Positions 1 through 64,000 of a stretch of DNA of 64,000 nucleotides are shown piece after piece (within the stretch, counting starts at the first letter, position 1; every line of letters starts with the position of its first letter). The DNA is taken from assembly GCF_003337245.1 (NCBI RefSeq), contig NZ_QPJE01000004.1:1-64000 (forward strand), read 5' to 3'. The position numbers and the translations under genes are program-made. The notes beneath the pieces were generated by a model that saw only the letters and a list, made by a program, of their open reading frames with translations, searched no databases and had not been told where the DNA came from. Source of the DNA: Halanaerobium sp. MA284_MarDTE_T2. Lineage in GTDB: Bacteria; Bacillota; Halanaerobiia; Halanaerobiales; Halanaerobiaceae.

Positions 1-2
1 AA

Positions 3-123
3 TACAAAAGGCAAGTTAGAGGATATACTGTTGGGCTAACAGGATTTTAAGCCTGTGGAGATGGTGGGTTACCACTTCTAAGAAGCAGGAATCCTCGTGG
101 GCTTGCCCCGAGGAGGGTCAAAT
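3..123 (+). pseudogene. C-terminal remnant of an IS200/IS605-type tnpB
   Basis: The reading frame from base 3 gives RGYTVGLTGF, a TAA stop at 48-50, then ACGDGGLPLL in the same frame. The TVGxTG...ACGD pattern is typical of the C-terminal end of TnpB of IS200/IS605 elements, so I read this as a tnpB tail broken by an in-frame stop. Only the tail lies in the window. The IS right-end hairpin follows directly. The family call rests on these short motifs. Confidence 0.6.
86..121 (+). mobile_element. IS200/IS605-type right end with hairpin
   Basis: A hairpin with arms CCTCG-T-GGGC and GCCC-CGAGG (93-113) around a TT loop is followed by GGTCAA. This is the layout of an IS605-family right end, which in this family also encodes the 3' part of the TnpB guide RNA. 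A 35-base stretch here (AGGAATCC... to GTCAA) recurs with one change at 4945-4979. Confidence 0.55.
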
Positions 124-210
124 ATATCATAGAAGCTAATAAACTATAGTAATATACTAAGGATAGGAAAGATCATATACAAATTATTAGCAATGAAAGG
201 GATGGTAAAT

Positions 211-528
211 ATGGAAATTATCAAATTAAGTGAATTAGAAGGAAATAAAAATAAAAGAGGTGTAATTGCTAAAGCAGTTTTAAAACATGATAATGCACAG
301 GTTATGAATCTAATTCTTTCTGAAGGTGATATTGTTCCCACTCATCAGGTACCGGTAGATGTGTTTTTCTATGTGGTAGATGGTAAAGGAACTTTAAGAA
401 TTGGTGATGAATCAAGTGTTGTGGAAGCTGGAACTATAATTACATGTCCTCCAAATACAAAAATGGAATTAAAGGCAGATCAGGGAGATAAATTTGAAGT
501 ACTAAATGTAAAAACTCCATCTCTTTAA
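211..528 (+). CDS. Small single-domain cupin protein
   Basis: A protein of about 105 residues with the beta-barrel signature of a cupin: THQVPVDVFFYVVDGKGTL, then IGDES and an AGTIITCPPNT segment matching cupin motif 2. The usual HxH...E metal site is incomplete: one His is present in motif 1 and the second is replaced, so metal binding is uncertain. The start at 211 is preferred because AAAGGGATGG lies about 8 bases before it; ATGs at 193 and 202 have no good ribosome binding site. It is a lone gene with its own terminator. The substrate cannot be told. Confidence 0.8.
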   Translation: MEIIKLSELEGNKNKRGVIAKAVLKHDNAQVMNLILSEGDIVPTHQVPVDVFFYVVDGKGTLRIGDESSVVEAGTIITCPPNTKMELKADQGDKFEVLNVKTPSL

Positions 529-559
529 TATATTTTAGAATTTGAAATAAGATATAAGT

Positions 560-590
560 CCAGCTGTATTTTAGACAGCTGGTTTTTATA
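560..590 (+). terminator. Rho-independent terminator after the cupin gene
   Basis: Perfect 8-bp arms CCAGCTGT (560-567) and ACAGCTGG (575-582) around a 7-base loop, followed by TTTTTATA. Confidence 0.9.
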
Positions 591-599
591 TTCGCCAGG

Positions 600-617
600 A
601 ATGAATGTTCATTCATT
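600..617 (+). promoter_or_regulatory. Perfect palindrome, TetR-type operator candidate
   Basis: AATGAATG-TT-CATTCATT has two perfect 8-base arms 2 bases apart. It lies immediately before the ribosome binding site (621-626) of the 39-residue membrane peptide. Sites built on TGAATGA/TCATTCA arms are common operators of TetR-family repressors. No TetR gene is present in the window, so the cognate regulator is unknown. Confidence 0.5.
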
Positions 618-636
618 TTGAAGGGGATGTTGATCT

Positions 637-756
637 ATGAAAATAAATAAATTAACCAATATAATAATTATGGTGATTTTGACAGCTGTGATTGCTGTAC
701 CTGTAATATACAGTTTATTTGAAGACTTAAAACAAAAGGTGCAGACAGTAAATTGA
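637..756 (+). CDS. 39-residue single-pass membrane peptide
   Basis: The ORF begins MKINKLTNIIIMVILTAV and encodes one hydrophobic helix (about residues 8-28) followed by a charged tail, EDLKQKVQTVN. AAGGGG at 621-626 sits 10 bases before the ATG, and the palindrome at 600-617 lies just upstream. Spacing, ribosome binding site and composition support a real small gene. No family is recognised. It may be a small regulatory or stress peptide, but no function is claimed. Confidence 0.5.
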   Translation: MKINKLTNIIIMVILTAVIAVPVIYSLFEDLKQKVQTVN

Positions 757-822
757 AATATTGAAGTATATAAGTTATAATTGTCAGTGTAATTTAATAT
801 TAAAAAGAAAGGCAGGAAAAAT

Positions 823-2721
823 ATGAATACACTGACATCAGTCAAAAATATGATAAAAAATAGAAGAGAAGATAATACTGTTAAAAATTATGATATTGGG
901 CGCAATGAGAGCTGCCCCTGTGGAAGTGGAAAAAAATATAAAAAATGCTGTTTAAATAATACTCCAGAGCTTTCCAAAGATGAATATTATCAGGCAGTAA
1001 AAGAGACAGACGATGAAAAAGATATGATTGTTCTTCTGCAGAATGCAGTTAAGGATTATCCAGAAGAGCCTGCTTTTTTACTGCCGTTAATAGTTTATAA
1101 TTTGCAGAAAGGTATTTACAGAGATGCAGCTAAATATTTAAAACACGGCTGGCAGCTTATGAAAACTGATCTTGATGAAGCTTTTATTCCACCATTTGTA
1201 AGTATACTTTTGGATGAGGATAAGATTGATAAAGCAGAAGATATTGTCAGACATTTACTTGAGAAAAAAGGTGAGTCTGTTTCTCTTTTAATATCATATG
1301 CAGAAGTATATAAATATAAAGATGATTATATAAGAGTTTCGGAAATAATTGACCGGGCTGTGAAACTTGAACCAGAAAATATTCAGCTGTTAATTTTCAG
1401 ATTAGAAACCCTAATGGATCTGGATGATATTTTAAGCGCTCTTTCTCTCTGGGAAAAACATTATGAAAAGCTGCAGAGCTTAAATAATATGAGGGTTGTT
1501 TCTTTTTTAAATGATTTTTTGGAAGATAAATTTAATTTAAAAGAAAATGCTAATCTCACTAAGAAAGAAGCACTCAACAAAGCAGTGGCTGTATTTTCCG
1601 GTTTCGGAAAAATAGATAATCTCAGGCTTGAGAAAGATAAGAAAAAAGCAGGAGATATACTTTTAAAACTGAAAAATATTATTCCAGATGATTCTCCAAT
1701 TGTAATTGATATACTGGCCCGTATGCTGGCGGCAGAATTATATGTTGAATTTGAAAAATATATAAATGAAATTGAAAATGCAAATAAAGAAAACCCCAAT
1801 TTTTATAGAATGCTCTACCTCTATAATTATAAGCAGGGTAAAATTAATGATGCCGGAAATAATATTAGGAAAGCATTTGAACTGGCTGCTGATCAAGAAA
1901 GCGGACATTTTCATTTGTGGCAGATAGCATCAGATTACCTTAAATATCTGATAGATTATGAAAATTCTAATGCACTGTTTGAATTTTTGAGGAAATTTAA
2001 TAATTATATAGGGGAAAACGAAAGTTTTCTTGTAGCTGTTTTGATGCTTTTGGAAGACGGGGGCAAAGGTGAATATCAGGAGAAATTCTTAATAAAACTG
2101 CTTAAAAGTCAAAAAATTGAAGGAGTTGATTCTCTAAATACAAAAGATATTTATAGCAGTCTGCTTTTTTTAAAACTGTCTGTACTGGAAAGAGAAGAAA
2201 TTTCTCTTGGTAAGGCTGAAAATAAAACTATAACAGAAATCAAAAATATTATCTCAAAACTAGAGAAAGATAAAATGGATACTCCCGCAAAAAATTATGC
2301 AAGATTGCGGCTGCTCAAGTATCAGGATAAACTTGAAGAAGAGGAAGAAGAGAGATTAATTAATAATCTTAAAGAAGCAGAAGTGAAGAGTTACTTTGAT
2401 ACAATAGCATATTATGAAGCTGTTCTGCGTTTTGGAGATCCGGGTAGTATATTAACTGATATACCTTATGGTGAATATCTTAATGATGATTATCTTAATT
2501 TTTATCGTCTTGTTGCTGCTTTTAAACTTTCTTATTACGAGATGGGGGCTTCATTATTTTATAAACAGATTTCTGCAGAAATAAAAAACCAGCAGTTAGG
2601 TAATTATCTTGCCCGTTTTTTGAGATATTTTTCTTCAGAAGAACTTTTAAAACATTTAAAAAATATTGAAGCAGACCAGAAAATAATAAACTTTTTGAAG
2701 CAGATGACAGGAAAAATGTAG
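823..2721 (+). CDS. SEC-C motif protein with TPR-like repeats
   Basis: A 632-residue protein. Residues 26-43 (GRNESCPCGSGKKYKKCC) form a SEC-C zinc-binding motif with ligands CPC...CC, as at the C terminus of SecA. The rest is almost wholly helical with degenerate TPR-like pairs, for example around residues 95-215 (EPAFLLPLIVYNLQKG, KAEDIVRHLLEKKGE) and 310-390. No catalytic motif or signal peptide is seen, so it is probably a cytoplasmic scaffold. SEC-C motifs bind zinc and often mediate protein or ribosome contacts. The start is supported by AAAGAAAGGCAGG upstream. It appears monocistronic. Confidence 0.8.
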   Translation: MNTLTSVKNMIKNRREDNTVKNYDIGRNESCPCGSGKKYKKCCLNNTPELSKDEYYQAVKETDDEKDMIVLLQNAVKDYPEEPAFLLPLIVYNLQKGIYRDAAKYLKHGWQLMKTDLDEAFIPPFVSILLDEDKIDKAEDIVRHLLEKKGESVSLLISYAEVYKYKDDYIRVSEIIDRAVKLEPENIQLLIFRLETLMDLDDILSALSLWEKHYEKLQSLNNMRVVSFLNDFLEDKFNLKENANLTKKEALNKAVAVFSGFGKIDNLRLEKDKKKAGDILLKLKNIIPDDSPIVIDILARMLAAELYVEFEKYINEIENANKENPNFYRMLYLYNYKQGKINDAGNNIRKAFELAADQESGHFHLWQIASDYLKYLIDYENSNALFEFLRKFNNYIGENESFLVAVLMLLEDGGKGEYQEKFLIKLLKSQKIEGVDSLNTKDIYSSLLFLKLSVLEREEISLGKAENKTITEIKNIISKLEKDKMDTPAKNYARLRLLKYQDKLEEEEEERLINNLKEAEVKSYFDTIAYYEAVLRFGDPGSILTDIPYGEYLNDDYLNFYRLVAAFKLSYYEMGASLFYKQISAEIKNQQLGNYLARFLRYFSSEELLKHLKNIEADQKIINFLKQMTGKM

Positions 2722-2768
2722 TGGTGACATCTTTTGCTAAAAAAACTTGTTTTAGTTTTAAAAAAATA

Positions 2769-2886
2769 TTATAATAATTTTACATACAGTAATGGGTGGT
2801 AACTTTAAATGAGGCCGCACCAGTATAAGCTGTAAATATCAATATGGTCCACCTGGATCAGAGGACCGGGATGGGAGGAAAATAAA
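2769..2886 (+). promoter_or_regulatory. Promoter and structured leader of the ECF S-component gene
   Basis: A TATAAT-like box at about 2769-2774 is followed by a leader of roughly 95 bases. It can form a closing stem ACAGT/GCTGT (2786-2790 with 2829-2833), an inner GGTG/CACC stem, and a GGTCC/GGACC hairpin (2846-2850 with 2862-2866) just before the GGGAGG ribosome binding site at 2873-2878. ECF S-component genes are often riboswitch-controlled, but I could not match this to a named class. Confidence 0.35.
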
Positions 2887-3405
2887 ATAAGAATTGAAAC
2901 GAGAAAAATAGTTATTGCTGGTATGTTGGGGGCTATTTCTATTATATTGGGTGGTACAGGGCTGGGGCTGATTCCAGTTCCTACACCGGCAGGACATGTA
3001 ACTATTCTGCACCTTCCTGTTATTTTAGGAGGTATTCTGGAAGGACCAGTTGTTGGGATAATGATCGGATTAATTTTTGGTATTTTTAGTTTTATTAGGG
3101 CTACAAATCCTATTTTTGCTGATCCGATTATCGCTGTTTTACCAAGACTTTTAATTGGTGTAGCTGCATATTACAGCTACAGAAGCTTTTTTAGATTCAA
3201 CCAGAATTTGGCTTTAATTATTGCTGGGGTTGTTGGAACTGCAGTAAATACAGTAGGAGTTTTAGGACTTGCTGTATTTCAGGGTTATATTCCATTTTCA
3301 GCTGCAGTCACAGTGGCAGTTGTGCATGGAATACCAGAAGCGATTGTGGCTGCTGTATTTGTTGGTATTCTCGGAAGAATATTAATGAATTATCAAAACA
3401 AATAG
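2887..3405 (+). CDS. ECF transporter S-component, unassigned substrate
   Basis: A hydrophobic protein of about 172 residues with the short multi-helix layout of energy-coupling-factor S-components. Signature stretches are LIPVPTPAGHVTILHLPVIL and GGILEGPVVGIMIGLIFGIF. The first ATG in frame (2923) would remove the conserved RxETRKIVIAG lead into helix 1. GGGAGG (2873-2878) is placed 8 bases before an in-frame ATA at 2887, so an ATA start (M/I-R-I-E-T-R-K) is proposed. No EcfA or EcfT gene is nearby, so the shared energising module must be elsewhere. The vitamin transported is not known. Confidence 0.7.
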   Translation: MRIETRKIVIAGMLGAISIILGGTGLGLIPVPTPAGHVTILHLPVILGGILEGPVVGIMIGLIFGIFSFIRATNPIFADPIIAVLPRLLIGVAAYYSYRSFFRFNQNLALIIAGVVGTAVNTVGVLGLAVFQGYIPFSAAVTVAVVHGIPEAIVAAVFVGILGRILMNYQNK

Positions 3406-3441
3406 AATATTTTAGAAAAGAAGTCCAGTTGGATTTTGTTT

Positions 3442-3471
3442 TTGACTTGATTTACTAGTTTAATATATAAT
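3442..3471 (+). promoter_or_regulatory. Sigma-A-type promoter for the 3534-4859 gene pair
   Basis: TTGACT (3442-3447), an 18-base spacer and TATAAT (3466-3471) lie 60 bases upstream of the first gene. Between promoter and start, CTCTCC (3499-3504) could pair with either AGAGAG at 3483 or the AGAGAGGAGG ribosome binding site at 3514. Confidence 0.65.
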
Positions 3472-3533
3472 ATACTGTAATTAGAGAGGTGAATTAATCT
3501 CTCCGGTTAAGCCAGAGAGGAGGAGTAAATATT

Positions 3534-4271
3534 ATGAGGGATAGAGAAAGAATTAAATATGTTCTGGATAATACAGAAATTCTTGCTGAACCAGAAGATT
3601 TAATTTCCACATCTAAGAAAACGACACTCCACTACTTTGTACTTGCTGAACCATATTATTTGGAAGAGTTTCCAGAAGAGGGCCCAGAAACAAAAGTGCG
3701 TGAAGGCAAGATAACATGGGAAAAGCCAAAATTATTGACTCCGGATTATATGATAAATATGGATGGATTTAGTAGTGAAGCTAAAAAAGCAATGCAGATG
3801 ATTTCTAGAAATAATCCTGATCTTGCCGCTCTTATGTATAAGATGAATTACCGAAAAGAATCAATAAGAACTTTTACAGTTTCCAAAAATATTGAAAACT
3901 GCAGTAGAGCGATAGAAGAAAATATGAATAGTGGTGAAGACAGTATTTATGTAATTATACAGGGAGTTGATGAATTGTGGGATGTGTCCCTGATGAAATT
4001 TATTCAGGGTTTGATGATCAAAAGTGCCTATAAATCTCAGATGCCGTATTATGAAGAAAAAGGCTATTTAAGCACAGATGAAAAAGGCTATTCGGTAGTA
4101 ACCCGCAATCTGGAAGGACTACCTATTGCTGCAAGTGAAGAAATTGAAAAAATGTTTCAGAAAGTTAAAAAAGGAGATGAAGATCCTTCTAGATTAAAAC
4201 AGGAACTTGACAGATGGGGTGTTTTTAAATCTTATCAGGATAGATTTTTTGCTCTATTTAAGGAGGAGTGA
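3534..4271 (+). CDS. Uncharacterised protein, first of a conserved-looking pair
   Basis: 245 residues, soluble and acidic, with no signal peptide or membrane segment. Recognisable stretches include TTLHYFVLAEPYYLEEFPEE near the N terminus and VIIQGVDELWDVSLMKFIQG in the middle. I do not recognise the family. AGAGAGGAGGAG precedes the ATG at good distance. The next gene starts 7 bases after the stop, so the two are co-transcribed from the promoter at 3442-3471. Confidence 0.75.
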   Translation: MRDRERIKYVLDNTEILAEPEDLISTSKKTTLHYFVLAEPYYLEEFPEEGPETKVREGKITWEKPKLLTPDYMINMDGFSSEAKKAMQMISRNNPDLAALMYKMNYRKESIRTFTVSKNIENCSRAIEENMNSGEDSIYVIIQGVDELWDVSLMKFIQGLMIKSAYKSQMPYYEEKGYLSTDEKGYSVVTRNLEGLPIAASEEIEKMFQKVKKGDEDPSRLKQELDRWGVFKSYQDRFFALFKEE

Positions 4272-4277
4272 TAGGCA

Positions 4278-4859
4278 GTGAAAAGTGCATATGAAATTGC
4301 TTTAGAAAGAGCAGAAAAAATGTCTGATTCTGCGGAAGGGGTTAATTCTCTTGAAGTAAGAGAGGAAATAAAACCTATTTTAGCTGAATTTTTTAGAGGA
4401 GATATTGATGCGGATGATCTTTGGGAAAAACTAAAGACTAAAAATAAAGAAGAATTAATCGAAGCCCAGCTGATGTTAATCGAATCAATTGGACTTCGCA
4501 ATACACCTGAACAGATTGAAAGAAGAAAAAAAGGTATAATTGCAGTGGAGAATTTAATCTCAGGAGAAAAAACTTCATTTTTAGAGCAGACATTTACACA
4601 GGCAGCAAATCTGCAGCAGCAGTATGAACAGCAGAAAAAACAGATAGAAAAACAGATTAAAGATCATATGGAAAATAGTCAGGGCCAGATGAAAGCTGTT
4701 CAGACTGCAGATGGAAGAACAGTCATGAAAGAAGAGCCAGGTATGGATAGTAAAACTAAAAATCAATTTGCACAGCAGATAGCTAATTTTCAGAAGATGT
4801 TCACACAGCGTTTTGATGAAATTATTGAAGATCTGAAATCTGAAGTGAAAAACAGATAA
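4278..4859 (+). CDS. Uncharacterised coiled-coil protein, DUF6657-like
   Basis: 193 residues starting at a GTG, with AAGGAGGAG about 10 bases upstream. The N-terminal part (MKSAYEIALERAEKM, then REEIKPILAEFFRGDIDAD) resembles proteins grouped as DUF6657, recalled from memory and not searched. The middle (about residues 110-135) is a Gln/Lys-rich coiled coil, QQQYEQQKKQIEKQIKDHM. Function is unknown. It is the second gene of the pair, and a strong terminator follows. Confidence 0.7.
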   Translation: MKSAYEIALERAEKMSDSAEGVNSLEVREEIKPILAEFFRGDIDADDLWEKLKTKNKEELIEAQLMLIESIGLRNTPEQIERRKKGIIAVENLISGEKTSFLEQTFTQAANLQQQYEQQKKQIEKQIKDHMENSQGQMKAVQTADGRTVMKEEPGMDSKTKNQFAQQIANFQKMFTQRFDEIIEDLKSEVKNR

Positions 4860-4870
4860 AAGTAATAATT

Positions 4871-4905
4871 CCTAAACCCTGATGATCTAGGGTTTAGGTT
4901 ATTTT
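4871..4905 (+). terminator. Terminator after the 3534-4859 operon
   Basis: Perfect 10-bp arms CCTAAACCCT and AGGGTTTAGG (4871-4880 with 4889-4898) around an 8-base loop, followed by TTATTTTAT. Confidence 0.9.
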
Positions 4906-4944
4906 ATATATTAAAAGCTGTTATAAGGCTAGGTTCTATGAATA

Positions 4945-4979
4945 AGGAATCCTCGTGGGCTTGCCCCGAGGAGCGTCAA
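4945..4979 (+). mobile_element. Solo copy of the IS200/IS605-type right end
   Basis: This stretch matches the IS right end at 87-121 at all but one position, including the CCTCG-T-GGGC/GCCC-CGAGG hairpin and the terminal GTCAA. No tnpB sequence is recognisable upstream of it, so it is a relic end or a palindrome-associated non-autonomous element. It lies between the terminator at 4871 and the riboswitch at 5090. Confidence 0.55.
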
Positions 4980-5089
4980 TTTCAAAATAGAAAAATTATA
5001 TGCAGATTACAAAAACTTGCATAATTGTTTTGAATTTAACAGAGGATTGAAAGGAATAACTGTATAATTTTAAATATAAATATTTTTAG

Positions 5090-5250
5090 TGATAGAGTAG
5101 GCAAGAGGCGTAAATGTGTTCAGAGATGGGACGTTGCTCTGAAACGAAAGTTTTAGTAAGTTAAAAACTGCGTTCTCTTTGTCGCGTCCGCTGTCATCAA
5201 AGTATCCTCTTTCTTTGGTGCAGTCCTATCATGACCCAAAGAGGGGGAGG
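5090..5250 (+). promoter_or_regulatory. Tetrahydrofolate (THF) riboswitch with SD-sequestering platform
   Basis: The order GAGTAG, GGCGTAAATGTG, a TTCAGAG/CTCTGAA stem (5119-5125 with 5137-5143) enclosing ATGGGACGTTG, then ACGAAAG, ACTGCG and TCGCGTCCGC follows the THF-I riboswitch consensus. P1 pairs TGATAG (5090-5095) with CTGTCA (5191-5196). Downstream, CTTTGG (5213-5218) can pair either with CATCAAAG (5195-5202), which overlaps P1, or with CCAAAG (5236-5241) next to the GAGGGGGAGG ribosome binding site. Ligand binding should therefore free CTTTGG to hide the ribosome binding site and shut off translation. Confidence 0.88.
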
Positions 5251-5261
5251 TGTGTGTAAAA

Positions 5262-5813
5262 ATGAAAATTACAACAAAAAGAATTGCTTATTTATCTTTT
5301 TTGACAGCATTGAGTATCATATTAACCCGAATATTGAGTATTAGGATACCGATTGCTGGTGTTGAAGGAGTAAGGATTGGTTTTGGATCACTACCAATTA
5401 TTTTTGCAGGTGTTGCTTTAGGTCCTCTTGCTGGAGGAATAGTAGGAGCATTAGCAGATTTTTTGGGATATTTTATTAATCCTATGGGAGCATATATGCC
5501 TCATTTTACACTTACATCATTTTTAACCGGTTTTATACCGGGAGTAATGGTTTTTTATGTATTAAAGAGGTGTAGAACATTACCAATACTGCTTATTTCT
5601 ATAGCGGTTGGACAGATAATAACATCACTGTTTTTAGTTCCATATTTTATCAATATGCTTTTTGCAGTACCATTTAAAGTGATAATGCCGCCGCGGGTAT
5701 TAAGTCAGCTGATAAATATTCCTCTTTACGCTTACTTTGTTAAAGTTCTATTTAATTATAATATAATTAAGGTCAGAAAGATCAGAGATATAGCCGCAGG
5801 AAATTCGTGTTAA
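5262..5813 (+). CDS. folT: FolT-like folate ECF transporter S-component
   Basis: About 183 residues and multi-helix. The segment VRIGFGSLPIIFAGVALGPL, then GGIVGALADFLGYFINPMGAY and PHFTLTSFLTGFIPG match the folate-specific S-component family. It binds folate in the membrane and needs the shared EcfA/EcfA'/EcfT module, which is not in this window. The upstream THF riboswitch independently supports the substrate. The ATG at 5262 is preferred over a GTG at 5250 that lies inside the ribosome binding site (GAGGGGGAGG, 5241-5250). Confidence 0.88.
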   Translation: MKITTKRIAYLSFLTALSIILTRILSIRIPIAGVEGVRIGFGSLPIIFAGVALGPLAGGIVGALADFLGYFINPMGAYMPHFTLTSFLTGFIPGVMVFYVLKRCRTLPILLISIAVGQIITSLFLVPYFINMLFAVPFKVIMPPRVLSQLINIPLYAYFVKVLFNYNIIKVRKIRDIAAGNSC

Positions 5814-5895
5814 AATAAATTTAGTAATTAAGTATTTAAACAAATTATTTTTAACTGAGCAGGAATATTTGTTTGAGAATATTATTTAAAATAAT

Positions 5896-5960
5896 AAAAA
5901 TCCGACTTACCTATTTCAGCTTTTAAGATTCTGAAAACAGGTGGTCGGATTTTATTTTTG
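5896..5960 (+). terminator. Long branched terminator after folT
   Basis: Outer arms AAAATCCGAC (5897-5906) and GTCGGATTTT (5944-5953) enclose ACCT/AGGT and TTTCAG/CTGAAA inner pairs and are followed by ATTTTTG. The AT-rich gap 5814-5895 holds nothing else recognisable. Confidence 0.85.
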
Positions 5961-6030
5961 TTGAAAAACTATATATCAATTTTAAATATTTTATTTGAAA
6001 CTCCCACTATTACTATATGCTATCTTTTGA

Positions 6031-6063
6031 GTAAAATAAAGAGGTGAGTAAAAAACCCACCTC
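6031..6063 (-). terminator. Terminator of the minus-strand peptidase operon
   Basis: On the minus strand GAGGTG...CACCTC (6063-6058 with 6046-6041) is followed by TTTATTTTAC, 30 bases after the stop of the last C69 peptidase gene. Confidence 0.75.
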
Positions 6064-6092
6064 ATACAATCATATATTTAATTTTTTAGAAA

Positions 6093-7730
6093 TTACTCTG
6101 CTGCAGTTCCTTCTCCAAAACCTACTTCTTCCAGCCATTCTGTAGGATATCCAACAGATTCTATTTTATCTGGATGATTTATATAACCATCATTATATTT
6201 ATAAATCATCTCATCAGCGAATTCCCACCATGCATCTACAACTTTTTTAGCATTATTGTAGCTGTATTCTGTTAGAAAATCTTCAGTGGTTTCTTTACCA
6301 TGAATATTATAAATTTCTACAGCAGCTTTGTCAATTGCAGGCTGCATTTTAAAGAATTTACCTTCATATTTTTCCTGCATTGCTTTAATATTTTCAATCA
6401 TATATGAGTATTTAAGATCTGCCCAGTTGGATACAAAATCAAATGCCCACCAGGCTGAAGATCTATCAAATTTGTCTCTTCTGCCAGAAGTAAATGATTC
6501 AGGCAGTTCTTTAGTACCACTATATACAGGCACATAACAGGTAGAATGAGGAGCATCTTCGCCGAACCAGAGTACTGATCTTACTGGAGATGGCATCCAT
6601 CCTCTGGCCTGTCCAACAAAACTATAGGCACAGCGGAACATTGAGATAGCTCTTTCCCAGTCCATATCCTTTTTGCCTTCAGGTTTTACAAAAGAAGGTG
6701 TGGCATATCTGTTAGGTGTGCCAAATGGGCCAGCTGCGAGGCCTTCTGTAAGATCAAATCTTGTACCTTCATAATGGTCGCGCTTAAGTGCCATTAAGTC
6801 CTGTGCTGAAACCTTCTTGTCAGGTTTTACAGAGAAAGGATAGCGGTCTGCTTTAGGATCAAAGTTTTGGGATGGAGCAAGTTTAGAAAGGACTCTCCAC
6901 TCGCGGCGCTTCTGATAATATTCTGCTCCATATGGATTTGGATTATATGCTTCACAGAACAGGAACTCTTCAGAAGGATCCCACCAGCCCATTTCTTCTG
7001 CAAATGATTTTACATTATCAGATGCCATTGCTTTATCAGGATCATCAAGGTCAAGAGTATCGATTCTACTTCTGTTAGCTACAACACTAATATGTCCGTC
7101 TGGAACTCTTTTAGCAGCCCATACAGCACCAGGTTTGCCGCTGCCGGGAGACCAGAGTGGTCCAGGACCTACAATTTCGAACATCCATGCTTCTTTACCA
7201 TCGATTACAGTAAGTGATTCTCCTCCATCACCATAACCATACTTTTCTGCCAGCTTACCCATAACTTGTACTGCTTCTCTGGCAGTTTTAGCTCTCTGCA
7301 GAGCAAGTCTTTCTAATTCTTCAATCATTAAAATTGCATCTGTATTGCCGAGTTCACTTCTACCACTGAAAGTAGCTTCACCAATCATAACTCCATGTTC
7401 ATTCATAAATGGATAAGCAATGTGGAAGTAAGTATATGTTTCTTCTACCTGAGGAATTTTACCTAATTCTGTTACATTATAACCAGGGATTCCATCATGA
7501 CAGCGTGTTTTGTACACTGTTGTCATAGCTCCATCTTCAAATTTTTGGCCTTCAATAATTTGAATACGTGCATCATAGTTTCCATCACAGGTGTGTGTTG
7601 TCATAACTGATCCATCAGTAGAAGCATCCTTACCGACCATAATTGAAGTACAGGCATTAACAGCTGAAACACCTAAAAAGACTATAAGTAATACCGAAAG
7701 TGTAACTGAAAGTAATTTTTTATTAAACAT
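6093..7730 (-). CDS. Secreted C69-family dipeptidase
   Basis: 545 residues. An N-terminal signal sequence (about 1-26) ends ...SAVNA, directly followed by CTSIMVGKDASTDGSVMTTH. In peptidase family C69 this Cys becomes the N-terminal nucleophile after cleavage. Further family blocks are GGESLTVIDGKEAWMFEIVG, KPGAVWAAKRVPDGHISVVAN and DKFDRSSAWWAFDFVSN. Predicted location is outside the membrane. It is the last gene of a six-gene operon, 13 bases after its paralogue, with AGGGGGC before the ATG. In context it probably hydrolyses short peptides, perhaps gamma-glutamyl ones, released outside the cell; that specificity is inference. Confidence 0.88.
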   Translation of the reverse strand: MFNKKLLSVTLSVLLIVFLGVSAVNACTSIMVGKDASTDGSVMTTHTCDGNYDARIQIIEGQKFEDGAMTTVYKTRCHDGIPGYNVTELGKIPQVEETYTYFHIAYPFMNEHGVMIGEATFSGRSELGNTDAILMIEELERLALQRAKTAREAVQVMGKLAEKYGYGDGGESLTVIDGKEAWMFEIVGPGPLWSPGSGKPGAVWAAKRVPDGHISVVANRSRIDTLDLDDPDKAMASDNVKSFAEEMGWWDPSEEFLFCEAYNPNPYGAEYYQKRREWRVLSKLAPSQNFDPKADRYPFSVKPDKKVSAQDLMALKRDHYEGTRFDLTEGLAAGPFGTPNRYATPSFVKPEGKKDMDWERAISMFRCAYSFVGQARGWMPSPVRSVLWFGEDAPHSTCYVPVYSGTKELPESFTSGRRDKFDRSSAWWAFDFVSNWADLKYSYMIENIKAMQEKYEGKFFKMQPAIDKAAVEIYNIHGKETTEDFLTEYSYNNAKKVVDAWWEFADEMIYKYNDGYINHPDKIESVGYPTEWLEEVGFGEGTAAE

Positions 7731-7743
7731 TTAATTTGCCCCC

Positions 7744-9333
7744 TTAATTATTATTATTATTAATTTCGTAGTAAAGCTCATCTGCCAGTTTCCAGTAGCG
7801 ATTTTCTGTCCAGTGCATTAGGGAATTAGTATGATTTGTTAAAAGTTCTTTTACAGCATCTTGATCTTCGGTAATATTTAGGATCATTGCTTTTTCTTCA
7901 ATCTGATCCTGAAGTTCAAAGATATGATTCTGCATTGGATTGAGGACAGAGTCAACTTTTTCTCTTAACTCTCCATACCTTAAGTTAACAAAATCATCAA
8001 CCTGAGCAAAAGCCCACCAGGCTGAATCTCTGTCAAATTTATCTCTGTTAAGAGTTTTCCAGGAAGTTGGAACATCTTCAATTCCTACATACATTGGAAT
8101 AAATGGACTATTTTCTGGATTATCAAGTCCAAACCAGACTACACCACCAATTTCATCTGGCAGCCAGCTTCTTGCCTGAGAAACAAAGAAGTAGGAGCAG
8201 TAGTAGCGCGCAATAGGTCGATAATTATTTAAATCAAGTAATTCTATCATGTCACCTGCTACCTGAGGGGTTGCCAGATTGCTTTTAACTTTTTCTCCTT
8301 TACTATTCTCATAGAACCAGCCATCCTGTTCTGTAACATCATGTTTGGTATTTTTATTTGTATCTCTGAAGAGTGCGATAACATCATGTATAGAAACTTT
8401 TTTATCTGGCTTAACTGAGAAAGGATAGTTATGAGCATTTTCGAATTTCCAGTTTCCAGAAGGTGCTAATTCATTATAAACACGCCACAATCTGTTGCTG
8501 CACCCAGGTTCCCATGGGTGATTATCCATATCACCATAGACTTTGTTCCAGAAAAATTTACTTTCTGTTTCATCATATATGCCCAGTTCTACAGCAGTTT
8601 CTTTATAGTTATCAGAAACTAAAATATCTTCCATGTCTGCATGGTTTTCTGGTATTTCACCAATTCTACTTATATTTGGGACAACAGTTATATGACCATC
8701 TGGTACTTTTTTAGCTGCCCATACAGCACCAGGTTTGCCGCTATCTTTTGTCCACATTGGTCCTACACCAAAAACCTCAAAAACCCATGCTTCATTTGGA
8801 TCAGTAACTGTCAGACATTCACCACGGTAACATGATTCCCTGAATCCATATTCTTCAGCAAGTTTTCCCATAAGTTTTACAGCTTCACGGGCAGTCTTAC
8901 ATCTCTGCAGGGCAAATACTTCCAGCTGTTCTATTGTCATAATTGCCTCATCACTATTGGCAGTTTCAGGTGCTCCAACGATAGTTGTTTCCCCTATTAT
9001 TAGCTGATGTTCATTTGCATAAGGATAAGCGCCATGGAAGTATTTGTATGTATGTTCTACTTCTGGTATTTCACCAAGTTTTACTAGATCTTTGTGGTCA
9101 GCATAAACAATATTTTCATAGACAGGTGCCATAGTTCCGGCTTTATGGTCCTGAGCAGGAATAATTTGTATGCGCGAGTCATATCGTCCATCAACTGTGT
9201 GAGAAGTTATTACCGAACCATCGGTTGAAGCATTCTTGCCAACAACAATATCAGTACAGGCAAAAGTAGATCCACTAAGAACTAAAGTGATAATTAACAA
9301 CAGAACTGTAGAAGTAGTAATTTTTCTTTTCAT
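7744..9333 (-). CDS. Secreted C69-family dipeptidase, paralogue
   Basis: 529 residues with a signal sequence ending ...SGSTFA just before CTDIVVGKNASTDGSVITSH, placing the nucleophilic Cys at the mature N terminus. It shares the CLTVTDPNEAWVFEVFG, KPGAVWAAKKVPDGHITVVP and DKFDRDSAWWAFAQV blocks with the following gene, so the pair is a tandem duplication that has diverged. The C terminus ends in an Asn run (NNNNN). AAAGGGGAG precedes the ATG. Role as for its neighbour: extracytoplasmic peptide hydrolysis in the permease/M14 operon. Confidence 0.88.
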   Translation of the reverse strand: MKRKITTSTVLLLIITLVLSGSTFACTDIVVGKNASTDGSVITSHTVDGRYDSRIQIIPAQDHKAGTMAPVYENIVYADHKDLVKLGEIPEVEHTYKYFHGAYPYANEHQLIIGETTIVGAPETANSDEAIMTIEQLEVFALQRCKTAREAVKLMGKLAEEYGFRESCYRGECLTVTDPNEAWVFEVFGVGPMWTKDSGKPGAVWAAKKVPDGHITVVPNISRIGEIPENHADMEDILVSDNYKETAVELGIYDETESKFFWNKVYGDMDNHPWEPGCSNRLWRVYNELAPSGNWKFENAHNYPFSVKPDKKVSIHDVIALFRDTNKNTKHDVTEQDGWFYENSKGEKVKSNLATPQVAGDMIELLDLNNYRPIARYYCSYFFVSQARSWLPDEIGGVVWFGLDNPENSPFIPMYVGIEDVPTSWKTLNRDKFDRDSAWWAFAQVDDFVNLRYGELREKVDSVLNPMQNHIFELQDQIEEKAMILNITEDQDAVKELLTNHTNSLMHWTENRYWKLADELYYEINNNNN

Positions 9334-9358
9334 TCAGAGATCTCCCCTTTCAAATTGT

Positions 9359-10531
9359 TTATTCATAATAAATACGATCTGAATCCATATTAGCCGGATT
9401 TTTAAAGTAATGGCCAACCCCATTTTTTATAATTTCTGCATATTTAGGTACATTTTTAATTTTTATCTCCTTTCCGGGGTTCATTTGGTTCCAGATCTGA
9501 GCAACCATTAGTGCAGTAGAACAGTGTCTTCCAACTCGGACTTCAATTGGCCAGCCATCTTCATCAATAGTTTCATACAGCAGACCAAATTCTCCAGCTC
9601 GCTGAACAAAAGGATCTTTTCCTTCTAAAAGTAAATGTTCATCTGTTATTCCTCTAACTCGGTCTAAAAATGGTTCCGGAGTTTCAAAAAGAAGTGAGAT
9701 GGCATCTGAATAATCTCCTACCTCTCGATGAGAGAGTCCATGTAAGGATTTAGGGGAAAATTCCATACTGATTGGTTTTTCAAATTCCATATCTGTCAGC
9801 ATCATAGAAGCCATTGCTGCTATATTTCGGCCCGATTCGTGAGCAACGATAGTACTTATTACCGGATATTCCAATTCTGCCTCATGAAAGTCAATAAATA
9901 AATCCACTTTTTCCTGTTTGATAATCTGCATAAAAGCGTAATTTACCTGTTCTGTAAAAGAGCCGTCTTTTTTGCCGGGCCAGGTTCTATTGAAATTTCT
10001 AATATCCATATAAGCTAACATCTGTTTACTGGGATAGTGAACATATACTTCTGGATCAGGCCAGGAATCTAAAGGATTTGTCCATCTGTCACCCATTCGA
10101 TATTTTTTTTCTCCCCAGTCAGTTTTTATAGTATAAAACTGTGGGTAGGCATCACCAGGCCTAGTTACTGTCGAAGCACTTCTGTTGGCTCTAATGGCAA
10201 CAATCAGTTTTCCTTTTTCTAATGTAGCATTCTCAGCGAGAATTTCGGCACTGAGATTAGCAGCTGGTTCTTCGGGATGAGTTCCCCCAATCACAAAGAA
10301 GATAGCACCTGGTTTTCCGCTGTCTAATATATAGATGTTACAATCTGCGACAGTATTTTTAATAGGTTCAAAATAATCACCCAAAGTTTTAACTTCAGTT
10401 ACAGATGGACCTGCAACTACTGTTTCTTTGTAATTTCTGTGAGCAAGAAAAGATCGAGCAGATATAACCAGAGCAGTAATTATCAGAACAGCAGTTAATA
10501 GTTTAATAATAATTAATTTTTTACTAGACAT
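9359..10531 (-). CDS. Membrane-anchored M14-like zinc hydrolase (AstE/aspartoacylase-related)
   Basis: 390 residues with one N-terminal hydrophobic helix (about 8-27) and the remainder probably outside. GGTHPEEPAA supplies the H-x-x-E zinc pair and LFIDFHEAELEYP the third ligand, as in the succinylglutamate desuccinylase/aspartoacylase branch of M14 carboxypeptidases. A later LLFETPEP can supply the catalytic Glu. Such enzymes cut N-acyl-amino-acid or terminal peptide bonds. Between the permease and the C69 genes it probably trims glutamyl oligomers; that substrate is inferred. AGGTG precedes the ATG. Confidence 0.78.
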   Translation of the reverse strand: MSSKKLIIIKLLTAVLIITALVISARSFLAHRNYKETVVAGPSVTEVKTLGDYFEPIKNTVADCNIYILDSGKPGAIFFVIGGTHPEEPAANLSAEILAENATLEKGKLIVAIRANRSASTVTRPGDAYPQFYTIKTDWGEKKYRMGDRWTNPLDSWPDPEVYVHYPSKQMLAYMDIRNFNRTWPGKKDGSFTEQVNYAFMQIIKQEKVDLFIDFHEAELEYPVISTIVAHESGRNIAAMASMMLTDMEFEKPISMEFSPKSLHGLSHREVGDYSDAISLLFETPEPFLDRVRGITDEHLLLEGKDPFVQRAGEFGLLYETIDEDGWPIEVRVGRHCSTALMVAQIWNQMNPGKEIKIKNVPKYAEIIKNGVGHYFKNPANMDSDRIYYE

Positions 10532-10542
10532 CTTAATTCACC

Positions 10543-10707
10543 TCATTTAATCCTCAATATTCTAAGAATAAAGGGGATTATTATTACTGAATAGAGTACA
10601 GCTTCCTGAGCATCTTTGGTCTTAACAATTTCTCTCAGGAGTATAAAGGCAATAAAAGCACTAATTAAATAGTAACTGAACTCTATAATTGAATTTATAA
10701 TACCCAT
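10543..10707 (-). CDS. Small membrane protein next to the permease
   Basis: About 54 residues, MGIINSIIEFSYYLISAFIAF then ILLREIVKTKDAQE and a second hydrophobic helix, VLYSVIIIPFILRIL. The start at 10707 is chosen because AGGAGG lies 7 bases before it; an in-frame ATG at 10737 lacks such a site. It is co-transcribed between the permease and the M14-like gene. It may be an accessory subunit of the permease. No family is recognised. Confidence 0.65.
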   Translation of the reverse strand: MGIINSIIEFSYYLISAFIAFILLREIVKTKDAQEAVLYSVIIIPFILRILRIK

Positions 10708-10726
10708 ATGATAACCTCCTGATTTA

Positions 10727-12016
10727 TTATCCTCCAACTAAAAATGACAGCTGATTGCTGAAAACGAGAAAAATGGTACATAAAGCTAAAATAAATGCCA
10801 TTGGTATTAAACAGGTTTTGAGAAAATCTTTATAATATCTGCCGCTGTAATCAAGTTCTATTACAGTTGCGCGTCCTACAACTGCTGTAGGTGGCAATAT
10901 ATCTCCTATAGGCCACATAACTGCCATGGCTGAAAGTATTATAACTGGATTAAATCCTTTCATATTAAAGAGAAATATTAGAGGAACTCCAAGCAGTGGA
11001 GCTACAGCATACTGCAGCAGACCTTCTGAGACAGGCAGAATTATAAAGAGTGAAGCAAATAAAAACCAGACAGGAAGGGTTACCACAGCCAGTGAGATCA
11101 AACCTCTGGCACCACTTAAGGCCATAATTTGAATTAAAATTCCAACAACAATCATAATTCCAACAAGAGGAATAAGTGATCTAATTGTTTTTCCGGCAAT
11201 ATTTAGAATATTAAGTTTTTTAGGACTGAGAATAAACATTGCTAATGCTGAGATTAAAAACATAAGCGGCAGACCTAAAATCGGCATTTTAAATGGAAAT
11301 AATCTTCCCGCAACAATTAAGACTATAAGTATAAGGAAAGGTGTGCCTACCCTAGTCCAGTTCATTTTTTCTGGAGGTACTGGAAGTTCTTTCAAAATTT
11401 TATCAAGCTCTGGATTTTCTCCTTTTGCTCCTAAAAAAAACATTGTAAATAAGGCTCCGATAACTGTTATTACCAGCAGGGGCTGCATAAATCCTACATA
11501 GGGCATATTTGCTCCAGCAGCAGCCATCATGGCCCAGAGATTAATAGGAGGGGCAGCAGCACTCATAGAAGCACAGAGAAAGATTATTGCTGCAGTTCTT
11601 GTTTCAGATATTCCCATATATATCAGTACTGTACCTACAAGTGTACCTACAGTTAATACTGTGGCAGCTCCGGCACCTGTAAGAGCTCCCGGTATCATAA
11701 GTACAAATGTTAGAAATAAAAGAGTTAAATAGCGGTGTTCATGAAATCGAATTATTATTTTTCTTACCATGAATGCAATACCACCGGACTCTTTAACCAG
11801 ATTGATAAAAAGAGTTGCTGTAATAAATATCAGTGATACATCGTAATATGTAAATGCACCTTCTACAAGATGCCTTACCGGAACACCACCGGTATGATAA
11901 ATAGCAGCAGCCAGAGCTGACAGAAGCATTGCCAGCTCAATTCCTAATTTGAAATATGTTCCGACAGCAAAAGTTACTGCTATTATGATGAGTACAATTC
12001 CAGCATGTAAAAACAT
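10727..12016 (-). CDS. Ion-transporter-superfamily (DctM-like) permease
   Basis: About 429 residues with 10-12 predicted membrane helices. GALTGAGAATVLTVGTLVGT and ASMSAAAPPINLWAMMAAAG are the two loop-like signature regions, arranged as in TRAP DctM and related anion permeases. No TRAP solute-binding protein or DctQ is adjacent, so it may be a secondary anion transporter or pair with the DUF6305 protein encoded just upstream. Likely cargo is an acidic amino acid, oligomer or dicarboxylate (inference). The ATG at 12016 is preferred for its GAGGTG site; a GTG at 12025 lies inside that site. Confidence 0.75.
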   Translation of the reverse strand: MFLHAGIVLIIIAVTFAVGTYFKLGIELAMLLSALAAAIYHTGGVPVRHLVEGAFTYYDVSLIFITATLFINLVKESGGIAFMVRKIIIRFHEHRYLTLLFLTFVLMIPGALTGAGAATVLTVGTLVGTVLIYMGISETRTAAIIFLCASMSAAAPPINLWAMMAAAGANMPYVGFMQPLLVITVIGALFTMFFLGAKGENPELDKILKELPVPPEKMNWTRVGTPFLILIVLIVAGRLFPFKMPILGLPLMFLISALAMFILSPKKLNILNIAGKTIRSLIPLVGIMIVVGILIQIMALSGARGLISLAVVTLPVWFLFASLFIILPVSEGLLQYAVAPLLGVPLIFLFNMKGFNPVIILSAMAVMWPIGDILPPTAVVGRATVIELDYSGRYYKDFLKTCLIPMAFILALCTIFLVFSNQLSFLVGG

Positions 12017-12049
12017 TAAATACACCTCATTTCAGTAACAGTTAAACTT

Positions 12050-12613
12050 TTATTGAACATCGAACAGTTCTTTGACTGCTTCTCCCATTTCCATATTCTT
12101 ATCAAAATATATGGCAGGAATATCTAATTCTTCGCTCTTTTCTGTAAAAAATCCATCTTCATTACTTGATTCTTTTATAATTAGAGCATCACTTTGCGGC
12201 ATAACAATTTCTATTGATTTTGCATCATTTTCGTCAACACGCCTTGACATACCCTCAATATGAGCACCCAAAACCTTCAGGCCGTTTTCTTTAGCAGTTT
12301 TTATTAAAGCATTAATTCTTTCTGCTTCCTGATTCATATTTGTACCGGCAGCACCCATACCTTTACCACTGGTACCCATTGTGACAATCAGAGTTTTATA
12401 ATTGCTTCCCTCAAGATCAGCTGCTGTAAGCAGATCTTTCTGCTCACATTCAACTCCAGCCTGCTGGCAGATCATTTTTACCATCAGTGCACCTGGACTT
12501 TGTCCACAGGTTGTAACTACAGCTGGCTGCTCAAATACAGGCAGGGCAGCAGAAGTAATAAAACTCAGAGTAAATATTGTAACTACTGTTAAAAGTAAAA
12601 TCTTTTTAAACAT
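12050..12613 (-). CDS. Exported DUF6305 protein
   Basis: 187 residues with an N-terminal signal sequence (about 1-23). The body has the three motifs shared with the fusion protein at 14812-16020: TTCGQSPGALMVKM, GTSGKGMGAAG and HIEGMSRR. The sequence alternates beta strands and helices like a small Rossmann-type domain. The name DUF6305 is recalled from memory and should be confirmed. It is the first gene of the operon running to 6093, with AAGGAGGAAAG before the ATG. An extracytoplasmic ligand-binding role feeding the permease is possible but unproven. Confidence 0.75.
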   Translation of the reverse strand: MFKKILLLTVVTIFTLSFITSAALPVFEQPAVVTTCGQSPGALMVKMICQQAGVECEQKDLLTAADLEGSNYKTLIVTMGTSGKGMGAAGTNMNQEAERINALIKTAKENGLKVLGAHIEGMSRRVDENDAKSIEIVMPQSDALIIKESSNEDGFFTEKSEELDIPAIYFDKNMEMGEAVKELFDVQ

Positions 12614-12709
12614 TATCTTTCCTCCTTTTTAAATTATTTTATTCACATATATAGATTTCAACTATTATTTTATTTATCCTATTTTTTCTCTTATTTCTCT
12701 CAAAAAATT

Positions 12710-12766
12710 CAAAAAATTAAAAAACCATCAACTGTGAACCTGTTGTTAGTTCAGAATTGATGGTTT
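12710..12766 (-). terminator. Terminator of the pgs-two-component operon
   Basis: AAACCATCAA (12721-12730) pairs with TTGATGGTTT (12756-12765), with GTGAAC/GTTCA inner pairing. On the minus strand it is followed by TTTTTTAATTTTTT. It separates the response regulator gene from the next operon. Confidence 0.85.
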
Positions 12767-12787
12767 GGTTTTACAAAATCATGAGAA

Positions 12788-12816
12788 AAAACCTTTTTGT
12801 GGGAGAACCTATATAT
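12788..12816 (+). repeat. Terminal fragment of dispersed repeat family B
   Basis: AACCTTTTTGTGGGAGAACCT resembles the end of the repeat at 47448-47505 (AACCTTTTGATGGGAGAACCT) and, in reverse complement, that at 25112. Only the end is present here. Confidence 0.5.
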
Positions 12817-12840
12817 AATTTTTAATAAAAATTATTGCTG

Positions 12841-13461
12841 TTACTTCAGTTTGTATTTATGGATTGGTCTGCCAACTTTACCATAATCAAGTTTTACTAT
12901 GGCGATGTTTTTTTCATTAAGAAAGTTTAAGTAGCGGTGGACAGTCTGGTATGCTAAATTTGTTTCATTAGAGATTTCCTGGATGGTTTTGGGACTTTGA
13001 ATTTTATTTAGATAATTATATATAATCTTTAAAGTTTTTAGGCTCATTCCTTTAGGAATATCAAGGCTGTTTATATTATAAGGAAAATGATATTTGCTGT
13101 CATTATAATTTAAATGAAGATTGATTCTGGAAATTAGATCAGCAGTTCTTATCGGCTTGTTTGCAAAATCATCCGCACCTGCATTCAGAAATTTTTCAGC
13201 AAGATCAAGAGATTCATCGACAGTTAAAACAAGTATAGGTATTGAGTTATTAATTTTTCTTATTTCTTTAACTAATTTTAAACCATTTATATCAGGCATA
13301 TGGTAATCAATCATTAATAAATCAAATTCTTCATTTTTTGCGTATTTTAAAGCTTCAGTTCCAAGTAAGGTTGTGGTAATATTAAATCCTGCTGCTTCAG
13401 CAACAGCTTCTAATGTAAAAAGAATATCTTTTTCGTCATCAACTGCCAGTATTTTTTTCAC
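12841..13461 (-). CDS. Response regulator with winged-helix output
   Basis: 206 residues. The receiver domain (1-120) has the acidic pair DDE near residue 8, the phospho-acceptor Asp in LLMIDYHMPDINGL, and the conserved Lys in FANKPIRTADL. The C-terminal HTH, TIQEISNETNLAYQTVHRYL followed by KVGRPIHKYKLK, resembles CitB/DctR-type regulators of dicarboxylate uptake. It starts at a GTG with GGAGG 9 bases upstream, 2 bases after the kinase stop codon. It is the last gene of the pgs operon. It may regulate the pgs operon and/or the adjacent permease operon. Confidence 0.88.
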   Translation of the reverse strand: MKKILAVDDEKDILFTLEAVAEAAGFNITTTLLGTEALKYAKNEEFDLLMIDYHMPDINGLKLVKEIRKINNSIPILVLTVDESLDLAEKFLNAGADDFANKPIRTADLISRINLHLNYNDSKYHFPYNINSLDIPKGMSLKTLKIIYNYLNKIQSPKTIQEISNETNLAYQTVHRYLNFLNEKNIAIVKLDYGKVGRPIHKYKLK

Positions 13462-13462
13462 A

Positions 13463-14821
13463 TTAATGCACCTCCGGTAATATTATCTCTGCTTCAGTTC
13501 CCTGGTGAAATTTGCTGTCAATATTGATTGTTCCACCATGACTTTCTATAACTTTTTTAACAAAATGCAGCCCCAGACCTGTATTTTCCATACCGGTTGT
13601 ATAACCAATTTTCCAGATGTTATCTATTTTATCTTCAGGTATACCTTTTCCATTATCTCTAATAGAAATATGTATTTTGTTATTTTGTTTTCTGGCATTT
13701 ATATCAATTTTTCCATTTTCGGGATCAATAGCTTTAAGAGAGTTATCTATCAAATTTATTAAAGCACGCGACAGTCTGACTTTATTTGCTTCAATATCTA
13801 TATTTTTATCATAATTAAAAGATACATGATCACTAATTTCTTCCAGTGCAAGCTGAATTTTGAGAAAATCAAACAGCTCTTCTATAGAAATTTTTCTTTT
13901 TTTATCTTCATAAAGAATTTCAGATATCATTTGAGACATTTTTTCTGCTGAGCTGTTTATTTTTTCTGTATATTCGTGTATTTTTTGATCTTTTATTTTC
14001 ATATCAATTACACCACTTAGACCCTGTATGGTTACCAGGGGTGTTTTTAAATCGTGAACCAAATGTTTTATCTCACTAAAATATCTGGATTTTACAGCTT
14101 CCAGCTCCAGTTCCCTTATTTTTTCTTCTTTTTTTCTACTTTCTTCAATAAGATATAAATTATTATAATAATCAACTACAACTCTGGTTAATATTAATGC
14201 ATTGATCATAATTATTATTGAAAAAGTAAAACCAAAAAAGTTTATAATATATTCTGCATCGATAAATTCTGTTACTTCTCTAATAGATATAATAATTTCG
14301 CCTCTGCCAAATCCATAATTAGACAAAAAGGGTATAATGTCCAGCCAGTCAATACTGAAAAGAAATAGGGAAATAATTATTGTTTTGATAAAAATATGAT
14401 GTATCTTCTTTGTTATGTAGTGTAGTATGAATATAATTATAATAGTTAAATAAGATGGCCCTGCAAAAACAAATGCTATATCGTAAATCCAGCTAATAAG
14501 CTGATATATTACAGGAATTATTATAAGGGTAATAAGAAAAGTGAAATTCCTAAATGGACCATAGTTTTCAAGACTTTCTGCAAGAATAAAAGCTCCTAAA
14601 TATATAGGAAGATGTCTGAGTGTGTTGAGCATAACCAATTTTGCAGAAACAAGCAGCAGAAGTCCGCTGTCCTGGGCAGAAATACTTTTATATAGCTGTT
14701 TAATTAAATTATATTGAAGTTCTTTTGTAAATGATGGCAGTATGAGAGCTAAAATAATTATAATTATTGATGTAAAAAATTTGCTTTTATCCAATTTTTT
14801 TAGACTGAGGCTTATGGCCAT
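13463..14821 (-). CDS. Membrane sensor histidine kinase
   Basis: 452 residues. The N-terminal half (about 1-225) has several membrane helices and no large periplasmic domain. A short coiled coil leads to the H-box, IKHLVHDLKTPLVTIQGL. The N-box is ALINLIDNSLKAID, G1 DNGKGIPEDKI and G2 GLGLHFVKKVIESHGG. It overlaps the fusion gene upstream by 10 bases and is followed directly by its response regulator, so the three are translationally coupled. Sensing probably happens within the membrane or in short loops; the signal could be cell-envelope glutamyl polymer or osmotic state (inference). Confidence 0.9.
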   Translation of the reverse strand: MAISLSLKKLDKSKFFTSIIIIILALILPSFTKELQYNLIKQLYKSISAQDSGLLLLVSAKLVMLNTLRHLPIYLGAFILAESLENYGPFRNFTFLITLIIIPVIYQLISWIYDIAFVFAGPSYLTIIIIFILHYITKKIHHIFIKTIIISLFLFSIDWLDIIPFLSNYGFGRGEIIISIREVTEFIDAEYIINFFGFTFSIIIMINALILTRVVVDYYNNLYLIEESRKKEEKIRELELEAVKSRYFSEIKHLVHDLKTPLVTIQGLSGVIDMKIKDQKIHEYTEKINSSAEKMSQMISEILYEDKKRKISIEELFDFLKIQLALEEISDHVSFNYDKNIDIEANKVRLSRALINLIDNSLKAIDPENGKIDINARKQNNKIHISIRDNGKGIPEDKIDNIWKIGYTTGMENTGLGLHFVKKVIESHGGTINIDSKFHQGTEAEIILPEVH

Positions 14822-16020
14822 TTCAGCTCAACTCCATTGATTTTTAGTAAAGTGGTTATTAAATTAAGCTGATATTCAAAGCGCTTTTTTTCTGGAAGTT
14901 TTACACAGGTTTCTAGTGTAAAAGAAGGAATTTTTAAATTTTGTCCAACAGCCCAGGTTAAACTTCCTTCAATAGGAGGGCTAATTAAAACAAACTTTTC
15001 TATTTTTTCCTTTATATCAGAATTAATAGATTCAACAGCTTCCGCTCCCTGCCAGATAGAATTTTCATCGGCATATGCTATCAGTGACTGTCCTAAATAG
15101 TTTTTATTTATAAAATTAAATTCCTGTGATTCATGTAAATCTATCAGCAGGTCAGGAGAAAACCCTTTAATTAGATTATATATTTCTGAAGCTCTTTTTT
15201 CTGCATATGTGCCATTGGGATTTCCAGGAAAAGATCGGTTTAATAATTCTCCTTTTGGGTAGTTTCTTACTCCGGCAGATATAGCTTTAGGATTTGCCCT
15301 TGGAATAATTATTATTCTTCCCCCATCAACGAAGGGTTCCAGCATTTTTACTGCAGCCAGCCGTGGAACAGTTTCATTGCCGTGAGTTCCAGCGTTTATA
15401 ACTACAGTAGTTTCTGTTTGATTTCCATTGATATAATATTCTACAGTCTGAGACTGACTCTGAAAAAGATTGGCCAGGATGGGTTTTATTTGAGATAGAT
15501 TTTCTGTTATTTCAAGTGGGATATTATATTTTTTTGATGCTTTAGAAAAATAATTATCAAAATTGCTGTCTTTAGAGATAATCATATAATCAGCATGTGG
15601 AGTGACAACATCTAAAAGTTTATCTGATCTATTTTCTCGGCGGCCTGTTCCACCAAGATGAGTAAGAAGAATAAATGTGCCGGTTTTTTCTGCTTTTTTA
15701 ATCAGGTTTTTTGTTCTTAGAAGTTCATATTCATAATCTATTCCGGCAGCTCCAACACCCTTACAGCTGTGTCCCACTGCAATTATTAGTGTAGAATATC
15801 CCTCCATATCTTCAGCCTGAAGCAGAGGACGGTATTTGAAATTAACATTTTGATTTTCGAGCACAACTTTTATCATGATACCATCGGGATTTTGACCCGG
15901 ACAGGTTATTACCACCGGCTGGGCTGGATGAATTTTTAAATCTTCTGCCTGTAAGAATGGCTTAAAAGCAAATAATAATATAATACAGAGTAAAAAAGAT
16001 ATAAAAAACTTGTGGTTCAT
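14812..16020 (-). CDS. Exported DUF6305-M14 zinc hydrolase fusion
   Basis: 402 residues. A signal sequence (1-25) is followed by a DUF6305-like domain (about 30-185) with TCPGQNPDGIMIK, GHSCKGVGAAG and THLGGTGRR, matching the stand-alone protein at 12050-12613. The C-terminal half (about 190-400) is an AstE/aspartoacylase-type M14 domain: NAGTHGNETVP gives His and Glu zinc ligands, LLIDLHESQEF the second His, and SFTLETCV the likely catalytic Glu. It shares one base with the pgsW stop and overlaps the kinase gene. Position inside a pgs operon suggests release or trimming of gamma-glutamyl chains; this is inference. Confidence 0.82.
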   Translation of the reverse strand: MNHKFFISFLLCIILLFAFKPFLQAEDLKIHPAQPVVITCPGQNPDGIMIKVVLENQNVNFKYRPLLQAEDMEGYSTLIIAVGHSCKGVGAAGIDYEYELLRTKNLIKKAEKTGTFILLTHLGGTGRRENRSDKLLDVVTPHADYMIISKDSNFDNYFSKASKKYNIPLEITENLSQIKPILANLFQSQSQTVEYYINGNQTETTVVINAGTHGNETVPRLAAVKMLEPFVDGGRIIIIPRANPKAISAGVRNYPKGELLNRSFPGNPNGTYAEKRASEIYNLIKGFSPDLLIDLHESQEFNFINKNYLGQSLIAYADENSIWQGAEAVESINSDIKEKIEKFVLISPPIEGSLTWAVGQNLKIPSFTLETCVKLPEKKRFEYQLNLITTLLKINGVELKWP

Positions 16021-17123
16021 TATTTAACCTCCTTTTTTAGCTTTCCAGATATTATTGAAAAAATTAGAGGTAAAGCAATCAGTAGAAGAAAAAATTTAAT
16101 TAGTGTTTTATTATATTTAACAATATAATATACATCTGATTTACCAGGTTTTGGTAGAGGAACAGGGTCTACCTGTATTCCGCTTTTATGCGCCAGATTT
16201 TCAATATTGAGCAGATGTATAACAGGAATATTTTTAGATAAATAGTAAGAGATAAGACCATTTTCTGCATATTCTGTATTCAGATGTCCTGGAATAGTTA
16301 ATCCATTATTAAATTTAACCGATGAAGATGTGCTGCCAAAATTTGCAGAAGCTCCTCCAATATTAATAAAACATTTAATCTTATCATTTTTGGAAAAATC
16401 AGAAAAAATATCAATTCTTTTGTGAATACTTTCTGACAGAGTATCCTCATAAATTAAAGGGATATTACTTCGATCAGCAATATCAAAAAATGTTTTTTTA
16501 TCATCTATAAAAAATAAGTTATCTGCTCGATCATTATCACCACCAAAAGATAAGGCAGTTATTTCTGTACTTATAATATTGTGCTGTCTGAGGTATTTGA
16601 GCATGTCAATAAAAGTAAAGTCTGGAATATTTGCTCCATACATTGAAGCACCAATAGAATAGATGAGGGATACATCCAGCTCCATTATTTCTGCTGCTGA
16701 AAGAACGGCCAAAATAAGTCCGGGAAAAGAACCGCTGGCACCAACTGCAATTTTATCTCCTTTTTTTAAATCTAATTGATAAAAATATTTTACAATAAGG
16801 GCAGCAAAATCTGGATTTGCAGCTGTTCTTTTAGCTTTTAAATCACCTAATGTAGTTGTAATTTTAGTATATTCTTTTCCAATCAGTGCTGTTCTATTGG
16901 GATCTAGAGAACTATCAATTTGATATCCCAAAGCAGTTTTCTCTTCATAAAGAATATTTTCGGCTTTTTTCATTTTTTGGGCGGCTTTGATCTGCTTATC
17001 AAATGATGGATGTTCAGTTCTATAATTGCTGAAGGATAATATTAATAGTGCAGAAACAGCAATTAAAGAAGATATAACTATTGTTTTTATATTTATTTTA
17101 CCTTTTATCCAGTTTGTGAACAT
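16020..17123 (-). CDS. pgsW: Poly-gamma-glutamate system protein PgsW
   Basis: 367 residues with a membrane helix at each end (about 16-34 and 338-358) and a large domain between them that contains ALIVKYFYQLDLKKGDKIAVGASGSF-type sequence, a GANIPDFTF motif and NIGGASANFGS. This layout matches the PgsW family found beside pgsB and pgsC in bacteria without a classical pgsA. Its exact role in polymer synthesis or export is not established. It follows pgsC by 12 bases, with AAAGGAGC before the ATG, and abuts the fusion gene. Confidence 0.82.
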   Translation of the reverse strand: MFTNWIKGKINIKTIVISSLIAVSALLILSFSNYRTEHPSFDKQIKAAQKMKKAENILYEEKTALGYQIDSSLDPNRTALIGKEYTKITTTLGDLKAKRTAANPDFAALIVKYFYQLDLKKGDKIAVGASGSFPGLILAVLSAAEIMELDVSLIYSIGASMYGANIPDFTFIDMLKYLRQHNIISTEITALSFGGDNDRADNLFFIDDKKTFFDIADRSNIPLIYEDTLSESIHKRIDIFSDFSKNDKIKCFINIGGASANFGSTSSSVKFNNGLTIPGHLNTEYAENGLISYYLSKNIPVIHLLNIENLAHKSGIQVDPVPLPKPGKSDVYYIVKYNKTLIKFFLLLIALPLIFSIISGKLKKEVK

Positions 17124-17135
17124 ATTTTAGCTCCT

Positions 17136-17564
17136 TTAAACAAATAACATCATTGACAACCTAACAAAAATTGAAACAACAGCTAGAGAGGATAATGTTG
17201 CAGTAATACCCTGTCTCAGCATATCATTTGCAAGCAGACCAGGTATTATGTAACCGATGACTCTTAAATCTTCGCTTACTGGAAAATATTCAATAAAAAG
17301 TGATCTATAAAACCAGCCAATCAGATAACCAATAATAACACAGGCAGTAAATCTCCTTCTGCTGTACATAATAACATAATTTGATAAAAATTTCACAAAA
17401 TAATAGGTTAATAGAGATGTCAGTACAGTTGCTAAAATTCTGTATGGAGCCTGCCAGAAAAAAGCAAGATATCCGGGAACAATTATACCTCCTGTGTAAA
17501 AACCGGTTATTTCTGTAAAGATAAAACTCAGTAAAATTCCTATTCCCACTGATTCTATTATCAT
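17136..17564 (-). CDS. pgsC: Poly-gamma-glutamate synthesis membrane protein PgsC/CapC
   Basis: 142 residues, strongly hydrophobic with about five helices. FTEITGFYTGGIIVPGYLAFF near the N terminus is the CapC/PgsC family signature. In known systems PgsC forms a membrane complex with PgsB that polymerises glutamate through gamma-carboxyl amide bonds. The ATG overlaps the pgsB stop codon by 4 bases, so the two are translationally coupled. Length is normal for the family. Confidence 0.9.
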   Translation of the reverse strand: MIIESVGIGILLSFIFTEITGFYTGGIIVPGYLAFFWQAPYRILATVLTSLLTYYFVKFLSNYVIMYSRRRFTACVIIGYLIGWFYRSLFIEYFPVSEDLRVIGYIIPGLLANDMLRQGITATLSSLAVVSIFVRLSMMLFV

Positions 17565-18760
17565 TTTAATTCAACTCCATATTTTTCAAAAAATTCAGAG
17601 ATTATTTCTGCATCACCATGTATGTTTCCACAGCCAAATATTATTATATCTTTATCTTCTTTAACTTTACTAAAAAAAGCAGAAAGATGTCTGTATGTAT
17701 AGAATGTATTAAAAAGATGCAGTTTCAAAATAGGTTTTTTTTGTTTTGTTCTTTTTTTCAATAGTCTTTTCTGGCGAAATTTTAATGCCCCACTCAAAAT
17801 ATACCCATCAAATCTATTTTCGACAGTTAGAAAGTCAGCAAATTCTTTAAGCCGGAATGCTCTATCACTGCGGTGGCTGATTAGAGCAAAAACCTGTGGA
17901 TTATCTACAGAAAATTTCTTTATTTTTTCAGCAGTACGCTTCCATATTATTTCTGTCGAATCCCTGTCATTGGCAGCAAAAGCTTTAACAAAAACTATAT
18001 TTCTCATTTTCTCTTCTAAATGATAATATTTTAAACTGCCTGGATCTTCAGATGCAGTGTACATTCCGTTTAAGGCAGTTTTCCTGTCTATTCCAAAATG
18101 CCGGGCAATTTTAAGAGCACAGGCAGCATTATCTGAAAAAACCTGTTTATCAAATTTTTTTAGTTCATCTTCAGAAAAAATAATATCTCTGGTTGAAATA
18201 AATTGATTATTGCGCATTTCAGCTTTTTCTTTAATAAAGCTGTAAAGATGATATTCTGATGATACAACATGAGCATTGTAAGGCAGACTTAAACATATGG
18301 TATCAGCAATTTCTGTTAAACTGCTGCCCATTTTGTCCAGGTGATCATTTCTAATATTAGTAATTACCATATAATCTGCATTTAAAAATAAATTTTCGCT
18401 GCTCCACTGGATTTCCGGGGAGATGGCCATACATTCTATTACAAGCACATCCACGTTTTCTTTTACCGCCAGTTGAACTATTTTTTTTTGTTCAGAAATG
18501 CTGGGTGGTCCATGTCGTATTATTTCCTGTTCACTTCCATCAGAAAAAATAATTCTGGCAGCAGAACCAGTTATTTTAGCAAGAACCTTAAATCCTGCAT
18601 GTCTTAATGCGCCAGCAGTTAATCTTGTTGTAGATGATTTTCCTCGTATTCCATTAATATGTATAATATAAGGGATTTTTGAGAGATTTTTTTTATGTTT
18701 GTGTCTTTCTATTATTCCTAATACTATAAAAATTACTGCTAAAACTGATATGAATTTCAT
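17561..18760 (-). CDS. pgsB: Poly-gamma-glutamate synthase PgsB/CapB
   Basis: 399 residues. After an N-terminal membrane helix, HINGIRGKSSTTRLTAGAL is the Mur-ligase-type P-loop and VLVIECMAISPEIQ the following conserved block; later NIRNDHLDKMG and AFAANDRDST also fit CapB. It activates glutamate with ATP and adds it to the growing gamma-linked chain. It is the first gene of the six-gene operon; AAAGG lies about 10 bases before the ATG. The 293-base gap to the epimerase gene must hold divergent promoters; a TATAAT on the minus strand (18816-18811) is the best -10 candidate, with a weak -35. Confidence 0.9.
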   Translation of the reverse strand: MKFISVLAVIFIVLGIIERHKHKKNLSKIPYIIHINGIRGKSSTTRLTAGALRHAGFKVLAKITGSAARIIFSDGSEQEIIRHGPPSISEQKKIVQLAVKENVDVLVIECMAISPEIQWSSENLFLNADYMVITNIRNDHLDKMGSSLTEIADTICLSLPYNAHVVSSEYHLYSFIKEKAEMRNNQFISTRDIIFSEDELKKFDKQVFSDNAACALKIARHFGIDRKTALNGMYTASEDPGSLKYYHLEEKMRNIVFVKAFAANDRDSTEIIWKRTAEKIKKFSVDNPQVFALISHRSDRAFRLKEFADFLTVENRFDGYILSGALKFRQKRLLKKRTKQKKPILKLHLFNTFYTYRHLSAFFSKVKEDKDIIIFGCGNIHGDAEIISEFFEKYGVELK

Positions 18761-19053
18761 ATGTTTAAACCTTTCTAAATTTTAATGTTTTTAAAATTAA
18801 AAAATAATATATTATAAATTAGAACCCACTTTCAGTTTACTATAAAGAAGAAGATATATCAATGAATTTTAAATAAATTAACTTTTATTGGAATCTATAA
18901 TTTAAAAATTGAAAAAATTTATACATAAAAAATTAAAAGTATCATAAAAAGGAAAAAGCATCTGATGCTAGAAGTATATATTTAAGATAAATATATGCAC
19001 AGAAGTTTTATAAAAAATACTGTGCTGGAGAGATGATATTGAGGTGGGAAATA

Positions 19054-19962
19054 ATGGATAATATTCTTATAACAGGAGGAGCAGGTTTTATTGCTTCACA
19101 TATTACGGATTTATTAATTGATAATGGATATAATGTAACAATACTTGATAATTTAAGCAGTGGAAAAAAAAGTAATATAAATTTAAAAGCTAATTTTATT
19201 AAAATCGATTTAAATGATAATCTTGAATCTGTTTTTAAAAACAGCAGTTTTGATTGTATAATTCATCATGCTGCTCAAATAGATGTACAGACTTCAATTG
19301 AAGATCCTTTTTATGATGCAAAAAATAATATTTTGGGAACTATAAATCTTCTGCAGATGGCCAAAAAATTTGCTGTAAATAAATTCATATATGCCTCTTC
19401 AGCTGCAGTATATGGAGAACCAGAATATCTTCCTATAGATGAAAAGCATCCTATAAACCCTGATTCACCATATGGGATATCCAAACATACACCAGAGCAT
19501 TATATTATTAATTTCAGCAGACTTTATAATTTTCAGTATAGTATTTTAAGATATGCAAATGTTTATGGCCCAAGACAGGGAGCTGCTGGAGAGGGTGGAG
19601 TAATTGCTATTTTTGCTGACAGGATGTCACATAATAAAAAGCCTATTATCTATGGGGATGGAGAACAGACTCGTGATTTTATATATGTTAAAGATATTGC
19701 CAGAGCAAATCTATCAGCTTTAAAGTCAGACTGCAGTGGTATATTTAATATTAGTACAGAAAAGGAGATATCAATTAATAAAACTGCTGCTTTATTTAAT
19801 AAAATATTAAATAAAGATTTAGAACCAGAATACAGACTGGAGCGCCCTGGAGATATTAAACAGAGTTATTTGAGCAGCAAAAAAGCATCTAAAAAATTAA
19901 ACTGGTATCCAGAAACATCTTTTTCAGAAGGGATAGAAGAAACAATTAGTTTTTATCTTTAA
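19054..19962 (+). CDS. NAD-dependent sugar-nucleotide epimerase/dehydratase (GalE-like)
   Basis: 302 residues, an extended short-chain dehydrogenase. ILITGGAGFIASHITDLL is the NAD-binding GxxGxxG site, followed by the conserved HHAAQIDV, the catalytic ASSAAVYGEP Ser and YGISK Tyr/Lys. Later ANVYGPRQG and YGDGEQTRDFIYV match the UDP-glucose 4-epimerase branch. The exact substrate is not certain. The start at 19054 has AGGTGG 7 bases upstream; an ATG at 19033 does not. Divergent from the pgs operon and apparently monocistronic. Confidence 0.85.
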   Translation: MDNILITGGAGFIASHITDLLIDNGYNVTILDNLSSGKKSNINLKANFIKIDLNDNLESVFKNSSFDCIIHHAAQIDVQTSIEDPFYDAKNNILGTINLLQMAKKFAVNKFIYASSAAVYGEPEYLPIDEKHPINPDSPYGISKHTPEHYIINFSRLYNFQYSILRYANVYGPRQGAAGEGGVIAIFADRMSHNKKPIIYGDGEQTRDFIYVKDIARANLSALKSDCSGIFNISTEKEISINKTAALFNKILNKDLEPEYRLERPGDIKQSYLSSKKASKKLNWYPETSFSEGIEETISFYL

Positions 19963-20096
19963 ATGTACCAGAATATAATTAGACAGCTGAAAAATTTTAG
20001 CCTTTTTATTAAAAATGTTGCAAGAAAACTCCTTTTAAATCTACACTTTAATTTAGCGGGAGAGGTTCACTTTAACTATAAATAAGATTGGATTGG

Positions 20097-21464
20097 ATGA
20101 TAATTATGTTAAATACACAACAGATCAGCAAATATTACAATCTGATTATTGACTGGATATATAATAATTTATTTGTTTTCTCTAATTTAATCGAACTGGC
20201 AGTTTTATTATTACTCAGTTCTGCTGCCTATTTTTTGAGTAAGATTTTGCGCAGGTATTTAGAATCTTTAGTAAATAAAATTAAGCCCCTAAGCAGTGTA
20301 AAAACAGAATGGATTTTTAATAAACTATCATATCCATTTACCTTAATGTTTCTTATTGGATTTTATTACATTATTACACTTGTTTTTTCATTGCCAAATT
20401 TATTTATTAGTATTGCAGGAAATCTTATCACCGCCTGGGTAATTATTAAATTTATTTCCATATTCCTGCCAAGAAAACATGAGTATAAAATATTATCAGT
20501 TTTAATCTGGGCTGTAGCAGCTTTAAAGATATTAAATATTTATGATGAAACAATATCCTTTTTAGACAGCCTTTCTTTCAGCAGTGGTAATCTGCGCATT
20601 TCATTACTGCTTATTCTTAAAGGTATAATTATTTTTACCATTCTTTTCTGGGCTGCAGGGAAGATAAGTACACTTGTTACAATGAGAGTTGATAAGACTG
20701 ATGGACTAACACCTTCTGTAAAAGTTTTATTGAATAAAATTGCTAAATTTTTGATTTTCACAGCAGCAGTTTTGTTCACTTTGAGCAGTATTGGAATTGA
20801 TTTAAGTGCATTTGCATTTTTAGGTGGTGCAATAGGAGTTGGGATTGGTTTTGGACTGCAAAAAATAGTTTCTAATTTTATCAGCGGTATCATTATCCTG
20901 CTCGATAAATCTATTAAGCCTGGTGATGTTGTAGAAATAAGTGATGTATATGGATGGGTAAAAAAGCTTGACACAAGATTTGTCTCTATCGTAACTAGAG
21001 CGGGAAAAGAATATTTAATTCCAAATGAAGATTTTATTACAAAAGAAGTTATTAACTGGTCTTATAGTGATGAGCTGGTTAGAGTAGATGCTCCTGTGGG
21101 TGTTTCATATGATAGTGATCTCCGACTTGTAGAAAAATTAATACTTGAAGCCACTCAGGATAAAGATAGAATCCTTAATAATCCTGAACCTGTGTGTTTA
21201 TTAAAAGATTTTGGTGATAGTTCAGTTAATTTTGAAATAAGGTTTTGGATAAATGATCCCAGAAATGGTATTCAAAATATACGCAGTAAGATTCTTTTTT
21301 CCATCTGGGATAAGTTCAAAGAAAATAATATTGAAATTCCATTTCCACAGAGGGATTATCATCTCAAATCTCTGCCGGAAGATTTTTTAGACAAATTTTC
21401 TACTAATCAGTTAGATAAGTCAACTGCTGGGATTGATTCTTTAAATGAGGGGGAAGAAAAATGA
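20097..21464 (+). CDS. MscS-family mechanosensitive channel
   Basis: About 455 residues. Several N-terminal helices lead to the pore helix SAFAFLGGAIGVGIGFGLQKI and the beta-domain signature FISGIIILLDKSIKPGDVVEI. The C-terminal cytoplasmic cage domain ends with EIPFPQRDYHLK. These channels open on osmotic downshock and fit a salt-adapted cell. The start is uncertain: TTG 20088, ATG 20097 and ATG 20106 are all possible and none has a strong ribosome binding site. The next gene overlaps by 4 bases. Confidence 0.85.
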   Translation: MIIMLNTQQISKYYNLIIDWIYNNLFVFSNLIELAVLLLLSSAAYFLSKILRRYLESLVNKIKPLSSVKTEWIFNKLSYPFTLMFLIGFYYIITLVFSLPNLFISIAGNLITAWVIIKFISIFLPRKHEYKILSVLIWAVAALKILNIYDETISFLDSLSFSSGNLRISLLLILKGIIIFTILFWAAGKISTLVTMRVDKTDGLTPSVKVLLNKIAKFLIFTAAVLFTLSSIGIDLSAFAFLGGAIGVGIGFGLQKIVSNFISGIIILLDKSIKPGDVVEISDVYGWVKKLDTRFVSIVTRAGKEYLIPNEDFITKEVINWSYSDELVRVDAPVGVSYDSDLRLVEKLILEATQDKDRILNNPEPVCLLKDFGDSSVNFEIRFWINDPRNGIQNIRSKILFSIWDKFKENNIEIPFPQRDYHLKSLPEDFLDKFSTNQLDKSTAGIDSLNEGEEK

Positions 21465-22006
21465 AAATGGTAATTATTCCACTGGCAGAAGGTTTTGAAG
21501 AAATAGAGGCTGTGACAAGTATTGATATTCTAAGAAGGGCAGGAATTGAAGTTATTACAGTTGGGCTTGATACAGATGTTGTAAAGGGAGCACATAAATT
21601 AAAAATAGAAACAGATAAAAGATTAAAAGATGTTCTCAATTATTATTTTGATGCTGTGGTTCTTCCAGGAGGTATGCCTGGTGCGGCCAACTTGAGAGAA
21701 AGCTCTGAACTGCTGAATTTGATTAAAAATATCAATGCAAAAAAAGGGCTGATAGCAGCTATCTGTGCTGCACCTATCGTACTTGAAGCTGCAGGAGTAT
21801 TGAAGGATAGAGAAGCGACAAGTTACCCGGGATATGATTCGGAAATGGAATCTGCTAATTACAGTGAAGAAAGAGTTGTTGTGGATAGAAATTTAATTAC
21901 TGCAAGAGGAGCAGGTGCTGCAGCTGAATTTGCTCTTGAGATAGTTAAATATTTAGTAGGTGAAGATGAAGCTTTTAGTCTTAAAGAAGCCATGTTTATT
22001 GAGTGA
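21461..22006 (+). CDS. DJ-1/PfpI family protein
   Basis: 181 residues, the normal length for the YajL/DJ-1 branch. EGFEEIEAVTSIDILRRAGI carries the conserved Glu, VVLPGGMPGAANL follows, and LIAAICAAPIVLEAAG contains the nucleophilic Cys; AEFALEIVKYL closes the domain. The family acts on glyoxal adducts or oxidised Cys, and the substrate here is not known. GAGGGGGAAG precedes the ATG, which overlaps the MscS stop codon. Confidence 0.9.
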   Translation: MKMVIIPLAEGFEEIEAVTSIDILRRAGIEVITVGLDTDVVKGAHKLKIETDKRLKDVLNYYFDAVVLPGGMPGAANLRESSELLNLIKNINAKKGLIAAICAAPIVLEAAGVLKDREATSYPGYDSEMESANYSEERVVVDRNLITARGAGAAAEFALEIVKYLVGEDEAFSLKEAMFIE

Positions 22007-22028
22007 GCTTAAAAAGCTCACTTTTTTG
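22002..22028 (+). terminator. Terminator after the MscS-DJ-1 operon
   Basis: GTGAGCTT (22003-22010) pairs with AAGCTCAC (22014-22021), followed by TTTTTTG. It overlaps the stop codon of the DJ-1 gene. Confidence 0.88.
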
Positions 22029-22057
22029 TTTGATCTGCTGACAAGGCTTTAAGCAGA

Positions 22058-22090
22058 TATTTATAAAGGGCCAGCTGAAAAGCTGACCCT
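22058..22090 (-). terminator. Terminator of the glucan phosphorylase gene
   Basis: GGGCCAGC (22068-22075) pairs with GCTGACCC (22082-22089) with one mismatch. On the minus strand it is followed by TTTATAAATAT, 26 bases after the phosphorylase stop. Confidence 0.65.
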
Positions 22091-22115
22091 ACCCTATTTT
22101 TTATATTTTATCAAA

Positions 22116-23723
22116 TTAGTTGTACATTTCTTCATAATATCTTTTCAGCATTCTTTCAGCAGAAAATCTTTCATAAGTGGAATGTATACTCTCGTAAAGC
22201 ATCTCCTGCCAGCGCTGTTTATTGTTATAATAAACATCAACTACTTCGTTAAATAAGATGCGGTGCAGAGCATAAAGATCACTTTCATCCTGACCATCTC
22301 CCATATAACCATCTCCAAACTGCCAGCCGTTAATCCCATGTTCACAGCCTTCAACCCACCAACCATCTAAAATGCTCAGATTTAGGACTCCATTCATAGC
22401 TGCTTTCATACCTGAGGTTCCACTTGCTTCCAGTGGTTTGCGGGGATTATTCAGCCAGACATCACAACCACGGGTTAGATAATGAGCTATTTCCATGTCG
22501 TAATCTTCTAAAAAGACAACACTGTTTGGAAATTCTCTCGATTTTTTAACAATATCTGCAATTATATCTTTTCCCTTATCATCCATTGGGTGAGCTTTTC
22601 CGGAAAAAATAAGCTGTATTTTTCCTTCTTCAAGATAAGGATCAATAACCTCAGGTTTACTAAAAATGAGATTTGGTCTTTTATAGGGTGCAGCCCGTCT
22701 TGCAAAACCTATTAATAAGTTTTCTGAATTAAGTTCTGCGCCTGTTTTCTTAAAAACAAAATTAATCAGTTCTTTTTTCATTTCCTGATGAACTGAAGCG
22801 AGTTTTTGTCGATTATTAATATTTTCTTTAATCCTATTATCGACCCATGTCCCGCGGTGAATACCATTTGTTATTGAGATAATATCTGATTTTCCTTTTA
22901 CATTACTCCACATGGCCCTGGATGTTTGACCGTGCAATTTTGAAACACCATTTGAAATTTTTGCCAGTCTCAAACCAGCAACAGTCATGCTGAAGGGGCT
23001 GTCACCTATTGCCTTCATTTGTTCCCTGTTTAACCCATTAAAAGCACTCATTTTTTTGAGGCTGTCAAGGCTGTGTGTTTCATTACCTTCTTTAACAGGG
23101 GTATGGGTGGTAAATACAATATTTTCTTTTATTTCTTCCCATGCTTTTTTAAAATCCTTACCTGAATCCATCTTTTCTCTAATAAGTTCTGTACCTGCCA
23201 GTACAGCATGGCCTTCATTAAAATGATAAATATCAATATTTAGACCAAGTTTTCGGATAGCTCTTACACCACCAATACCCAGAATGATTTCCTGAGCAAT
23301 TCTTTTATCATTAAAGCCACCATAAAGATGGTCAGTTATAGTCTGATATTTTCTGTTTTCAGGTAAATTTGCATCAAGCAGATAGAGACTGGCATTATTA
23401 TATTTATCCAGCTTCCATATTTTTAATTTTACTTCCTGATCCCTTATTGTTACAGTTACCGTTTCTCCAGTATCAACAGCATGTTCGTAGATCTCTTCAT
23501 TTACGGGGTAATGGTCAAAAGGCCTTCCATCCTGACCTATCAGTTGTTTAGTATAACCTTTGCGCCAGAGTATTCCGATTCCAGTAATTGGATACCCGTA
23601 TTCTTTAGCTGCTTTTAAAATATCACCTGCTAAAATACCGAGTCCACCTGCATAAATTCTCATTTCTTTGTCCAGTCCGTATTCCATACAGAAATAAGCT
23701 GTATGTGGTTTATTATTGTTCAT
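22116..23723 (-). CDS. glgP: Alpha-glucan phosphorylase, short type
   Basis: About 535 residues, GT35 family. RIYAGGLGILAGDILKAAKE, EGHAVLAGTELI, NGIHRGTW and RRAAPYKRPNLIF are conserved blocks; EASGTSGMKAAMNG carries the pyridoxal-phosphate Lys. It releases glucose 1-phosphate from the non-reducing ends of glycogen or maltodextrin. At about 535 residues it belongs to the short glucan-phosphorylase type and lacks the allosteric N-terminal region of animal enzymes. The ATG at 23723 is preferred; a GTG at 23738 overlaps the AAGGAG site. It stands at the edge of the glycogen cluster. Confidence 0.9.
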   Translation of the reverse strand: MNNNKPHTAYFCMEYGLDKEMRIYAGGLGILAGDILKAAKEYGYPITGIGILWRKGYTKQLIGQDGRPFDHYPVNEEIYEHAVDTGETVTVTIRDQEVKLKIWKLDKYNNASLYLLDANLPENRKYQTITDHLYGGFNDKRIAQEIILGIGGVRAIRKLGLNIDIYHFNEGHAVLAGTELIREKMDSGKDFKKAWEEIKENIVFTTHTPVKEGNETHSLDSLKKMSAFNGLNREQMKAIGDSPFSMTVAGLRLAKISNGVSKLHGQTSRAMWSNVKGKSDIISITNGIHRGTWVDNRIKENINNRQKLASVHQEMKKELINFVFKKTGAELNSENLLIGFARRAAPYKRPNLIFSKPEVIDPYLEEGKIQLIFSGKAHPMDDKGKDIIADIVKKSREFPNSVVFLEDYDMEIAHYLTRGCDVWLNNPRKPLEASGTSGMKAAMNGVLNLSILDGWWVEGCEHGINGWQFGDGYMGDGQDESDLYALHRILFNEVVDVYYNNKQRWQEMLYESIHSTYERFSAERMLKRYYEEMYN

Positions 23724-23822
23724 ATATAAAAAATTCACTCCTTATAAGTTTTATTGTTAATATATTGGTTTTAATAACTTCTCATTTTCTTATTATATCA
23801 TTTATTTTTCAAAAGTCTATAT

Positions 23823-24104
23823 TTTAATTTCCTGGACTTTCCCCATTTTTTATATACTGCTGCAAAAAGGGGAGATGCAGGAATATTGAAATTTTTAGTC
23901 AATGAATCTTAACGAAATGAAGGAAGAAATAGGGTTGAACTACAGGATGGAGTGAGCTAATCATGAGTCAGGAGGACTCATTGATTAGTGTGCCCTATTT
24001 CACACCCGAATTGAGTTTTAGATAAATCTAAAAATTTCGTTGATGACTAAAGCCCCCTTTTTGCAGCTTGAAAATAAATTTTGGGGAAACTCCTATTTAA
24101 TTTC
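23823..24104 (+). mobile_element. 264-bp MITE, copy 1, with 9-bp target duplication
   Basis: The element spans 23832-24095 and is flanked by TTTAATTTC at 23823-23831 and 24096-24104. Its ends are imperfect inverted repeats of about 40 bases: CTGGACTTTCCCCA at left against TAGGAGTTTCCCCA at right (complement), then a perfect GCTGCAAAAAGGGG arm. Nested inner pairs (GAAATTTTTAG/CTAAAAATTTC, AATAGGG/CCCTATT, CTAATCA/GATTAG) let it fold end to end. It has no ORF. The copy at 47555-47818 is the same length with about four differences. Confidence 0.88.
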
Positions 24105-24959
24105 TGATTTAAATTGCTCGAGCAGTTTCTTCTCATTATCACTGTCAGGTAAATAAAAGTATGATGGTATTTTTGCATCTTCTATATTCACTCTTTTTGA
24201 GGTACCTTTTTTTATAGCATCTAGATAAGCTGAAGCAATTTTATTGAGGGATTTAAGATCATAAATTTTGCTGCTGGATTCTGGAGGTAGTAAAGTAAAT
24301 TTGCTATTGTCATCAACATCTACAATATCATTATAATATGGATGTGCATATTCTTTAAAGCGTTCCTCTTCACTGCTGACAATAATCTGGCTGCAGTATT
24401 TTAAAGCAAGTCTTTCTGCAGTTATACGACAGTGAAAATTGTTAAGCTGAATACCTTCTATAAAACTGTGTTTTTTGGATGCTAATTTGTCAATTTCCTG
24501 TGCAGCAAGAGAGTGAGCAGTAAATGAGAAAGGGGTGTTCATTTTTTCTTTTAACAGGACTCCGGCAAGTCCACCATCAGCGTAATGTGATGTAAAAAAA
24601 TCTGGAAAACTTCCTTCTTCATCATAAAATTCCGAAATACAGTCTGCATATTCCTTAATATGCGGCCATAATTTTTCTTTGGGAAGAAATTTGCTGCCGC
24701 CAAAAGTGAGCCTTATTATTCTTAAATTACTGCAGTCTGAATATGAGTCATAGAGCTGAGAAAAATCTGGCCAGTTAGGGTCATTTATTTTTCTTGTAAT
24801 AATATCGACATTTATTCCCATTTCTGCCAGAGCTCGGGCAATTTCTTTAACATAAACCAGCTGACCATTAAAATCAGGATGCTCTCCCCAGCAGCAGTCG
24901 CTGCTGTCAAAATTACCATGAGGATTTAAAAAAGCTACATGTTTGATAATATCTTCCAT
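24093..24959 (-). CDS. Sucrose-phosphate-synthase-like protein, N-terminal half only
   Basis: 288 residues. HVAFLNPHGNF, EHPDFNGQLVYVKEIARALAE, VDIITRKINDPNWP and FGGSKFLPKEKLWP align with the N-terminal GT-B domain of sucrose-phosphate synthase as in Halothermothrix orenii, an enzyme of nearly 500 residues. The C-terminal UDP-glucose domain is absent, and the usual GGQ loop reads NGQ. Its TAG stop lies in the right end of the MITE; before insertion the frame would have ended one residue later (ATA TAG), so the truncation is older than the MITE. It is probably not a working synthase; it may be decaying or have another role. GGGGGGAG precedes the ATG. Confidence 0.75.
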   Translation of the reverse strand: MEDIIKHVAFLNPHGNFDSSDCCWGEHPDFNGQLVYVKEIARALAEMGINVDIITRKINDPNWPDFSQLYDSYSDCSNLRIIRLTFGGSKFLPKEKLWPHIKEYADCISEFYDEEGSFPDFFTSHYADGGLAGVLLKEKMNTPFSFTAHSLAAQEIDKLASKKHSFIEGIQLNNFHCRITAERLALKYCSQIIVSSEEERFKEYAHPYYNDIVDVDDNSKFTLLPPESSSKIYDLKSLNKIASAYLDAIKKGTSKRVNIEDAKIPSYFYLPDSDNEKKLLEQFKSEIK

Positions 24960-25111
24960 TTATAAACTCCCCCCTTTCAAATTGAGTAAATATCAGGTTA
25001 TAATATAATCTTTTTTAATTACAAATCAGAACCGTTCTATTTGCTATTACTTCTACATAAAAGTTAAATAACCTGTTTTTTAGCTATAATTAATAAGTGA
25101 TTTCCTTATAA

Positions 25112-25213
25112 TAAGGTTTTCCTACAAAAAGGGTATTTGCGTCTCTAACTCATTAAGATTGATTAACGAAAAATGCCTAATGTTCCGCAAATACCATTTT
25201 TGTGGACACATGA
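25112..25213 (+). repeat. Dispersed repeat family B, longest copy
   Basis: Inverted arms CCTACAAAAAGGGTATTTGC (25121-25140) and GCAAATACCATTTTTGTGG (25187-25205) enclose about 45 bases containing CTCTAACTCATT. A shortened copy in the other orientation lies at 47448-47505 and an end fragment at 12788. The remainder of the 445-base gap 24960-25404 shows no gene or clear promoter. Confidence 0.7.
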
Positions 25214-25404
25214 TAATAATTTTCAGTACTAAAAATTTAGAAATTTGAGAAATATTTTAATTTGCAGCTGTAATTTAAAGGAGACGGATAATTAATAGAG
25301 AATAATTAATTTAATAGCAGAAGTATTATTTTTAAAAGTTCAGCTTATGGTTTTTGCAAATCAGATAAAATTATTATTTTTCTTGTATTATAGGAGTTGA
25401 TATT

Positions 25405-27324
25405 TTGACATATAATGTTTTTGAAGTTGATGAGGATAAAATGTTTTATTCTGGTGATGATCTGGGATTTACTTTTGATAAAGAAAATATAAATTATAGG
25501 ATCTGGTCTCCACCTGCAGAGAAAGCATATATTGATATTTACTCTGATGACAGAGCTGAAGATAAAGTAGCTGAATATAAGCTGGAGCAGTCGATTAATG
25601 GTACCTGGCAGGTAAAACTTACTGCAGATATAAAAGGTAATTATTATAAAATAAGGTTAAAAAAAGAGTCAATAGAAACAAGTTTTGTCGATCCATGGGT
25701 AAAAGCTGTTGGAACCAACAGTCGGTGTGGACTGATTGTAGATCCTTCTGAAGTATTTCCACCTACCTGGTCGTATGACAAAAAAGTTGAGCTAAATAGT
25801 CCTGTTGATGCGGTTATATATGAGCTGCATGTCAAAGATTTTTCTATTTCTAAAGAAAGTGGTATCAGGCATAAGGGAAAATACACTGCTTTTACAGAGA
25901 GGCACACAACAAACAGAGAAGGTCTGCTCAGCGGACTGGCTCATCTTAAAGAGCTGGGAATTACTCATGTTCATTTATTACCTGTATTTGATTTTGCCAC
26001 AGCAGATGACATGGATATTAACAGTTATAATTGGGGATATGATCCGCTCTTTTATATGGTTCCAGAAGGATCCTATGCTTCCAATCCAGCTAATGAAAGC
26101 AGAATATATGAATTTAAAAAAATGGTTAAAGTGCTGCATTCACATGATATTGGTGTAATTATGGATGTTGTTTATAACCACACATATCAAACAGAAAGTT
26201 CTCCCTTCGAGATACTGTTTCCAGATTATTTTTATCGTTTTGATAGACTTGGAAAATTTGCTAATGCATCTGGAGTTGGAAATGAAATTGCCAGTGAAAG
26301 ACCTATGATGAGAAAATATATAATAGATTCTCTTTTATACTGGAGCAGAGAATATCATATTGATGGCTTTAGATTTGATTTGATGAGTGCAGTTGATAAA
26401 AAAACTATTCTTCAGGCAGCCGAAAGATTAAAAAAAGAAAATGATTCAATTATAATTTATGGTGAACCCTGGACTGCACTGCCACCTCAGCTTGAAAAAC
26501 ATCAGATTTTTAAAAAAGGAAGTCAGAAAGGAACAGATATTGCAGTATTTAATGATAATTTTCGCAATACAATAAAAGGAGATAATGATGGCCAGAAAAA
26601 AGGATTTATTCAGGGGAAAACAGATTTAGAGAAAGAAATATATGAGGGTGTAATTGGTTCTGTCGGATTTCCAGAAAGAAGTCTGTATGGATTTACACAA
26701 AAAGCATCAGAAACTATCAATTATGCTGACTCACATGATAATTTAACTCTTTGGGACAAATTAGCATTTTCCTGTCCGGGTGCAGATGAAAAAACAAGAA
26801 GAAAAATGCACAGGCTGGCTATGGCTGTGTTATTTACTTCTCAAGGAGTTCCCTTTATTCAGGCGGGAACAGAATTTTTGAGGACAAAATTTGGTGATAA
26901 AAACAGTTATAATTCTGGTATATTTGTAAATCAGTTAAAGTGGGAGCGAAAAACAACCTATAATGAGCATTTTAATTATATCAAAGGACTGATAAATCTG
27001 CGCAGCCACCATCCAGCCTTTAGAATGATAAACAAAGAGGAGATAAGGAAGAAAATTAAGCTTATACAATCTCCGGTTAATACTGTTGGATTTTATATTG
27101 ATAACCATGCCAATGGAGATGGTTGGGAAAAAGTAGCTGTTTTTTATAATCCTAATCATAAGTGGACTCAGTTTAATTTACCACAGAAAAGGACATGGGC
27201 TATTGTAGTTGATGATAAGGAAGCAGGTACAGAACCGATAAGGATTTTCTACTCAGATGAAGTACAGGTTCCACCCCTAAGTGCAATGGTTATATATTCA
27301 GCCGCATTGCTGACAGGATGCTGA
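25405..27324 (+). CDS. pulA: Type I pullulanase (GH13)
   Basis: 639 residues, no signal peptide, so cytoplasmic. A CBM48-like domain (about 15-110, INYRIWSPPAEKAYI) precedes the GH13 barrel: YNWGYDPLFYMVPEGSY is the type I pullulanase signature, DVVYNHT region I, DGFRFDLM region II with the nucleophile Asp, IIYGEPW region III with the acid Glu, and NYADSHDN region IV. It debranches alpha-1,6 bonds of glycogen. It starts at TTG with AGGAG 8 bases upstream and converges on glgD with a 1-base gap and no obvious terminator between. Confidence 0.92.
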   Translation: MTYNVFEVDEDKMFYSGDDLGFTFDKENINYRIWSPPAEKAYIDIYSDDRAEDKVAEYKLEQSINGTWQVKLTADIKGNYYKIRLKKESIETSFVDPWVKAVGTNSRCGLIVDPSEVFPPTWSYDKKVELNSPVDAVIYELHVKDFSISKESGIRHKGKYTAFTERHTTNREGLLSGLAHLKELGITHVHLLPVFDFATADDMDINSYNWGYDPLFYMVPEGSYASNPANESRIYEFKKMVKVLHSHDIGVIMDVVYNHTYQTESSPFEILFPDYFYRFDRLGKFANASGVGNEIASERPMMRKYIIDSLLYWSREYHIDGFRFDLMSAVDKKTILQAAERLKKENDSIIIYGEPWTALPPQLEKHQIFKKGSQKGTDIAVFNDNFRNTIKGDNDGQKKGFIQGKTDLEKEIYEGVIGSVGFPERSLYGFTQKASETINYADSHDNLTLWDKLAFSCPGADEKTRRKMHRLAMAVLFTSQGVPFIQAGTEFLRTKFGDKNSYNSGIFVNQLKWERKTTYNEHFNYIKGLINLRSHHPAFRMINKEEIRKKIKLIQSPVNTVGFYIDNHANGDGWEKVAVFYNPNHKWTQFNLPQKRTWAIVVDDKEAGTEPIRIFYSDEVQVPPLSAMVIYSAALLTGC

Positions 27325-27325
27325 A

Positions 27326-28480
27326 TTAAACTATAGAATTTTTTTCTAATATAACTGGATAGTTGGTGTCCCCTTTTAGTTCTTTATCGGCTGTAATAGT
27401 TACTCCTTTATCTAAAATTACATTTTCCAATTTTGCACCAGGGCCAATTTCTGATTTCTGCATTATTATTGAATTTTTTATAAAAGAATCTGGATGAATT
27501 TTAACTCCTCTAAATAGAATGCTGTTTCTGACCTCACCTTCAATAATGCAGCCATTTGCGGCCAAAATATTTCTGGCTATTGAACTTTCCTTATATTCAC
27601 TTGGCGCTTCATCTTTAGGTTTAGTAAAAATAGAGCCATTTTTTAGAAATAATTCCTGCCAGACATCAGGTTTTAAAAGTTCTAAATTACTTTTATAATA
27701 ACCATTTATTGAATTAATAACTGATGCATAAGAGTGAAAAGGATATCCATATACCTTTAAATTTTTAATATTACCTATAATGGCATTTTTGACGAAATCC
27801 CATTCTCCTTTTGATATACAGTTATCAATTATTTCGAGCAGAAGATCTTTTTTTATTATATATCTCTGCAGTGAAATTTTTTTGTAAAAATTTTTATCCG
27901 GGTTTACTTTCATATCTATAATCCTGTCATTATCATCTGTATTTATCACAGTGTAGGAAGTATCCCGGCGAAAAACATCCATTTCTTTATAAATAATTGT
28001 TATATCATTTTCATTTTCTATATGGTATTGAAAAGCATCACGATAGTCTATATTACAGACAATATTGGGGCTTGTTATTATAACATATTCCTGTGTACTC
28101 CGCTTTATATAGTCTATATTGCTGGAAAAATTCTGCAGATCTCCTTTGTAAGCTCTATTGTTTTGATAAATATGTGCGGGGGGAAGAATAAAGAGACCAT
28201 TTCTTTTCCTGTCTAAATCCCATGCTTTTCCAAAACCTATGTGATCCATTAGTGACCGATATTTACTTTCCAGCAGAATTCCCACATTTGTTATGCCAGA
28301 GTTAACCATATTAGAAAGAGGAAAATCTATCAGTCTGTAGCGGGATCCGTATGGAACTGAAGCAAGAGACCTGTGATTTGTTAGTTTTTCCAGAAAAGTT
28401 TCATTGAGTGCATTATTAATTATACCCATTACATTGCTCATATAAGGTCCACTTTTGCTGTAAACTGGTGTCATCATCAT
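27326..28480 (-). CDS. glgD: GlgD-type ADP-glucose pyrophosphorylase subunit
   Basis: 384 residues. It has the family fold ([22 protein letters not shown]) but lacks the intact GGxGxRL nucleotide loop at the N terminus seen in GlgC, as is typical of the regulatory GlgD subunit in Firmicutes. The C-terminal half has left-handed beta-helix repeats ([38 protein letters not shown]). Its ATG overlaps the glgC stop by 4 bases. Forms a heteromeric ADP-glucose pyrophosphorylase with GlgC. Confidence 0.9.
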
Positions 28481-29658
28481 TTTCCCACCACCGTTCCGGA
28501 TTTTATACTGGAATTTTTCTTTACAGTTTCCTCATCTCCAACTACAGTTATCTTTAATTCTTCTGTTTGATTATCAGCACCTATTTTGGAATTTGCTTCT
28601 ACTGTAACATTTCTGCCAATAATGGAGTTTTTGATATGACTGCCTTTCCCAATCCGGCTGTTAGGAAGAATTACAGAGTTTTCTATAATTACATCTCTTT
28701 CAACCAGAACTCCGAAAAACAGAACTGAATTTTTTATTTTTCCTAAAACCTGTGTGCCTTTATTTATTAATGAGTGGTCTACCTCTGCAGTTTCTGCTAT
28801 ATATTGTGGAGGTTTGTTTGGGTTAACCGAATATATAATCCAGTTTCTGTCGTGCAGATTAAGTTCAGGTGAGTCACCAAGAAGATCCATATGAGCTCTC
28901 CAGTAACTTTTAATTGTACCAACATCCTTCCAATAATCTGTAAATTTATATGCATAAATCTGTAGATCATTATTAATCATAGCAGGAATAATGTCTTTTC
29001 CAAAATCTCCATCAGAATCGTCATTTTCTGCATCTTTTAAAAGATATTTTTTTAGTGTTTCCCATTTAAAAATATAGATTCCCATTGAAGCCAGATTGTT
29101 TTTGGGATTTTCTGGTTTTTCCTGGAATTCAAATATTCGCTGTGAATTATCTGTATTCATTATCCCAAATCGATTGGCATCTTCTAAAGGAACTTCCAGA
29201 ACCCCTATAGTAGCTTCTGCATTTTTTTCTTTATGATAATCCAGCATCAGAGAATAATCCATTTTGTATATATGATCACCGGAAAGTATAAGAACATATT
29301 CGGGATCATTTATATCTATAAACTCAATATTTTGATAGATTGCATCAGCTGTTCCTCTATACCAGGAGCCACCAGTTTCTTTTACATATGGGGGAAGAAC
29401 AGTAACTCCACCTCTGTTTAGATCAAGATCCCAGGACCTTCCATTACCTATATAAGAATTGAGCACTAAAGGTTTGTACTGTGTGAGTACTCCAACTGTA
29501 TCAATACCAGAGTTTGAACAGTTACTTAAAGGGAAATCGATTAATCTGTATTCTCCGCCAAATGGAACAGCGGGTTTGGCTATATTTTTTGTCAGTACTC
29601 CTAACCTGCTTCCTTTTCCTCCTGCCAGAATCATTGCTAGAAGTTCCGGGTTTGCCAT
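28477..29658 (-). CDS. glgC: Glucose-1-phosphate adenylyltransferase
   Basis: 393 residues. [21 protein letters not shown] is the nucleotide-binding loop with catalytic Arg; [25 protein letters not shown] and EFQEKP follow, and the C terminus carries beta-helix repeats ([19 protein letters not shown]). It makes ADP-glucose, the committed step of glycogen synthesis. First gene of the glgC-glgD pair and 60 bases downstream of glgB, with AAAGGAGGT before the ATG. Confidence 0.93.
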
Positions 29659-29718
29659 AGCTTTACCTCCTTTTATAGCTCTTAACTATTATTTAACTTT
29701 AACTATCGCTGCTTACTT

Positions 29719-31614
29719 CTATTTTGGCTTATATTTAAAATATAAGCCAGCAAGTGGAGGCAGATTAATGTCCAGAGAATAATCAAATCCGTGGGAATTC
29801 TTTTTTTTGGCTTTGACTCTGGCAGAAGTTTCATAATCTGAACCTCCAAAAGCTTTTTGATCACTATTTAATATAAGTTCATATTCACCTGGCCTGGGAA
29901 CTCCAATACGATAATTATCTCTGGGAACAGGTGTAAAATTACATATCACAATTATCTGCTGTTTTTCATTTTCTGACTTGCGTATATAACTTATAACACT
30001 TTGTTTATAATCATCTGCTTCAATCCACTGGAATCCATCCTGTTCATGATCCAATTCCCATAGGGATTTTTCTTTTTTATATAGATTGTTTAACTCCTGT
30101 ACAAAACTTTTAATTTCTCTGTGTTTATCATAATCCAGTAGAAACCAATCCAGTTCATTTTTGAAGTTCCATTCAACAAATTGACCAAACTCGCCCCCCA
30201 TAAATAAAAGATTTTTTCCGGGGTGGGAGTACATATAGGTGTATAACAGCCTTAAATTAGCAAATTTCTGCCAGTAGTCTCCAGGCATTTTATCAAGAAG
30301 GGATTTTTTCCCATGAACAACCTCATCATGAGAAAGAGGGAGAATATAATTTTCGCTATTTGTGTACATAATAGAAAAGGTCAAATTGTTGTGGCTCCAT
30401 TTGCGGTATAGAGGAGGTTTTTCCATATAATCCAGTGTGTCATTCATCCAGCCCATATTCCATTTATAATTAAAACCAAGTCCACCATCGTGAACAGGAG
30501 CTGTTACCAGAGGCCAGGCACTTGACTCTTCAGCAATCATTAAAATACCGGGATAGCGGTTAAACATCTCTCTGTTTAATTCTTTAATAAATTCTATTGC
30601 ATTTAAGTTTTCAAATCCACCATATTTGTTTGCTGCCCACTGGCCATCTTCCTTTTCATAGTTGAGATACAGCATATTACTTACAGCATCAACCCGCAGA
30701 CCATCAATATGATAGGTGTTAAACCAGAAATCGGCGCTTGAAATTAGAAAACTCCAGACTTCATTTTGAGCAAAGTCAAAATTTAGTGTGTCCCACTGTA
30801 TATTTTCAGCTCTTCTGGGATCACTGCTTTCAAATAGGTGTGTGCCATCAAAGAGGCGCAGACCGTGATCATCTTTACAAAAATGGCTGGGTACCCAGTC
30901 CATTATAACGGCCAGATTGTTTTTGTGGCATTTGTTTACAAAATACATAAAGTCTTCTGGCTTTCCATAACGGGATGTCAGTGCAAAGTAACCTGTAGTT
31001 TGATACCCCCATGAGCCAGGATAGGGATATTCTGTTAAAGGCATTAATTCAATATGAGTAAATCCCATATTTTTTACGTAAGAAATAAGTTCATCAGCTA
31101 TTTCTCGGTAGTTCATAAGTTCACCATCTTTTTTCTTCCATGATCCCAGATGAACTTCATAAATAGAAATAGGCTGTTTTAACGGGTTTTTTTCTTTTCG
31201 CTGCTGAAGCCATTTATTATCATTCCAGCCGAAATTATCTAATTTATAAATTTGTGAAGCTGTACCGGGACTTTTTTCCTGTCTTAGAGCATAGGGATCT
31301 GCTTTAATTCTTTTTAGACCTCTGTAACCTCTAATCCAGTATTTATATAACATCCCAATTTTAGCTTCTTCTACAAAACCTGTCCATATTCCGGAATCTG
31401 TCAATTTATTGAGGGGATTTTTTCTTTTATCCCAGCTGTTAAAATCACCGATTACATTAACTTTTTCTGCAGATGGAGCCCAGACAGAAAAACGAACCCC
31501 ATGTTTTCCATTTTCTTTAACAGGATGTGCACCTAAAAATCTATATGATTCATAATGTCTTCCCTGATGAAAAAGATAGCGATCATAATCACCTGGATAT
31601 TTTTCTGAATTCAT
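29719..31614 (-). CDS. glgB: 1,4-alpha-glucan branching enzyme
   Basis: 631 residues, GH13. An N-terminal CBM48 domain (VRFSVWAPSAEKVNVIGDFN) is followed by the barrel with DWVPSHF, DGLRVDAVSNMLYL (nucleophile Asp), MIAEESSAWP (acid Glu) and PLSHDEVVHGKKSLL. It creates alpha-1,6 branches in glycogen. It heads the glgB-glgC-glgD minus-strand operon, with AAGGAGGAG before the ATG, and is transcribed divergently from glgA. Confidence 0.93.
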   Translation of the reverse strand: MNSEKYPGDYDRYLFHQGRHYESYRFLGAHPVKENGKHGVRFSVWAPSAEKVNVIGDFNSWDKRKNPLNKLTDSGIWTGFVEEAKIGMLYKYWIRGYRGLKRIKADPYALRQEKSPGTASQIYKLDNFGWNDNKWLQQRKEKNPLKQPISIYEVHLGSWKKKDGELMNYREIADELISYVKNMGFTHIELMPLTEYPYPGSWGYQTTGYFALTSRYGKPEDFMYFVNKCHKNNLAVIMDWVPSHFCKDDHGLRLFDGTHLFESSDPRRAENIQWDTLNFDFAQNEVWSFLISSADFWFNTYHIDGLRVDAVSNMLYLNYEKEDGQWAANKYGGFENLNAIEFIKELNREMFNRYPGILMIAEESSAWPLVTAPVHDGGLGFNYKWNMGWMNDTLDYMEKPPLYRKWSHNNLTFSIMYTNSENYILPLSHDEVVHGKKSLLDKMPGDYWQKFANLRLLYTYMYSHPGKNLLFMGGEFGQFVEWNFKNELDWFLLDYDKHREIKSFVQELNNLYKKEKSLWELDHEQDGFQWIEADDYKQSVISYIRKSENEKQQIIVICNFTPVPRDNYRIGVPRPGEYELILNSDQKAFGGSDYETSARVKAKKKNSHGFDYSLDINLPPLAGLYFKYKPK

Positions 31615-31809
31615 ATATCTCCTCCTTTCAATAATTTCTATAACAATTCAAAAATTTTTAAACATTATATAATACTAATACCTTATTATACTATTTCTCT
31701 ATTTTGAGAATTTTTCCTTTATTTTATCTAAATAAGCCGAGAAGAATACATACAAATATTTTTGTAAAATAGATAGATTTGATGTGTATTTTTATTTTTT
31801 ATTATTTTG

Positions 31810-31838
31810 TTGACATTATTTATAAGGTTTAATAAACT
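31810..31838 (+). promoter_or_regulatory. Promoter of glgA in the glgB-glgA divergent gap
   Basis: TTGACA (31810-31815), a 17-base spacer and TAAACT (31833-31838) lie about 95 bases before the glgA start. The 317-base gap 31615-31931 is otherwise AT-rich and holds no gene; the glgB promoter on the other strand must be within it but is not obvious. Confidence 0.6.
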
Positions 31839-31931
31839 AATAGTATAAGGAAACAGAAAAAAATAATTTTTGGATAGATTTATTTAAATAGATCAATAGT
31901 TTTGTTTTACCTTTACACTGGAGGTGTAAAA

Positions 31932-33956
31932 ATGGGTAAAAAATTAAAGATTTTATTTGCAGCCTCTGAAGCCGATCCATTTGTTAAAACTGGTGGTTTA
32001 GCAGATGTTGCCGGTTCTCTTCCCCAGGCTATTAAAAAGCAGGGACATGACATGCGATTGGTAATACCAGAATACAGACAGATACCAGCTGAATATAAAG
32101 AAAAAATGGAACCAGTCTGTCATTTTCGCACTAAACTTGCCTGGAGAGATACATATGTGGGAATAAATAAATTAGAATATGATGGAATTACCGTTTATTT
32201 TGTTGATAATAAATATTATTTTGATCGTGATTCACTATACGAAAATGAAGACAATTTTGAACAATTTGCATTTTTTTCTCAGGCTGTTCTGGATATGCTG
32301 CCTGTAATTGATTTCAAGCCCGATATAATACATGCCAATGACTGGCAGACAGGCCCACTGCCGCTTCTTTTTGCAGATAGATACAGGCAGCAGGATTTTT
32401 ACAGTGATATAAAGACGGTATTTACTATTCATAATTTGCGCTATCAGGGCGAGTTTGGTAGAGAACTTACTTCAGATCTTCTTTCTCTACCGCCACATCA
32501 CTGGTATAGTGGTAATATCCGCCATAATGGTTTGTTAAATTATATGAAATCGGGTATAATGTATGCTGATCATATAACAACTGTAAGTAAAACTTATGCT
32601 GAAGAAATTAGAACAGAATATTTTGGTGAAGGACTGGATTATGCTTTAAGGCTGAGGGCAGATGATTTGAGTGGAATTATTAATGGAATAAGCTATGAAA
32701 AATTTAATCCTGAAGCAGATTCTGAAATATATGTTAATTACAGCAGTAGTGATATTTCTGGAAAAGATGAGAATAAAAACCGGCTTCAGCAAGAAATGGG
32801 GCTGGAAGTGAATGCAGATATACCAATTATTTCCATAATTTCTAGACTTGTAGATCAGAAGGGACTTGATCTTGTTAAAGGTGTATTTCAGGAGCTAATG
32901 GATTTAAATATTCAGATGATTATTCTTGGAACCGGAGATAAAAAATACGAAGACTTTTTTCATTCACAGTCTGAAAGATATGCCGGAAAACTTGCAGTGA
33001 ATATATTTTATGATTCTGAACTTGCAAAAAAAATATATGCAGGTAGTGATATATTCTTGATGCCATCAAAATATGAGCCATGTGGTTTAAGTCAGCTGAT
33101 AAGTTTTCGTTATGGTACTATTCCCATTGTTAGAGAAACCGGTGGTTTAAATGATACAGTTGATTCTTACAGTGAAGAAACCGGTGAAGGCACAGGTTTT
33201 AGCTTTAACAATTACAATGCTCATGATATGTTATATACTGTACAGAGGGCTGTGTCATTCTATCATAGAACGGATATCTGGCACAAATTAATAAGGAGGG
33301 TTATGGATATGAATTACAGTTGGGAACATTCTGCTGAAGAGTATGATGACCTCTATGCTGAGCTGTCCAGTGGGAATGACAGTGAGGAGGAAGAATCCGG
33401 TTCTGTGAAAGCTTCTGAGAAAAGTGAAGAAGGTGCTGGAGAATCAGGCATGAAAGAACCTGTTGAAGAAGACTGGTCTGATGAAGAAGAAGCTGCACCT
33501 GTTAGAGCTTCCAGGAAAAGTCATGAGAAAAGGGCTGAAACCAGAGAGAATAATAAGAAAAAAGAGATTGAATTTAACAGTGGTGCAGAGGAAGAGTCCG
33601 GAATGCGTGAATCTTTTGAACACAAAAAAGAATTGGAAGATGATGAAGCAGCTTTTGTTAAAGCACATGAAGAAAAAGAAGAAGATTTTGATGAAAAAGA
33701 TGAAGCGGCATTTGTTAAATCAGCAAAAAAAAGTAAGCATAGTAAAAAAGGGAAGAAAAAAGATAAAAAAAAAATAAATATAAATAAAGCCAAAAAAGAA
33801 GAACTAAGACTTCTGCCAGGGATAGGGCCAACATTTGCAGATAGAATAATTGCACATAGAAAAAAAGAAGTATTTACAACAAAGGAAGAAATAATGAATG
33901 TTAAAGGTATTGGTCAGAAAACTTATACCCGGATTTCGGATCTGTTAGATTTGTAG
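31932..33956 (+). CDS. glgA: Glycogen synthase fused to a helix-hairpin-helix tail
   Basis: 674 residues. The first 475 or so form a complete GT5 glycogen synthase: KTGGLADVAGSLPQAI binds ADP-glucose, HANDWQTG and FTIHNLRYQGEFG are in the N domain, and MPSKYEPCGLSQLISFRYGT is the C-domain active site. A charged linker (about 480-605) holds four imperfect repeats around EEAAPVRAS and DEAAFVKA. The last 60 residues (ININKAKKEELRLLPGIGPT, then MNVKGIGQKTYTRI) are a ComEA-type double helix-hairpin-helix DNA-binding domain. GGAGG lies 7 bases before the ATG. Base composition is continuous, and there is no frameshift. Confidence 0.92.
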   Translation: MGKKLKILFAASEADPFVKTGGLADVAGSLPQAIKKQGHDMRLVIPEYRQIPAEYKEKMEPVCHFRTKLAWRDTYVGINKLEYDGITVYFVDNKYYFDRDSLYENEDNFEQFAFFSQAVLDMLPVIDFKPDIIHANDWQTGPLPLLFADRYRQQDFYSDIKTVFTIHNLRYQGEFGRELTSDLLSLPPHHWYSGNIRHNGLLNYMKSGIMYADHITTVSKTYAEEIRTEYFGEGLDYALRLRADDLSGIINGISYEKFNPEADSEIYVNYSSSDISGKDENKNRLQQEMGLEVNADIPIISIISRLVDQKGLDLVKGVFQELMDLNIQMIILGTGDKKYEDFFHSQSERYAGKLAVNIFYDSELAKKIYAGSDIFLMPSKYEPCGLSQLISFRYGTIPIVRETGGLNDTVDSYSEETGEGTGFSFNNYNAHDMLYTVQRAVSFYHRTDIWHKLIRRVMDMNYSWEHSAEEYDDLYAELSSGNDSEEEESGSVKASEKSEEGAGESGMKEPVEEDWSDEEEAAPVRASRKSHEKRAETRENNKKKEIEFNSGAEEESGMRESFEHKKELEDDEAAFVKAHEEKEEDFDEKDEAAFVKSAKKSKHSKKGKKKDKKKININKAKKEELRLLPGIGPTFADRIIAHRKKEVFTTKEEIMNVKGIGQKTYTRISDLLDL

Positions 33957-33970
33957 CTGTTAATCTATCT

Positions 33971-33998
33971 AAACTGCCCCTTAGGGCAGTTTTCTTTA
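33971..33998 (+). terminator. Terminator after glgA
   Basis: AAACTGCCC (33971-33979) pairs with GGGCAGTTT (33984-33992) around a CTTA loop, followed by TCTTT. Confidence 0.9.
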
Positions 33999-34174
33999 AT
34001 GACCAGGAAATTATACCAGATGGTTTATTATGGATAAAATTTATGGATTTATAATTTCCGACATCAACAAAATTTAACCTTACTGTAATAAAGAAGTCCA
34101 AAGGATATTTTGTTCTAAAAGTCCTAAGTTAAAATATCAAGTTGTTTGTTGAGATATTAAGGAGGAGATTATTA

Positions 34175-35398
34175 ATGAAAATAGCTTTAGTATCACTAAT
34201 TTCTCCAGTTCATAATGAAGAAAAAATAAATTCTTCTTTAGAAGAAATTAGTGAAAAAATTAAAAATTCTTTTGTGGTTGAAGAGGTAAGTTCTGACAGT
34301 ATTGATGAAAATACTTTTGAAAATTATGATTTTGTTTTAGTATTTGTCAAATCAGGTGGAACTGAAAATATATTTTTGGATTTTTATCAATTTCTTCCCA
34401 GACCTATATATCTGCTGAGTACAGAACTTCATAACTCACTTCCTGCTGCAATGGAGATTCTCAGTTTTATAAAAAAGCAGGGAGAAAATGGGAAAATACT
34501 GCATGGTGAACCGGAAAATATAATAGATGAGATTAAAAAACTTGCAGAATATAAAAAAATAAGAGACCAAATAGCGGCATCAAAAATGGGTGTTATTGGT
34601 TGTCCATCTGATTGGCTAATAGCAAGTGAAATTAATTATGAGCATGCTTCTCATCATTGGGGAACAGATTTTATTGATATTGATTTACATGAAGTAGAAC
34701 TGCTTTATAATGATGTGGATGATTTGGAAGCTAAAAAAACGGCAAATAAATTCATAAATAAATCTGAAAAAATGGTAGAAAACAGCAGAAATGATGTTTT
34801 TTCTGCAGCTAAACTATATCTTGTTTTAAAAAAAATAGTTGATAAATATCAGCTTGATGCACTGACTTTAAGATGCTTTGATCTGGTCGAAAAACTAAAT
34901 ACTACCGGATGTCTGGCCCTTTCAGAGCTAAATAATGAGGATATTACAGCTGGATGTGAAGGTGATATACCGGCACTGTTTACCATGTATTTTTCCAAAA
35001 TAATAACCGGGAATATACCTTTTATGGCCAATCCAGTAAAAGTTGATAAAAATAATGATGAGGTCATTTTTGCTCACTGTACAGCAGCAACAGATATGAC
35101 TGAAAAATATATTTTAAGATCCCATTTTGAGACTGGAATGGGAGTCGGTATTCAGGGTATAATAAAAGAAGGCCCTGCAACGGTTCTTAAAATAGGTGGA
35201 GAAGGACTTGAACAGTATTTTATAGCAGAAGGAAAAATTACTGAAAATCTCAACAGCCCAGATGCCTGCAGAACACAGATTAAATTACATCTTCCCGGCA
35301 GTGCTGATTATCTACTTGCTGATCCGATTGGAAACCACCATATAATTATTCTAGGTCATCATGCAGATAAGATAGAGGAATTTTTAGGACTTGAATAA
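34175..35398 (+). CDS. Fucose/arabinose-isomerase-like protein
   Basis: 407 residues, cytoplasmic. The middle to C-terminal part has TAGCEGDIPALFTMYFSKI, FMANPV and FAHCTAATDM, which match the metal-binding Glu, Asp and His region of the L-fucose isomerase family. It is shorter than true L-fucose isomerase (near 590 residues), so it belongs to the loosely annotated fucose-isomerase-like group and its substrate is unknown. AAGGAGGAG precedes the ATG. It stands 35 bases upstream of the sufC-like gene; co-transcription is possible. Confidence 0.7.
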   Translation: MKIALVSLISPVHNEEKINSSLEEISEKIKNSFVVEEVSSDSIDENTFENYDFVLVFVKSGGTENIFLDFYQFLPRPIYLLSTELHNSLPAAMEILSFIKKQGENGKILHGEPENIIDEIKKLAEYKKIRDQIAASKMGVIGCPSDWLIASEINYEHASHHWGTDFIDIDLHEVELLYNDVDDLEAKKTANKFINKSEKMVENSRNDVFSAAKLYLVLKKIVDKYQLDALTLRCFDLVEKLNTTGCLALSELNNEDITAGCEGDIPALFTMYFSKIITGNIPFMANPVKVDKNNDEVIFAHCTAATDMTEKYILRSHFETGMGVGIQGIIKEGPATVLKIGGEGLEQYFIAEGKITENLNSPDACRTQIKLHLPGSADYLLADPIGNHHIIILGHHADKIEEFLGLE

Positions 35399-35433
35399 AC
35401 TAACATTATAATTTAGAAAGTGAGAGGAACAGT

Positions 35434-36183
35434 ATGTCAAAATTGTTGGAAGTTAAAGATATTCACCTAACTATAGATGAAGCAGAAATTTTAAAAGGAA
35501 TGGAGTTTTCTATTGAACAGGGTGAGGTTTTTGCTCTGATTGGACCAAATGGATGTGGGAAATCTACACTGGCTTACACCTTAATGGGGATTAATAATTA
35601 TCAACCTCAAAAAGGAGAGATAGTTTTTAAAGGTAAAAATTTAAATAAAATGAAAATTAATGAAAGAGCAAAACTGGGGCTGACTCTTGCCTGGCAGGAG
35701 CCGGCCAGATATCATGGGGTAACTGTGCGAGAATTTTTATCCCTTGGTCTAAAAAGCAGAGGTGAAGATGTATCTGAAAAAAAGATTAGAGATGCTTTAA
35801 ATCAGGTAGCAATTAGGCCCGGTCAGTATCTGGATCGATTTATTGATAAAACCCTAAGTGGTGGTGAAAGAAAAAGGATAGAACTTGCCTCTCTAATTTT
35901 AATGGAGCCGGATCTTGTTATACTGGATGAACCTGATTCTGGAGTGGATGTGGTAGCTTTAAACAATATTGGTGAAGTTATCAATCATTTTCGCGAAAAT
36001 GGAACTGGAATACTGCTTATCACACATTCTGAAGAAATGCTTCACTATGCAGATAGAGCTGCTTTAGTTTGTGAAGGAGAAATTATCCGTCAGGGGAAAC
36101 CTGATGCAATAAGTGATTACTTTAAGTCATACTGTCTGCCCTGCCACAAAGAAGTAGAGTGTGATACGGAGGTGGCCAGCTAA
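35434..36183 (+). CDS. SufC-like ATPase of a minimal SUF Fe-S system
   Basis: 249 residues. Walker A GPNGCGKSTL, the Q-loop region TLAWQEPARYHG, signature LSGGERKRIELASL and Walker B LVILDEPDSGVDV are as in SufC. The last 20 residues carry an extra CLPCHKEVEC Cys cluster not usual in SufC. The next gene begins at the stop codon of this one, and no sufS, sufU or sufD is near. The pair fits the two-gene SMS (SmsC-SmsB) type known from archaea and anaerobic bacteria. Confidence 0.88.
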   Translation: MSKLLEVKDIHLTIDEAEILKGMEFSIEQGEVFALIGPNGCGKSTLAYTLMGINNYQPQKGEIVFKGKNLNKMKINERAKLGLTLAWQEPARYHGVTVREFLSLGLKSRGEDVSEKKIRDALNQVAIRPGQYLDRFIDKTLSGGERKRIELASLILMEPDLVILDEPDSGVDVVALNNIGEVINHFRENGTGILLITHSEEMLHYADRAALVCEGEIIRQGKPDAISDYFKSYCLPCHKEVECDTEVAS

Positions 36184-37121
36184 TGAATGATTATCAGATG
36201 ATGGTAGATGCCTATAAAGATGCAGGGGGAGAGGATGTTTTTTCTGACAGTGATGTGGCTCATATAGTTTTGGAACGGGATAAAATTCTTGGTCAGCATA
36301 CTGTTGAAGGTCTTAATGTTCAGGCTGAAAAGACCGCTGAAGATACTGTTAAAGTATTTGTAACAGTTGAAAGTGGTTATAAAATAAAAAATCCAGTCCA
36401 CATGTGTTTTGGTGTTCTGCCAGAAGAAGGAAGACAGAAAATTGATATGAATGTACATGTAAAAGAAAATGCACATGTTGAGGTTAGAGCAGACTGCATT
36501 TTTCCCAATGCTGTTAAAGTAGAGCATATTATGGATGCTGTTATTAATATAGATCCACATGGATCTTACATCTATAAAGAACATCATTTTCATGGGGATA
36601 ATGGTGGTGTGGAAGTAATTGCCAGATCAGATATAAATGTTAAGTCCGATGGGAAGCTGACAACAAAATTTGATCTTTTGAAAGGAAGGGTTGGGAAAAT
36701 AGATTTTGATTATGAAGCTGAACTTGCAGATAATGCAGCTGTTGAGATGTTGGCCAGAATAAGTGGTCAGAAAGATGATTTTATCAAAATTCGGGAAGCT
36801 GGTCATTTAAACGGAAAAAATTCCAGGGGTGTACTTGATTCTAAAATTGCATTAAAAGATAGTGGTGAGGCAGAAATATATAATGAACTAACAGCAGGAG
36901 CAGCTGGAGCAATGGGACATGTTGACTGTACAGAGATTATTAAGGATAAAGCTGTAGCAAGAGCAGTTCCAATTGTAGAAGTTAGTCATCCGGAAGCTAA
37001 GGTTACTCATGAAGCAGCTATTGGAAGTGTGGACAGTACACAGCTGCAGACACTGATGGCCAGAGGACTTGACGAAAGGGAAGCATCAGAGATCATTATT
37101 CAGGGGCTGCTAAATGATTAA
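36183..37121 (+). CDS. SufB-like scaffold of a minimal SUF Fe-S system
   Basis: 312 residues, a short SufB/SufD-type beta-helix protein. HVDCTEIIKDKAVARAVPIVE holds the Cys equivalent to the conserved C-terminal SufB Cys, and VSHPEAKVTHEAAIGSVDS with RGLDEREASEIIIQG is the family C-terminal block. Length is about two-thirds of E. coli SufB, as in the SmsB type. It shares one base with the ATPase stop. It builds Fe-S clusters in the cytoplasm with its ATPase partner. Confidence 0.88.
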   Translation: MNDYQMMVDAYKDAGGEDVFSDSDVAHIVLERDKILGQHTVEGLNVQAEKTAEDTVKVFVTVESGYKIKNPVHMCFGVLPEEGRQKIDMNVHVKENAHVEVRADCIFPNAVKVEHIMDAVINIDPHGSYIYKEHHFHGDNGGVEVIARSDINVKSDGKLTTKFDLLKGRVGKIDFDYEAELADNAAVEMLARISGQKDDFIKIREAGHLNGKNSRGVLDSKIALKDSGEAEIYNELTAGAAGAMGHVDCTEIIKDKAVARAVPIVEVSHPEAKVTHEAAIGSVDSTQLQTLMARGLDEREASEIIIQGLLND

Positions 37122-37145
37122 TAGTTTTTATGGGGGTGATTAAAG

Positions 37146-38108
37146 TTGGAAAACATTTTATCTGCAAAAAAAATGATAATTTTTCTGCTGTTTATAATAT
37201 TGATAACATCATCGTTTTTTTGCAGTGTGCAGGCAGTACAGAAGGTAACCGTTCAGTCACCTCCAATTCCAGCAGCAGTACCATTTTTGTGGATGGAAAA
37301 AGAGGATAAACTTAATGGAGTAATTGATTTAGAGTTAAATATTTCTTCAGATCACAGCAGAGGAGTTGCACTACTGGCAAAAAATGAAATAGATTTTCTT
37401 GTAACTGGTGCCAATGTTGGTGCAAAAATTTACAATCAGGGTATTGATTTAAAAATGCTAAATATTAACACATGGGGTATAGATTATCTATTAACCCGTG
37501 GATTTAAAGCAGAAAGCTGGGAAGACTTGAAAGGGAAATCAGTTGGTGTACTGCTCAAAGGAGGGCCACTTGATTTTTTGGTCCGCTATCTGCTGCAGGA
37601 AAATGGAATCAGCCTAGATGAGGTAAATCTTGTCTACAGACCACTTCCTGGTGCAGCAAAATACTTTTTGGCAGGAAATCTGGATGCAGTAGTCCTTCCT
37701 GAACCACTGGTAACAGTAACATCTGCAAAATCAGATAATATACATATTTCTCTAGATATACAAAAAGAATGGGAGAAGATACATGGTGATAGGAGAATAC
37801 CTTTTGTAGGATTATTTGTAAGCGGTAAATTTGAAAGTAAAAATAAAGCAGTAACTGAAATAATTAATGAAGTTTACAGACAGGGAATTGAATGGGTTAA
37901 TGAAAATCCTGGAGAAGCTGCTGAACTTGCTTCAAAATATTTTAGTATGCCGGCAGAAGTTATAGAGAAATCTTTCAGCAGAATAAATCTTAACATTTAT
38001 GCTAAATCTGAAAGCAGAAAACTTACTGATCGTTATTTCCAAAAAATCCTTCAGATGTACCCTGATATGATTGGCGGAAGGATGCCAAATGAAGAATTTT
38101 ATTACTAA
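37146..38108 (+). CDS. ABC importer substrate-binding protein (NMT1/TauA-like)
   Basis: 320 residues with a signal sequence (about 8-31). The body has the class II binding fold: SPPIPAAVPFLWMEKEDKL, LLAKNEIDFLVTGANVGAKI, WEDLKGKSVGVLLKGGPLDF and GNLDAVVLPEPLVT, as in nitrate/taurine/thiamine-precursor importers. Substrate is not predictable from sequence alone. It starts at TTG with GGGGGTGA upstream, 24 bases after the sufB-like gene, so it may be in the same transcript. Confidence 0.85.
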   Translation: MENILSAKKMIIFLLFIILITSSFFCSVQAVQKVTVQSPPIPAAVPFLWMEKEDKLNGVIDLELNISSDHSRGVALLAKNEIDFLVTGANVGAKIYNQGIDLKMLNINTWGIDYLLTRGFKAESWEDLKGKSVGVLLKGGPLDFLVRYLLQENGISLDEVNLVYRPLPGAAKYFLAGNLDAVVLPEPLVTVTSAKSDNIHISLDIQKEWEKIHGDRRIPFVGLFVSGKFESKNKAVTEIINEVYRQGIEWVNENPGEAAELASKYFSMPAEVIEKSFSRINLNIYAKSESRKLTDRYFQKILQMYPDMIGGRMPNEEFYY

Positions 38109-38844
38109 ACCTTTCTGGATTGTTCTGCTGTTGTTTTTACTGTGCTGGAATCAGCTGGCAGCACATTTTAACACCTTAATTTTACCTTCACCTGCTGAAA
38201 CTCTGGCTGAACTAAATTCTATTATTCAAAATGGAGTTCTTGCAAAAAGCTTATTTATAACATTTAAAAGAACTTTTATTGGTTATCTGGCAGCAGTTAT
38301 AACAGGTTTTGTACTTGCAGTGATATTAAAGAAATTTAATTTTTTGAGTAGGGCTTTAAGGCCTTTTATAACAATTATCCAGGCGGCTCCACCGGTTGTA
38401 TGGATTGCACTGGCCGTAGTGTGGTTTGGAGTTGCAGAAGACCTGACACCAATATTTTTAATATTTATAGTTTCTATGCCTGTTATTTTTGTTAACATAT
38501 TTCAGGGAATAGATAGTATAGATTATGGTCTTATTGAAATGGCAGAAGCTTATTCCACGCCAAAATATAAAATTTTTAGAGATATCTATCTCCCGGGGAT
38601 TTTGCCTTCAACAGTTTCTGCATTGAGTATTGCATTTTCTTTTGCCTGGAAGTCATCTGTTTTTGCAGAGTTTATTGGTTCTTCCAGTGGAATTGGTTAT
38701 CGGATAAGTATGGCAAACAGCAATCTTAAGACAGCTGAATTATTTGCCTGGACAGTCGTACTGGTAGTGTTTATGCTTTTTGTGGAGTATTACCTGCTGG
38801 AAAGACTAAAGCAAAAAGTCAGCAGGTGGAGATATGAAAAATAA
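38089..38844 (+). CDS. ABC importer permease
   Basis: About 251 residues with six membrane helices. The EAA loop reads MAEAYSTPKYKIFRDIYLPGILPS, the contact to the ATPase, as in TauC/SsuC-type permeases. It overlaps the binding-protein gene by 20 bases. The ATG at 38089 has GGAAGG about 8 bases upstream and is preferred over an in-frame TTG at 38071. The ATPase gene overlaps its 3' end by 11 bases. Confidence 0.88.
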   Translation: MKNFITKPFWIVLLLFLLCWNQLAAHFNTLILPSPAETLAELNSIIQNGVLAKSLFITFKRTFIGYLAAVITGFVLAVILKKFNFLSRALRPFITIIQAAPPVVWIALAVVWFGVAEDLTPIFLIFIVSMPVIFVNIFQGIDSIDYGLIEMAEAYSTPKYKIFRDIYLPGILPSTVSALSIAFSFAWKSSVFAEFIGSSSGIGYRISMANSNLKTAELFAWTVVLVVFMLFVEYYLLERLKQKVSRWRYEK

Positions 38845-39607
38845 AATATTAAAACTAAAAAATGTAAGTAAAAGTTATGATAATTATTCGGTGCTGAAAA
38901 AATTGAATATGGAATTATATGCAGGGGAAATAACATGTCTGCTCGGCCCTTCGGGAAGTGGAAAAACAACTATTTTTAGAATCGCATCAGGCTTAGAAAA
39001 AGCAGACTCTGGAGAGATTATTAAAGATAATACAATGCGGTTAGGGTATGTATTTCAGGAACCAAGGCTGCTTCCTTGGAAGACAGTATCGGGAAATCTT
39101 GCTTTTATACAGCAAAATTTTTTGCAGGAGGAAAAAGCAGCTAAACTGCGGAAAATTCTGCTTGATATGGCAGGTTTAAAGAAGTTTAAAGATAATTATC
39201 CCCACGAACTTTCAGGCGGAATGAAACAGAGGCTTGAACTAATTAGAGCATTTTCTATTATACCTGATCTGGTATTTATGGATGAACCATTTAAATCTCT
39301 CGATACAAAAACTAAATACAATCTGCGTAAGCTTATAACTGTAATACATCAGGAAAGTTCTATAAGCATTTTTTTGATAACTCACGATCCTGAGGAAGCA
39401 GTTCTTCTGGCAGATAAAATATATATTCTTGCCGGTGGAGGAAAAGGGATTAAAGAAAAAATAACAATAGATAAAGACAGGCAGGAAAGAAAACTTTCTG
39501 ACCCTTATATTTATGGTATTCAGGAAAAAATTCTTAATACTTTTACAGGTCTTGTTAAAGACCTTGATTTAAAAAGAGAAGTAATTAGATCATCTTTCAA
39601 AAAATAG
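38834..39607 (+). CDS. ABC importer ATPase
   Basis: 257 residues. Walker A GPSGSGKTTIFR, Q-loop YVFQEPRLLPW, signature LSGGMKQRLELIRAFSI, Walker B LVFMDEPFKSLD and H-loop LITHDPEEA are all intact, as in TauB/SsuB. It completes the importer encoded by the two genes before it. Dihydrolipoyl dehydrogenase starts 11 bases after its stop and is likely co-transcribed. Confidence 0.9.
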   Translation: MKNKILKLKNVSKSYDNYSVLKKLNMELYAGEITCLLGPSGSGKTTIFRIASGLEKADSGEIIKDNTMRLGYVFQEPRLLPWKTVSGNLAFIQQNFLQEEKAAKLRKILLDMAGLKKFKDNYPHELSGGMKQRLELIRAFSIIPDLVFMDEPFKSLDTKTKYNLRKLITVIHQESSISIFLITHDPEEAVLLADKIYILAGGGKGIKEKITIDKDRQERKLSDPYIYGIQEKILNTFTGLVKDLDLKREVIRSSFKK

Positions 39608-39618
39608 GAGCTGATAAA

Positions 39619-41025
39619 ATGTCAGAAAAAAAATATGAATTAGCCGTTGTTGGTGGTGGACCTGGTGGTTATGTTGCAGCAATTAAAGCCGGTCAGATGG
39701 GAAAAGATGTTCTCTTAATAGAAAAAGAAGCTATTGGAGGCACCTGCCTCAACTGGGGTTGTATACCAACAAAAGCATTTGTTAGGTCAGCTGAAGTTTT
39801 TGCTGATATTAAAGATGCTTCCAGCTTTGGAATAAATGTAGATGGTGCTGAAGTTGATTTTCCAAAAGTTGTAGCAAGAAAAGATAAAATTGTGAGCAGG
39901 CTGGTAAAAGGTGTGGAGCATCTTCTTGAGGCCAATAATGTTGATACTGCTGAAGGAGAAGCTTCATTTGTAGATAAAAACCATCTTTCTGTTAAAAACA
40001 GTGATGGAGAAAAGATTATAGAAGCTGAGAATATTATTATTGCAACCGGTTCTCAGGCATCCAATTTACCGATTCCTGGTGCAGATCTGGATGGAATACT
40101 TGACAGCAGAACTGCACTCAGTATGGAAGAGCTTCCTGATAGTTTAATTGTTGTTGGTGGTGGAATTATTGGAATGGAATTTGCGTTTATCTTTAATAAT
40201 TTTGGAGTAGATGTAACTGTATTAGAATATTTAGATCAGCTTGTGACAGGTGTTGACACTGAAATAGCAGAAGAATTAAATAAATCTGCCAGGAGAAGAA
40301 GAATAACCGTCAAAACAGGTGCAGAAGTTGAGGAAATAAAAAAATCTGACGGTGAATATGAAGTTATTTTTTCTCAGAAAGATAAAAAGAAAATGGTCTC
40401 CGGTGAAAGAGTTCTTATGGCAGTTGGAAGAAAACCCTATCATAAAGGTTTAAATCTGGACAAAGTAGGTGTTGAGACTGAGGAGAGGCGTGGTGGAATT
40501 ATTGTAGATGATTATCTTAGGACAAATATAGATAATATTTATGCTATTGGAGATGTGACAGACAAAATTCTGCTTGCACATGTTGCATCACATCAGGGAA
40601 TAATAGCTGTAGAAAATATCTTTGCTGAAAAACATAAGATGAATTATGATGCTGTTCCAGGAGCAATATTTACTTCACCGGAAGTGGCAACAGTGGGATT
40701 AAGTGAAGAAGAAGCAGCAGAAAAAGGAATTGATTATAAAGTTGGAAGGTTTCCATTTGCAGCCAGTGGAAAGGTTATGGCAATGGGAGAAAGAGAGGGT
40801 AAAGTTAAGATAATTGCTGAAAAAAATACAGAGAAAGTAATTGGTGCAGCTATAATAGGTATAGAGGCAACTGATTTAATTGCTGAGCTGACACTTGCAG
40901 TTAATTCCGGACTAAAAATTGAAGCACTGGCAGAAACTATTCATGCTCATCCTACCACTGCAGAAGTAATTCATGAAGCTGCACTTGATATGCTGGGTGG
41001 AGCCATACATTACAAGGCAAGATAG
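39619..41025 (+). CDS. lpdA: Dihydrolipoyl dehydrogenase
   Basis: 468 residues, full length. GGGPGGYVAAIKAGQMG binds FAD, GGTCLNWGCIP holds the redox disulfide, VVGGGIIGMEFAFIF binds NAD, and AETIHAHPTTAEVIHEA contains the His-Glu catalytic pair. It reoxidises dihydrolipoamide. No pyruvate dehydrogenase E1/E2 or glycine-cleavage gene is adjacent; it follows an ABC importer instead. AGGAG precedes the ATG. Confidence 0.92.
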   Translation: MSEKKYELAVVGGGPGGYVAAIKAGQMGKDVLLIEKEAIGGTCLNWGCIPTKAFVRSAEVFADIKDASSFGINVDGAEVDFPKVVARKDKIVSRLVKGVEHLLEANNVDTAEGEASFVDKNHLSVKNSDGEKIIEAENIIIATGSQASNLPIPGADLDGILDSRTALSMEELPDSLIVVGGGIIGMEFAFIFNNFGVDVTVLEYLDQLVTGVDTEIAEELNKSARRRRITVKTGAEVEEIKKSDGEYEVIFSQKDKKKMVSGERVLMAVGRKPYHKGLNLDKVGVETEERRGGIIVDDYLRTNIDNIYAIGDVTDKILLAHVASHQGIIAVENIFAEKHKMNYDAVPGAIFTSPEVATVGLSEEEAAEKGIDYKVGRFPFAASGKVMAMGEREGKVKIIAEKNTEKVIGAAIIGIEATDLIAELTLAVNSGLKIEALAETIHAHPTTAEVIHEAALDMLGGAIHYKAR

Positions 41026-41110
41026 CAGGCGTTTTTTAAAGTAAAATTTGTAATTTAAAATTAAAAAAGTAATTACTGAAGGAGCTTAACCCTGTTATGT
41101 GCCTATTTAT

Positions 41111-41139
41111 TTGACATTAATATGGGAAAAATATATAAT
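41111..41139 (+). promoter_or_regulatory. Near-consensus promoter of the encapsulin operon
   Basis: TTGACA (41111-41116), 17-base spacer, TATAAT (41134-41139). It lies 48 bases upstream of the encapsulated ferritin start and matches the sigma-A consensus at all 12 positions, implying strong basal expression. Confidence 0.88.
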
Positions 41140-41187
41140 GTAAATGTTAAGTGTTTAGATAAACTTATACGGAAAGGGGAGGTAAAT

Positions 41188-41553
41188 ATGAGCGGAGAAT
41201 ATCATGAACCACTTGAAAAATTGACACCTGAGGCAGTGGAGTATCACAGGATAATTAAAAGTGTGATCGAAGAAATGGAAGCTATAGATTGGTACAATCA
41301 ACGTGCTGTAGCTACAGATGATCCAGAAGTACAGGCTATTGTTGAACACAACCGTGATGAGGAAATTGAACACGCATGTATGGGCCTGGAATGGCTGCGC
41401 CGAAATAGTCCTGTCTGGGATGAAATGTTGAGGACTTTTCTTTTTCAAACTGCAAAGATAACAGAAATTGAAGAAGATGGTGAAGTTGAAGAGGCTGAAA
41501 ATGTATCAGGTGATGGTTCACTAGGTCTCGGCAATATGAGAGGAGGCGAATAG
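41188..41553 (+). CDS. Encapsulated ferritin (EncFtn) cargo protein
   Basis: 121 residues. A two-helix ferritin-like unit with VIEEMEAIDWYNQRAVATDD and NRDEEIEHACMGLEWLRR supplies the Glu and ExxH metal ligands of the ferroxidase site that forms at the dimer interface. The C terminus, DGSLGLGNMRGGE, is an encapsulin targeting peptide after an acidic linker. It oxidises ferrous iron for storage in the shell. GGGGAGG precedes the ATG. The shell gene follows 2 bases later. Confidence 0.92.
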   Translation: MSGEYHEPLEKLTPEAVEYHRIIKSVIEEMEAIDWYNQRAVATDDPEVQAIVEHNRDEEIEHACMGLEWLRRNSPVWDEMLRTFLFQTAKITEIEEDGEVEEAENVSGDGSLGLGNMRGGE

Positions 41554-41555
41554 TA

Positions 41556-42356
41556 ATGAATGTATTAAAACGTTCATTAGCTCCATTCCCTGCAGAAGCA
41601 TGGGATTTTTTGGATGAAGAGGCAAAAGAAGTTCTGGAATTAAAATTAAAAGCCAGAAAAATTGTAGGTTTTAAAGGTCCTTTTGGTCTTGATCTATCTG
41701 CAATAAATACAGGTCGTTTTGCACCAATGGGAGTAGAAGATGTTGAGGGTGTTACCTATGCATCTCGCGAAGTACTGCCCCTTGTAGAAATAAAAGTTCC
41801 ATTTAAAATGAAATTGACTGAAATAGAAGCTCTTGCCCGTGGTGCTGAAGATGTAGAAACTGACCCACTGCTGGAAGCAGCAAAAAAACTTGCCAAAGCT
41901 GAAAATAAGGCTGTATTTTTTGGACTTGAAAAGGCAGGAATAACCGGTATTCTGGAAGCATCAGAATATAGTGAGGTAAGTCTATCAGGTGGAGAAAAAG
42001 AAATGATTACAGGTCTGCTTAAAGCACTGTCACTATTTGAAGAAAATGGTGTTGGTGGAGATAAAAGGCTTTTATTAGGACCTGAATTATATTCTCTTCT
42101 TTATGAACTTGATGACAAAGGCTATCCACTAAAACGAAAAGTTGAGGAAATGGTGGAAAATGGTGCCCTGTTAGTACCTGATCTTGGCAATAGAGGTCTG
42201 CTTGTTTCTGAACGAGGTGGAGATTTCGAATTAACAGTTGGTCAGGATATTTCACTTGGATATACTGGATATGAAGGTGATGAAGTAGAATTGTTCTTCT
42301 TAGAAACTTTCACCTTTAGAGTCAATGGTCCTGAAGCAGCTGTAGTTTTAAAATAA
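41556..42356 (+). CDS. Family 1 encapsulin shell protein
   Basis: 266 residues with the HK97-type capsid fold. The N-terminal LKRSLAPFPAEAWDFLDEEA helix binds cargo peptides; AARKIVGFKGP-type and LGYTGYEGDEVELFFLETFTF blocks match encapsulins of the Thermotoga kind. It self-assembles into an icosahedral compartment around the EncFtn cargo encoded immediately upstream. AGGAGGCG precedes the ATG. Confidence 0.93.
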   Translation: MNVLKRSLAPFPAEAWDFLDEEAKEVLELKLKARKIVGFKGPFGLDLSAINTGRFAPMGVEDVEGVTYASREVLPLVEIKVPFKMKLTEIEALARGAEDVETDPLLEAAKKLAKAENKAVFFGLEKAGITGILEASEYSEVSLSGGEKEMITGLLKALSLFEENGVGGDKRLLLGPELYSLLYELDDKGYPLKRKVEEMVENGALLVPDLGNRGLLVSERGGDFELTVGQDISLGYTGYEGDEVELFFLETFTFRVNGPEAAVVLK

Positions 42357-42367
42357 ATTTAAGTGTT

Positions 42368-42395
42368 AAAATACCGCCATATGGCGGTATTTTAT
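42368..42395 (+). terminator. Terminator of the encapsulin operon
   Basis: AAAATACCGCC (42368-42378) pairs perfectly with GGCGGTATTTT (42383-42393), followed by ATTG. The symmetry would also terminate weakly on the other strand. Confidence 0.9.
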
Positions 42396-42473
42396 TGTTG
42401 GAATAGCGAACATTTGTATACATAATAACCTATATAAAATGAAGTAGGAAAAGTTCAGGAAGCTGCAGAAAAG

Positions 42474-42593
42474 GTGAGGAGAGAAAACCAGAGAATAAAA
42501 GGATTGTTAAGTTTTAAAGAGAGCAGTTTAAATAGGGTTTATGTGGGAAAAATACTGGGAAAATTTGATGAAAATATCTGGAAAAAATATTAA
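42474..42593 (+). other. Short ORF, possible gene remnant
   Basis: The frame from GTG 42474 reads VRRENQRIKGLLSFKESSLN and ends GKFDENIWKKY at a TAA. It continues open back to about 42439 without a start codon. It looks like the C-terminal end of a lost protein, but no family is recognised. The remaining part of the 374-base gap 42357-42730 holds the terminator and a small tandem repeat. Confidence 0.25.
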
Positions 42594-42625
42594 GCAGGTT
42601 TTAGCTAATATATATAGAAATACAT

Positions 42626-42665
42626 ATAGTAATCAGTAATTAATAATAGTAATCAGTAATTAATA
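42626..42665 (+). repeat. Two tandem copies of a 20-base unit
   Basis: ATAGTAATCAGTAATTAATA occurs twice in direct, exact succession (42626-42645 and 42646-42665), upstream of the UDP-GlcNAc 2-epimerase gene. It is too short and AT-rich to be a CRISPR. Confidence 0.8.
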
Positions 42666-42730
42666 AAAATAAAATAAGTATAAATTTAGAGAAACTATTT
42701 TTTGTAATACAGAAGATGAGGAATGATTAT

Positions 42731-43885
42731 ATGCAGAAAAAGAAAATTATGGCTGTTTTTGGAACAAGGCCTGAGGCAATAAAGATGGCCCCGGTAATAA
42801 AAGAATTGAAAAAACAGCATGAATTTGAAGTTTTAGTTACAGCAACAGCACAGCACCGTGAAATGCTCGATCAGGTGCTTGATCTTTTTTCAATAAAAGT
42901 AGATTATGATCTGGACATTATGAAAAAAAATCAGACTTTATCTGATATTACAATACGTGTTTTATCAGAAATCGAGATTATTCTTGAACAGGAAAAACCA
43001 GATTTAATTTTGGTGCATGGTGATACTTCTTCAACATTTGTTGGGGCTCTGGCATCATTTTATCATCAGATTGAGGTGGCCCATGTTGAAGCAGGATTAA
43101 GAACTCATAATAAATATTCACCATATCCTGAAGAAATTAATAGAAGACTTACAGCTGTACTGGCAGATATACATTTTGCTCCCACCAGAACTGCAGCAAA
43201 AAATCTTCTGTTAGAAAATGTTGCAGAGGAGAAAATTTTTGTAACAGGAAATACAGTAATTGATGCACTTTATGATACTGCAGACAAAAAATATAATTTT
43301 AGTGATAAAAACTTGAATAAAATTGATTTTAAAAATAAAAAAATTTTGTTATTAACAGCACACCGCAGAGAAAATCTGGGTAAAGGAATGGAAAATATAT
43401 TTAGGGCTGTTCTCCATCTAACAGAAAAATATGATAATGTAGAAGCTGTATTTCCAGTTCATTTAAATCCTTCAGTGAGGGAATTAAGCAGTTCAATACT
43501 GGAAGGCAAAAAAAATATTCACCTTATTGAACCTCTGGATTATCTGCCTTTTGTAAATTTAATGGATCGATCATACTTGATACTTACAGATTCAGGGGGC
43601 ATACAGGAGGAAGCTCCATCACTTGGGAAACCGGTACTGGTTTTAAGAGATACGACAGAAAGGCCTGAAGCACTTAAAGCCAGGACAGTTATCAAAACAG
43701 GAACTGATTATTATAAAATTATGGAAACAGCATCAAAGCTAATAGAAAATGAGGATGATTATAAAAATACCTGCGAAAAAATGAATCCATATGGGGATGG
43801 AAATTCCGCAGTAAGAATAAGCGATTTTTTAAAATATTATTATGGATATTCTGATAAACTGCCTGACGAATTTGAATCTCTGTAG
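42731..43885 (+). CDS. wecB: UDP-N-acetylglucosamine 2-epimerase (non-hydrolysing)
   Basis: 384 residues, normal length. AVFGTRPEAIKMAPVIKEL is the N-terminal signature; LILVHGDTSSTFVGALASF, VAHVEAGLRT, TAHRRENLG and LTDSGGIQEEAPSLGKPVLVLRDTTERPEA-type blocks (last residues about 285-320) complete the fold. It interconverts UDP-GlcNAc and UDP-ManNAc for surface polysaccharide. The ATG at 42731 has GAGGA 8 bases upstream; an earlier ATG at 42716 overlaps that site. Monocistronic. Confidence 0.9.
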   Translation: MQKKKIMAVFGTRPEAIKMAPVIKELKKQHEFEVLVTATAQHREMLDQVLDLFSIKVDYDLDIMKKNQTLSDITIRVLSEIEIILEQEKPDLILVHGDTSSTFVGALASFYHQIEVAHVEAGLRTHNKYSPYPEEINRRLTAVLADIHFAPTRTAAKNLLLENVAEEKIFVTGNTVIDALYDTADKKYNFSDKNLNKIDFKNKKILLLTAHRRENLGKGMENIFRAVLHLTEKYDNVEAVFPVHLNPSVRELSSSILEGKKNIHLIEPLDYLPFVNLMDRSYLILTDSGGIQEEAPSLGKPVLVLRDTTERPEALKARTVIKTGTDYYKIMETASKLIENEDDYKNTCEKMNPYGDGNSAVRISDFLKYYYGYSDKLPDEFESL

Positions 43886-44050
43886 ATGAATTTTAAAGAA
43901 CTTTGATTATGTAATATATTTTCAGCAAAAACACAGTCTTAAAATATCTAAAACAAATATTTTCCAGTATAAAGCAGGATTTTCCGTTAATTTATTTAAT
44001 ACTATAAGTGGAGGAGTTTCGATTATAAGGAAGTAAAGGAGGTAATAAAG

Positions 44051-45724
44051 TTGGATTTAAATATTCTTATTGGAGGAGAAGCAGGTCAGGGGTTGAAAAC
44101 TGTTGAATCCCTGCTTACCAAAACATTTTCGCGCTATGGATATTATCTTTTCAGCAGTAAAGATTATATGTCTCGTATTAGAGGTGGACACAACTTTATG
44201 CAGGTTAGAATAAGTGATGAAAAAATTGATGGGCCTGATCCAGGAATTGATTTACTCCTTGCCCTTAATGAAGAAACTGTAGAAATTCACCGAGATGATG
44301 TTAATGAAGATGGTATTATTATTTCTTCATCTGGTGAGGAAGAAGATGATATTGTAAAGATAGATGCAGCCAGTATGGCAGAAGAAATTAATCCGAAAGC
44401 AGTTAATACGGTGTTTGTTGGAACTGCTTTAAAGGTGCTGGGTTTACCCATTACTGAAGCAGAAAAAGTGCTTGAAGAGCATTTTGCTGATAAAAAAAGT
44501 GTTATTGAAGACAATAAAAAACTACTAAAGAAGGGTTATGAAGCAGGAAAACAGCTATTTAATTTAAAAGATCTGGGAACTAAAAAAGATAGAATGGTTA
44601 TTGATGGAAATAGTGCGGTCGGTCTTGGAGCAGCACTTGCAGGTGTCAGTTTTTATGCTGCCTATCCAATGTCCCCATCCACAGGTATTTTAAATTACCT
44701 GGCAGGGAAACAGGAAGAACTGGGTATTGTTGTTGAACAGGCAGAAGATGAAATTGCAGCAATAAATATGGTTCTTGGAGGTTCCTATAGTGGAATGCGG
44801 TCTATGACAGGTACTTCTGGTGGAGGACTGGCCCTTATGGCCGAAGGAGTTGGACTGGCTGGAATTACAGAAACTCCAGTAGTAATTGCTGATGTACAGC
44901 GTCCTGGTCCTGCTACAGGTCTCCCCACTAGAACAGGACAGGGGGATCTGCTTTTTGCAGTTAATATTTCTCAGGATGAATTTCCCCTTATGGTTCTGGC
45001 ACCTAAGGATCAGGAAGATGCAGTTTATCAGACATTTCGGGCTTTTGATATTGCAGAAAAATATCAGATACCGGTAATTATATTAAGTAATCAGTTTTTG
45101 GCAGATGCATCTAAAACAATAGACAGAATAAATCTTGATGATTTAAAAATAGAGCGCTATTTTGTAGATGAAGATCAGGTAGAAGAAGAATATAAACGTT
45201 ATAAATATACAGCAGATGGTATATCACCGAGGGCATATCCGGGCCAGCTTAAAGGCCAGATTGTGCTGACCGACAGTGATGAGCACGATGAACTGGGCCA
45301 TATTGTTGAAGATGGAGAAAAAAGAAATATGATGGTCAAAAAAAGAGCCAAAAAACTGCAGAAATTGAAAGATAACGACCTCTGTGAGCCAGATTATTAT
45401 GGATCTGATAAGCCGGAATATATTTTTGTCGGTTGGGGTTCTACTGCTGGGCCGATAGCTGAGGCAAGAAAGATGCTTTCAGATGAATTTAAAGTGGCAC
45501 AGCTTGCATTTGGAGATGTCTGGCCTTTACCAGAAAAAACCATCAGAGAAAAAGCAGAAAATGGAGCAGAACTGATTTTTGTTGAGAGTAATGCCAGTTC
45601 ACAGTTTGCCAGACTTGTTAGAAGTGAAACAGGAATAAAAGCAGATTACAGTATTGTAAAATATGATGGACGTCCTTTCTCAGGTAGAGAAATCTATAGA
45701 AGATTTAAGGAAGAGGTGAAATAA
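44051..45724 (+). CDS. 2-oxoacid:ferredoxin oxidoreductase, fused gamma-alpha subunit
   Basis: 557 residues. The gamma domain (about 1-180) has LIGGEAGQGLKTVESLL and SRIRGGHNFMQVRIS. The alpha domain (about 185-557) has FYAAYPMSPSTGILNYLA, VEQAEDEIAAINMVLGGSYSG and TGTSGGGLALMAEGVGLAG. This gamma-alpha fusion is the KorA/OorA type. It oxidises a 2-oxoacid to acyl-CoA and reduces ferredoxin. The substrate (2-oxoglutarate or other) is not determined. TTG start with GGAGG 8 bases upstream; the beta gene follows at 2 bases. Confidence 0.88.
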   Translation: MDLNILIGGEAGQGLKTVESLLTKTFSRYGYYLFSSKDYMSRIRGGHNFMQVRISDEKIDGPDPGIDLLLALNEETVEIHRDDVNEDGIIISSSGEEEDDIVKIDAASMAEEINPKAVNTVFVGTALKVLGLPITEAEKVLEEHFADKKSVIEDNKKLLKKGYEAGKQLFNLKDLGTKKDRMVIDGNSAVGLGAALAGVSFYAAYPMSPSTGILNYLAGKQEELGIVVEQAEDEIAAINMVLGGSYSGMRSMTGTSGGGLALMAEGVGLAGITETPVVIADVQRPGPATGLPTRTGQGDLLFAVNISQDEFPLMVLAPKDQEDAVYQTFRAFDIAEKYQIPVIILSNQFLADASKTIDRINLDDLKIERYFVDEDQVEEEYKRYKYTADGISPRAYPGQLKGQIVLTDSDEHDELGHIVEDGEKRNMMVKKRAKKLQKLKDNDLCEPDYYGSDKPEYIFVGWGSTAGPIAEARKMLSDEFKVAQLAFGDVWPLPEKTIREKAENGAELIFVESNASSQFARLVRSETGIKADYSIVKYDGRPFSGREIYRRFKEEVK

Positions 45725-45726
45725 TA

Positions 45727-46578
45727 ATGGCAGAACTAAAAAATTTTGAAGCAGACCGTGAAACTGCCTGGTGTCCTGGATGTGGCAACTTTCCACTCAG
45801 GACAGCGCTTTCTGAAGCTCTGACTGAAATGGATTTAAATCCGGAACAGATAACGATGTTTACCGGAATCGGTCAGGCTGCAAAGATGCCTCACTATATA
45901 AAAGTAAATGGGTTTAATGGTCTACACGGCAGATCTTTGCCTCCAGCAGTTGGTATGAAGCTGGCCAATCCAGAAATGACAGTAATTGTTGAATCAGGAG
46001 ATGGATGCAGCTATGGTGAAGGTGGAAATCACATTCTGCACAATATAAGGCGGAATCTTGACATTATTCATCTTGTCCATGACAATCAGATTTATGGTCT
46101 AACAAAGGGACAGGCATCTCCCACAACTGGATATGATATTAAAACCGATGTACAGACACACGGCATTAATGCTGAACCGTTTAACCCGGTTAGGTTTGCT
46201 GTGGGAATGAAGGCCAGTTTTGTAGCCAGGAGCTTTGTTGGTGATAGAGAACACCTTAAAGAAATGATAAAAGCTGCCAGACAGCACAGAGGTTATGCTT
46301 TAATAGATATTTTTCAGCCCTGTGTATCTTTCAATAAGGTTAATACCTATCAGTGGTATAAAGAAAGAGTATATAAATTGAAAGATCATGATCCATCTGA
46401 TTATGAAGCTGCAGTTAGATTAGCAGATGAATTTGGAGATAAGATTCCAATAGGGATAATTTATAAAGAAGAAAAGCCAACTTTTAGAGATAGGATACCA
46501 TTTCTTGGAGATAGAGCTCTTGTCAATAGAAAAGTTGAGGTTCAGGACATGGAGTATTTGCTGGATGAATTTAAATAA
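45727..46578 (+). CDS. 2-oxoacid:ferredoxin oxidoreductase beta subunit
   Basis: 283 residues. TAWCPGCGNFPLRTAL binds part of a [4Fe-4S] cluster; GDGCSYGEGGNHILHNIRRN and NQIYGLTKGQASPT bind thiamine diphosphate and magnesium. With the fused subunit it forms a two-subunit enzyme without a ferredoxin-like delta subunit. AAGAGGTG precedes the ATG. Confidence 0.9.
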   Translation: MAELKNFEADRETAWCPGCGNFPLRTALSEALTEMDLNPEQITMFTGIGQAAKMPHYIKVNGFNGLHGRSLPPAVGMKLANPEMTVIVESGDGCSYGEGGNHILHNIRRNLDIIHLVHDNQIYGLTKGQASPTTGYDIKTDVQTHGINAEPFNPVRFAVGMKASFVARSFVGDREHLKEMIKAARQHRGYALIDIFQPCVSFNKVNTYQWYKERVYKLKDHDPSDYEAAVRLADEFGDKIPIGIIYKEEKPTFRDRIPFLGDRALVNRKVEVQDMEYLLDEFK

Positions 46579-46684
46579 AATTTAGTGTTTATTTGTTTAT
46601 TAATCAGAAAAGACTTAATTTGGTTCTGTCTAAAAATCTATGAAAAAGTGATATTGAAGTTAGAAATTTCAAAGGAGGATAATA

Positions 46685-47170
46685 ATGAATATTTATGATT
46701 TTGCTATTAATTTTGAAAGAGAGAATCGCGAATTTTACGAAAAATGTGCTGCAGAATCAGCAAGTGATAACTTAAAACAGGTTTTTTTGGATCTGGCCGA
46801 AGAAGAGAAAAAACATGAAGAAATAGTAAAACAGCTTAAAGAAGAAAAAACAGTTGATGAAGTTGAAGCAGGTATTCTGCCAAAAGCTAAAAAAGCTTTT
46901 GAAAAGATTTCAAAGGAACTTCCAGAAGGTGTACTGCCAAAAGAACAGGTTGATGTTTATAAACAGGCTAAAGACATGGAAACAAAAAGCTATGATTTTT
47001 ATACAGAAAAAGCTGAAGAATCAGATCTCCCACAGGTCAAAAAAACATTTAAGAGGCTGGCCGAAGAAGAGAAAAAACACGAAAAAATTATAGAAAACAT
47101 TGTTGAAATGGTAAATCGCCCCAACACATGGCTTGATGATGCAGAATGGTATCATCTGGAAGATTATTAA
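46685..47170 (+). CDS. Ferritin-like / rubrerythrin-type di-iron protein
   Basis: 161 residues of four-helix-bundle type. FERENREFYEKCA and DLAEEEKKHEEIV form the first E...ExxH half; AKDMETKSYDFYTEKAEES and LAEEEKKHEKII the second, giving a complete di-iron site. The C-terminal rubredoxin domain of rubrerythrin is absent; the protein ends RPNTWLDDAEWYHLEDY. It probably reduces peroxide or handles iron. AAAGGAGG precedes the ATG. Monocistronic. Confidence 0.85.
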   Translation: MNIYDFAINFERENREFYEKCAAESASDNLKQVFLDLAEEEKKHEEIVKQLKEEKTVDEVEAGILPKAKKAFEKISKELPEGVLPKEQVDVYKQAKDMETKSYDFYTEKAEESDLPQVKKTFKRLAEEEKKHEKIIENIVEMVNRPNTWLDDAEWYHLEDY

Positions 47171-47201
47171 AAAACAGCAGCTTATATACCATTTATAAGT
47201 G

Positions 47202-47240
47202 TAATTATGAAGTTAAAATTTAAACTTCATAATTATATTA
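47202..47240 (+). terminator. AT-rich hairpin after the ferritin-like gene
   Basis: TAATTATGAAGTT and AACTTCATAATTA pair across a short AT-rich loop, followed by TATTACTTAT. The stem is long but lacks a good T-run. Confidence 0.45.
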
Positions 47241-47309
47241 CTTATATTACTTATTTAATCCATTCAATTAATTTATTCAATAAAATATTGGAATAAGACT
47301 ATAATTTAA

Positions 47310-47392
47310 ATCAGGAACAGAGAAAATAAATAGATAACTTTTCTCTTAATATAAGGTTATATCTATTTGTTCTCTGTTTCTGATATTTTATT
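47310..47392 (+). repeat. Long near-perfect inverted repeat
   Basis: ATCAGGAACAGAGAA followed by AAATAGAT (47310-47335 region) pairs with ATCTATTTGTTCTCTG followed by TTTCTGAT (47361-47384), a stem of about 26 bp with few mismatches, then ATTTTATTG. It may be a very strong terminator or a small mobile palindrome. No other copy was noticed in the window. Confidence 0.6.
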
Positions 47393-47447
47393 GTGAAATA
47401 TTTTCTGAAAATTTAATTTTTTATCATTTACATGTTTTATAATATTG

Positions 47448-47505
47448 ATGTGTCCACAAAAATGAGTTAGAGAGCAAATAACCTTTTGATGGGAGAACCT
47501 AATAT
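47448..47505 (-). repeat. Dispersed repeat family B, internally deleted copy
   Basis: GTGTCCACAAAAATGAGTTAG joins the right end of the 25112 copy (in reverse complement) directly to its CTCTAACTCATT interior; AGCAAATAACCTTTTGATGG and GAGAACCT follow. The internal 40-odd bases are lost at a shared ATG, as if by recombination or slippage. Confidence 0.65.
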
Positions 47506-47544
47506 TTAAATAAAGAAAAAATTGTTAAAAAATGGGGAGAATCT

Positions 47545-47828
47545 TTAAAAATATCTGGACTTTCCCCATTTTTTATATACTGCTGCAAAAAGGGAAGATG
47601 CAGGAATATTGAAATTTTTAGTCAATGAATCTTAACGAAATGAAGGAAGAAATAGGGTTGAACTGCAGGATGGAGTGAGCTAATCATGAGTCAGGAGGAC
47701 TCATTGATTAGTGTGCCCTATTTCACAACCGAATTGTGTTTTAGATAAATCTAAAAATTTCGTTGATGACTAAAGCCCCCTTTTTGCAGCTTGAAAATAA
47801 ATTTTGGGGAAACTCCTATTAAAAATAT
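47545..47828 (+). mobile_element. 264-bp MITE, copy 2, with 10-bp target duplication
   Basis: The element spans 47555-47818, flanked by TTAAAAATAT at 47545-47554 and 47819-47828 (the match extends two more bases, CT, by chance or because the end is set differently). Its length is identical to copy 1, with about four differences between the copies. It lies 77 bases upstream of the UPF0316 gene and may supply or disturb its promoter. Confidence 0.88.
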
Positions 47829-47895
47829 CTATTGAACTTTTTTTTCTTTAGTGTTAAACTACTATAGATATTATATCTATAGGAGGAAATATTTT

Positions 47896-48420
47896 ATGAT
47901 TAAGATATTATTAGGTGGATTGTTAATTTTTATGGCTAGAGTTGTCGACGTATCTTTAGGTACAATGCGGGTTCTTATGATATTTAAATCTCAGAGATTA
48001 TATGCAGCATTAATTGGTTTTGTTGAGGTGATAGTATATATTATTGCCTTAAATAGAGTAGTTACAACCCTTGACAATCCATTTAATTTAATTGTATATG
48101 CACTGGGTTTTGCAGTAGGTAATTTTGTTGGAAGTCTGCTTGAAGAAAAAGTTGCTATTGGGCAGGTAACTGTTAATGTAATAACATCCAATACAAGTTG
48201 TGAAATGATAGAACAAATGAGAGGAGAAGGATATGGAGTAACTGTTGTAGATGGTGAAGGGAAAAAAGGGAAGAAAAAAATACTTTTTGTAACACTGGAA
48301 AGAAAAAATTTAAGGCATTTTTTCGAAATTATTGATGATTGTGAACCTGAATCATTTGTCAATATTCTGGATTCGCGTTCTACTAGAGGGGGATATTTTA
48401 AAACTGCAAAGAAAAAATAG
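47896..48420 (+). CDS. UPF0316 (DUF5698/DUF2179) membrane protein
   Basis: 174 residues. The N-terminal part (about 1-85) has three membrane helices with RVVDVSLGTMRVLMIFKSQR, the DUF5698 signature. The C-terminal cytoplasmic domain (about 95-165) is DUF2179-like: MIEQMRGEGYGVTVVDGEG and FVTLERKNLRHFFEIIDD. No biochemical role is known. AGGAGG precedes the ATG at 47896. Earlier in-frame codons back to 47851 lack a ribosome binding site. Confidence 0.85.
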   Translation: MIKILLGGLLIFMARVVDVSLGTMRVLMIFKSQRLYAALIGFVEVIVYIIALNRVVTTLDNPFNLIVYALGFAVGNFVGSLLEEKVAIGQVTVNVITSNTSCEMIEQMRGEGYGVTVVDGEGKKGKKKILFVTLERKNLRHFFEIIDDCEPESFVNILDSRSTRGGYFKTAKKK

Positions 48421-48435
48421 TGTAATATATGCTTA

Positions 48436-48477
48436 TGTGATATAGCTCATAGAATATAATATTGACTAATATATAAT
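48436..48477 (+). promoter_or_regulatory. CRP-like box and -10 element of hcp
   Basis: TGTGA-TATAGC-TCATA (48436-48451) matches the CRP pattern TGTGA-N6-TCACA at 9 of 10 positions. TATAAT at 48472-48477 predicts transcription from about 48484, which puts the box centre near -41, the class II activator position. No good -35 is present, as expected for an activated promoter. The likely regulator is encoded at 51687-52355. Confidence 0.55.
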
Positions 48478-48578
48478 TATACTTGACTGAGGTACTTGAT
48501 TTTGTCTGTTTTTTTTAAATTTATGGATTAAAATTTTTTAGTCCATAATGGATTATTTTTAAAAGGGAGGAATATATT

Positions 48579-50249
48579 ATGTCAATGTTTTGTTATCAGT
48601 GTCAGGAAACAGCTAAAAATGAAGGCTGTACAGCAAGAGGTGTCTGTGGGAAAGATGCAGATGTTGCAAATTTACAGGATTTATTGATATTTGTGCTCAA
48701 GGGTATTTCTGTTTATGCCGAAAAGGCTGAAGAAGAAGGTGTGGAGGTTTCTAAAAAAACAGCTCCATTTATTATGGAAGGTCTATTTGCAACAGTAACA
48801 AACGTAAACTTTAATCCAGAAAGATTTGAAGACTTAATTGAAGAGGCTTTTGCATTGCGAGATGAAGTTAAAGCAAAATTTGAAAAAACATATAAAGAAA
48901 ATCATGGCAAAGAATTTGATGGAGATCTGCCCGAACACTGTACATGGTACAGTGATAGTGCTGAAGACTTTTACAGCAAAGGTGAAAATATAGGTGTGCT
49001 GGAAACAGAAGATGTAGATGTAAGATCTCTAAGAGAACTGGCTACATATGGACTCAAGGGTATTGCAGCTTATGGAGATCATGCCAGAATTCTGGGCAAA
49101 CATAAAGAGGAAATAGATAAGTTTACACAAAAATGCCTGGCAGCCACTACTGATGACAGTTTAAGTGTAGATGATCTGGTTGGTCTGGTTATGGAAACCG
49201 GAGAAATGGCTGTAGAGACAATGGCTATACTTGATGAAGCAAATACTTCAACTTATGGACATCCGGAGCCAACAGATGTAAATATTGGAGTTAGTGATAA
49301 CCCTGGTATTTTAATCAGTGGTCATGATCTAAAAGATATGGAAGAATTATTAGAGCAGACTGAGGGTACTGGTATAGATGTTTATACACATGGAGAAATG
49401 CTGCCAGCTAACTCATATCCAGCATTCAAAAAATATGATCATTTTGTAGGTAATTATGGTGGTTCATGGTGGCATCAGGATAAAGAATTTGAATCATTTA
49501 ATGGTCCAATTCTTATGACAACAAACTGTATTACACCTGTTAAAGATTCTTATAAAGATAGAATATTTACAACAGGAATGGCAGGATATCCTGAGGTAAC
49601 CCATATTCCTGATCGTAAAAAAGGAGAAAGCAAAGATTTTTCTGAACTGATCAAATTGGCTAAAACTTGTGATTCACCAGTTCAGTTAGAAGAAGGTACA
49701 ATACCTGGTGGTTATGCCCGCAACACTGTAATGAGTGTAGCTGACAAGGTAATTGAGGCTGTAAAAAATGGAGATATAGGACGCTTTGTAGTAATGGCTG
49801 GCTGTGATGGCCGCTTTAAATCCAGAGAATACTTTACAGATGTGGCTAAAGAATTACCAGAAGATGCTGTGATTCTAACAGCTGGCTGTGCTAAGTACCG
49901 CTACAACAAGCTTGATCTGGGAGATATTGGTGGAATTCCAAGAGTATTAGATGCCGGTCAGTGTAATGACTCTTATTCCTTAGCTTATATTGCTTTACAG
50001 CTTAAAGAAGCTATGGATGTAGATGATATCAATGATTTACCAATTTCTTATGATATTGCCTGGTATGAGCAGAAAGCTGTAGCAGTATTACTTGCACTGC
50101 TATCTCTGGGGATCAAAGGAATTCGTCTAGGACCCACACTGCCAGCATTTATATCAGAGAATGTATTAAATGTACTGGTTGATAAGTTTGATATTAAGCC
50201 AACCGGTGATGTTAAAGAAGATGCTGCAGCTATTATGGCTGGTGAATAA
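48579..50249 (+). CDS. hcp: Hydroxylamine reductase / hybrid cluster protein
   Basis: 556 residues, full length. The N-terminal [19 protein letters not shown] gives CX2CX8CX5C, the cubane-cluster spacing of the class I proteins of strict anaerobes. The hybrid cluster ligands lie in [39 protein letters not shown] and DAGQCNDSY. It reduces hydroxylamine in vitro and acts in nitric oxide detoxification in known bacteria. GGGAGG precedes the ATG. No hcr reductase gene follows. Confidence 0.95.
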
Positions 50250-50276
50250 GAATTTTAATAATGATTGACTATTTAA

Positions 50277-50310
50277 GGCCTGTCAGCATATTGCCGGCAG
50301 GTCTTTTTTT
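50277..50310 (+). terminator. Terminator after hcp
   Basis: GGCCTG (50277-50282) pairs with CAGGTC with one G-T pair, followed by TTTTTTT. The rest of the 332-base gap to the chemoreceptor is AT-rich with TATAAT-like boxes near 50371 and 50430 but no clear -35. Confidence 0.75.
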
Positions 50311-50581
50311 AGTTGATATTATTAAACATATATTTACTTATAGAAAATAGAAAAACATACCTAATTATTGTATAATAGTAAACAATAAGATCATTTAAAT
50401 ACCAATAAAAAGGGATGGTTTTGTTACATATTATTATATAATTTGATTTAATTGAAAAAAATCTCGGTTCAAATTATTGATTTTTTAGGTAAAAAGTTAT
50501 ATATTTAATAAAGAGGATAATATTGCATTAGTCTGGTAAAAATAATAAATCCAACTATAATTTGGAATGCGGAGGGGTTTT

Positions 50582-51424
50582 ATGCTTAATATTGGAATAA
50601 TTGGTGCAGGTTCTGGTGGAGTCTCTATTTTAGATACTTTTTTGAATATGGATGACATAAATATCATTGGAGTTTGTGATTCAGATTTTTCTGCTCCAGG
50701 AATTATTAAAGCAAAAGAAAATAGTATTCCTGTTTATGATGATTTTAATGATCTTTTAAATTTAAAAGGAGAAAAAGTAATTTTAGAGGTCACTGGAAAT
50801 AGAAAGCTGTCAGAATTGGTGAAAGAATCAGCAGATGCAGAAACAAAGATTATTGATTCAGAAACTGCTTTAATTCTTTTTAAAATTGTTAATTCCAGAG
50901 AAGATATGATACAAAAAATGGAAGAAGAAGCAGATAAACTCAGTCGACTTGCCGGTGATATTGGGAGTACAATTGAGGAAATCAGCAGCCTCAACCAAAA
51001 AAATATAAAGGATCTGGATGAGACAGCAGAGAAATTAAGATCTGCCTCAGAAAGCAGTAAAACAAACCTTCAGAAAACAAATGATATAGTAAAATTTATT
51101 AAAACAGTTTCTGATCAGACAAAGATGCTGGGATTAAATGCCGCAATAGAAGCGGCAAGAGCAGATGTAAAAGCAAATGGATTTAATGTAGTTGCAGATG
51201 AAATAAGAAAACTAGCAGATGAGACAGGATCTTCAGTTAAGGAGATAACAGGATTTATTAATAATCTTAATGAAGCAACTGAAAATACTCGAATTAATAT
51301 TAAAGTTATGAACGAGAGAGTTGTTAAATTTACAGAAAACGAAAAGATTATAACAGAAAAACTTCAAAATGCAGCAGTTGAAATGACTGATATGGCTGAA
51401 AGCCTAGCTAAAATAATTGAATAA
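50582..51424 (+). CDS. Soluble chemoreceptor with Rossmann-fold sensor domain
   Basis: 280 residues without membrane segments. Residues 1-110 form a Rossmann-type domain: [14 protein letters not shown], a [17 protein letters not shown] strand-turn and VILEVTGN, as in NAD(P)-binding dehydrogenase folds. A coiled coil leads to the MCP signalling hairpin, [18 protein letters not shown], then [17 protein letters not shown]. It would signal to CheA from the cytoplasm, perhaps reporting NAD(H) redox state or a metabolite. GGAGGGG lies before the ATG at 50582; an in-frame ATG at 50567 precedes that site. Same strand as hcp. Confidence 0.85.
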
Positions 51425-51476
51425 AACTTCGAAAATTAAAATAAATGATAGGTGAAATTATATTCTGTGGAGTGGA

Positions 51477-51590
51477 ATGAGATTTATGACAGCTGCCGGC
51501 ATATTAAAAATAGAAATAGATGTAGATATAACGTTTGTAATGGAAAGATTGAGTGAATGGTTATCAACAACCTATCCGATTAAAGTTTAA
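51477..51590 (+). CDS. Possible 37-residue small protein
   Basis: The ORF reads MRFMTAAGILKIEIDVDITF and ends LSTTYPIKV. GGAG lies 4 bases before the ATG; a second ATG 9 bases on is better spaced. No family is recognised; it could be a remnant of a larger gene or a real small protein. It sits between the chemoreceptor and the terminator at 51663. Confidence 0.3.
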   Translation: MRFMTAAGILKIEIDVDITFVMERLSEWLSTTYPIKV

Positions 51591-51662
51591 ATAAAAAGTA
51601 GAAGTTATATATACTGATACAAATTTTTTTGTAGAAAATGGTGAAAGAAATATAAAGGTAGA

Positions 51663-51690
51663 AAAACAGCCCTCGAGGGCTGTTTTTTAA
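51663..51690 (+). terminator. Symmetrical terminator between convergent genes
   Basis: AAAACAGCCCTCGAGGGCTGTTTT is a perfect palindrome followed by TT on the plus strand and by TTTTTC on the minus strand. It ends transcripts from both sides; the last bases overlap the regulator stop codon. Confidence 0.88.
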
Positions 51691-52355
51691 TGATAATTTT
51701 TCAATTCTTCCGGTTTATATATTATTATTTTTTTTCTGGAGGTTTTTATAATCCCTTCACTTTCAAACCGGCTCAGCATTCTGGAAACAGTTTCACGGCT
51801 GCTGCCGATCATACTGGCAAGTTCCTGCTGTGTAAGAGGTATATCAAGAATTATATTTCCATTTTTTTCTATACCATATTTTTGAGATAAAAAAGTCAGC
51901 AGGCTGGCCATTTTTCCAGAACTGTCTTTTAAAGCAATATCTCTTACATTTTGCTGTGCTCTGCGCAATCTGGTGCTCATTTCCTGCAGCAGTTTAATTC
52001 CAATAGCGGGATTTTCCATAATTACATTTTCTAAATCAGCCTGATTAAAAATTATCAAATCAGTTTTTTTCATTGTTACTGCACTGGCAGGATAATTTCC
52101 CCTGTCAAAAGCAACTATTTCAGCAATTATATCATTATTGGAGAAAATATTTAATATTTGTTCATCTCCATTTTCAATCATCTTTACCAGTTTGACCTGG
52201 CCGGATTTGATAACAAAGAATTTGCTGCCTGTTTCTCCTTCAAAAAAAATGTATTCACCTTTTTTATACTTTTTTTCGGATGCAATACTATTTATAACTT
52301 TCAATTCATCTTCTGATAAAAGACTAAAAAAAGGCACATTATTTTTTATCGACAT
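51687..52355 (-). CDS. CRP/FNR-family transcriptional regulator
   Basis: 222 residues. The cyclic-nucleotide-like beta roll (about 1-120) has GEYIFFEGETGSKFFVIKSG, and the HTH recognition helix reads SSRETVSRMLSRFE. RETVSR is the CRP-type reading head for TGTGA half-sites, which fits the boxes at 48436 and 52430. The protein has no Cys, so it cannot hold an FNR-type Fe-S cluster; it might sense via haem or a small ligand as HcpR/DNR-type regulators do. The ATG at 52355 has GAGGTGA upstream; an in-frame start at 52376 lacks one. Divergent from the module at 52599. Confidence 0.88.
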   Translation of the reverse strand: MSIKNNVPFFSLLSEDELKVINSIASEKKYKKGEYIFFEGETGSKFFVIKSGQVKLVKMIENGDEQILNIFSNNDIIAEIVAFDRGNYPASAVTMKKTDLIIFNQADLENVIMENPAIGIKLLQEMSTRLRRAQQNVRDIALKDSSGKMASLLTFLSQKYGIEKNGNIILDIPLTQQELASMIGSSRETVSRMLSRFESEGIIKTSRKKIIIYKPEELKNYH

Positions 52356-52429
52356 TAATTTCACCTCTACTAACATATTATATTCTATATAATATGATAA
52401 TCAATTTTTTTTAAAATTACAAGGAATTA

Positions 52430-52472
52430 GGTGACATAAGTCACAGATTAAAGTTGAGTTAAATGCTAAACT
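52430..52472 (+). promoter_or_regulatory. CRP-like box and extended -10 of the DUF1858/GTPase/ATPase operon
   Basis: GGTGACATAAGTCACA (52430-52445) is a perfect GTGAC-N4-GTCAC palindrome and fits GTGA-N6-TCAC. An extended -10, TGCTAAACT (TAAACT at 52467-52472), gives a start near 52479, so the box centre is at about -41. The position matches that at hcp. It could also affect the divergent regulator gene. Confidence 0.6.
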
Positions 52473-52598
52473 TTATATTGTAAGCAAAATTGATTGATAT
52501 TGAATAATAATATTACATTTTGTGTTTAAATATATGCAGTTATATAATTGGTTTTACAGATTTTAAAATTATTTTAAAACAAAGCAGGAGTGATAAAA

Positions 52599-53825
52599 AT
52601 GAGCAATAAATATTTTTCTCGAGATGATAATTTAGCAGAAATATGCCGACAGTATCCTGAACTGATATCAGTACTGGTAAACAGAGGTTTTGAACAGCTG
52701 GCTGATAAAGAAAAAAGGAAAAGTTTTGGTAGGATGATTACTCTTAAACAGGCGGCAGAAATAAAGCAGATCAATCTGGATAAGTTAGAAGATATTTTAA
52801 TAGAAAAAATAGAAAGTGATAACTTTATAGGAAAAAAGGCTCAAAATACTGCTGATCAGATAAGAGTTGAAGGGTTATTACCCTGTCCGGTTAAAATACC
52901 TATATTTGAAGAACTGGAGAAGCTGGCTGATGATCTGAATTATCCTCTTTCGCTAAACCTAAAGTCTGCTTCTCAGGGGCTCGACTGGCTAAAAAAAGGA
53001 TTATTAAAAATTGATAGTGAAGAAGAAATTTCGGATATATTTATTTCCGCTGGTTTTGATCTTTTCTTTGACAAAAATTTAATAGATAAGTATAGAAGGC
53101 AGGGAGTATTTAAAGATTTAAGTGGGATTAATGATTTAAATAAAGATTTTAAAGATAATAATATTGATCTGCTGGATCCTGAAGGGGACTATTCAGTAAT
53201 AGGGGTTGTGCCTGCAGTATTTATTGTTAATATGGAAGAGCTGGGAGGTAGAGATATACCCAAAACATGGAAAGATATACTTTCTGAAGAATTTACTGAT
53301 AGTGTCAGTCTTCCGGTAAGTGACTTTGATTTATTTAATGCAATTCTGCTTAATCTCTACAAAAAGTATGGTCGGGAATCTATTTTAAGATTGGGCAGAT
53401 CTATGAAAAAATCTCTGCACCCAGCACAGATGGTTAAAGAAGGTGGAAGAAAAGACGAAGATCAGCCTGCAGTTACTATAATGCCGTACTTTTTTACCAG
53501 AATGGCAAAGAGATTTTCTCACATGAAATTTGTCTGGCCTGAAGATGGTGCGATTATAAGTCCAATCTTTATGCTGAGCAAAAAGAAAAATGCTGATAGA
53601 ATTAAACCATTAATTGACCTTCTTTCTTCAGTAAAAATCGGCAAAATTCTTTCCGAGCAGGGTCTCTTTCCCAGTGTTCTTCCGGGAATTAATAATAATC
53701 TTCCAGAAGGTGCAGATTTTATGTGGCCGGGCTGGGATTTTCTGCGCAGCAGTGATCCCGGTCAGCTGCTTAAAGAGCTGGAAAATGAATTTACAAAAAC
53801 TGCTGGAGGTGTGCTGGTAGGATGA
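52599..53825 (+). CDS. DUF1858-like domain fused to a cytoplasmic solute-binding-type domain
   Basis: 408 residues. The N-terminal part (about 1-70, DDNLAEICRQYPELISVLVN and MITLKQAAEIKQI) resembles DUF1858, a small helical domain often found with hybrid-cluster or redox proteins. The rest (about 85-400) has the two-lobed class II binding fold of iron or polyamine importers: GVVPAVFIVNMEELGG, IPKTWKDILSEEF and PAVTIMPYFFTRMA. There is no signal peptide, so it should stay in the cytoplasm. GGAG precedes the ATG at 52599. First gene of a three-gene operon with overlapping ends. Confidence 0.75.
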   Translation: MSNKYFSRDDNLAEICRQYPELISVLVNRGFEQLADKEKRKSFGRMITLKQAAEIKQINLDKLEDILIEKIESDNFIGKKAQNTADQIRVEGLLPCPVKIPIFEELEKLADDLNYPLSLNLKSASQGLDWLKKGLLKIDSEEEISDIFISAGFDLFFDKNLIDKYRRQGVFKDLSGINDLNKDFKDNNIDLLDPEGDYSVIGVVPAVFIVNMEELGGRDIPKTWKDILSEEFTDSVSLPVSDFDLFNAILLNLYKKYGRESILRLGRSMKKSLHPAQMVKEGGRKDEDQPAVTIMPYFFTRMAKRFSHMKFVWPEDGAIISPIFMLSKKKNADRIKPLIDLLSSVKIGKILSEQGLFPSVLPGINNNLPEGADFMWPGWDFLRSSDPGQLLKELENEFTKTAGGVLVG

Positions 53826-54523
53826 ATTTAGTAACTTTTTCTGGACCACCATCTTCTGGTAAAACTGCTGTAATTTTAAAAACAATTGAATCACTACATG
53901 ACAGAGGTTTAAAGGTAGGTGTTGTTAAATTTGACTGCCTTTATACTGATGATGACTTACTTTATAAAAAAGTGGGTGTTCCTGTAAAAAAAGGTTTATC
54001 AGGTTCACTGTGTCCTGATCATTATTTTGTCAGCAATATAGAAGAAGTAGTGCAGTGGGGCTTGGATAAAGAGCTTGATTTGCTTATCACTGAAAGTGCC
54101 GGATTATGTAATCGGTGTTCCCCATATATAAAGGATGTCAAAGCAGTCTGTGTAATAGATAATTTAAGCGGAATTAATACACCACGCAAAATAGGCCCAA
54201 TGCTTAAAACTGCAGATATGGTTGTTATAACTAAAGGAGATATTGTTTCACAGGCGGAAAGAGAAGTGTTTGCATCAAAGGTAAATACTGTTAACCCTGA
54301 TGCACTCGTAATGCATGTAAATGGATTGACAGGCCAGGGTTCTTTTGAATTTTCAACCCTATTGTTTGATGAAGATGAAGATATCAATACGGTAAAAGGT
54401 AAAAAATTAAGATTTTCTATGCCTTCTGCTATGTGTTCTTACTGTCTGGGTGAAACTAGAATAGGAGAAGAACATCAGCTGGGTAATGTAAGAAAAATAG
54501 ATTTGGGTGATAGTGGTGTATAG
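53822..54523 (+). CDS. CobW/HypB-like P-loop GTPase
   Basis: 233 residues. GPPSSGKTAVILKTIESL is the P-loop, LITESAGLCNRCSPY a Walker-B-like region carrying CX2C, and VVITKGDIVSQ the guanine-specific TKxD-like motif. The C terminus has another Cys pair, MCSYCLGE. This is the outline of metallochaperone GTPases (HypB, UreG, CobW), but the exact family is not certain. It overlaps the first gene by 4 bases and the ATPase gene at its end. A role in inserting a metal or cofactor is inferred. Confidence 0.75.
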   Translation: MNLVTFSGPPSSGKTAVILKTIESLHDRGLKVGVVKFDCLYTDDDLLYKKVGVPVKKGLSGSLCPDHYFVSNIEEVVQWGLDKELDLLITESAGLCNRCSPYIKDVKAVCVIDNLSGINTPRKIGPMLKTADMVVITKGDIVSQAEREVFASKVNTVNPDALVMHVNGLTGQGSFEFSTLLFDEDEDINTVKGKKLRFSMPSAMCSYCLGETRIGEEHQLGNVRKIDLGDSGV

Positions 54524-55547
54524 TAAAATAGAGATAAAAAATACAAGTATAGAAGAGATTATTAAGAAATATCCATATATCGAAAATTTTTTTAAAGAAC
54601 AGGAAATTCCAATTGAGAATAAATCTCAGACATTGAATGAGATATTTAAAAACATAAGCAGTATTGAAAGGGAAGATATTGTTTATTCTGAAGATGAGAC
54701 TGCTGAAAAACTGATTCAATATATAAAAAACATGCAGGAATTTTTGGGAGTAGAAGACAACACTGTAAAAAATTTATCAATTCTTCCAGGTAAAGATAAA
54801 GAAGGATATGCAGAAAAATACGAAAAATTAACTATTAAAAATGGAGAGATTATTTCAATTGTTGGACCAACAGGATCGGGGAAAAGCCGCCTGCTGGCAG
54901 ATATAGAATGGACTGCCAGTGGAGATACCCCAACTGGAAGACATATTTTAATAAATGGAGAAAAAGCTGACAAAAAATGGAGATTTTCCGGAGGCAAAAA
55001 ATTAGTTGCACAGCTGTCTCAAAATATGAACTTTGTTATGGATCTTTCTGTTGAAGAGTTTTTGCACCTTCATGCGGAGAGCCGATTGATAGAAAATGAA
55101 GATCAGGTAGTGGAAAGAATAATAGAAGAAGCAAATAGGCTTGCAGGTGAAAAATTCTCCCCTGGAGCTCAGATAACGGGTTTAAGTGGTGGGCAGTCCC
55201 GGGCATTAATGATAGCTGATACAGCTATTTTGAGTTCATCTCCGATAATATTAATCGATGAAATAGAAAATGCCGGAATTAATAGAGAAAAAGCACTAAA
55301 ACTGCTTGTTGGAGAAGAAAAAATTGTTCTGATGGCAACTCATGACCCAATACTGGCACTGATGGGTGATAGAAGAATAATTATCAATAATGGTGGAATA
55401 GCAGATATTATCAAAACATCAGAAAAAGAAAAATCTATGTTAAAAGAACTAAAAGAGATTGATAGTTATTTAAATGAACTGCGTGAGGATCTGCGTTATG
55501 GAAGAGAATTGAAGAGAAATAACATTTTTTCTCTGTATGATGCATAA
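54516..55547 (+). CDS. ABC-type ATPase with a DUF1858-like N terminus
   Basis: About 343 residues. Residues 1-50 (SIEEIIKKYPYIENFFKEQE, then SQTLNEIFKNI) resemble the DUF1858-like start of the first protein of the operon. The ATPase domain is complete: Walker A GPTGSGKSRLL, signature LSGGQSRALMIAD, Walker B IILIDEIENAG, H-loop MATHDPILA. No permease is encoded nearby, so it may act on soluble partners, like SufC. GTG codons at 54507, 54513 and 54516 are possible starts; the last is best spaced from GGGTGA. Confidence 0.78.
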   Translation: MYSKIEIKNTSIEEIIKKYPYIENFFKEQEIPIENKSQTLNEIFKNISSIEREDIVYSEDETAEKLIQYIKNMQEFLGVEDNTVKNLSILPGKDKEGYAEKYEKLTIKNGEIISIVGPTGSGKSRLLADIEWTASGDTPTGRHILINGEKADKKWRFSGGKKLVAQLSQNMNFVMDLSVEEFLHLHAESRLIENEDQVVERIIEEANRLAGEKFSPGAQITGLSGGQSRALMIADTAILSSSPIILIDEIENAGINREKALKLLVGEEKIVLMATHDPILALMGDRRIIINNGGIADIIKTSEKEKSMLKELKEIDSYLNELREDLRYGRELKRNNIFSLYDA

Positions 55548-55591
55548 TCCTATTGAAAGTATATTATAAAAAATGTATAATTAAATTAATT

Positions 55592-55622
55592 AAAGAGGCA
55601 GTTTAAACTGCCTCTTTACTTG
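55592..55622 (+). terminator. Terminator of the three-gene module
   Basis: AAAGAGGCAGTTT (55592-55604) and AAACTGCCTCTTT (55605-55617) are perfect 13-base complements, followed by ACTTG. Confidence 0.85.
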
Positions 55623-55762
55623 TGTAAATAGGAGAGAAAATGGGAAGAAAACTATGATGAGAGAATTTTAAAAAAGACAATCTTTAACTTTTACTCATGC
55701 TCTGAAGATTTTACGGAAGTAAATGATTATGGTAAAGGAAGGAAATAAAAGGATGGATAAAA

Positions 55763-56980
55763 ATGTATGACAGACAATTTGAAAGAGAATTATCAATAAT
55801 AAATGATTTACTTTTAGGATATTCCAGTAAATTTTCGCACCTGCTGGATAATGCAGATTTGATGACATATGAACTACCTTTAAATACTGCAGTTGTATTT
55901 AAACTATCATCAGAGGCTGATTATTATAAAAAAAGTAATTTTACCAGAAGAGATGAAGAAAATGAGATTATACAAATAATAAAAAATACAGGTAGAGAAG
56001 AAAATATAGAGCTGGCTGTTTCCAATATATATCCCGGTTATTTTGTATTATTTTTCAAAAATGAGGTACTTTCACCTTCAAATGAAAGCTATCAACAAAG
56101 CCTGAACTTTGTAAGGACTATCCTGGATAGATTAAAAGCAGAAAAAGGCTGGAAATTTACATGTGGAATAGGAAGAAGCTATGAAAAAATTAAAGGACTT
56201 TTATTCTCTTACAGAGAAGCAGCAGATGTTTGTGAAACAGCTGCCTTTCAGCAGAAAGAAGTAGCTCATATTGAAGAGCTTTTTTTACCTGCCGGCAGTC
56301 GAGATGAAAAAGAAAATTTTCTGGATTTAGAAGAGGAACTATTCGAGAATATAGACAGGGGTAATGATGATTTAATTCCGGGTATTATGAAATCAATTGT
56401 TGTAAATATATGTAGAGAAAAAATTCAGCCGGACAAAATAAAGCTTACAGTAATGGAATTTATAAATGATCTGATTAAAAAATTGGAAGAAGATCTTGTT
56501 GATTCAGGTAGATTTTTGGATAATTACTATCAGTATGTAGAAAAAATTATTGGTTTGGCGACAGAGGATGAACTTTTTGTACTAATAGAAAGATTATCAA
56601 CAAGAGTGATAGATATTATCAGAAGAAGTGGTAATGTACTTAAAGATCAGAAACAGATTAGGCGAGCACTGCTTTATATGGAAGATAATTATAACAGAGA
56701 TCTAACTTTGGAGGAAGTAGCTGATGAAATTGGGCTGAGTTTTTATTATTTCAGCCACCTTTTTAAAGAAGAAGTTGGAGAAAATTTTATTACATATTTA
56801 AACCGCCTCAGAATAAGGAAAGCTAAAGAACTGCTTAAAGAAACAAATTTAAACATATCAGAAATAGCCTTTAAAGTTGGTTTTAATACACCAAATTATT
56901 TTACCAGAGTTTTTAAAGAATTTGTTAATATGCCGCCCAGTAAATATAGAACAGAGAACTTCGGACAAAAAGGATTTTAA
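55763..56980 (+). CDS. AraC-family transcriptional regulator
   Basis: 405 residues. The C-terminal 100 hold two HTH motifs: LTLEEVADEIGLSFYYFSHLF and NISEIAFKVGFNTPNYFTRVF, followed by PPSKYR, the AraC signature. The N-terminal 280 residues are unlike a sugar-binding cupin; FTCGIGRSYEKIKGLLFSYREA resembles the degenerate GGDEF-like region of CdaR/PucR-type regulators. No receiver domain. A sigma-A site is not obvious. Glutamate dehydrogenase follows on the same strand after 176 bases and may be its target. Confidence 0.85.
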   Translation: MYDRQFERELSIINDLLLGYSSKFSHLLDNADLMTYELPLNTAVVFKLSSEADYYKKSNFTRRDEENEIIQIIKNTGREENIELAVSNIYPGYFVLFFKNEVLSPSNESYQQSLNFVRTILDRLKAEKGWKFTCGIGRSYEKIKGLLFSYREAADVCETAAFQQKEVAHIEELFLPAGSRDEKENFLDLEEELFENIDRGNDDLIPGIMKSIVVNICREKIQPDKIKLTVMEFINDLIKKLEEDLVDSGRFLDNYYQYVEKIIGLATEDELFVLIERLSTRVIDIIRRSGNVLKDQKQIRRALLYMEDNYNRDLTLEEVADEIGLSFYYFSHLFKEEVGENFITYLNRLRIRKAKELLKETNLNISEIAFKVGFNTPNYFTRVFKEFVNMPPSKYRTENFGQKGF

Positions 56981-57156
56981 ATCTGCACAATTTTGTGCTA
57001 AATTTCAAATCATAATTGTATTTTTAAAATTTGAGATGTTTTTAACAAAAATAGATAGAAAAGCAAAAAAATGTGATACAGGAGATGCCTTTCAGGTGGA
57101 GAAAATATTTAACAGTAAGTTATTATTATTAATCTATTCTGGGAGGTATTTATTTT

Positions 57157-58407
57157 ATGTCAGATGACATTAGTGTTTATGATTCGGTTGTAAAACAGCT
57201 GAATGAGGCAGCAGATCAATTGGGTTTAGATCAACAGGTACGGGAACTTTTACAGGAACCTATAAGAACTCTCAAAGTATCAATACCTGTCCGTATGGAC
57301 AGTGGAAAAGTAAAAATATTTAAAGGAATGAGGTGCCAGCATAATGATGTTCTTGGCCCGACCAAGGGGGGAATTCGTTTTCATCCTCAGGTGGATGAAA
57401 ATGAAGTTAAAGCACTTGCATCCTGGATGACGTTTAAATGTTCGCTTGTAGGTATTCCTTTTGGGGGTGCCAAAGGAGGAGTTGAATGTGATCCGTTGAG
57501 TATGAGTCAGGGAGAACTGGAAAGACTGAGCAGAGGCTTTATTAGAGCTATAGCTCCTCTTATTGGTCCTGATAAGGATATTCCTGCTCCTGATGTTTAT
57601 ACAAATCCACAGGTTATGAGCTGGTTTATGGATGAGTTTTCTCAGCTTAAAGGAGTAAACTCTCCTGGTCTTGTGACTGGTAAACCAATTGTTTTAGGAG
57701 GTTCATTTGGGCGTGACTCTGCAACTGCAAAAGGACTAATGTATGTGGCCAGAGAAATGTCTAAAGCTTTTAATATAGATTTGGATGGCGCCCGAGTTGT
57801 TGTGCAGGGGTATGGCAATGTTGGCAGTTTTACTGCTGAATTTCTGCATGACCTGGGCTGTAAGATTGTAGCAGTTAATGAGGTCTATGGTGGAGTATAT
57901 AATCCAGATGGATTAGAACCCTGTCACTTAAATGAACTCAAAAAAGAAGGTAAGCAGGTTTGTGATTATGAAAACTCTCAGGTTATAGAAAATGAAGAAA
58001 TTTTTTCTCTTGACTGTGATATTCTTGTTCCAGCTGCACTGGAAAATCAAATCACTCCAGAAGTCGCCAGAAAAATTAAAGCCGATTATATTATAGAAGC
58101 CGCTAATGGGCCTACAACACCTGAAGCAGATAAGATTCTCCAGGAGAGAGGAATTACTGTTATTCCTGATATACTTGCTAACTCAGGTGGTGTTACAGTT
58201 TCTTATTTTGAATGGGTGCAGAATCTTTATCACTACTACTGGACCAGAGATGAAGTTGATTCTAAATTAGAAAAGATAATGGTTGATGCGTTTTCAAAAG
58301 TGTTTAAGATGAAAGAAGAGAGAGATGTAACTATGCGTATAGCAGCCTATATTGTTGCGATAGAGCGTTTAACTGAAGCAATGAAAAGCAGAGGCTGGCT
58401 TGAGTAG
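57157..58407 (+). CDS. gdhA: Glutamate dehydrogenase (Glu/Leu/Phe/Val family)
   Basis: 416 residues, full length. GPTKGGIRFHPQVDENEVKA and WMTFKCSLVGIPFGGAKGGV contain the substrate and catalytic Lys, DIPAPDVYTNPQVM follows, VVVQGYGNVGSFTAEFL is the NAD(P) site, and AANGPTTPEAD and LANSGGVTVSYFEW complete the family blocks. The MDxGxxxxFxG... pattern and length favour true glutamate dehydrogenase. It supplies or consumes glutamate, relevant to the pgs locus and osmoregulation. GGGAGG precedes the ATG. Confidence 0.92.
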   Translation: MSDDISVYDSVVKQLNEAADQLGLDQQVRELLQEPIRTLKVSIPVRMDSGKVKIFKGMRCQHNDVLGPTKGGIRFHPQVDENEVKALASWMTFKCSLVGIPFGGAKGGVECDPLSMSQGELERLSRGFIRAIAPLIGPDKDIPAPDVYTNPQVMSWFMDEFSQLKGVNSPGLVTGKPIVLGGSFGRDSATAKGLMYVAREMSKAFNIDLDGARVVVQGYGNVGSFTAEFLHDLGCKIVAVNEVYGGVYNPDGLEPCHLNELKKEGKQVCDYENSQVIENEEIFSLDCDILVPAALENQITPEVARKIKADYIIEAANGPTTPEADKILQERGITVIPDILANSGGVTVSYFEWVQNLYHYYWTRDEVDSKLEKIMVDAFSKVFKMKEERDVTMRIAAYIVAIERLTEAMKSRGWLE

Positions 58408-58517
58408 AATATGTACTTGATTTAAAAAATTAAATTTGTGGAATTGAAAATTTAGCATTATTATTTTGGGAATTGTGATAAATTTTATATATAATAAAAT
58501 AATGCTAATAATGACAA

Positions 58518-58545
58518 AAGAGTGCAGGTTAACCTGCACTCTTCT
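58518..58545 (+). terminator. Terminator after gdhA, probably shared
   Basis: AAGAGTGCAGG (58518-58528) and CCTGCACTCTT (58533-58543) pair around TTAA, with short T stretches on both sides. It lies between convergent genes. Confidence 0.8.
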
Positions 58546-58575
58546 GCGCTGCATGTGGTTTCTTAAAAAATTATA

Positions 58576-60318
58576 TTAATCACCATTTTTTATAGCAGAC
58601 TGTATATCCTGTGTTTTATGCTGTGACTCTGCATAAAGGTCGGTAATTAATTTCAGATGCTCATTTAATTTTTCCATAAAATAAAGAAGCAGTTTTATAC
58701 TTGATTCATGAAATGTGTTAAAAAATTCCATAAGATCTTTCCTGTTAAAGCTGATCAGTGTTACAGGTTCAACTGCTTTTATATCCATCATATAAGGGGT
58801 GTTGTTTTCTGCTATTAGAGATGTTAATCCGAAAAAGTCACCGGGATTCATTTCAGCCAGTTCTATTTCTTCATGTCCATTTTCACTGTTTTCAGAAATT
58901 TTGACTTTGCCTGATAGAATGATATAGAGTGTGTTGTTGATATCATCACTGTTAATTATTATTTCATCAGGGTTAAACTGTTTGATCTCTGAGATGTTTA
59001 TCAAATACATCTCTTCTTCTTCGGAAAGTTCCTGAAAAAGATCCAGGTTTAGGCTGGTAAAATTAGTTTCTACAGCAGCATCTAAATCGTCTTTTTTGTA
59101 TCTTAGTTGTGTTTTTTTGAATATTTTATTTAAAGTATAAGAATTATCTCTGGCAAAATTGAGAAGTTCACGCCAATTTTTTTGTACTTCAAGATATTTT
59201 TTAAAAACATTATATTCTGGAACAGCATCATATTTGGAAATATAAATATTTTTAATAGAAGCTTTAGCATTTTCTACCTGTTCTCTTGTGAGGTAGTCGA
59301 GAGATAAAATGAGATTTGTTTTTGTAACTTTATCTTCAAGGTCTGGTTTCATAAATTCACCTGGATAAGGGTCAAAATCTTCTGGCTCTATCTTAATCAT
59401 ATTGGGACGCTCTTCCTGGCCTTCTATTTTTGCTTTTTCATAGAAAAATCTGTAGATATCCTGGCGCAGCCTCTGCCAGACAGCATGGTTTTTGGCTGGG
59501 GGAAGATGTTTAATAGAAAGGGTATTGTCGAGAAAAAAGTTGAAGCCAAACATCCTTGAGTTTATTACATAATCGATATCTTCACCGCGTGTCATTTCTG
59601 GATCAAAGGGTACAATTTTAAATAGATTGCGGTGAATAACCATCAATCCTCCAAAAGCAAAGGGGGTTTTCTTCAGTCTGGGTTCACTACCTATTATTTT
59701 ATCAAAAGCTTTGGTTTTACTGCCAAATCTGTTCCAGAAGGTCATCCAGGGTTCAATCTCTACATCATCATAATATTCATTTTTTTTGTTAAGATAATAA
59801 CCTGCTACAGCATCAACTGTTTGACCGTAGAGCCTTCCTCCTATAAATTCAACTGCTTTATCCATAAATTCTGGGTCTTCAAATATTTCGTCATCATCTA
59901 TTAATACTGCTGTATCAGCTTCCAGAATATATGCAGTATATAAGCACATATTTCTAATGTTAGAATATCCTTTTAGAGAAAGAATAGAAGTATTTATTTC
60001 ACTTAATCGTCTGTATTCCCTCTTTATCTCTGACAGATGGCTGTCCCCAATTACATAAGTTTTAACCGATGGTCTGTGTTCTGATACTATTTGAGAAACT
60101 TTTTTATAAGCTTCTTCCTGCAGTTCAGGTGTTGTTACTGCTACCAGGATAATTAGTTCATAATCTTTATTTTCTATTACCTGCATACTGTCCAGGGTTC
60201 TTCCCAGTGTACCTTCCTGATCAATAGGAGTAGGGTGGTCATAAATTTCATCTCCCATCTGCCAGCCTATTTCTGAATGCCGGCCCCAATATGTTGGTAT
60301 AACCATAATTGTTTTCAT
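58576..60318 (-). CDS. Glycosyltransferase fused to a cyclic-nucleotide-binding-like domain
   Basis: 580 residues, no membrane segments. The N-terminal 270 residues form a GT-A domain: VIPTYWGRHSEIGW, ADTAVLIDDDEIFEDPEF (DxD-type metal site) and MTRGEDIDYVIN (acidic acceptor-site motif). A helical linker leads to a cNMP-like beta roll (about 435-560): FNPDEIIINSDDINNTLYII, LSGKVKIS and NPGDFFGLTSLIAENNTP. The phosphate-binding FGE...RxA motif is altered (FGL, no Arg), so classical cAMP binding is doubtful. Last gene of the CBS-glycosyltransferase operon. Confidence 0.82.
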   Translation of the reverse strand: MKTIMVIPTYWGRHSEIGWQMGDEIYDHPTPIDQEGTLGRTLDSMQVIENKDYELIILVAVTTPELQEEAYKKVSQIVSEHRPSVKTYVIGDSHLSEIKREYRRLSEINTSILSLKGYSNIRNMCLYTAYILEADTAVLIDDDEIFEDPEFMDKAVEFIGGRLYGQTVDAVAGYYLNKKNEYYDDVEIEPWMTFWNRFGSKTKAFDKIIGSEPRLKKTPFAFGGLMVIHRNLFKIVPFDPEMTRGEDIDYVINSRMFGFNFFLDNTLSIKHLPPAKNHAVWQRLRQDIYRFFYEKAKIEGQEERPNMIKIEPEDFDPYPGEFMKPDLEDKVTKTNLILSLDYLTREQVENAKASIKNIYISKYDAVPEYNVFKKYLEVQKNWRELLNFARDNSYTLNKIFKKTQLRYKKDDLDAAVETNFTSLNLDLFQELSEEEEMYLINISEIKQFNPDEIIINSDDINNTLYIILSGKVKISENSENGHEEIELAEMNPGDFFGLTSLIAENNTPYMMDIKAVEPVTLISFNRKDLMEFFNTFHESSIKLLLYFMEKLNEHLKLITDLYAESQHKTQDIQSAIKNGD

Positions 60319-60334
60319 ATATTATTATACCTCC

Positions 60335-61495
60335 TCAGCTGATAATGTCGTTGTAAACATCTATTAATTCATCAATAACTCTGGACCAGGAAAAATTATT
60401 TACTGCATATTCAGCTGCTTTCTGACCTTTTTTCTCTTTATCATTTTCTTTGAGAGATGCAATTATTTTTTCAGCCAGATCACTGTAATCATCCATTTTA
60501 AAAAGTCTGCCCACATCTTCATTTATAAAGTCAGGCAGTCCACCTGCTCTGGACGCTATGACTGGAGTGCCGCAGGCAAGTGCTTCTACTGCGACAAGTC
60601 CAAAAGGCTCAACTCTGGATGGTACAACAGATAGATCGGCACTGCTGTAAAGTTTGGGCAGTTCCTGCTGGGGTAAGTTACCTAAAAAATATACATTTTT
60701 AAGTTCAAGTTCATCCACCTGAGATTCCAGCTCTTTTCTCAACTCTCCATTTCCAATAATTAATGTTACTATATCTTCAAATTCCCTTTCGTATTTTTCA
60801 GCTGCTTTTATCAGCAGATCCACTCCTTTAAAGTGAGTCAACTTACCTACAAATGTAATCAGATATTGAGGTTCTTCATCGATTTTAATATATTTTTTGA
60901 GCAGCTTAAGCCTGTCAATTTTTTGGGGTTTAAATAATTTTTCATCTACACCATTTAATATTTTCTGCAGTTTTTCCTCTTTAATAAAATAATATTTTTT
61001 AACATCACTGTGTACCTGATCTGAGATGGTAATTATTTTATCTGCATGTGAGGCCCCCTGCAGAGCTATGTGGCGGTATCTTTTATCTTTTTTGTAGCCT
61101 TTAATATCTGTTCCATGTGCTGTAACAACATAGGGAATGTTTGTCTGCATAGTGGCATATGGTGCCACCCAGAGGTGCTGACAGTGAATAACATCAGGTT
61201 TAAAAGTTTCTGCTTCTTCAACCACTGTATCTATAAAACGCATCAGATAGTCGTTCATTTCCTGTCTTGTTAAATTATAGAACTGATTACTGCTTTTTGG
61301 ATGTGTAGTAAAACAGGGGAAATTATAGTGCATAATTGTTCTGACAGGAAAGTTATAATTATTATTTATTTCATTATCAACAACTATTACCTTAACATCA
61401 TGTCCTTTTTCAATCAGGCGAAAAGCTATATTTTTTGTATAAACACCGCTGCCTGACCCTTCTAAAGGAAAATGATTTATGAGAAGTACTTTCAT
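60335..61495 (-). CDS. GT4-family glycosyltransferase
   Basis: 386 residues, GT-B fold, complete. LINHFPLEGSGSGVYTKNIA near the N terminus, VTAHGTDIKGY, ILNGVDEKLFKP, TFVGKLTHFKGVDLLIKA and VPSRVEPFGLVAVEALACGTPVIA are the GT4 blocks, with the E-x7-E donor site intact. Cytoplasmic. The sugar donor and acceptor are unknown. Its start overlaps the end of the preceding GT gene by 4 bases and the fusion gene follows 16 bases on. Confidence 0.9.
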   Translation of the reverse strand: MKVLLINHFPLEGSGSGVYTKNIAFRLIEKGHDVKVIVVDNEINNNYNFPVRTIMHYNFPCFTTHPKSSNQFYNLTRQEMNDYLMRFIDTVVEEAETFKPDVIHCQHLWVAPYATMQTNIPYVVTAHGTDIKGYKKDKRYRHIALQGASHADKIITISDQVHSDVKKYYFIKEEKLQKILNGVDEKLFKPQKIDRLKLLKKYIKIDEEPQYLITFVGKLTHFKGVDLLIKAAEKYEREFEDIVTLIIGNGELRKELESQVDELELKNVYFLGNLPQQELPKLYSSADLSVVPSRVEPFGLVAVEALACGTPVIASRAGGLPDFINEDVGRLFKMDDYSDLAEKIIASLKENDKEKKGQKAAEYAVNNFSWSRVIDELIDVYNDIIS

Positions 61496-62682
61496 TGATT
61501 TTCTCTCCTTTCTGTAATTTTTTTTATAACAGCCTGCCAGTTTTCAACTGTATTTTCATAATTTTCCACCATCTGATCTAACTGCATCCACGCACTCGAA
61601 AAAATATCAGGCAGCAGTTTAAAATTATCGTTACCAGTGTATTCTGCCAGTGCTGGTGCCCCAGCCTGAAGGGCTAATTTTTGTTCTCTGTGTCTTTTTT
61701 TAAACTCTGAAGATGAGATATATCCATATTTTTTTAGATACCAGTTTAAAAATGGATTTCTCCCCAGCCAGCCTGTACAGGCATAAAATAATCTTTCCTG
61801 AATATCTGCATCAGATATATCTGGTTCTTTTGGAAAGTTATCATAGGTATCATGAAAAATATGTGTATCTATATCTATAATTTTATGTTTTCCATCAGGT
61901 ATTTCCAGACCCAGCAGTGTATCTTCTCCGCGACCTAAAAAAAGTTCTCCATTAAAATAATAGCTTGTAGAATAAAAAGGAGGAAGAATACTGCTGAATT
62001 TTAAATCTATGGCATGATTGCCTCCAAGAATTTTATTGGTTTCTCTAATATTATTCTGATAAATATCTGCTGTTGTAATATTATTTTTAGTATTTTTTAT
62101 TTTTTCTAAAGCTTCTTCTTTCTGAAGGCCTTTTAAAAGTTCTTTTCTTTTTTTAAACTTAAGTGGAGGTATAATATAATAACCGGAGTAATCACTTGTT
62201 GTTACCACTACATTTTCTTTTTCCAGATATTCCAGATGCCTGCCGAAAAAGTTTATGGCTGCAAAATTTCCATTTCTGGAAGTTAAAAGACATGGTTTAA
62301 CATCTGTATCAATAAAGAAAAGGTAGTCTAGCTTTGGCTCAGATATTAAACTTTGTAGGATTACTAAATTTCTACGTTTTCCATATGGTATTAGCTGGTG
62401 ATAGTCAAATTCTGGTGTGCGCAGAAAAAAGTTAATTTCTTTTTTAGTTAATCCATATCTTTTGAGCTTATAATTAAATTCTGGATCATAGTTCATCTGA
62501 ACAAGATCCAGTTTAATAGTCTGGCGCAGCCTTTCTACTACTTCAGATTTATAACCATGAGAATAGCAGACTATTAGTTTTTCTGGTTCATAGCCGTGAG
62601 CTCTTGCATTAGCAATAAAATCAATAAATGGATGAATGGAGTTCAAATAATTACAGATTGCCCCCACTGCAATTTTTGCCAT
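61492..62682 (-). CDS. GT-A-type glycosyltransferase-like protein
   Basis: 396 residues. DYLFFIDTDVKPCLLTSRNG holds a DxD-type site and ELFLGRGEDTLLGLE a later acidic motif, as in GT2-like enzymes. The start, MAKIAVGAICNYLNSIHPFI, is a nucleotide-binding strand-loop. No membrane segment. It shares the GRGED-type motif with the GT/cNMP fusion downstream, so the two may be distant relatives. AGGGGACAAA precedes the ATG. First glycosyltransferase of the operon. Confidence 0.72.
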   Translation of the reverse strand: MAKIAVGAICNYLNSIHPFIDFIANARAHGYEPEKLIVCYSHGYKSEVVERLRQTIKLDLVQMNYDPEFNYKLKRYGLTKKEINFFLRTPEFDYHQLIPYGKRRNLVILQSLISEPKLDYLFFIDTDVKPCLLTSRNGNFAAINFFGRHLEYLEKENVVVTTSDYSGYYIIPPLKFKKRKELLKGLQKEEALEKIKNTKNNITTADIYQNNIRETNKILGGNHAIDLKFSSILPPFYSTSYYFNGELFLGRGEDTLLGLEIPDGKHKIIDIDTHIFHDTYDNFPKEPDISDADIQERLFYACTGWLGRNPFLNWYLKKYGYISSSEFKKRHREQKLALQAGAPALAEYTGNDNFKLLPDIFSSAWMQLDQMVENYENTVENWQAVIKKITERRENQ

Positions 62683-62719
62683 TTTGTCCCCTCCCCCGTA
62701 TTTTACCGTTTATATAAAT

Positions 62720-63082
62720 TTATTTTTCTGCAACATAACGGTATACTATATCTTCAACTGTAATAATTCCAGCCAGATGACCTTCTTCATTTACAACAGG
62801 CATACCACTAATTTCATTTTCTTTTAAAATTCTGGCTGCTTCAGCAATAGTGTCATCTTCTTTAACTGTTATTAAATTTTCTGACATAAAATCTTTAATT
62901 GGCATATCTCTGTCGTGCTCAATCATTAGATCACCATCTGTAACAATACCAACAAGTTCATTATCTTTGACGACAAGAAGCCGCCCTATATTGTAATAGG
63001 AAAGAAGTCTTGCTGCTTCGTTTACATCACTATCTACTTCAATTATTACTGGATCTTTAGTCATTATTTCCTGTACCAGCAT
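62720..63082 (-). CDS. Two-CBS-domain protein
   Basis: 120 residues, just a pair of CBS motifs. MTKDPVIIEVDSDVNEAARLL, then NIGRLLVVKDNELVGIVTDGDL is the first; MSENLITVKEDDTIAEAARI with GMPVVNEEGHLAGIITVEDI the second. Such pairs bind adenine nucleotides. It is 37 bases upstream of the glycosyltransferase genes on the same strand and could tie their activity to energy or nucleotide level (inference). AAGGAGG precedes the ATG. Confidence 0.88.
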   Translation of the reverse strand: MLVQEIMTKDPVIIEVDSDVNEAARLLSYYNIGRLLVVKDNELVGIVTDGDLMIEHDRDMPIKDFMSENLITVKEDDTIAEAARILKENEISGMPVVNEEGHLAGIITVEDIVYRYVAEK

Positions 63083-63338
63083 TTATAAAACCTCCTTAAT
63101 TATCAATCTCAATATATATTTATATTCTATAATTAGTGCCAAAATCCTTTAAAAAGGAAAAAATAACTAGATTTTATTTAAAATTAGGTAGGGTAATAGA
63201 ACCGGACAAATGTCCTAAATGAAAAAAGTAATTTTTAAGAAAAATCAGCATTTATTTTGATAAATAAAAGGGAATTAGATTATATTTACCGAAATATAAA
63301 AATATATGGAAACTATTATTTTTTAGGAGAGGATATTA

Positions 63339-64000
63339 TTGACAGAAACAAACAGGGTATTTCGTATAATTAAGATGATTATGTTGCTAAGACAGCCATA
63401 TGGCAGATGGGATGTTAATAAAATTACAGAGACTTTTGATATTTCTGCCCGTACTTTTCATAGAGATAAGAAAATTATGGAAGAACTCGGCATTCCAATA
63501 TATTATGACAGACATTTAAAAGAGTATAAAATACTGGAGACATTTAGATTAGAAAGTCCCAATTTAAACAAAGAAGAAACCGAAGCTATTATGCTGGCAG
63601 CAAAAGAATATAAAAATAAGAATTTTCCTATGAAAAAGGAGCTGGAGTCTGCATTAGCAAAAGTTATTAATTCACTACCTGAATATATAAAAGGGAGTCT
63701 GGGTACTTACATAAATAGTTATGAGATAATTTCTGATCCATTTGTTGATTTAAAAGAACACAGGCAAAAATTTAAGCTGATAAAAAAATCTATTGAAAAA
63801 CAGGAGAGCATAATAATCGATTATTATGCTCTGGGAAAAGATGAAAAAAGTACAAGAAAGATAAATCCATATAATATATTTTTTAATAATGGTGCACCAT
63901 ATTTAATTGCTTTTTGTAATTTGCGTGGTGAGATCAGAACTTTTAGAATTGACAGAATAAAAAACATAAAATTTACTGATGAAAGTTATACTATTCCCAA
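63339..64000 (+). CDS. WYL-domain transcriptional regulator, cut by the window end
   Basis: The frame from a TTG at 63339 (AGGAGAGG 6-7 bases upstream) runs off the window. The N terminus is a DeoR-type HTH: LLRQPYGRWDVNKITETFD and ISARTFHRDKKIMEELGI. From about residue 130 the WYL-like domain starts (IIIDYYALGKDEKSTRKINP, then YLIAFCNLRGEIRTFRIDRI). It is divergent from the CBS gene. WYL domains sense nucleic-acid or nucleotide ligands; the target here is unknown. Confidence 0.85.
   Translation, partial: MTETNRVFRIIKMIMLLRQPYGRWDVNKITETFDISARTFHRDKKIMEELGIPIYYDRHLKEYKILETFRLESPNLNKEETEAIMLAAKEYKNKNFPMKKELESALAKVINSLPEYIKGSLGTYINSYEIISDPFVDLKEHRQKFKLIKKSIEKQESIIIDYYALGKDEKSTRKINPYNIFFNNGAPYLIAFCNLRGEIRTFRIDRIKNIKFTDESYTIP

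What the first reader, a model, noticed from the sequence alone, without database searches (positions are those of the whole stretch)
12841..18760. Poly-gamma-glutamate operon with built-in hydrolase and two-component system
pgsB, pgsC and pgsW are coupled to a DUF6305/M14 fusion, a sensor kinase and a response regulator with overlaps or gaps of at most 12 bases. The classical pgsA/capA is absent. A synthesis machine that carries its own zinc hydrolase and sensory pair suggests feedback control of polymer length or amount. PgsBC function is established in other bacteria; the coupling to sensing is inference.
Basis: partly seen in the sequence, partly recalled or inferred. Interest (0 to 1): 0.75.

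Follow-up and report, generated by a model that had tools for sequence, protein, structure and literature searches.

The report
Polyglutamate cluster with its own sensor
This bacterium keeps genes for making a glutamate polymer beside genes that probably cut it and bring the pieces back in, and a conserved DNA switch found here suggests that the built-in sensor pair turns on the cutting-and-uptake half.

Summary
The six-gene run is real: pgsB, pgsC, pgsW (TIGR04332), a DUF6305/AstE-type M14 fusion, a membrane histidine kinase (HK) and a response regulator (RR). Spacing is as described, and CapA/PgsA is absent from the whole genome. The order is not accidental: it recurs in three Halanaerobiaceae relatives, each followed by a second operon (DUF6305, DcuC-like carrier, M14, C69 dipeptidase). 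Looser versions occur in several phyla, some with gamma-glutamyltransferase.

New here is a 23-bp motif, GAGAAATAAGAGAAAAAATAGGA. It occurs once in this genome, in front of the second operon, over the expected -35. A scan of 398 genomes gave 15 hits, all beside operons of this kind or ABC transporter operons, most peptide-type. Motif presence follows the HK-RR pair, the RR recognition helix is conserved, and a distinct DUF6305 subfamily sits directly before the HK. I infer a three-part sensor (DUF6305, HK, RR) that activates hydrolysis and uptake of gamma-glutamyl or related peptides, coupled to PgsBCW in one branch and to Opp/Dpp transporters in another.

The feedback idea is partly supported: the predicted target is the hydrolase/carrier operon, not pgsB here. 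No polymer, ligand or DNA binding was tested.

The parts
17561..18760 (-). pgsB, gamma-PGA synthase ligase subunit (Mur-ligase-like)
   Evidence: TIGR04012 370.5 bits over cut-off 222.7; NGxRGK P-loop conserved
17136..17564 (-). pgsC, membrane subunit
   Evidence: TIGR04011 and PF14102 over cut-offs
16020..17123 (-). pgsW, TIGR04332 protein: one membrane helix at each end around an alpha/beta domain
   Evidence: TIGR04332 371 bits; AlphaFold model pLDDT 92.9
14812..16020 (-). DUF6305 (sensor-type subfamily) fused to AstE/AspA-type M14 zinc hydrolase, with a likely signal peptide
   Evidence: PF19823 and PF24827; H213, E216, N261-R262, H296 conserved, E368 present; tree position
13463..14821 (-). 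histidine kinase with 5-6 membrane helices and no evident extracytoplasmic domain
   Evidence: PF00512, PF02518; hydropathy; H256 and ATP-site residues conserved
12841..13461 (-). response regulator with C-terminal winged helix, recognition helix LAYQTVHRYL
   Evidence: PF00072; D52 and K102 conserved; alignment
12722..12766 (-). terminator-like stem-loop followed by T-tract, between the two operons
   Evidence: fold z -3.7; counterpart in three relatives with different stem sequences
12677..12699 (-). 23-bp direct-repeat motif, predicted operator of the RR
12050..12613 (-). exported DUF6305 protein (carrier-type subfamily)
   Evidence: PF19823 174 bits; tree
10727..12025 (-). DcuC-like carrier
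   Evidence: PF03606 24.2 bits, just over cut-off 23.1
10543..10737 (-). 64-residue membrane protein between carrier and M14
   Evidence: same place in relatives L032, L034, L101; no Pfam match
9359..10531 (-). AstE-like M14 hydrolase, membrane-anchored or exported
   Evidence: PF24827 21.6 bits, under cut-off 25; H85, E88, R182, H216 conserved in relatives
7744..9333 (-). exported C69-family dipeptidase
   Evidence: PF03577 E 1e-55; Cys26 conserved
6093..7730 (-). second exported C69-family dipeptidase
   Evidence: PF03577 E 2e-72

Best explanation
The locus is a two-operon gamma-glutamyl polymer and peptide system. PgsB, PgsC and PgsW make and export a gamma-glutamyl polymer (inferred from family). 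Exported M14 hydrolases and C69 dipeptidases, with gamma-glutamyltransferase in relatives, cut it or similar peptides outside the cell, and the DcuC-like carrier brings products in. The HK and RR, with the exported DUF6305 domain encoded directly before the HK as ligand-binding partner, form a three-part sensor. When its ligand (probably a peptide or gamma-glutamyl product) is present, the phosphorylated RR binds the 23-bp direct repeat over the -35 region of the DUF6305-carrier-M14-C69 operon and activates it. Shown: gene content, conservation, the motif and its co-occurrence with the sensor genes, the conserved recognition helix and catalytic residues. Inferred: that the RR binds the motif, direction of control, ligand, polymer chemistry, transport direction.
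For: Six-gene order plus second operon kept in four Halanaerobiaceae genomes while flanks differ. At least two of DUF6305, DcuC, M14, C69 near PgsW in 31 of 74 named loci, 20 of 35 long ones. Gamma-glutamyltransferase in the same operon in relatives. Motif unique in each of four genomes; 15 hits in 398 genomes against 2 for the reversed pattern, all beside such operons or ABC transporter operons; 14 of 35 HK loci against 0 of 83 HK-less loci, none chosen by the motif. -10-like element 18-21 bases after the motif, 0 of 500 shuffles as good. RR recognition helix conserved in both branches. HK search: 43 of 44 loci beside Opp, DcuC/GGT or PgsW genes, DUF6305 near in 33. DUF6305 subfamilies follow HK or DcuC neighbour. 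Gamma-PGA hydrolases PghP/PghL are carboxypeptidase-like zinc enzymes (PMC6506827).
Against: No binding, expression or polymer data. The M14 domains match AstE/AspA, not the known gamma-PGA hydrolase family, and the C69 and DcuC-like substrates are unknown. Not every HK locus with a full neighbourhood has a good motif (e.g. L196-L199, L203, L204). DUF6305 ligand binding is only inferred from position and a generic fold. The motif could be read by another regulator.
Confidence: 0.6

Rival explanations
1. The sensor pair and the fused hydrolase mainly control polymer length or amount by acting back on pgsBCW.
For: Sensor genes and fused hydrolase share the pgs operon; in L122 and L140 pgsBCW and the sensor genes lie downstream of the motif in one run.
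Against: In the window and three relatives the motif is only in front of the second operon, and the pgsB promoter lacks it. The same sensor family works beside peptide ABC transporters without TIGR04332.
Confidence: 0.15
2. PgsBCW here does not make a capsule-like gamma-PGA but short gamma-glutamyl conjugates or another amide, and the whole cluster is a peptide and amino-acid acquisition system.
For: Neighbours are carriers, dipeptidases and AstE-like enzymes; the sensor family is otherwise tied to Opp/Dpp transporters; PgsA is missing.
Against: PgsB and PgsC exceed equivalog cut-offs; gamma-glutamyltransferase in relatives. F. nucleatum is reported to make polyglutamate (PMC3815933), but its gene set was not compared here.
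Confidence: 0.2
3. The gene order is an accident or only a recently transferred block.
For: Patchy distribution: 5 of 38 genomes of the order, which fits horizontal transfer.
Against: Order kept in diverged relatives while flanks differ; HK sensor regions are only about 18-45% identical between lineages; shared operator and recognition helix; conserved catalytic residues.
Confidence: 0.02

Closest known systems
PgsBCA/CapBCA gamma-PGA synthase with CapD or GGT (Bacillus)
   Same: PgsB and PgsC; gamma-glutamyltransferase in the cluster of relatives
   Different: No PgsA/CapA in the genome; PgsW instead; M14 and C69 enzymes, a carrier and a sensor pair attached
TIGR04332 'poly-gamma-glutamate system protein' clusters (NCBIfam)
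   Same: PgsB-PgsC-TIGR04332 core
   Different: No published account of the wider cluster was found in the library held; HK-RR coupling only in part of them
DctB-DctS-DctR tripartite sensor of B. subtilis
   Same: Accessory extracytoplasmic partner, HK and RR acting on a transporter gene (PMC6978683)
   Different: Partner is DUF6305; the HK has 5-6 membrane helices and no evident extracytoplasmic sensor domain
PghP/PghL gamma-PGA hydrolases
   Same: Zinc carboxypeptidase-like chemistry (PMC6506827)
   Different: The window enzymes match AstE/AspA (PF24827), closest solved relatives Mlr6093 2qj8 and DoeB 6twl

Membership tests
PgsBCA/CapBCA gamma-PGA synthase | PgsB with nucleotide-binding loop | tested here: met
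   TIGR04012 over equivalog cut-off; NGxRGK conserved
PgsBCA/CapBCA gamma-PGA synthase | PgsC | tested here: met
   TIGR04011 over cut-off
PgsBCA/CapBCA gamma-PGA synthase | PgsA/CapA | tested here: not met
   PF09587 absent from the genome, positive controls found
PgsBCA/CapBCA gamma-PGA synthase | makes gamma-linked polyglutamate | not testable with these tools
   needs chemistry
TIGR04332 poly-gamma-glutamate system protein | score over curated cut-off, beside PgsB and PgsC | tested here: met
   371 bits against 100; position
M14 AstE/AspA hydrolase | HxxE...H zinc site, NR pair, catalytic Glu | tested here: met
   H213, E216, N261-R262, H296, E368 in the fusion
PghP/PghL gamma-PGA hydrolase | match to the known gamma-PGA hydrolase family | tested here: not met
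   Pfam scan gives only PF24827 for the M14 proteins
DctB-DctS-DctR type tripartite sensor | exported partner encoded with HK and RR | tested here: met
   DUF6305 directly before the HK in 26 of 44 loci
DctB-DctS-DctR type tripartite sensor | HK with extracytoplasmic sensor domain | tested here: not met
   5-6 closely spaced membrane helices in the first 225 residues
DctB-DctS-DctR type tripartite sensor | partner binds the HK and the ligand | not testable with these tools
   needs protein work

The most novel reading that the evidence does not exclude
DUF6305, the multi-helix kinase and the winged-helix regulator are a so far undescribed class of three-part sensor of Bacillota with its own 23-bp operator. 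In one branch it governs a closed cycle in which a gamma-glutamyl polymer is made, cut and taken back up as a regulated extracellular store.
Probability: 0.25. Interest if true: 0.82.

Novelty: new variant of a known kind. Interest (0 to 1): 0.66.

Why it matters
Gamma-PGA is studied mostly as a capsule or slime made by PgsBCA in Bacillus (own knowledge). Here PgsBC without PgsA sits with exported hydrolases, a carrier and a sensor in many, mostly uncultured bacteria, which suggests that the polymer (or gamma-glutamyl peptides) is part of a regulated nutrient cycle. The predicted operator turns a vague guess about sensing into one DNA-binding experiment, gives DUF6305 a first functional hypothesis, and predicts target operons in other genomes.

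Tried and rejected
Motif hit in G011 (2 mismatches): lies inside an 866-residue coding sequence that reads like a Clp ATPase, taken as chance. Accidental gene order: rejected by the survey. Operator in front of pgsB: not found, although a different conserved promoter stretch is there. Fold relatives of PgsW: no PDB match with E under 0.001, best Z 7.2, not informative. DUF6305 domain: Rossmann/flavodoxin-like, generic matches only, best Z 9.8. The M14 half of the fusion was modelled poorly (pLDDT about 50) and not interpreted. A mixed alignment with standalone M14 proteins misaligned and was dropped. Literature: no paper on DUF6305, PgsW or this cluster in the open-access library; most subscription papers are not covered.

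Full report
What is there. The six genes are at the stated places and spacing, with clear family assignments. PgsB, PgsC and TIGR04332 are over their curated cut-offs. The fourth gene joins DUF6305 to an AstE/AspA-type M14 catalytic domain with the zinc and NR residues in place. CapA/PgsA is absent from the genome. A gamma-glutamyltransferase exists elsewhere in the genome (G000:C8:84713-86197), with no member of this cluster next to it.

The unit is larger. Directly downstream, on the same strand, lie DUF6305, a DcuC-like carrier, a 64-residue membrane protein, a second M14 enzyme and two C69-family dipeptidases (12613-6093). In G014, G015 and G022 both operons recur in the same order (the small protein is not called in G015, and G015 and G022 have one C69 gene), while the genes further out differ. 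A stem-loop and T-tract separate the operons in all four, with different stem sequences, which argues for a kept terminator.

How widespread. TIGR04332 is patchy: 5 of 38 genomes of the order, 25 of 398 sampled in the phylum. Of 74 named PgsW loci (Bacillota, Spirochaetota, Atribacterota, Thermotogota, KSB1 and others), 31 carry at least two of DUF6305, DcuC, M14 and C69 within 10 kb, and 20 of the 35 longer ones do. These loci are the best matches to PgsW, so the shares are not population estimates. Thirteen loci carry a gamma-glutamyltransferase, confirmed as PF01019 in the five tested, E 1e-125 or better, which supports gamma-glutamyl chemistry.

The operator. Comparing the four close relatives showed a nearly invariant stretch in the promoter region of the second operon, present once in each of the four genomes. 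The same 23 bases, with 0-2 mismatches, turned up in front of the equivalent operon in Clostridium tetanomorphum, a Clostridiales MAG, Fusibacter and a 61% GC genome. A pattern scan of 398 phylum genomes gave 15 hits against 2 for the reversed pattern. Fourteen precede a DUF6305/GGT operon or an ABC transporter operon. The fifteenth (L154) lies at the 3' end of an Opp operon, 178 bases from a contig end. Ten of the 15 genomes lack TIGR04332; where the contig allows, they show DUF6305-HK beside an Opp/Dpp-type operon or, in one (L159), a DUF3798-type ABC operon. Among loci not chosen by the motif, it is present at up to 3 mismatches in 14 of 35 HK loci and in 0 of 83 HK-less loci. Several HK loci without it are truncated contigs and some have weaker versions, but a few with full neighbourhoods have none. 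A -10-like element starts 18-21 bases after the motif in 21 sites, and 0 of 500 shuffles did as well, so the motif covers the usual -35, as for an activator. The 21 sites include near relatives, so they are not all independent.

The sensor module. The HK membrane region (A5) was searched on its own and found in 37 of 398 genomes. Of 44 HK loci examined, 39 have the winged-helix RR next, 33 have DUF6305 near (26 directly upstream), and 43 lie beside Opp, DcuC/GGT or PgsW genes; the exception is from a genome whose motif and Opp genes are on another contig. The 44 combine loci found by PgsW, by the motif and by the HK. The HK tree needs 4 changes of partner type against 15 in shuffles. DUF6305 splits into HK-next and DcuC-next subfamilies, and the window has one of each. 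The RR recognition helix LAYQTVHRYL is conserved across both branches, with single substitutions in some rows.

Reading. The best-supported model is that DUF6305, HK and RR form a three-part sensor that activates uptake and hydrolysis operons, here the one next to pgs. The comparison with DctB-DctS-DctR is functional only; the HK lacks an evident extracytoplasmic domain, so membership is not claimed. In L122 and L140 (in L140 the motif has 5 mismatches) GGT, DUF6305, carrier, both M14 genes, pgsBCW, HK and RR follow the motif in one run, so co-regulation with pgsBCW is likely there.

Limits. DNA binding, ligand, direction of transport and polymer chemistry are inferred. PgsW has a confident model but no known fold relative by these searches. 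The DcuC-like assignment is barely over its cut-off, and the second M14 enzyme is under its Pfam cut-off though its zinc residues are conserved. Genes in the related loci were called by a simple script and profiles built from the window's proteins, so small or frameshifted genes may be missed.

Noticed in passing
window 10543-10737 (-): A small two-helix membrane protein (64 residues here, about 50 in clostridial loci) lies between the carrier and the M14 gene in most loci and is easily missed by annotation; no Pfam match.
   Followed up: partly
window 18800-18862 (-): The pgsB promoter region keeps a stretch like TTGATATnnnTnnnTCTTTATAGTAAACTGAAAGT in four Halanaerobiaceae; it is unlike the operator and may be a promoter or a second regulatory site.
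   Followed up: no
L158 9357-11926 and kin (L155-L157, L161, L162, L194, L212, L213): DUF6305-HK-RR beside Opp/Dpp transporter operons in genomes without TIGR04332, most with the same operator: probably an undescribed peptide-uptake regulator.
   Followed up: partly
L197, L198, L199, L210: Four genomes keep the HK-RR in a GGT-DcuC-M14 cluster on a different contig from PgsBCW, with no clear copy of the motif.
   Followed up: no
window 6334-6306 (-): A perfect consensus TTGACA-17-TATAAT lies inside the 3' part of the last C69 gene; possibly chance.
   Followed up: no
L086 4218-5687 / L035: A Halanaerobiaceae PgsBCW locus with the HK but no recognisable RR next to it.
   Followed up: no

What the first reader, a model, noticed from the sequence alone, without database searches (positions are those of the whole stretch)
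52430..55547. Candidate undescribed cytoplasmic module: DUF1858/binding-protein, GTPase and ABC ATPase without a permease
Three overlapping genes encode a solute-binding-type domain with no signal peptide, a CobW/HypB-like GTPase with two Cys pairs, and an ABC ATPase. No membrane subunit is present, and the first and third proteins begin with a similar DUF1858-like helical module that could dock them together or to a common redox partner. Known from families: DUF1858 is often linked to hybrid-cluster proteins, HypB-type GTPases deliver metals, and SufC shows that an ABC ATPase can act on soluble partners. Inference: the module may load or repair a metal cluster, possibly that of Hcp or another nitrosative-stress target.
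Basis: partly seen in the sequence, partly recalled or inferred. Interest (0 to 1): 0.82.

Follow-up and report, generated by a model that had tools for sequence, protein, structure and literature searches.

The report
Soluble three-gene module linked to Hcp
Next to the gene for Hcp, an enzyme that helps anaerobic bacteria survive nitric oxide, lies a conserved three-gene unit that looks like a transporter without its membrane part and carries the same type of control site as the Hcp gene, so it is probably an undescribed helper of the nitric-oxide response, perhaps one that supplies or repairs metal clusters.

Summary
The trio is real: a DUF1858 + SBP_bac_6 protein without export signal, a HypB/UreG-related GTPase with invariant Cys/His sites, and an ABC ATPase with a DUF1858-like N-domain, in overlapping genes. 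No permease is conserved with it. All 24 orthologous trios whose upstream DNA was scanned have a Crp/Fnr-type site: TGTGA-N6-TCACA (17 with one mismatch, 1 with two) or the exact published HcpR2 box GTAAC-N4-GTTAC (6, including Fusobacterium vincentii, where hcp is far away). hcp has the same kind of site in 20 of 21 genomes scanned; in three more it is in the trio's operon. Relatives of the GTPase-ATPase pair sit in nif clusters, beside FecBCD importers that have their own ATPase, with DUF364, or with an Fe-S protein. Membership of an HcpR-type regulon is well supported by sequence; the biochemical role (metal or cluster loading/repair) is inference. Against an Hcp-only role: 234 of 398 sampled genomes have hcp and no such GTPase. 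Two more distant DUF1858-SBP trios lack both hcp and the site. I found no description of the module in the open papers searched.

The parts
52430..52445 (.). Crp/Fnr-type site GGTGACATAAGTCACA before the trio (core GTGACATAAGTCAC at 52431-52444)
   Evidence: Only exact GTGAC-N4-GTCAC in the 2.47-Mb genome; one mismatch to TGTGA-N6-TCACA, reached by 0.5% of shuffled upstream regions
52599..53825 (+). DUF1858 + SBP_bac_6 protein, 408 aa from ATG 52599 (AGGAG just upstream; listed GTG start 52590)
   Evidence: 13 orthologues 42-67% identical; no export signal by hydropathy
52620..52787 (+). DUF1858 module of the SBP protein
   Evidence: PF08984, E 4.1e-17, the only match at E<=0.001 in the genome
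53822..54523 (+). HypB/UreG-related GTPase, 233 aa; P-loop, TKGD, invariant C64-PD-H67, C96xxC99, C110, C205xxC208
54507..55547 (+). ABC ATPase, 346 aa: GPTGSGKS, LSGGQSRALM, IDEIENAGI, THDP
54507..54800 (+). DUF1858-like N-terminal domain of the ABC ATPase
   Evidence: hhalign A2 against A3: probability 92, E 6.6e-7; 30 shuffled controls negative
51687..52376 (-). Divergent Crp/Fnr-family regulator, 229 aa, no Cys, recognition helix SSRETVSR
48579..50249 (+). hcp, hybrid cluster protein, 556 aa
   Evidence: NF003658 842 bits, TIGR01703 751 bits, both above cut-off
48436..48451 (.). Crp/Fnr-type site TGTGATATAGCTCATA 143 bp before hcp

Best explanation
The trio is a soluble, nucleotide-driven accessory module of an HcpR-type (nitrosative-stress) regulon. 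Shown by sequence: it carries the same operator type as hcp, is often near hcp or in one operon with it, and has no conserved membrane subunit. Inferred mechanism: the GTPase carries a metal ion or small cluster on its Cys/His sites, as HypB and UreG do; the cytoplasmic SBP protein binds the ligand or client; the ABC ATPase, acting on soluble partners as SufC does, drives loading, removal or repair. The DUF1858-type modules on SBP protein and ATPase may dock the two to each other or to a shared partner. Clients would be metalloenzymes hit by NO; Hcp is a candidate, probably not the only one.
For: Operators: of 24 orthologous trios with scanned upstream DNA, 17 have TGTGA-N6-TCACA with one mismatch (16 Halanaerobiales, plus G006), 1 with two (L059), 6 the exact HcpR2 box (consensus from passages of PMC1274295). 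hcp has a one-mismatch site in 17 of 17 Halanaerobiales genomes scanned (8, 9) and an exact HcpR2 box in G174, G481 and F. vincentii. In G133, G188 and G213 hcp is the last gene of the trio operon, with an exact box upstream. 1.09 Mb of neighbourhood DNA holds 7 exact boxes, 6 of them upstream of a trio or hcp. hcp within 20 kb of the trio in 19 of 27 genomes; within 9 kb of the GTPase in 10 of 21 hcp-type loci and 0 of 36 others. hcp-type GTPases group together in a tree (92/91). Metal theme in relatives: nif cluster L053, DUF364, an Fe-S-type protein directly after the GTPase in 11 of 11 loci of the distant group. Ligand-type residues invariant in 17 of 17 GTPases. A DUF1858 protein is an NnrR target (passage of PMC6710368).
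Against: No biochemistry. 279 of 398 genomes have hcp, only 45 of them with any GTPase of this family, so Hcp does not generally need it. Trio but no hcp found in two drafts (G320, G325). In G006 none of the three hcp copies has either kind of site and the nearest is 57 kb from the trio. Two other trios with DUF1858 on the SBP (L024, L025; SBP about 26% identical) have neither hcp nor such a site nearby. In many Halanaerobiales loci the site is shared with the divergent crp gene and could serve crp; L018, L050, L058 and L059 have it without an adjacent crp. In G188 the box is about 380 bp before the SBP gene with a small ORF between. SBP_bac_6 resemblance could mean a non-metal ligand. AlphaFold models were too poor to show a site.
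Confidence: 0.45

Rival explanations
1. Unorthodox or remnant ABC importer: the ATPase works with a permease encoded elsewhere and the SBP-like protein is a cytoplasmic regulator or acceptor of the imported ligand.
For: In other branches the pair lies beside importers: FecCD permeases near 10 of 36 non-hcp-type GTPases, another importer type in L112, L113, L114, L116. A ZnuABC-like set (named by eye) follows the trio in F. vincentii, and a 258-aa 4-TM protein lies two genes downstream in most Halanaerobium loci.
Against: The FecCD permeases come with a separate FecE-like ATPase in all 9 loci. The 4-TM protein is absent beside the window trio and beside the trio in L017-L022. No N-terminal hydrophobic segment in 29 SBP rows. 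The GTPase is no importer part.
Confidence: 0.2
2. Ligand-binding signalling or trafficking module for a small product of nitrosative stress (nitrite, hydroxylamine, a nitrosyl-iron species), not a metal loader.
For: HcpR-type sites; SBP_bac_6 domain; chemotaxis-type signalling proteins near several trios.
Against: Does not account for the invariant Cys/His positions or the nif, DUF364 and Fe-S contexts of relatives.
Confidence: 0.15
3. Dedicated Hcp maturase: the module builds or inserts the hybrid cluster of Hcp in these genomes.
For: One operon with hcp in three genomes, only a Crp-like gene between in two more, common operators.
Against: 234 of 398 genomes have hcp and no GTPase of this family; E. 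coli has hcp (control) and, from recall, no such trio.
Confidence: 0.15

Closest known systems
HypB and UreG nickel-delivery GTPases
   Same: Same GTPase superfamily; best solved relatives 2hf8 (HypB), 5xkt and 4hi0 (UreG); nickel delivery itself is recalled
   Different: Below both curated cut-offs; extra C-terminal CSYC motif; found beside an ABC ATPase in nearly all loci read; no search for hydrogenase or urease genes was made
SufC (ABC ATPase of SufBCD)
   Same: Soluble ABC ATPase in cluster chemistry (recalled), as inferred here
   Different: SufC is not among the 25 best of 140 NCBIfam matches shown; DUF1858-like N-domain and GTPase partner
SBP_bac_6 binding proteins of ABC importers
   Same: Same Pfam domain, E 4.5e-80
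   Different: Fused to DUF1858, no export signal by hydropathy in 29 rows
HcpR regulon (passages of PMC1274295)
   Same: Exact GTAAC-N4-GTTAC box or a CRP-like variant before trio and hcp
   Different: The passages seen give F. nucleatum an hcp-only regulon and name no ABC/GTPase trio; the window regulator has Arg-Glu, not Arg-Pro as in HcpR2

Membership tests
HypB | Curated equivalog score TIGR00073 >= 121.2 bits | tested here: not met
   52.7 bits; 62 bits for the F. vincentii protein
UreG | Curated equivalog score TIGR00101 >= 204.2 bits | tested here: not met
   31 bits
CobW/HypB/UreG superfamily (PF02492) | Score over Pfam gathering cut-off | tested here: met
   49.4 bits against 20.7
Canonical ABC importer | Permease gene conserved with the ATPase | tested here: not met
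   Neighbourhoods of hcp-type loci; membrane proteins nearby differ between genera
Canonical ABC importer | Exported binding protein | tested here: not met
   Highest 15-residue hydropathy mean in the first 50 residues 1.51 over 29 rows; hydropathy scan, not a signal-peptide predictor
ABC ATPase (PF00005) | Walker A, signature, Walker B, H-loop | tested here: met
   All four in the window protein; strict patterns matched 59, 52, 62 and 62 of 64 rows
HcpR-type regulon | Published or variant operator before the gene, shared with hcp | tested here: met
   exception: hcp copies of G006
HcpR-type regulon | Regulator binds the site and responds to NO | not testable with these tools
   No binding or expression data
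SufC | SufC-type ATPase with SufB/SufD partners | tested here: inconclusive
   Not in the 25 best NCBIfam matches shown of 140; no search for sufB or sufD was made
Metal-cluster maturation factor | Binds and transfers metal or cluster to a client | not testable with these tools
   Needs purified proteins

The most novel reading that the evidence does not exclude
The GTPase and ABC ATPase are the constant core of an undescribed class of cytosolic metallocofactor machines. A swap-in third protein (DUF1858-SBP, plain SBP or Fe-S protein) aims the core at different demanding metalloenzymes: Hcp under nitrosative stress, nitrogenase in nif clusters, others elsewhere.
Probability: 0.3. Interest if true: 0.9.

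Novelty: categorically new. Interest (0 to 1): 0.72.

Why it matters
How Hcp's hybrid cluster is built and how anaerobes mend NO-damaged metal centres is, to my knowledge, poorly understood. A conserved module under the same kind of control as hcp gives a ready genetic handle. Its relatives in a nif cluster suggest that the same engine may serve nitrogenase, which would interest people who assemble metalloenzymes in new hosts.

Tried and rejected
Presence/absence of hcp as evidence: weak, because hcp is in 279 of 398 genomes. The whole GTPase family does go with hcp (45 of 50 against 234 of 348, Fisher p 0.0008; the lists were matched by handle, taking both as the same draw), but genomes are not independent.

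No fold search was run on them.

Defence system: PADLOC matches only the ABC ATPase, to generic ATPase parts; rejected. RNA elements: no Rfam match at 46000-57200. tRNA: none in the window.

Named genomes: the one genome-contig scan returned two Halanaerobium saccharolyticum contigs, so most relatives are unnamed. The hcp type is patchy: 3 of 10, 2 of 189 and 1 of 21 genomes in three orders, one of these six (G481) new.

Literature: searches found no description of the module; subscription journals are mostly missing from that library. Of papers I saw listings and passages only.

One search's automatic operon walk began one gene too early in L020 (a LysR-like gene, by eye) and missed its box; the box is seen. 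hcp genes of Halanaerobiales without the trio were not scanned, so the site may be a general mark of hcp there.
Full report
What is there. The window lies on contig 4 of a 2.47-Mb genome of the family that holds Halanaerobium. Three overlapping genes encode (i) a 408-aa protein with an N-terminal DUF1858 domain and an SBP_bac_6 domain, (ii) a 233-aa GTPase of the CobW/HypB/UreG kind, (iii) a 346-aa ABC ATPase. hcp ends 2.35 kb upstream, with a chemotaxis-type protein and a divergent Crp/Fnr regulator between.

Observation details. The SBP protein has no hydrophobic N-terminus; neither have the other 28 SBP rows aligned, hcp-type or not (highest 15-residue mean 1.51). The GTPase has a P-loop, TKGD in place of the usual NKxD (recalled), and Cys/His positions (C64-P-D-H67, C96-x2-C99, C110, C205-S-Y-C208) invariant in 17 of 17 sequences chosen for the alignment. 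It falls below the HypB and UreG cut-offs. The ATPase has all ABC motifs. Its first ~80 residues match the SBP's DUF1858 profile with hhalign probability 92 and E 6.6e-7; 30 column shuffles gave at most probability 0.8.

Spread. With the SBP protein as query 11 of 299 sampled genomes of the phylum match, 8 of them with the close (hcp-type) trio; with the ATPase 23 of 61 relatives, some by other family types; with the GTPase profile 50 of 398. The hcp type is patchy: 3 of 10, 2 of 189 and 1 of 21 genomes of three orders. It is also on a Fusobacterium vincentii replicon of 2.1 Mb filed as a plasmid; its GTPase is 75% identical.

Operators. 'hcp-type' below means SBP at least 42% identical to the window's; it was not defined by the site. 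Upstream of the window's trio lies GGTGACATAAGTCACA, whose core is the only exact GTGAC-N4-GTCAC in the genome. Upstream of hcp lies TGTGATATAGCTCATA. Of 24 hcp-type trios with scanned upstream DNA, 17 have TGTGA-N6-TCACA with one mismatch, one (L059) with two, and six (L019, L020, L021, L022, L131, L142) an exact HcpR2 box. Per-locus shuffles reach the one-mismatch sites in 0 to 2% of cases and L059's in 2.5%. In L022 the box is about 380 bp before the SBP gene, just before a small called ORF. hcp has a one-mismatch site in 17 of 17 Halanaerobiales genomes scanned (8, 9; in L147 it touches the called start), an exact HcpR2 box in G174, G481 and F. vincentii, and no such site at any of three copies in G006: 20 of 21 genomes. 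The HcpR2 consensus and its link with residues 180/181 come from passages of PMC1274295. The window regulator reads SRETVSR, Arg-Glu as in CRP, which fits a GTGA-type site.

Background of the HcpR2 box. 1.09 Mb of neighbourhood loci hold 7 exact boxes, 6 upstream of a trio or hcp and one inside hcp of L019. Whole genomes hold 1 to 6 (G188 1, G213 2, G006 2, G133 3, G174 3, F. vincentii 6), against 1 to 21 for the pattern read backwards. In F. vincentii one of the six lies about 0.1 kb before hcp and an identical one 0.1 kb before the trio, nearly 1 Mb apart; two lie inside called ORFs, one between converging genes, and one was not looked at. Extra boxes in G133, G174 and G006 were not looked at either.

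Prediction test. G481 was found by SBP similarity after the rule was seen. It shows SBP-GTPase-ABC-Crp-hcp with exact boxes before SBP and before hcp. It is of the same genus as G174, so it is a weak replicate.

Linkage. hcp lies within 20 kb of the trio in 19 of 27 genomes that have the hcp-type trio, whole or in part. The eight others: G305, G309, G310, G321 (other contig of a draft), G320, G325 (no hcp found), G006 (57 kb), F. vincentii (far). In G133, G188 and G213 hcp follows the ATPase directly. Within 9 kb of the GTPase midpoint hcp was seen in 10 of 21 hcp-type loci and in 0 of 36 others (some stretches are cut by contig ends, the window and L142 are not counted).

Family. A maximum-likelihood tree of 58 GTPases puts the hcp-type rows together (23 rows, 92/91; one row, L103, has no SBP beside it), apart from a nif pair, several FecBCD-associated groups and a distant Fe-S group (several inner branches are weak and long branches meet, as the tool warns). 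L053 has nifK, nifE and nifB above cut-off, a nifK/nifN-like gene and a modB-like permease below cut-off, then GTPase, ABC, SBP and a homologue of the nifV-scoring synthase of L051. FecCD permeases lie near 10 of 36 non-hcp-type GTPases, in 9 loci, each with a separate FecE-like ATPase. L102 has DUF364/DUF4213 next to the ATPase; DUF364 was tied to metal chelation by genome context (passages of PMC2954201). In 11 of 11 loci searched of the distant group an Fe-S-type protein follows the GTPase directly (PF04060 in the two tested). L024 and L025 carry a more distant trio whose SBP also has DUF1858 (tested in L024), with a BtuF-like gene upstream and no hcp or site nearby: DUF1858 on the SBP does not by itself mean an hcp link.

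Mechanism. Shown: common operator types and linkage with hcp, soluble make-up, strict conservation of possible metal ligands. Inferred: metal or cluster handling by the GTPase, adaptor role of the SBP protein, work by the ATPase, docking by DUF1858. Hcp as sole client is unlikely because 234 of 398 genomes have hcp without any such GTPase. A wider role in mending NO-hit metal centres fits better.

Known or new. No paper in the open library described the trio in the ten searches made (listed in Tried and rejected). DUF1858 appears in other nitrogen-oxide settings: an NnrR target (passage of PMC6710368) and Thermus DrpB (passage of PMC6282519). I rate the module as not belonging to any system I could test or recall; its parts are of known families.

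Noticed in passing
window 23880-24090 and 47600-47810: Nearly identical repeat of about 200 bases with an internal hairpin, on the same strand; REP- or MITE-like.
   Followed up: partly
window 50567-51424: Chemotaxis-type signalling protein with a Rossmann-like N-part between hcp and the Crp regulator; 74% identical copies near the trio in L067 and L069.
   Followed up: partly
L018 9085-11004 (G006): Protein joining an [FeFe]-hydrogenase-like part to a chemotaxis signalling part, next to a trio.
   Followed up: partly
L120-L130: ABC ATPase, GTPase and a ~220-250-aa Fe-S-type protein (PF04060) as a separate conserved trio in 11 of 11 loci.
   Followed up: partly
L112, L113, L114, L116: GTPase-ABC-SBP type beside a complete importer, with a one-mismatch HcpR2-like box before the GTPase in all four; in L113, L114 and L116 a 226-aa gene is divergent, Crp-like with a Ser-Arg-Pro recognition helix in L113 and L116.
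   Followed up: partly
NZ_CP084075.1 (L131): A 2.1-Mb Fusobacterium vincentii replicon filed as a plasmid with no gene table in the stretch read; it carries hcp and the trio and looks like a chromosome.
   Followed up: no
window 58576-60318: Glycosyltransferase-like protein (by eye) that appears to end in a cyclic-nucleotide-binding domain.
   Followed up: no
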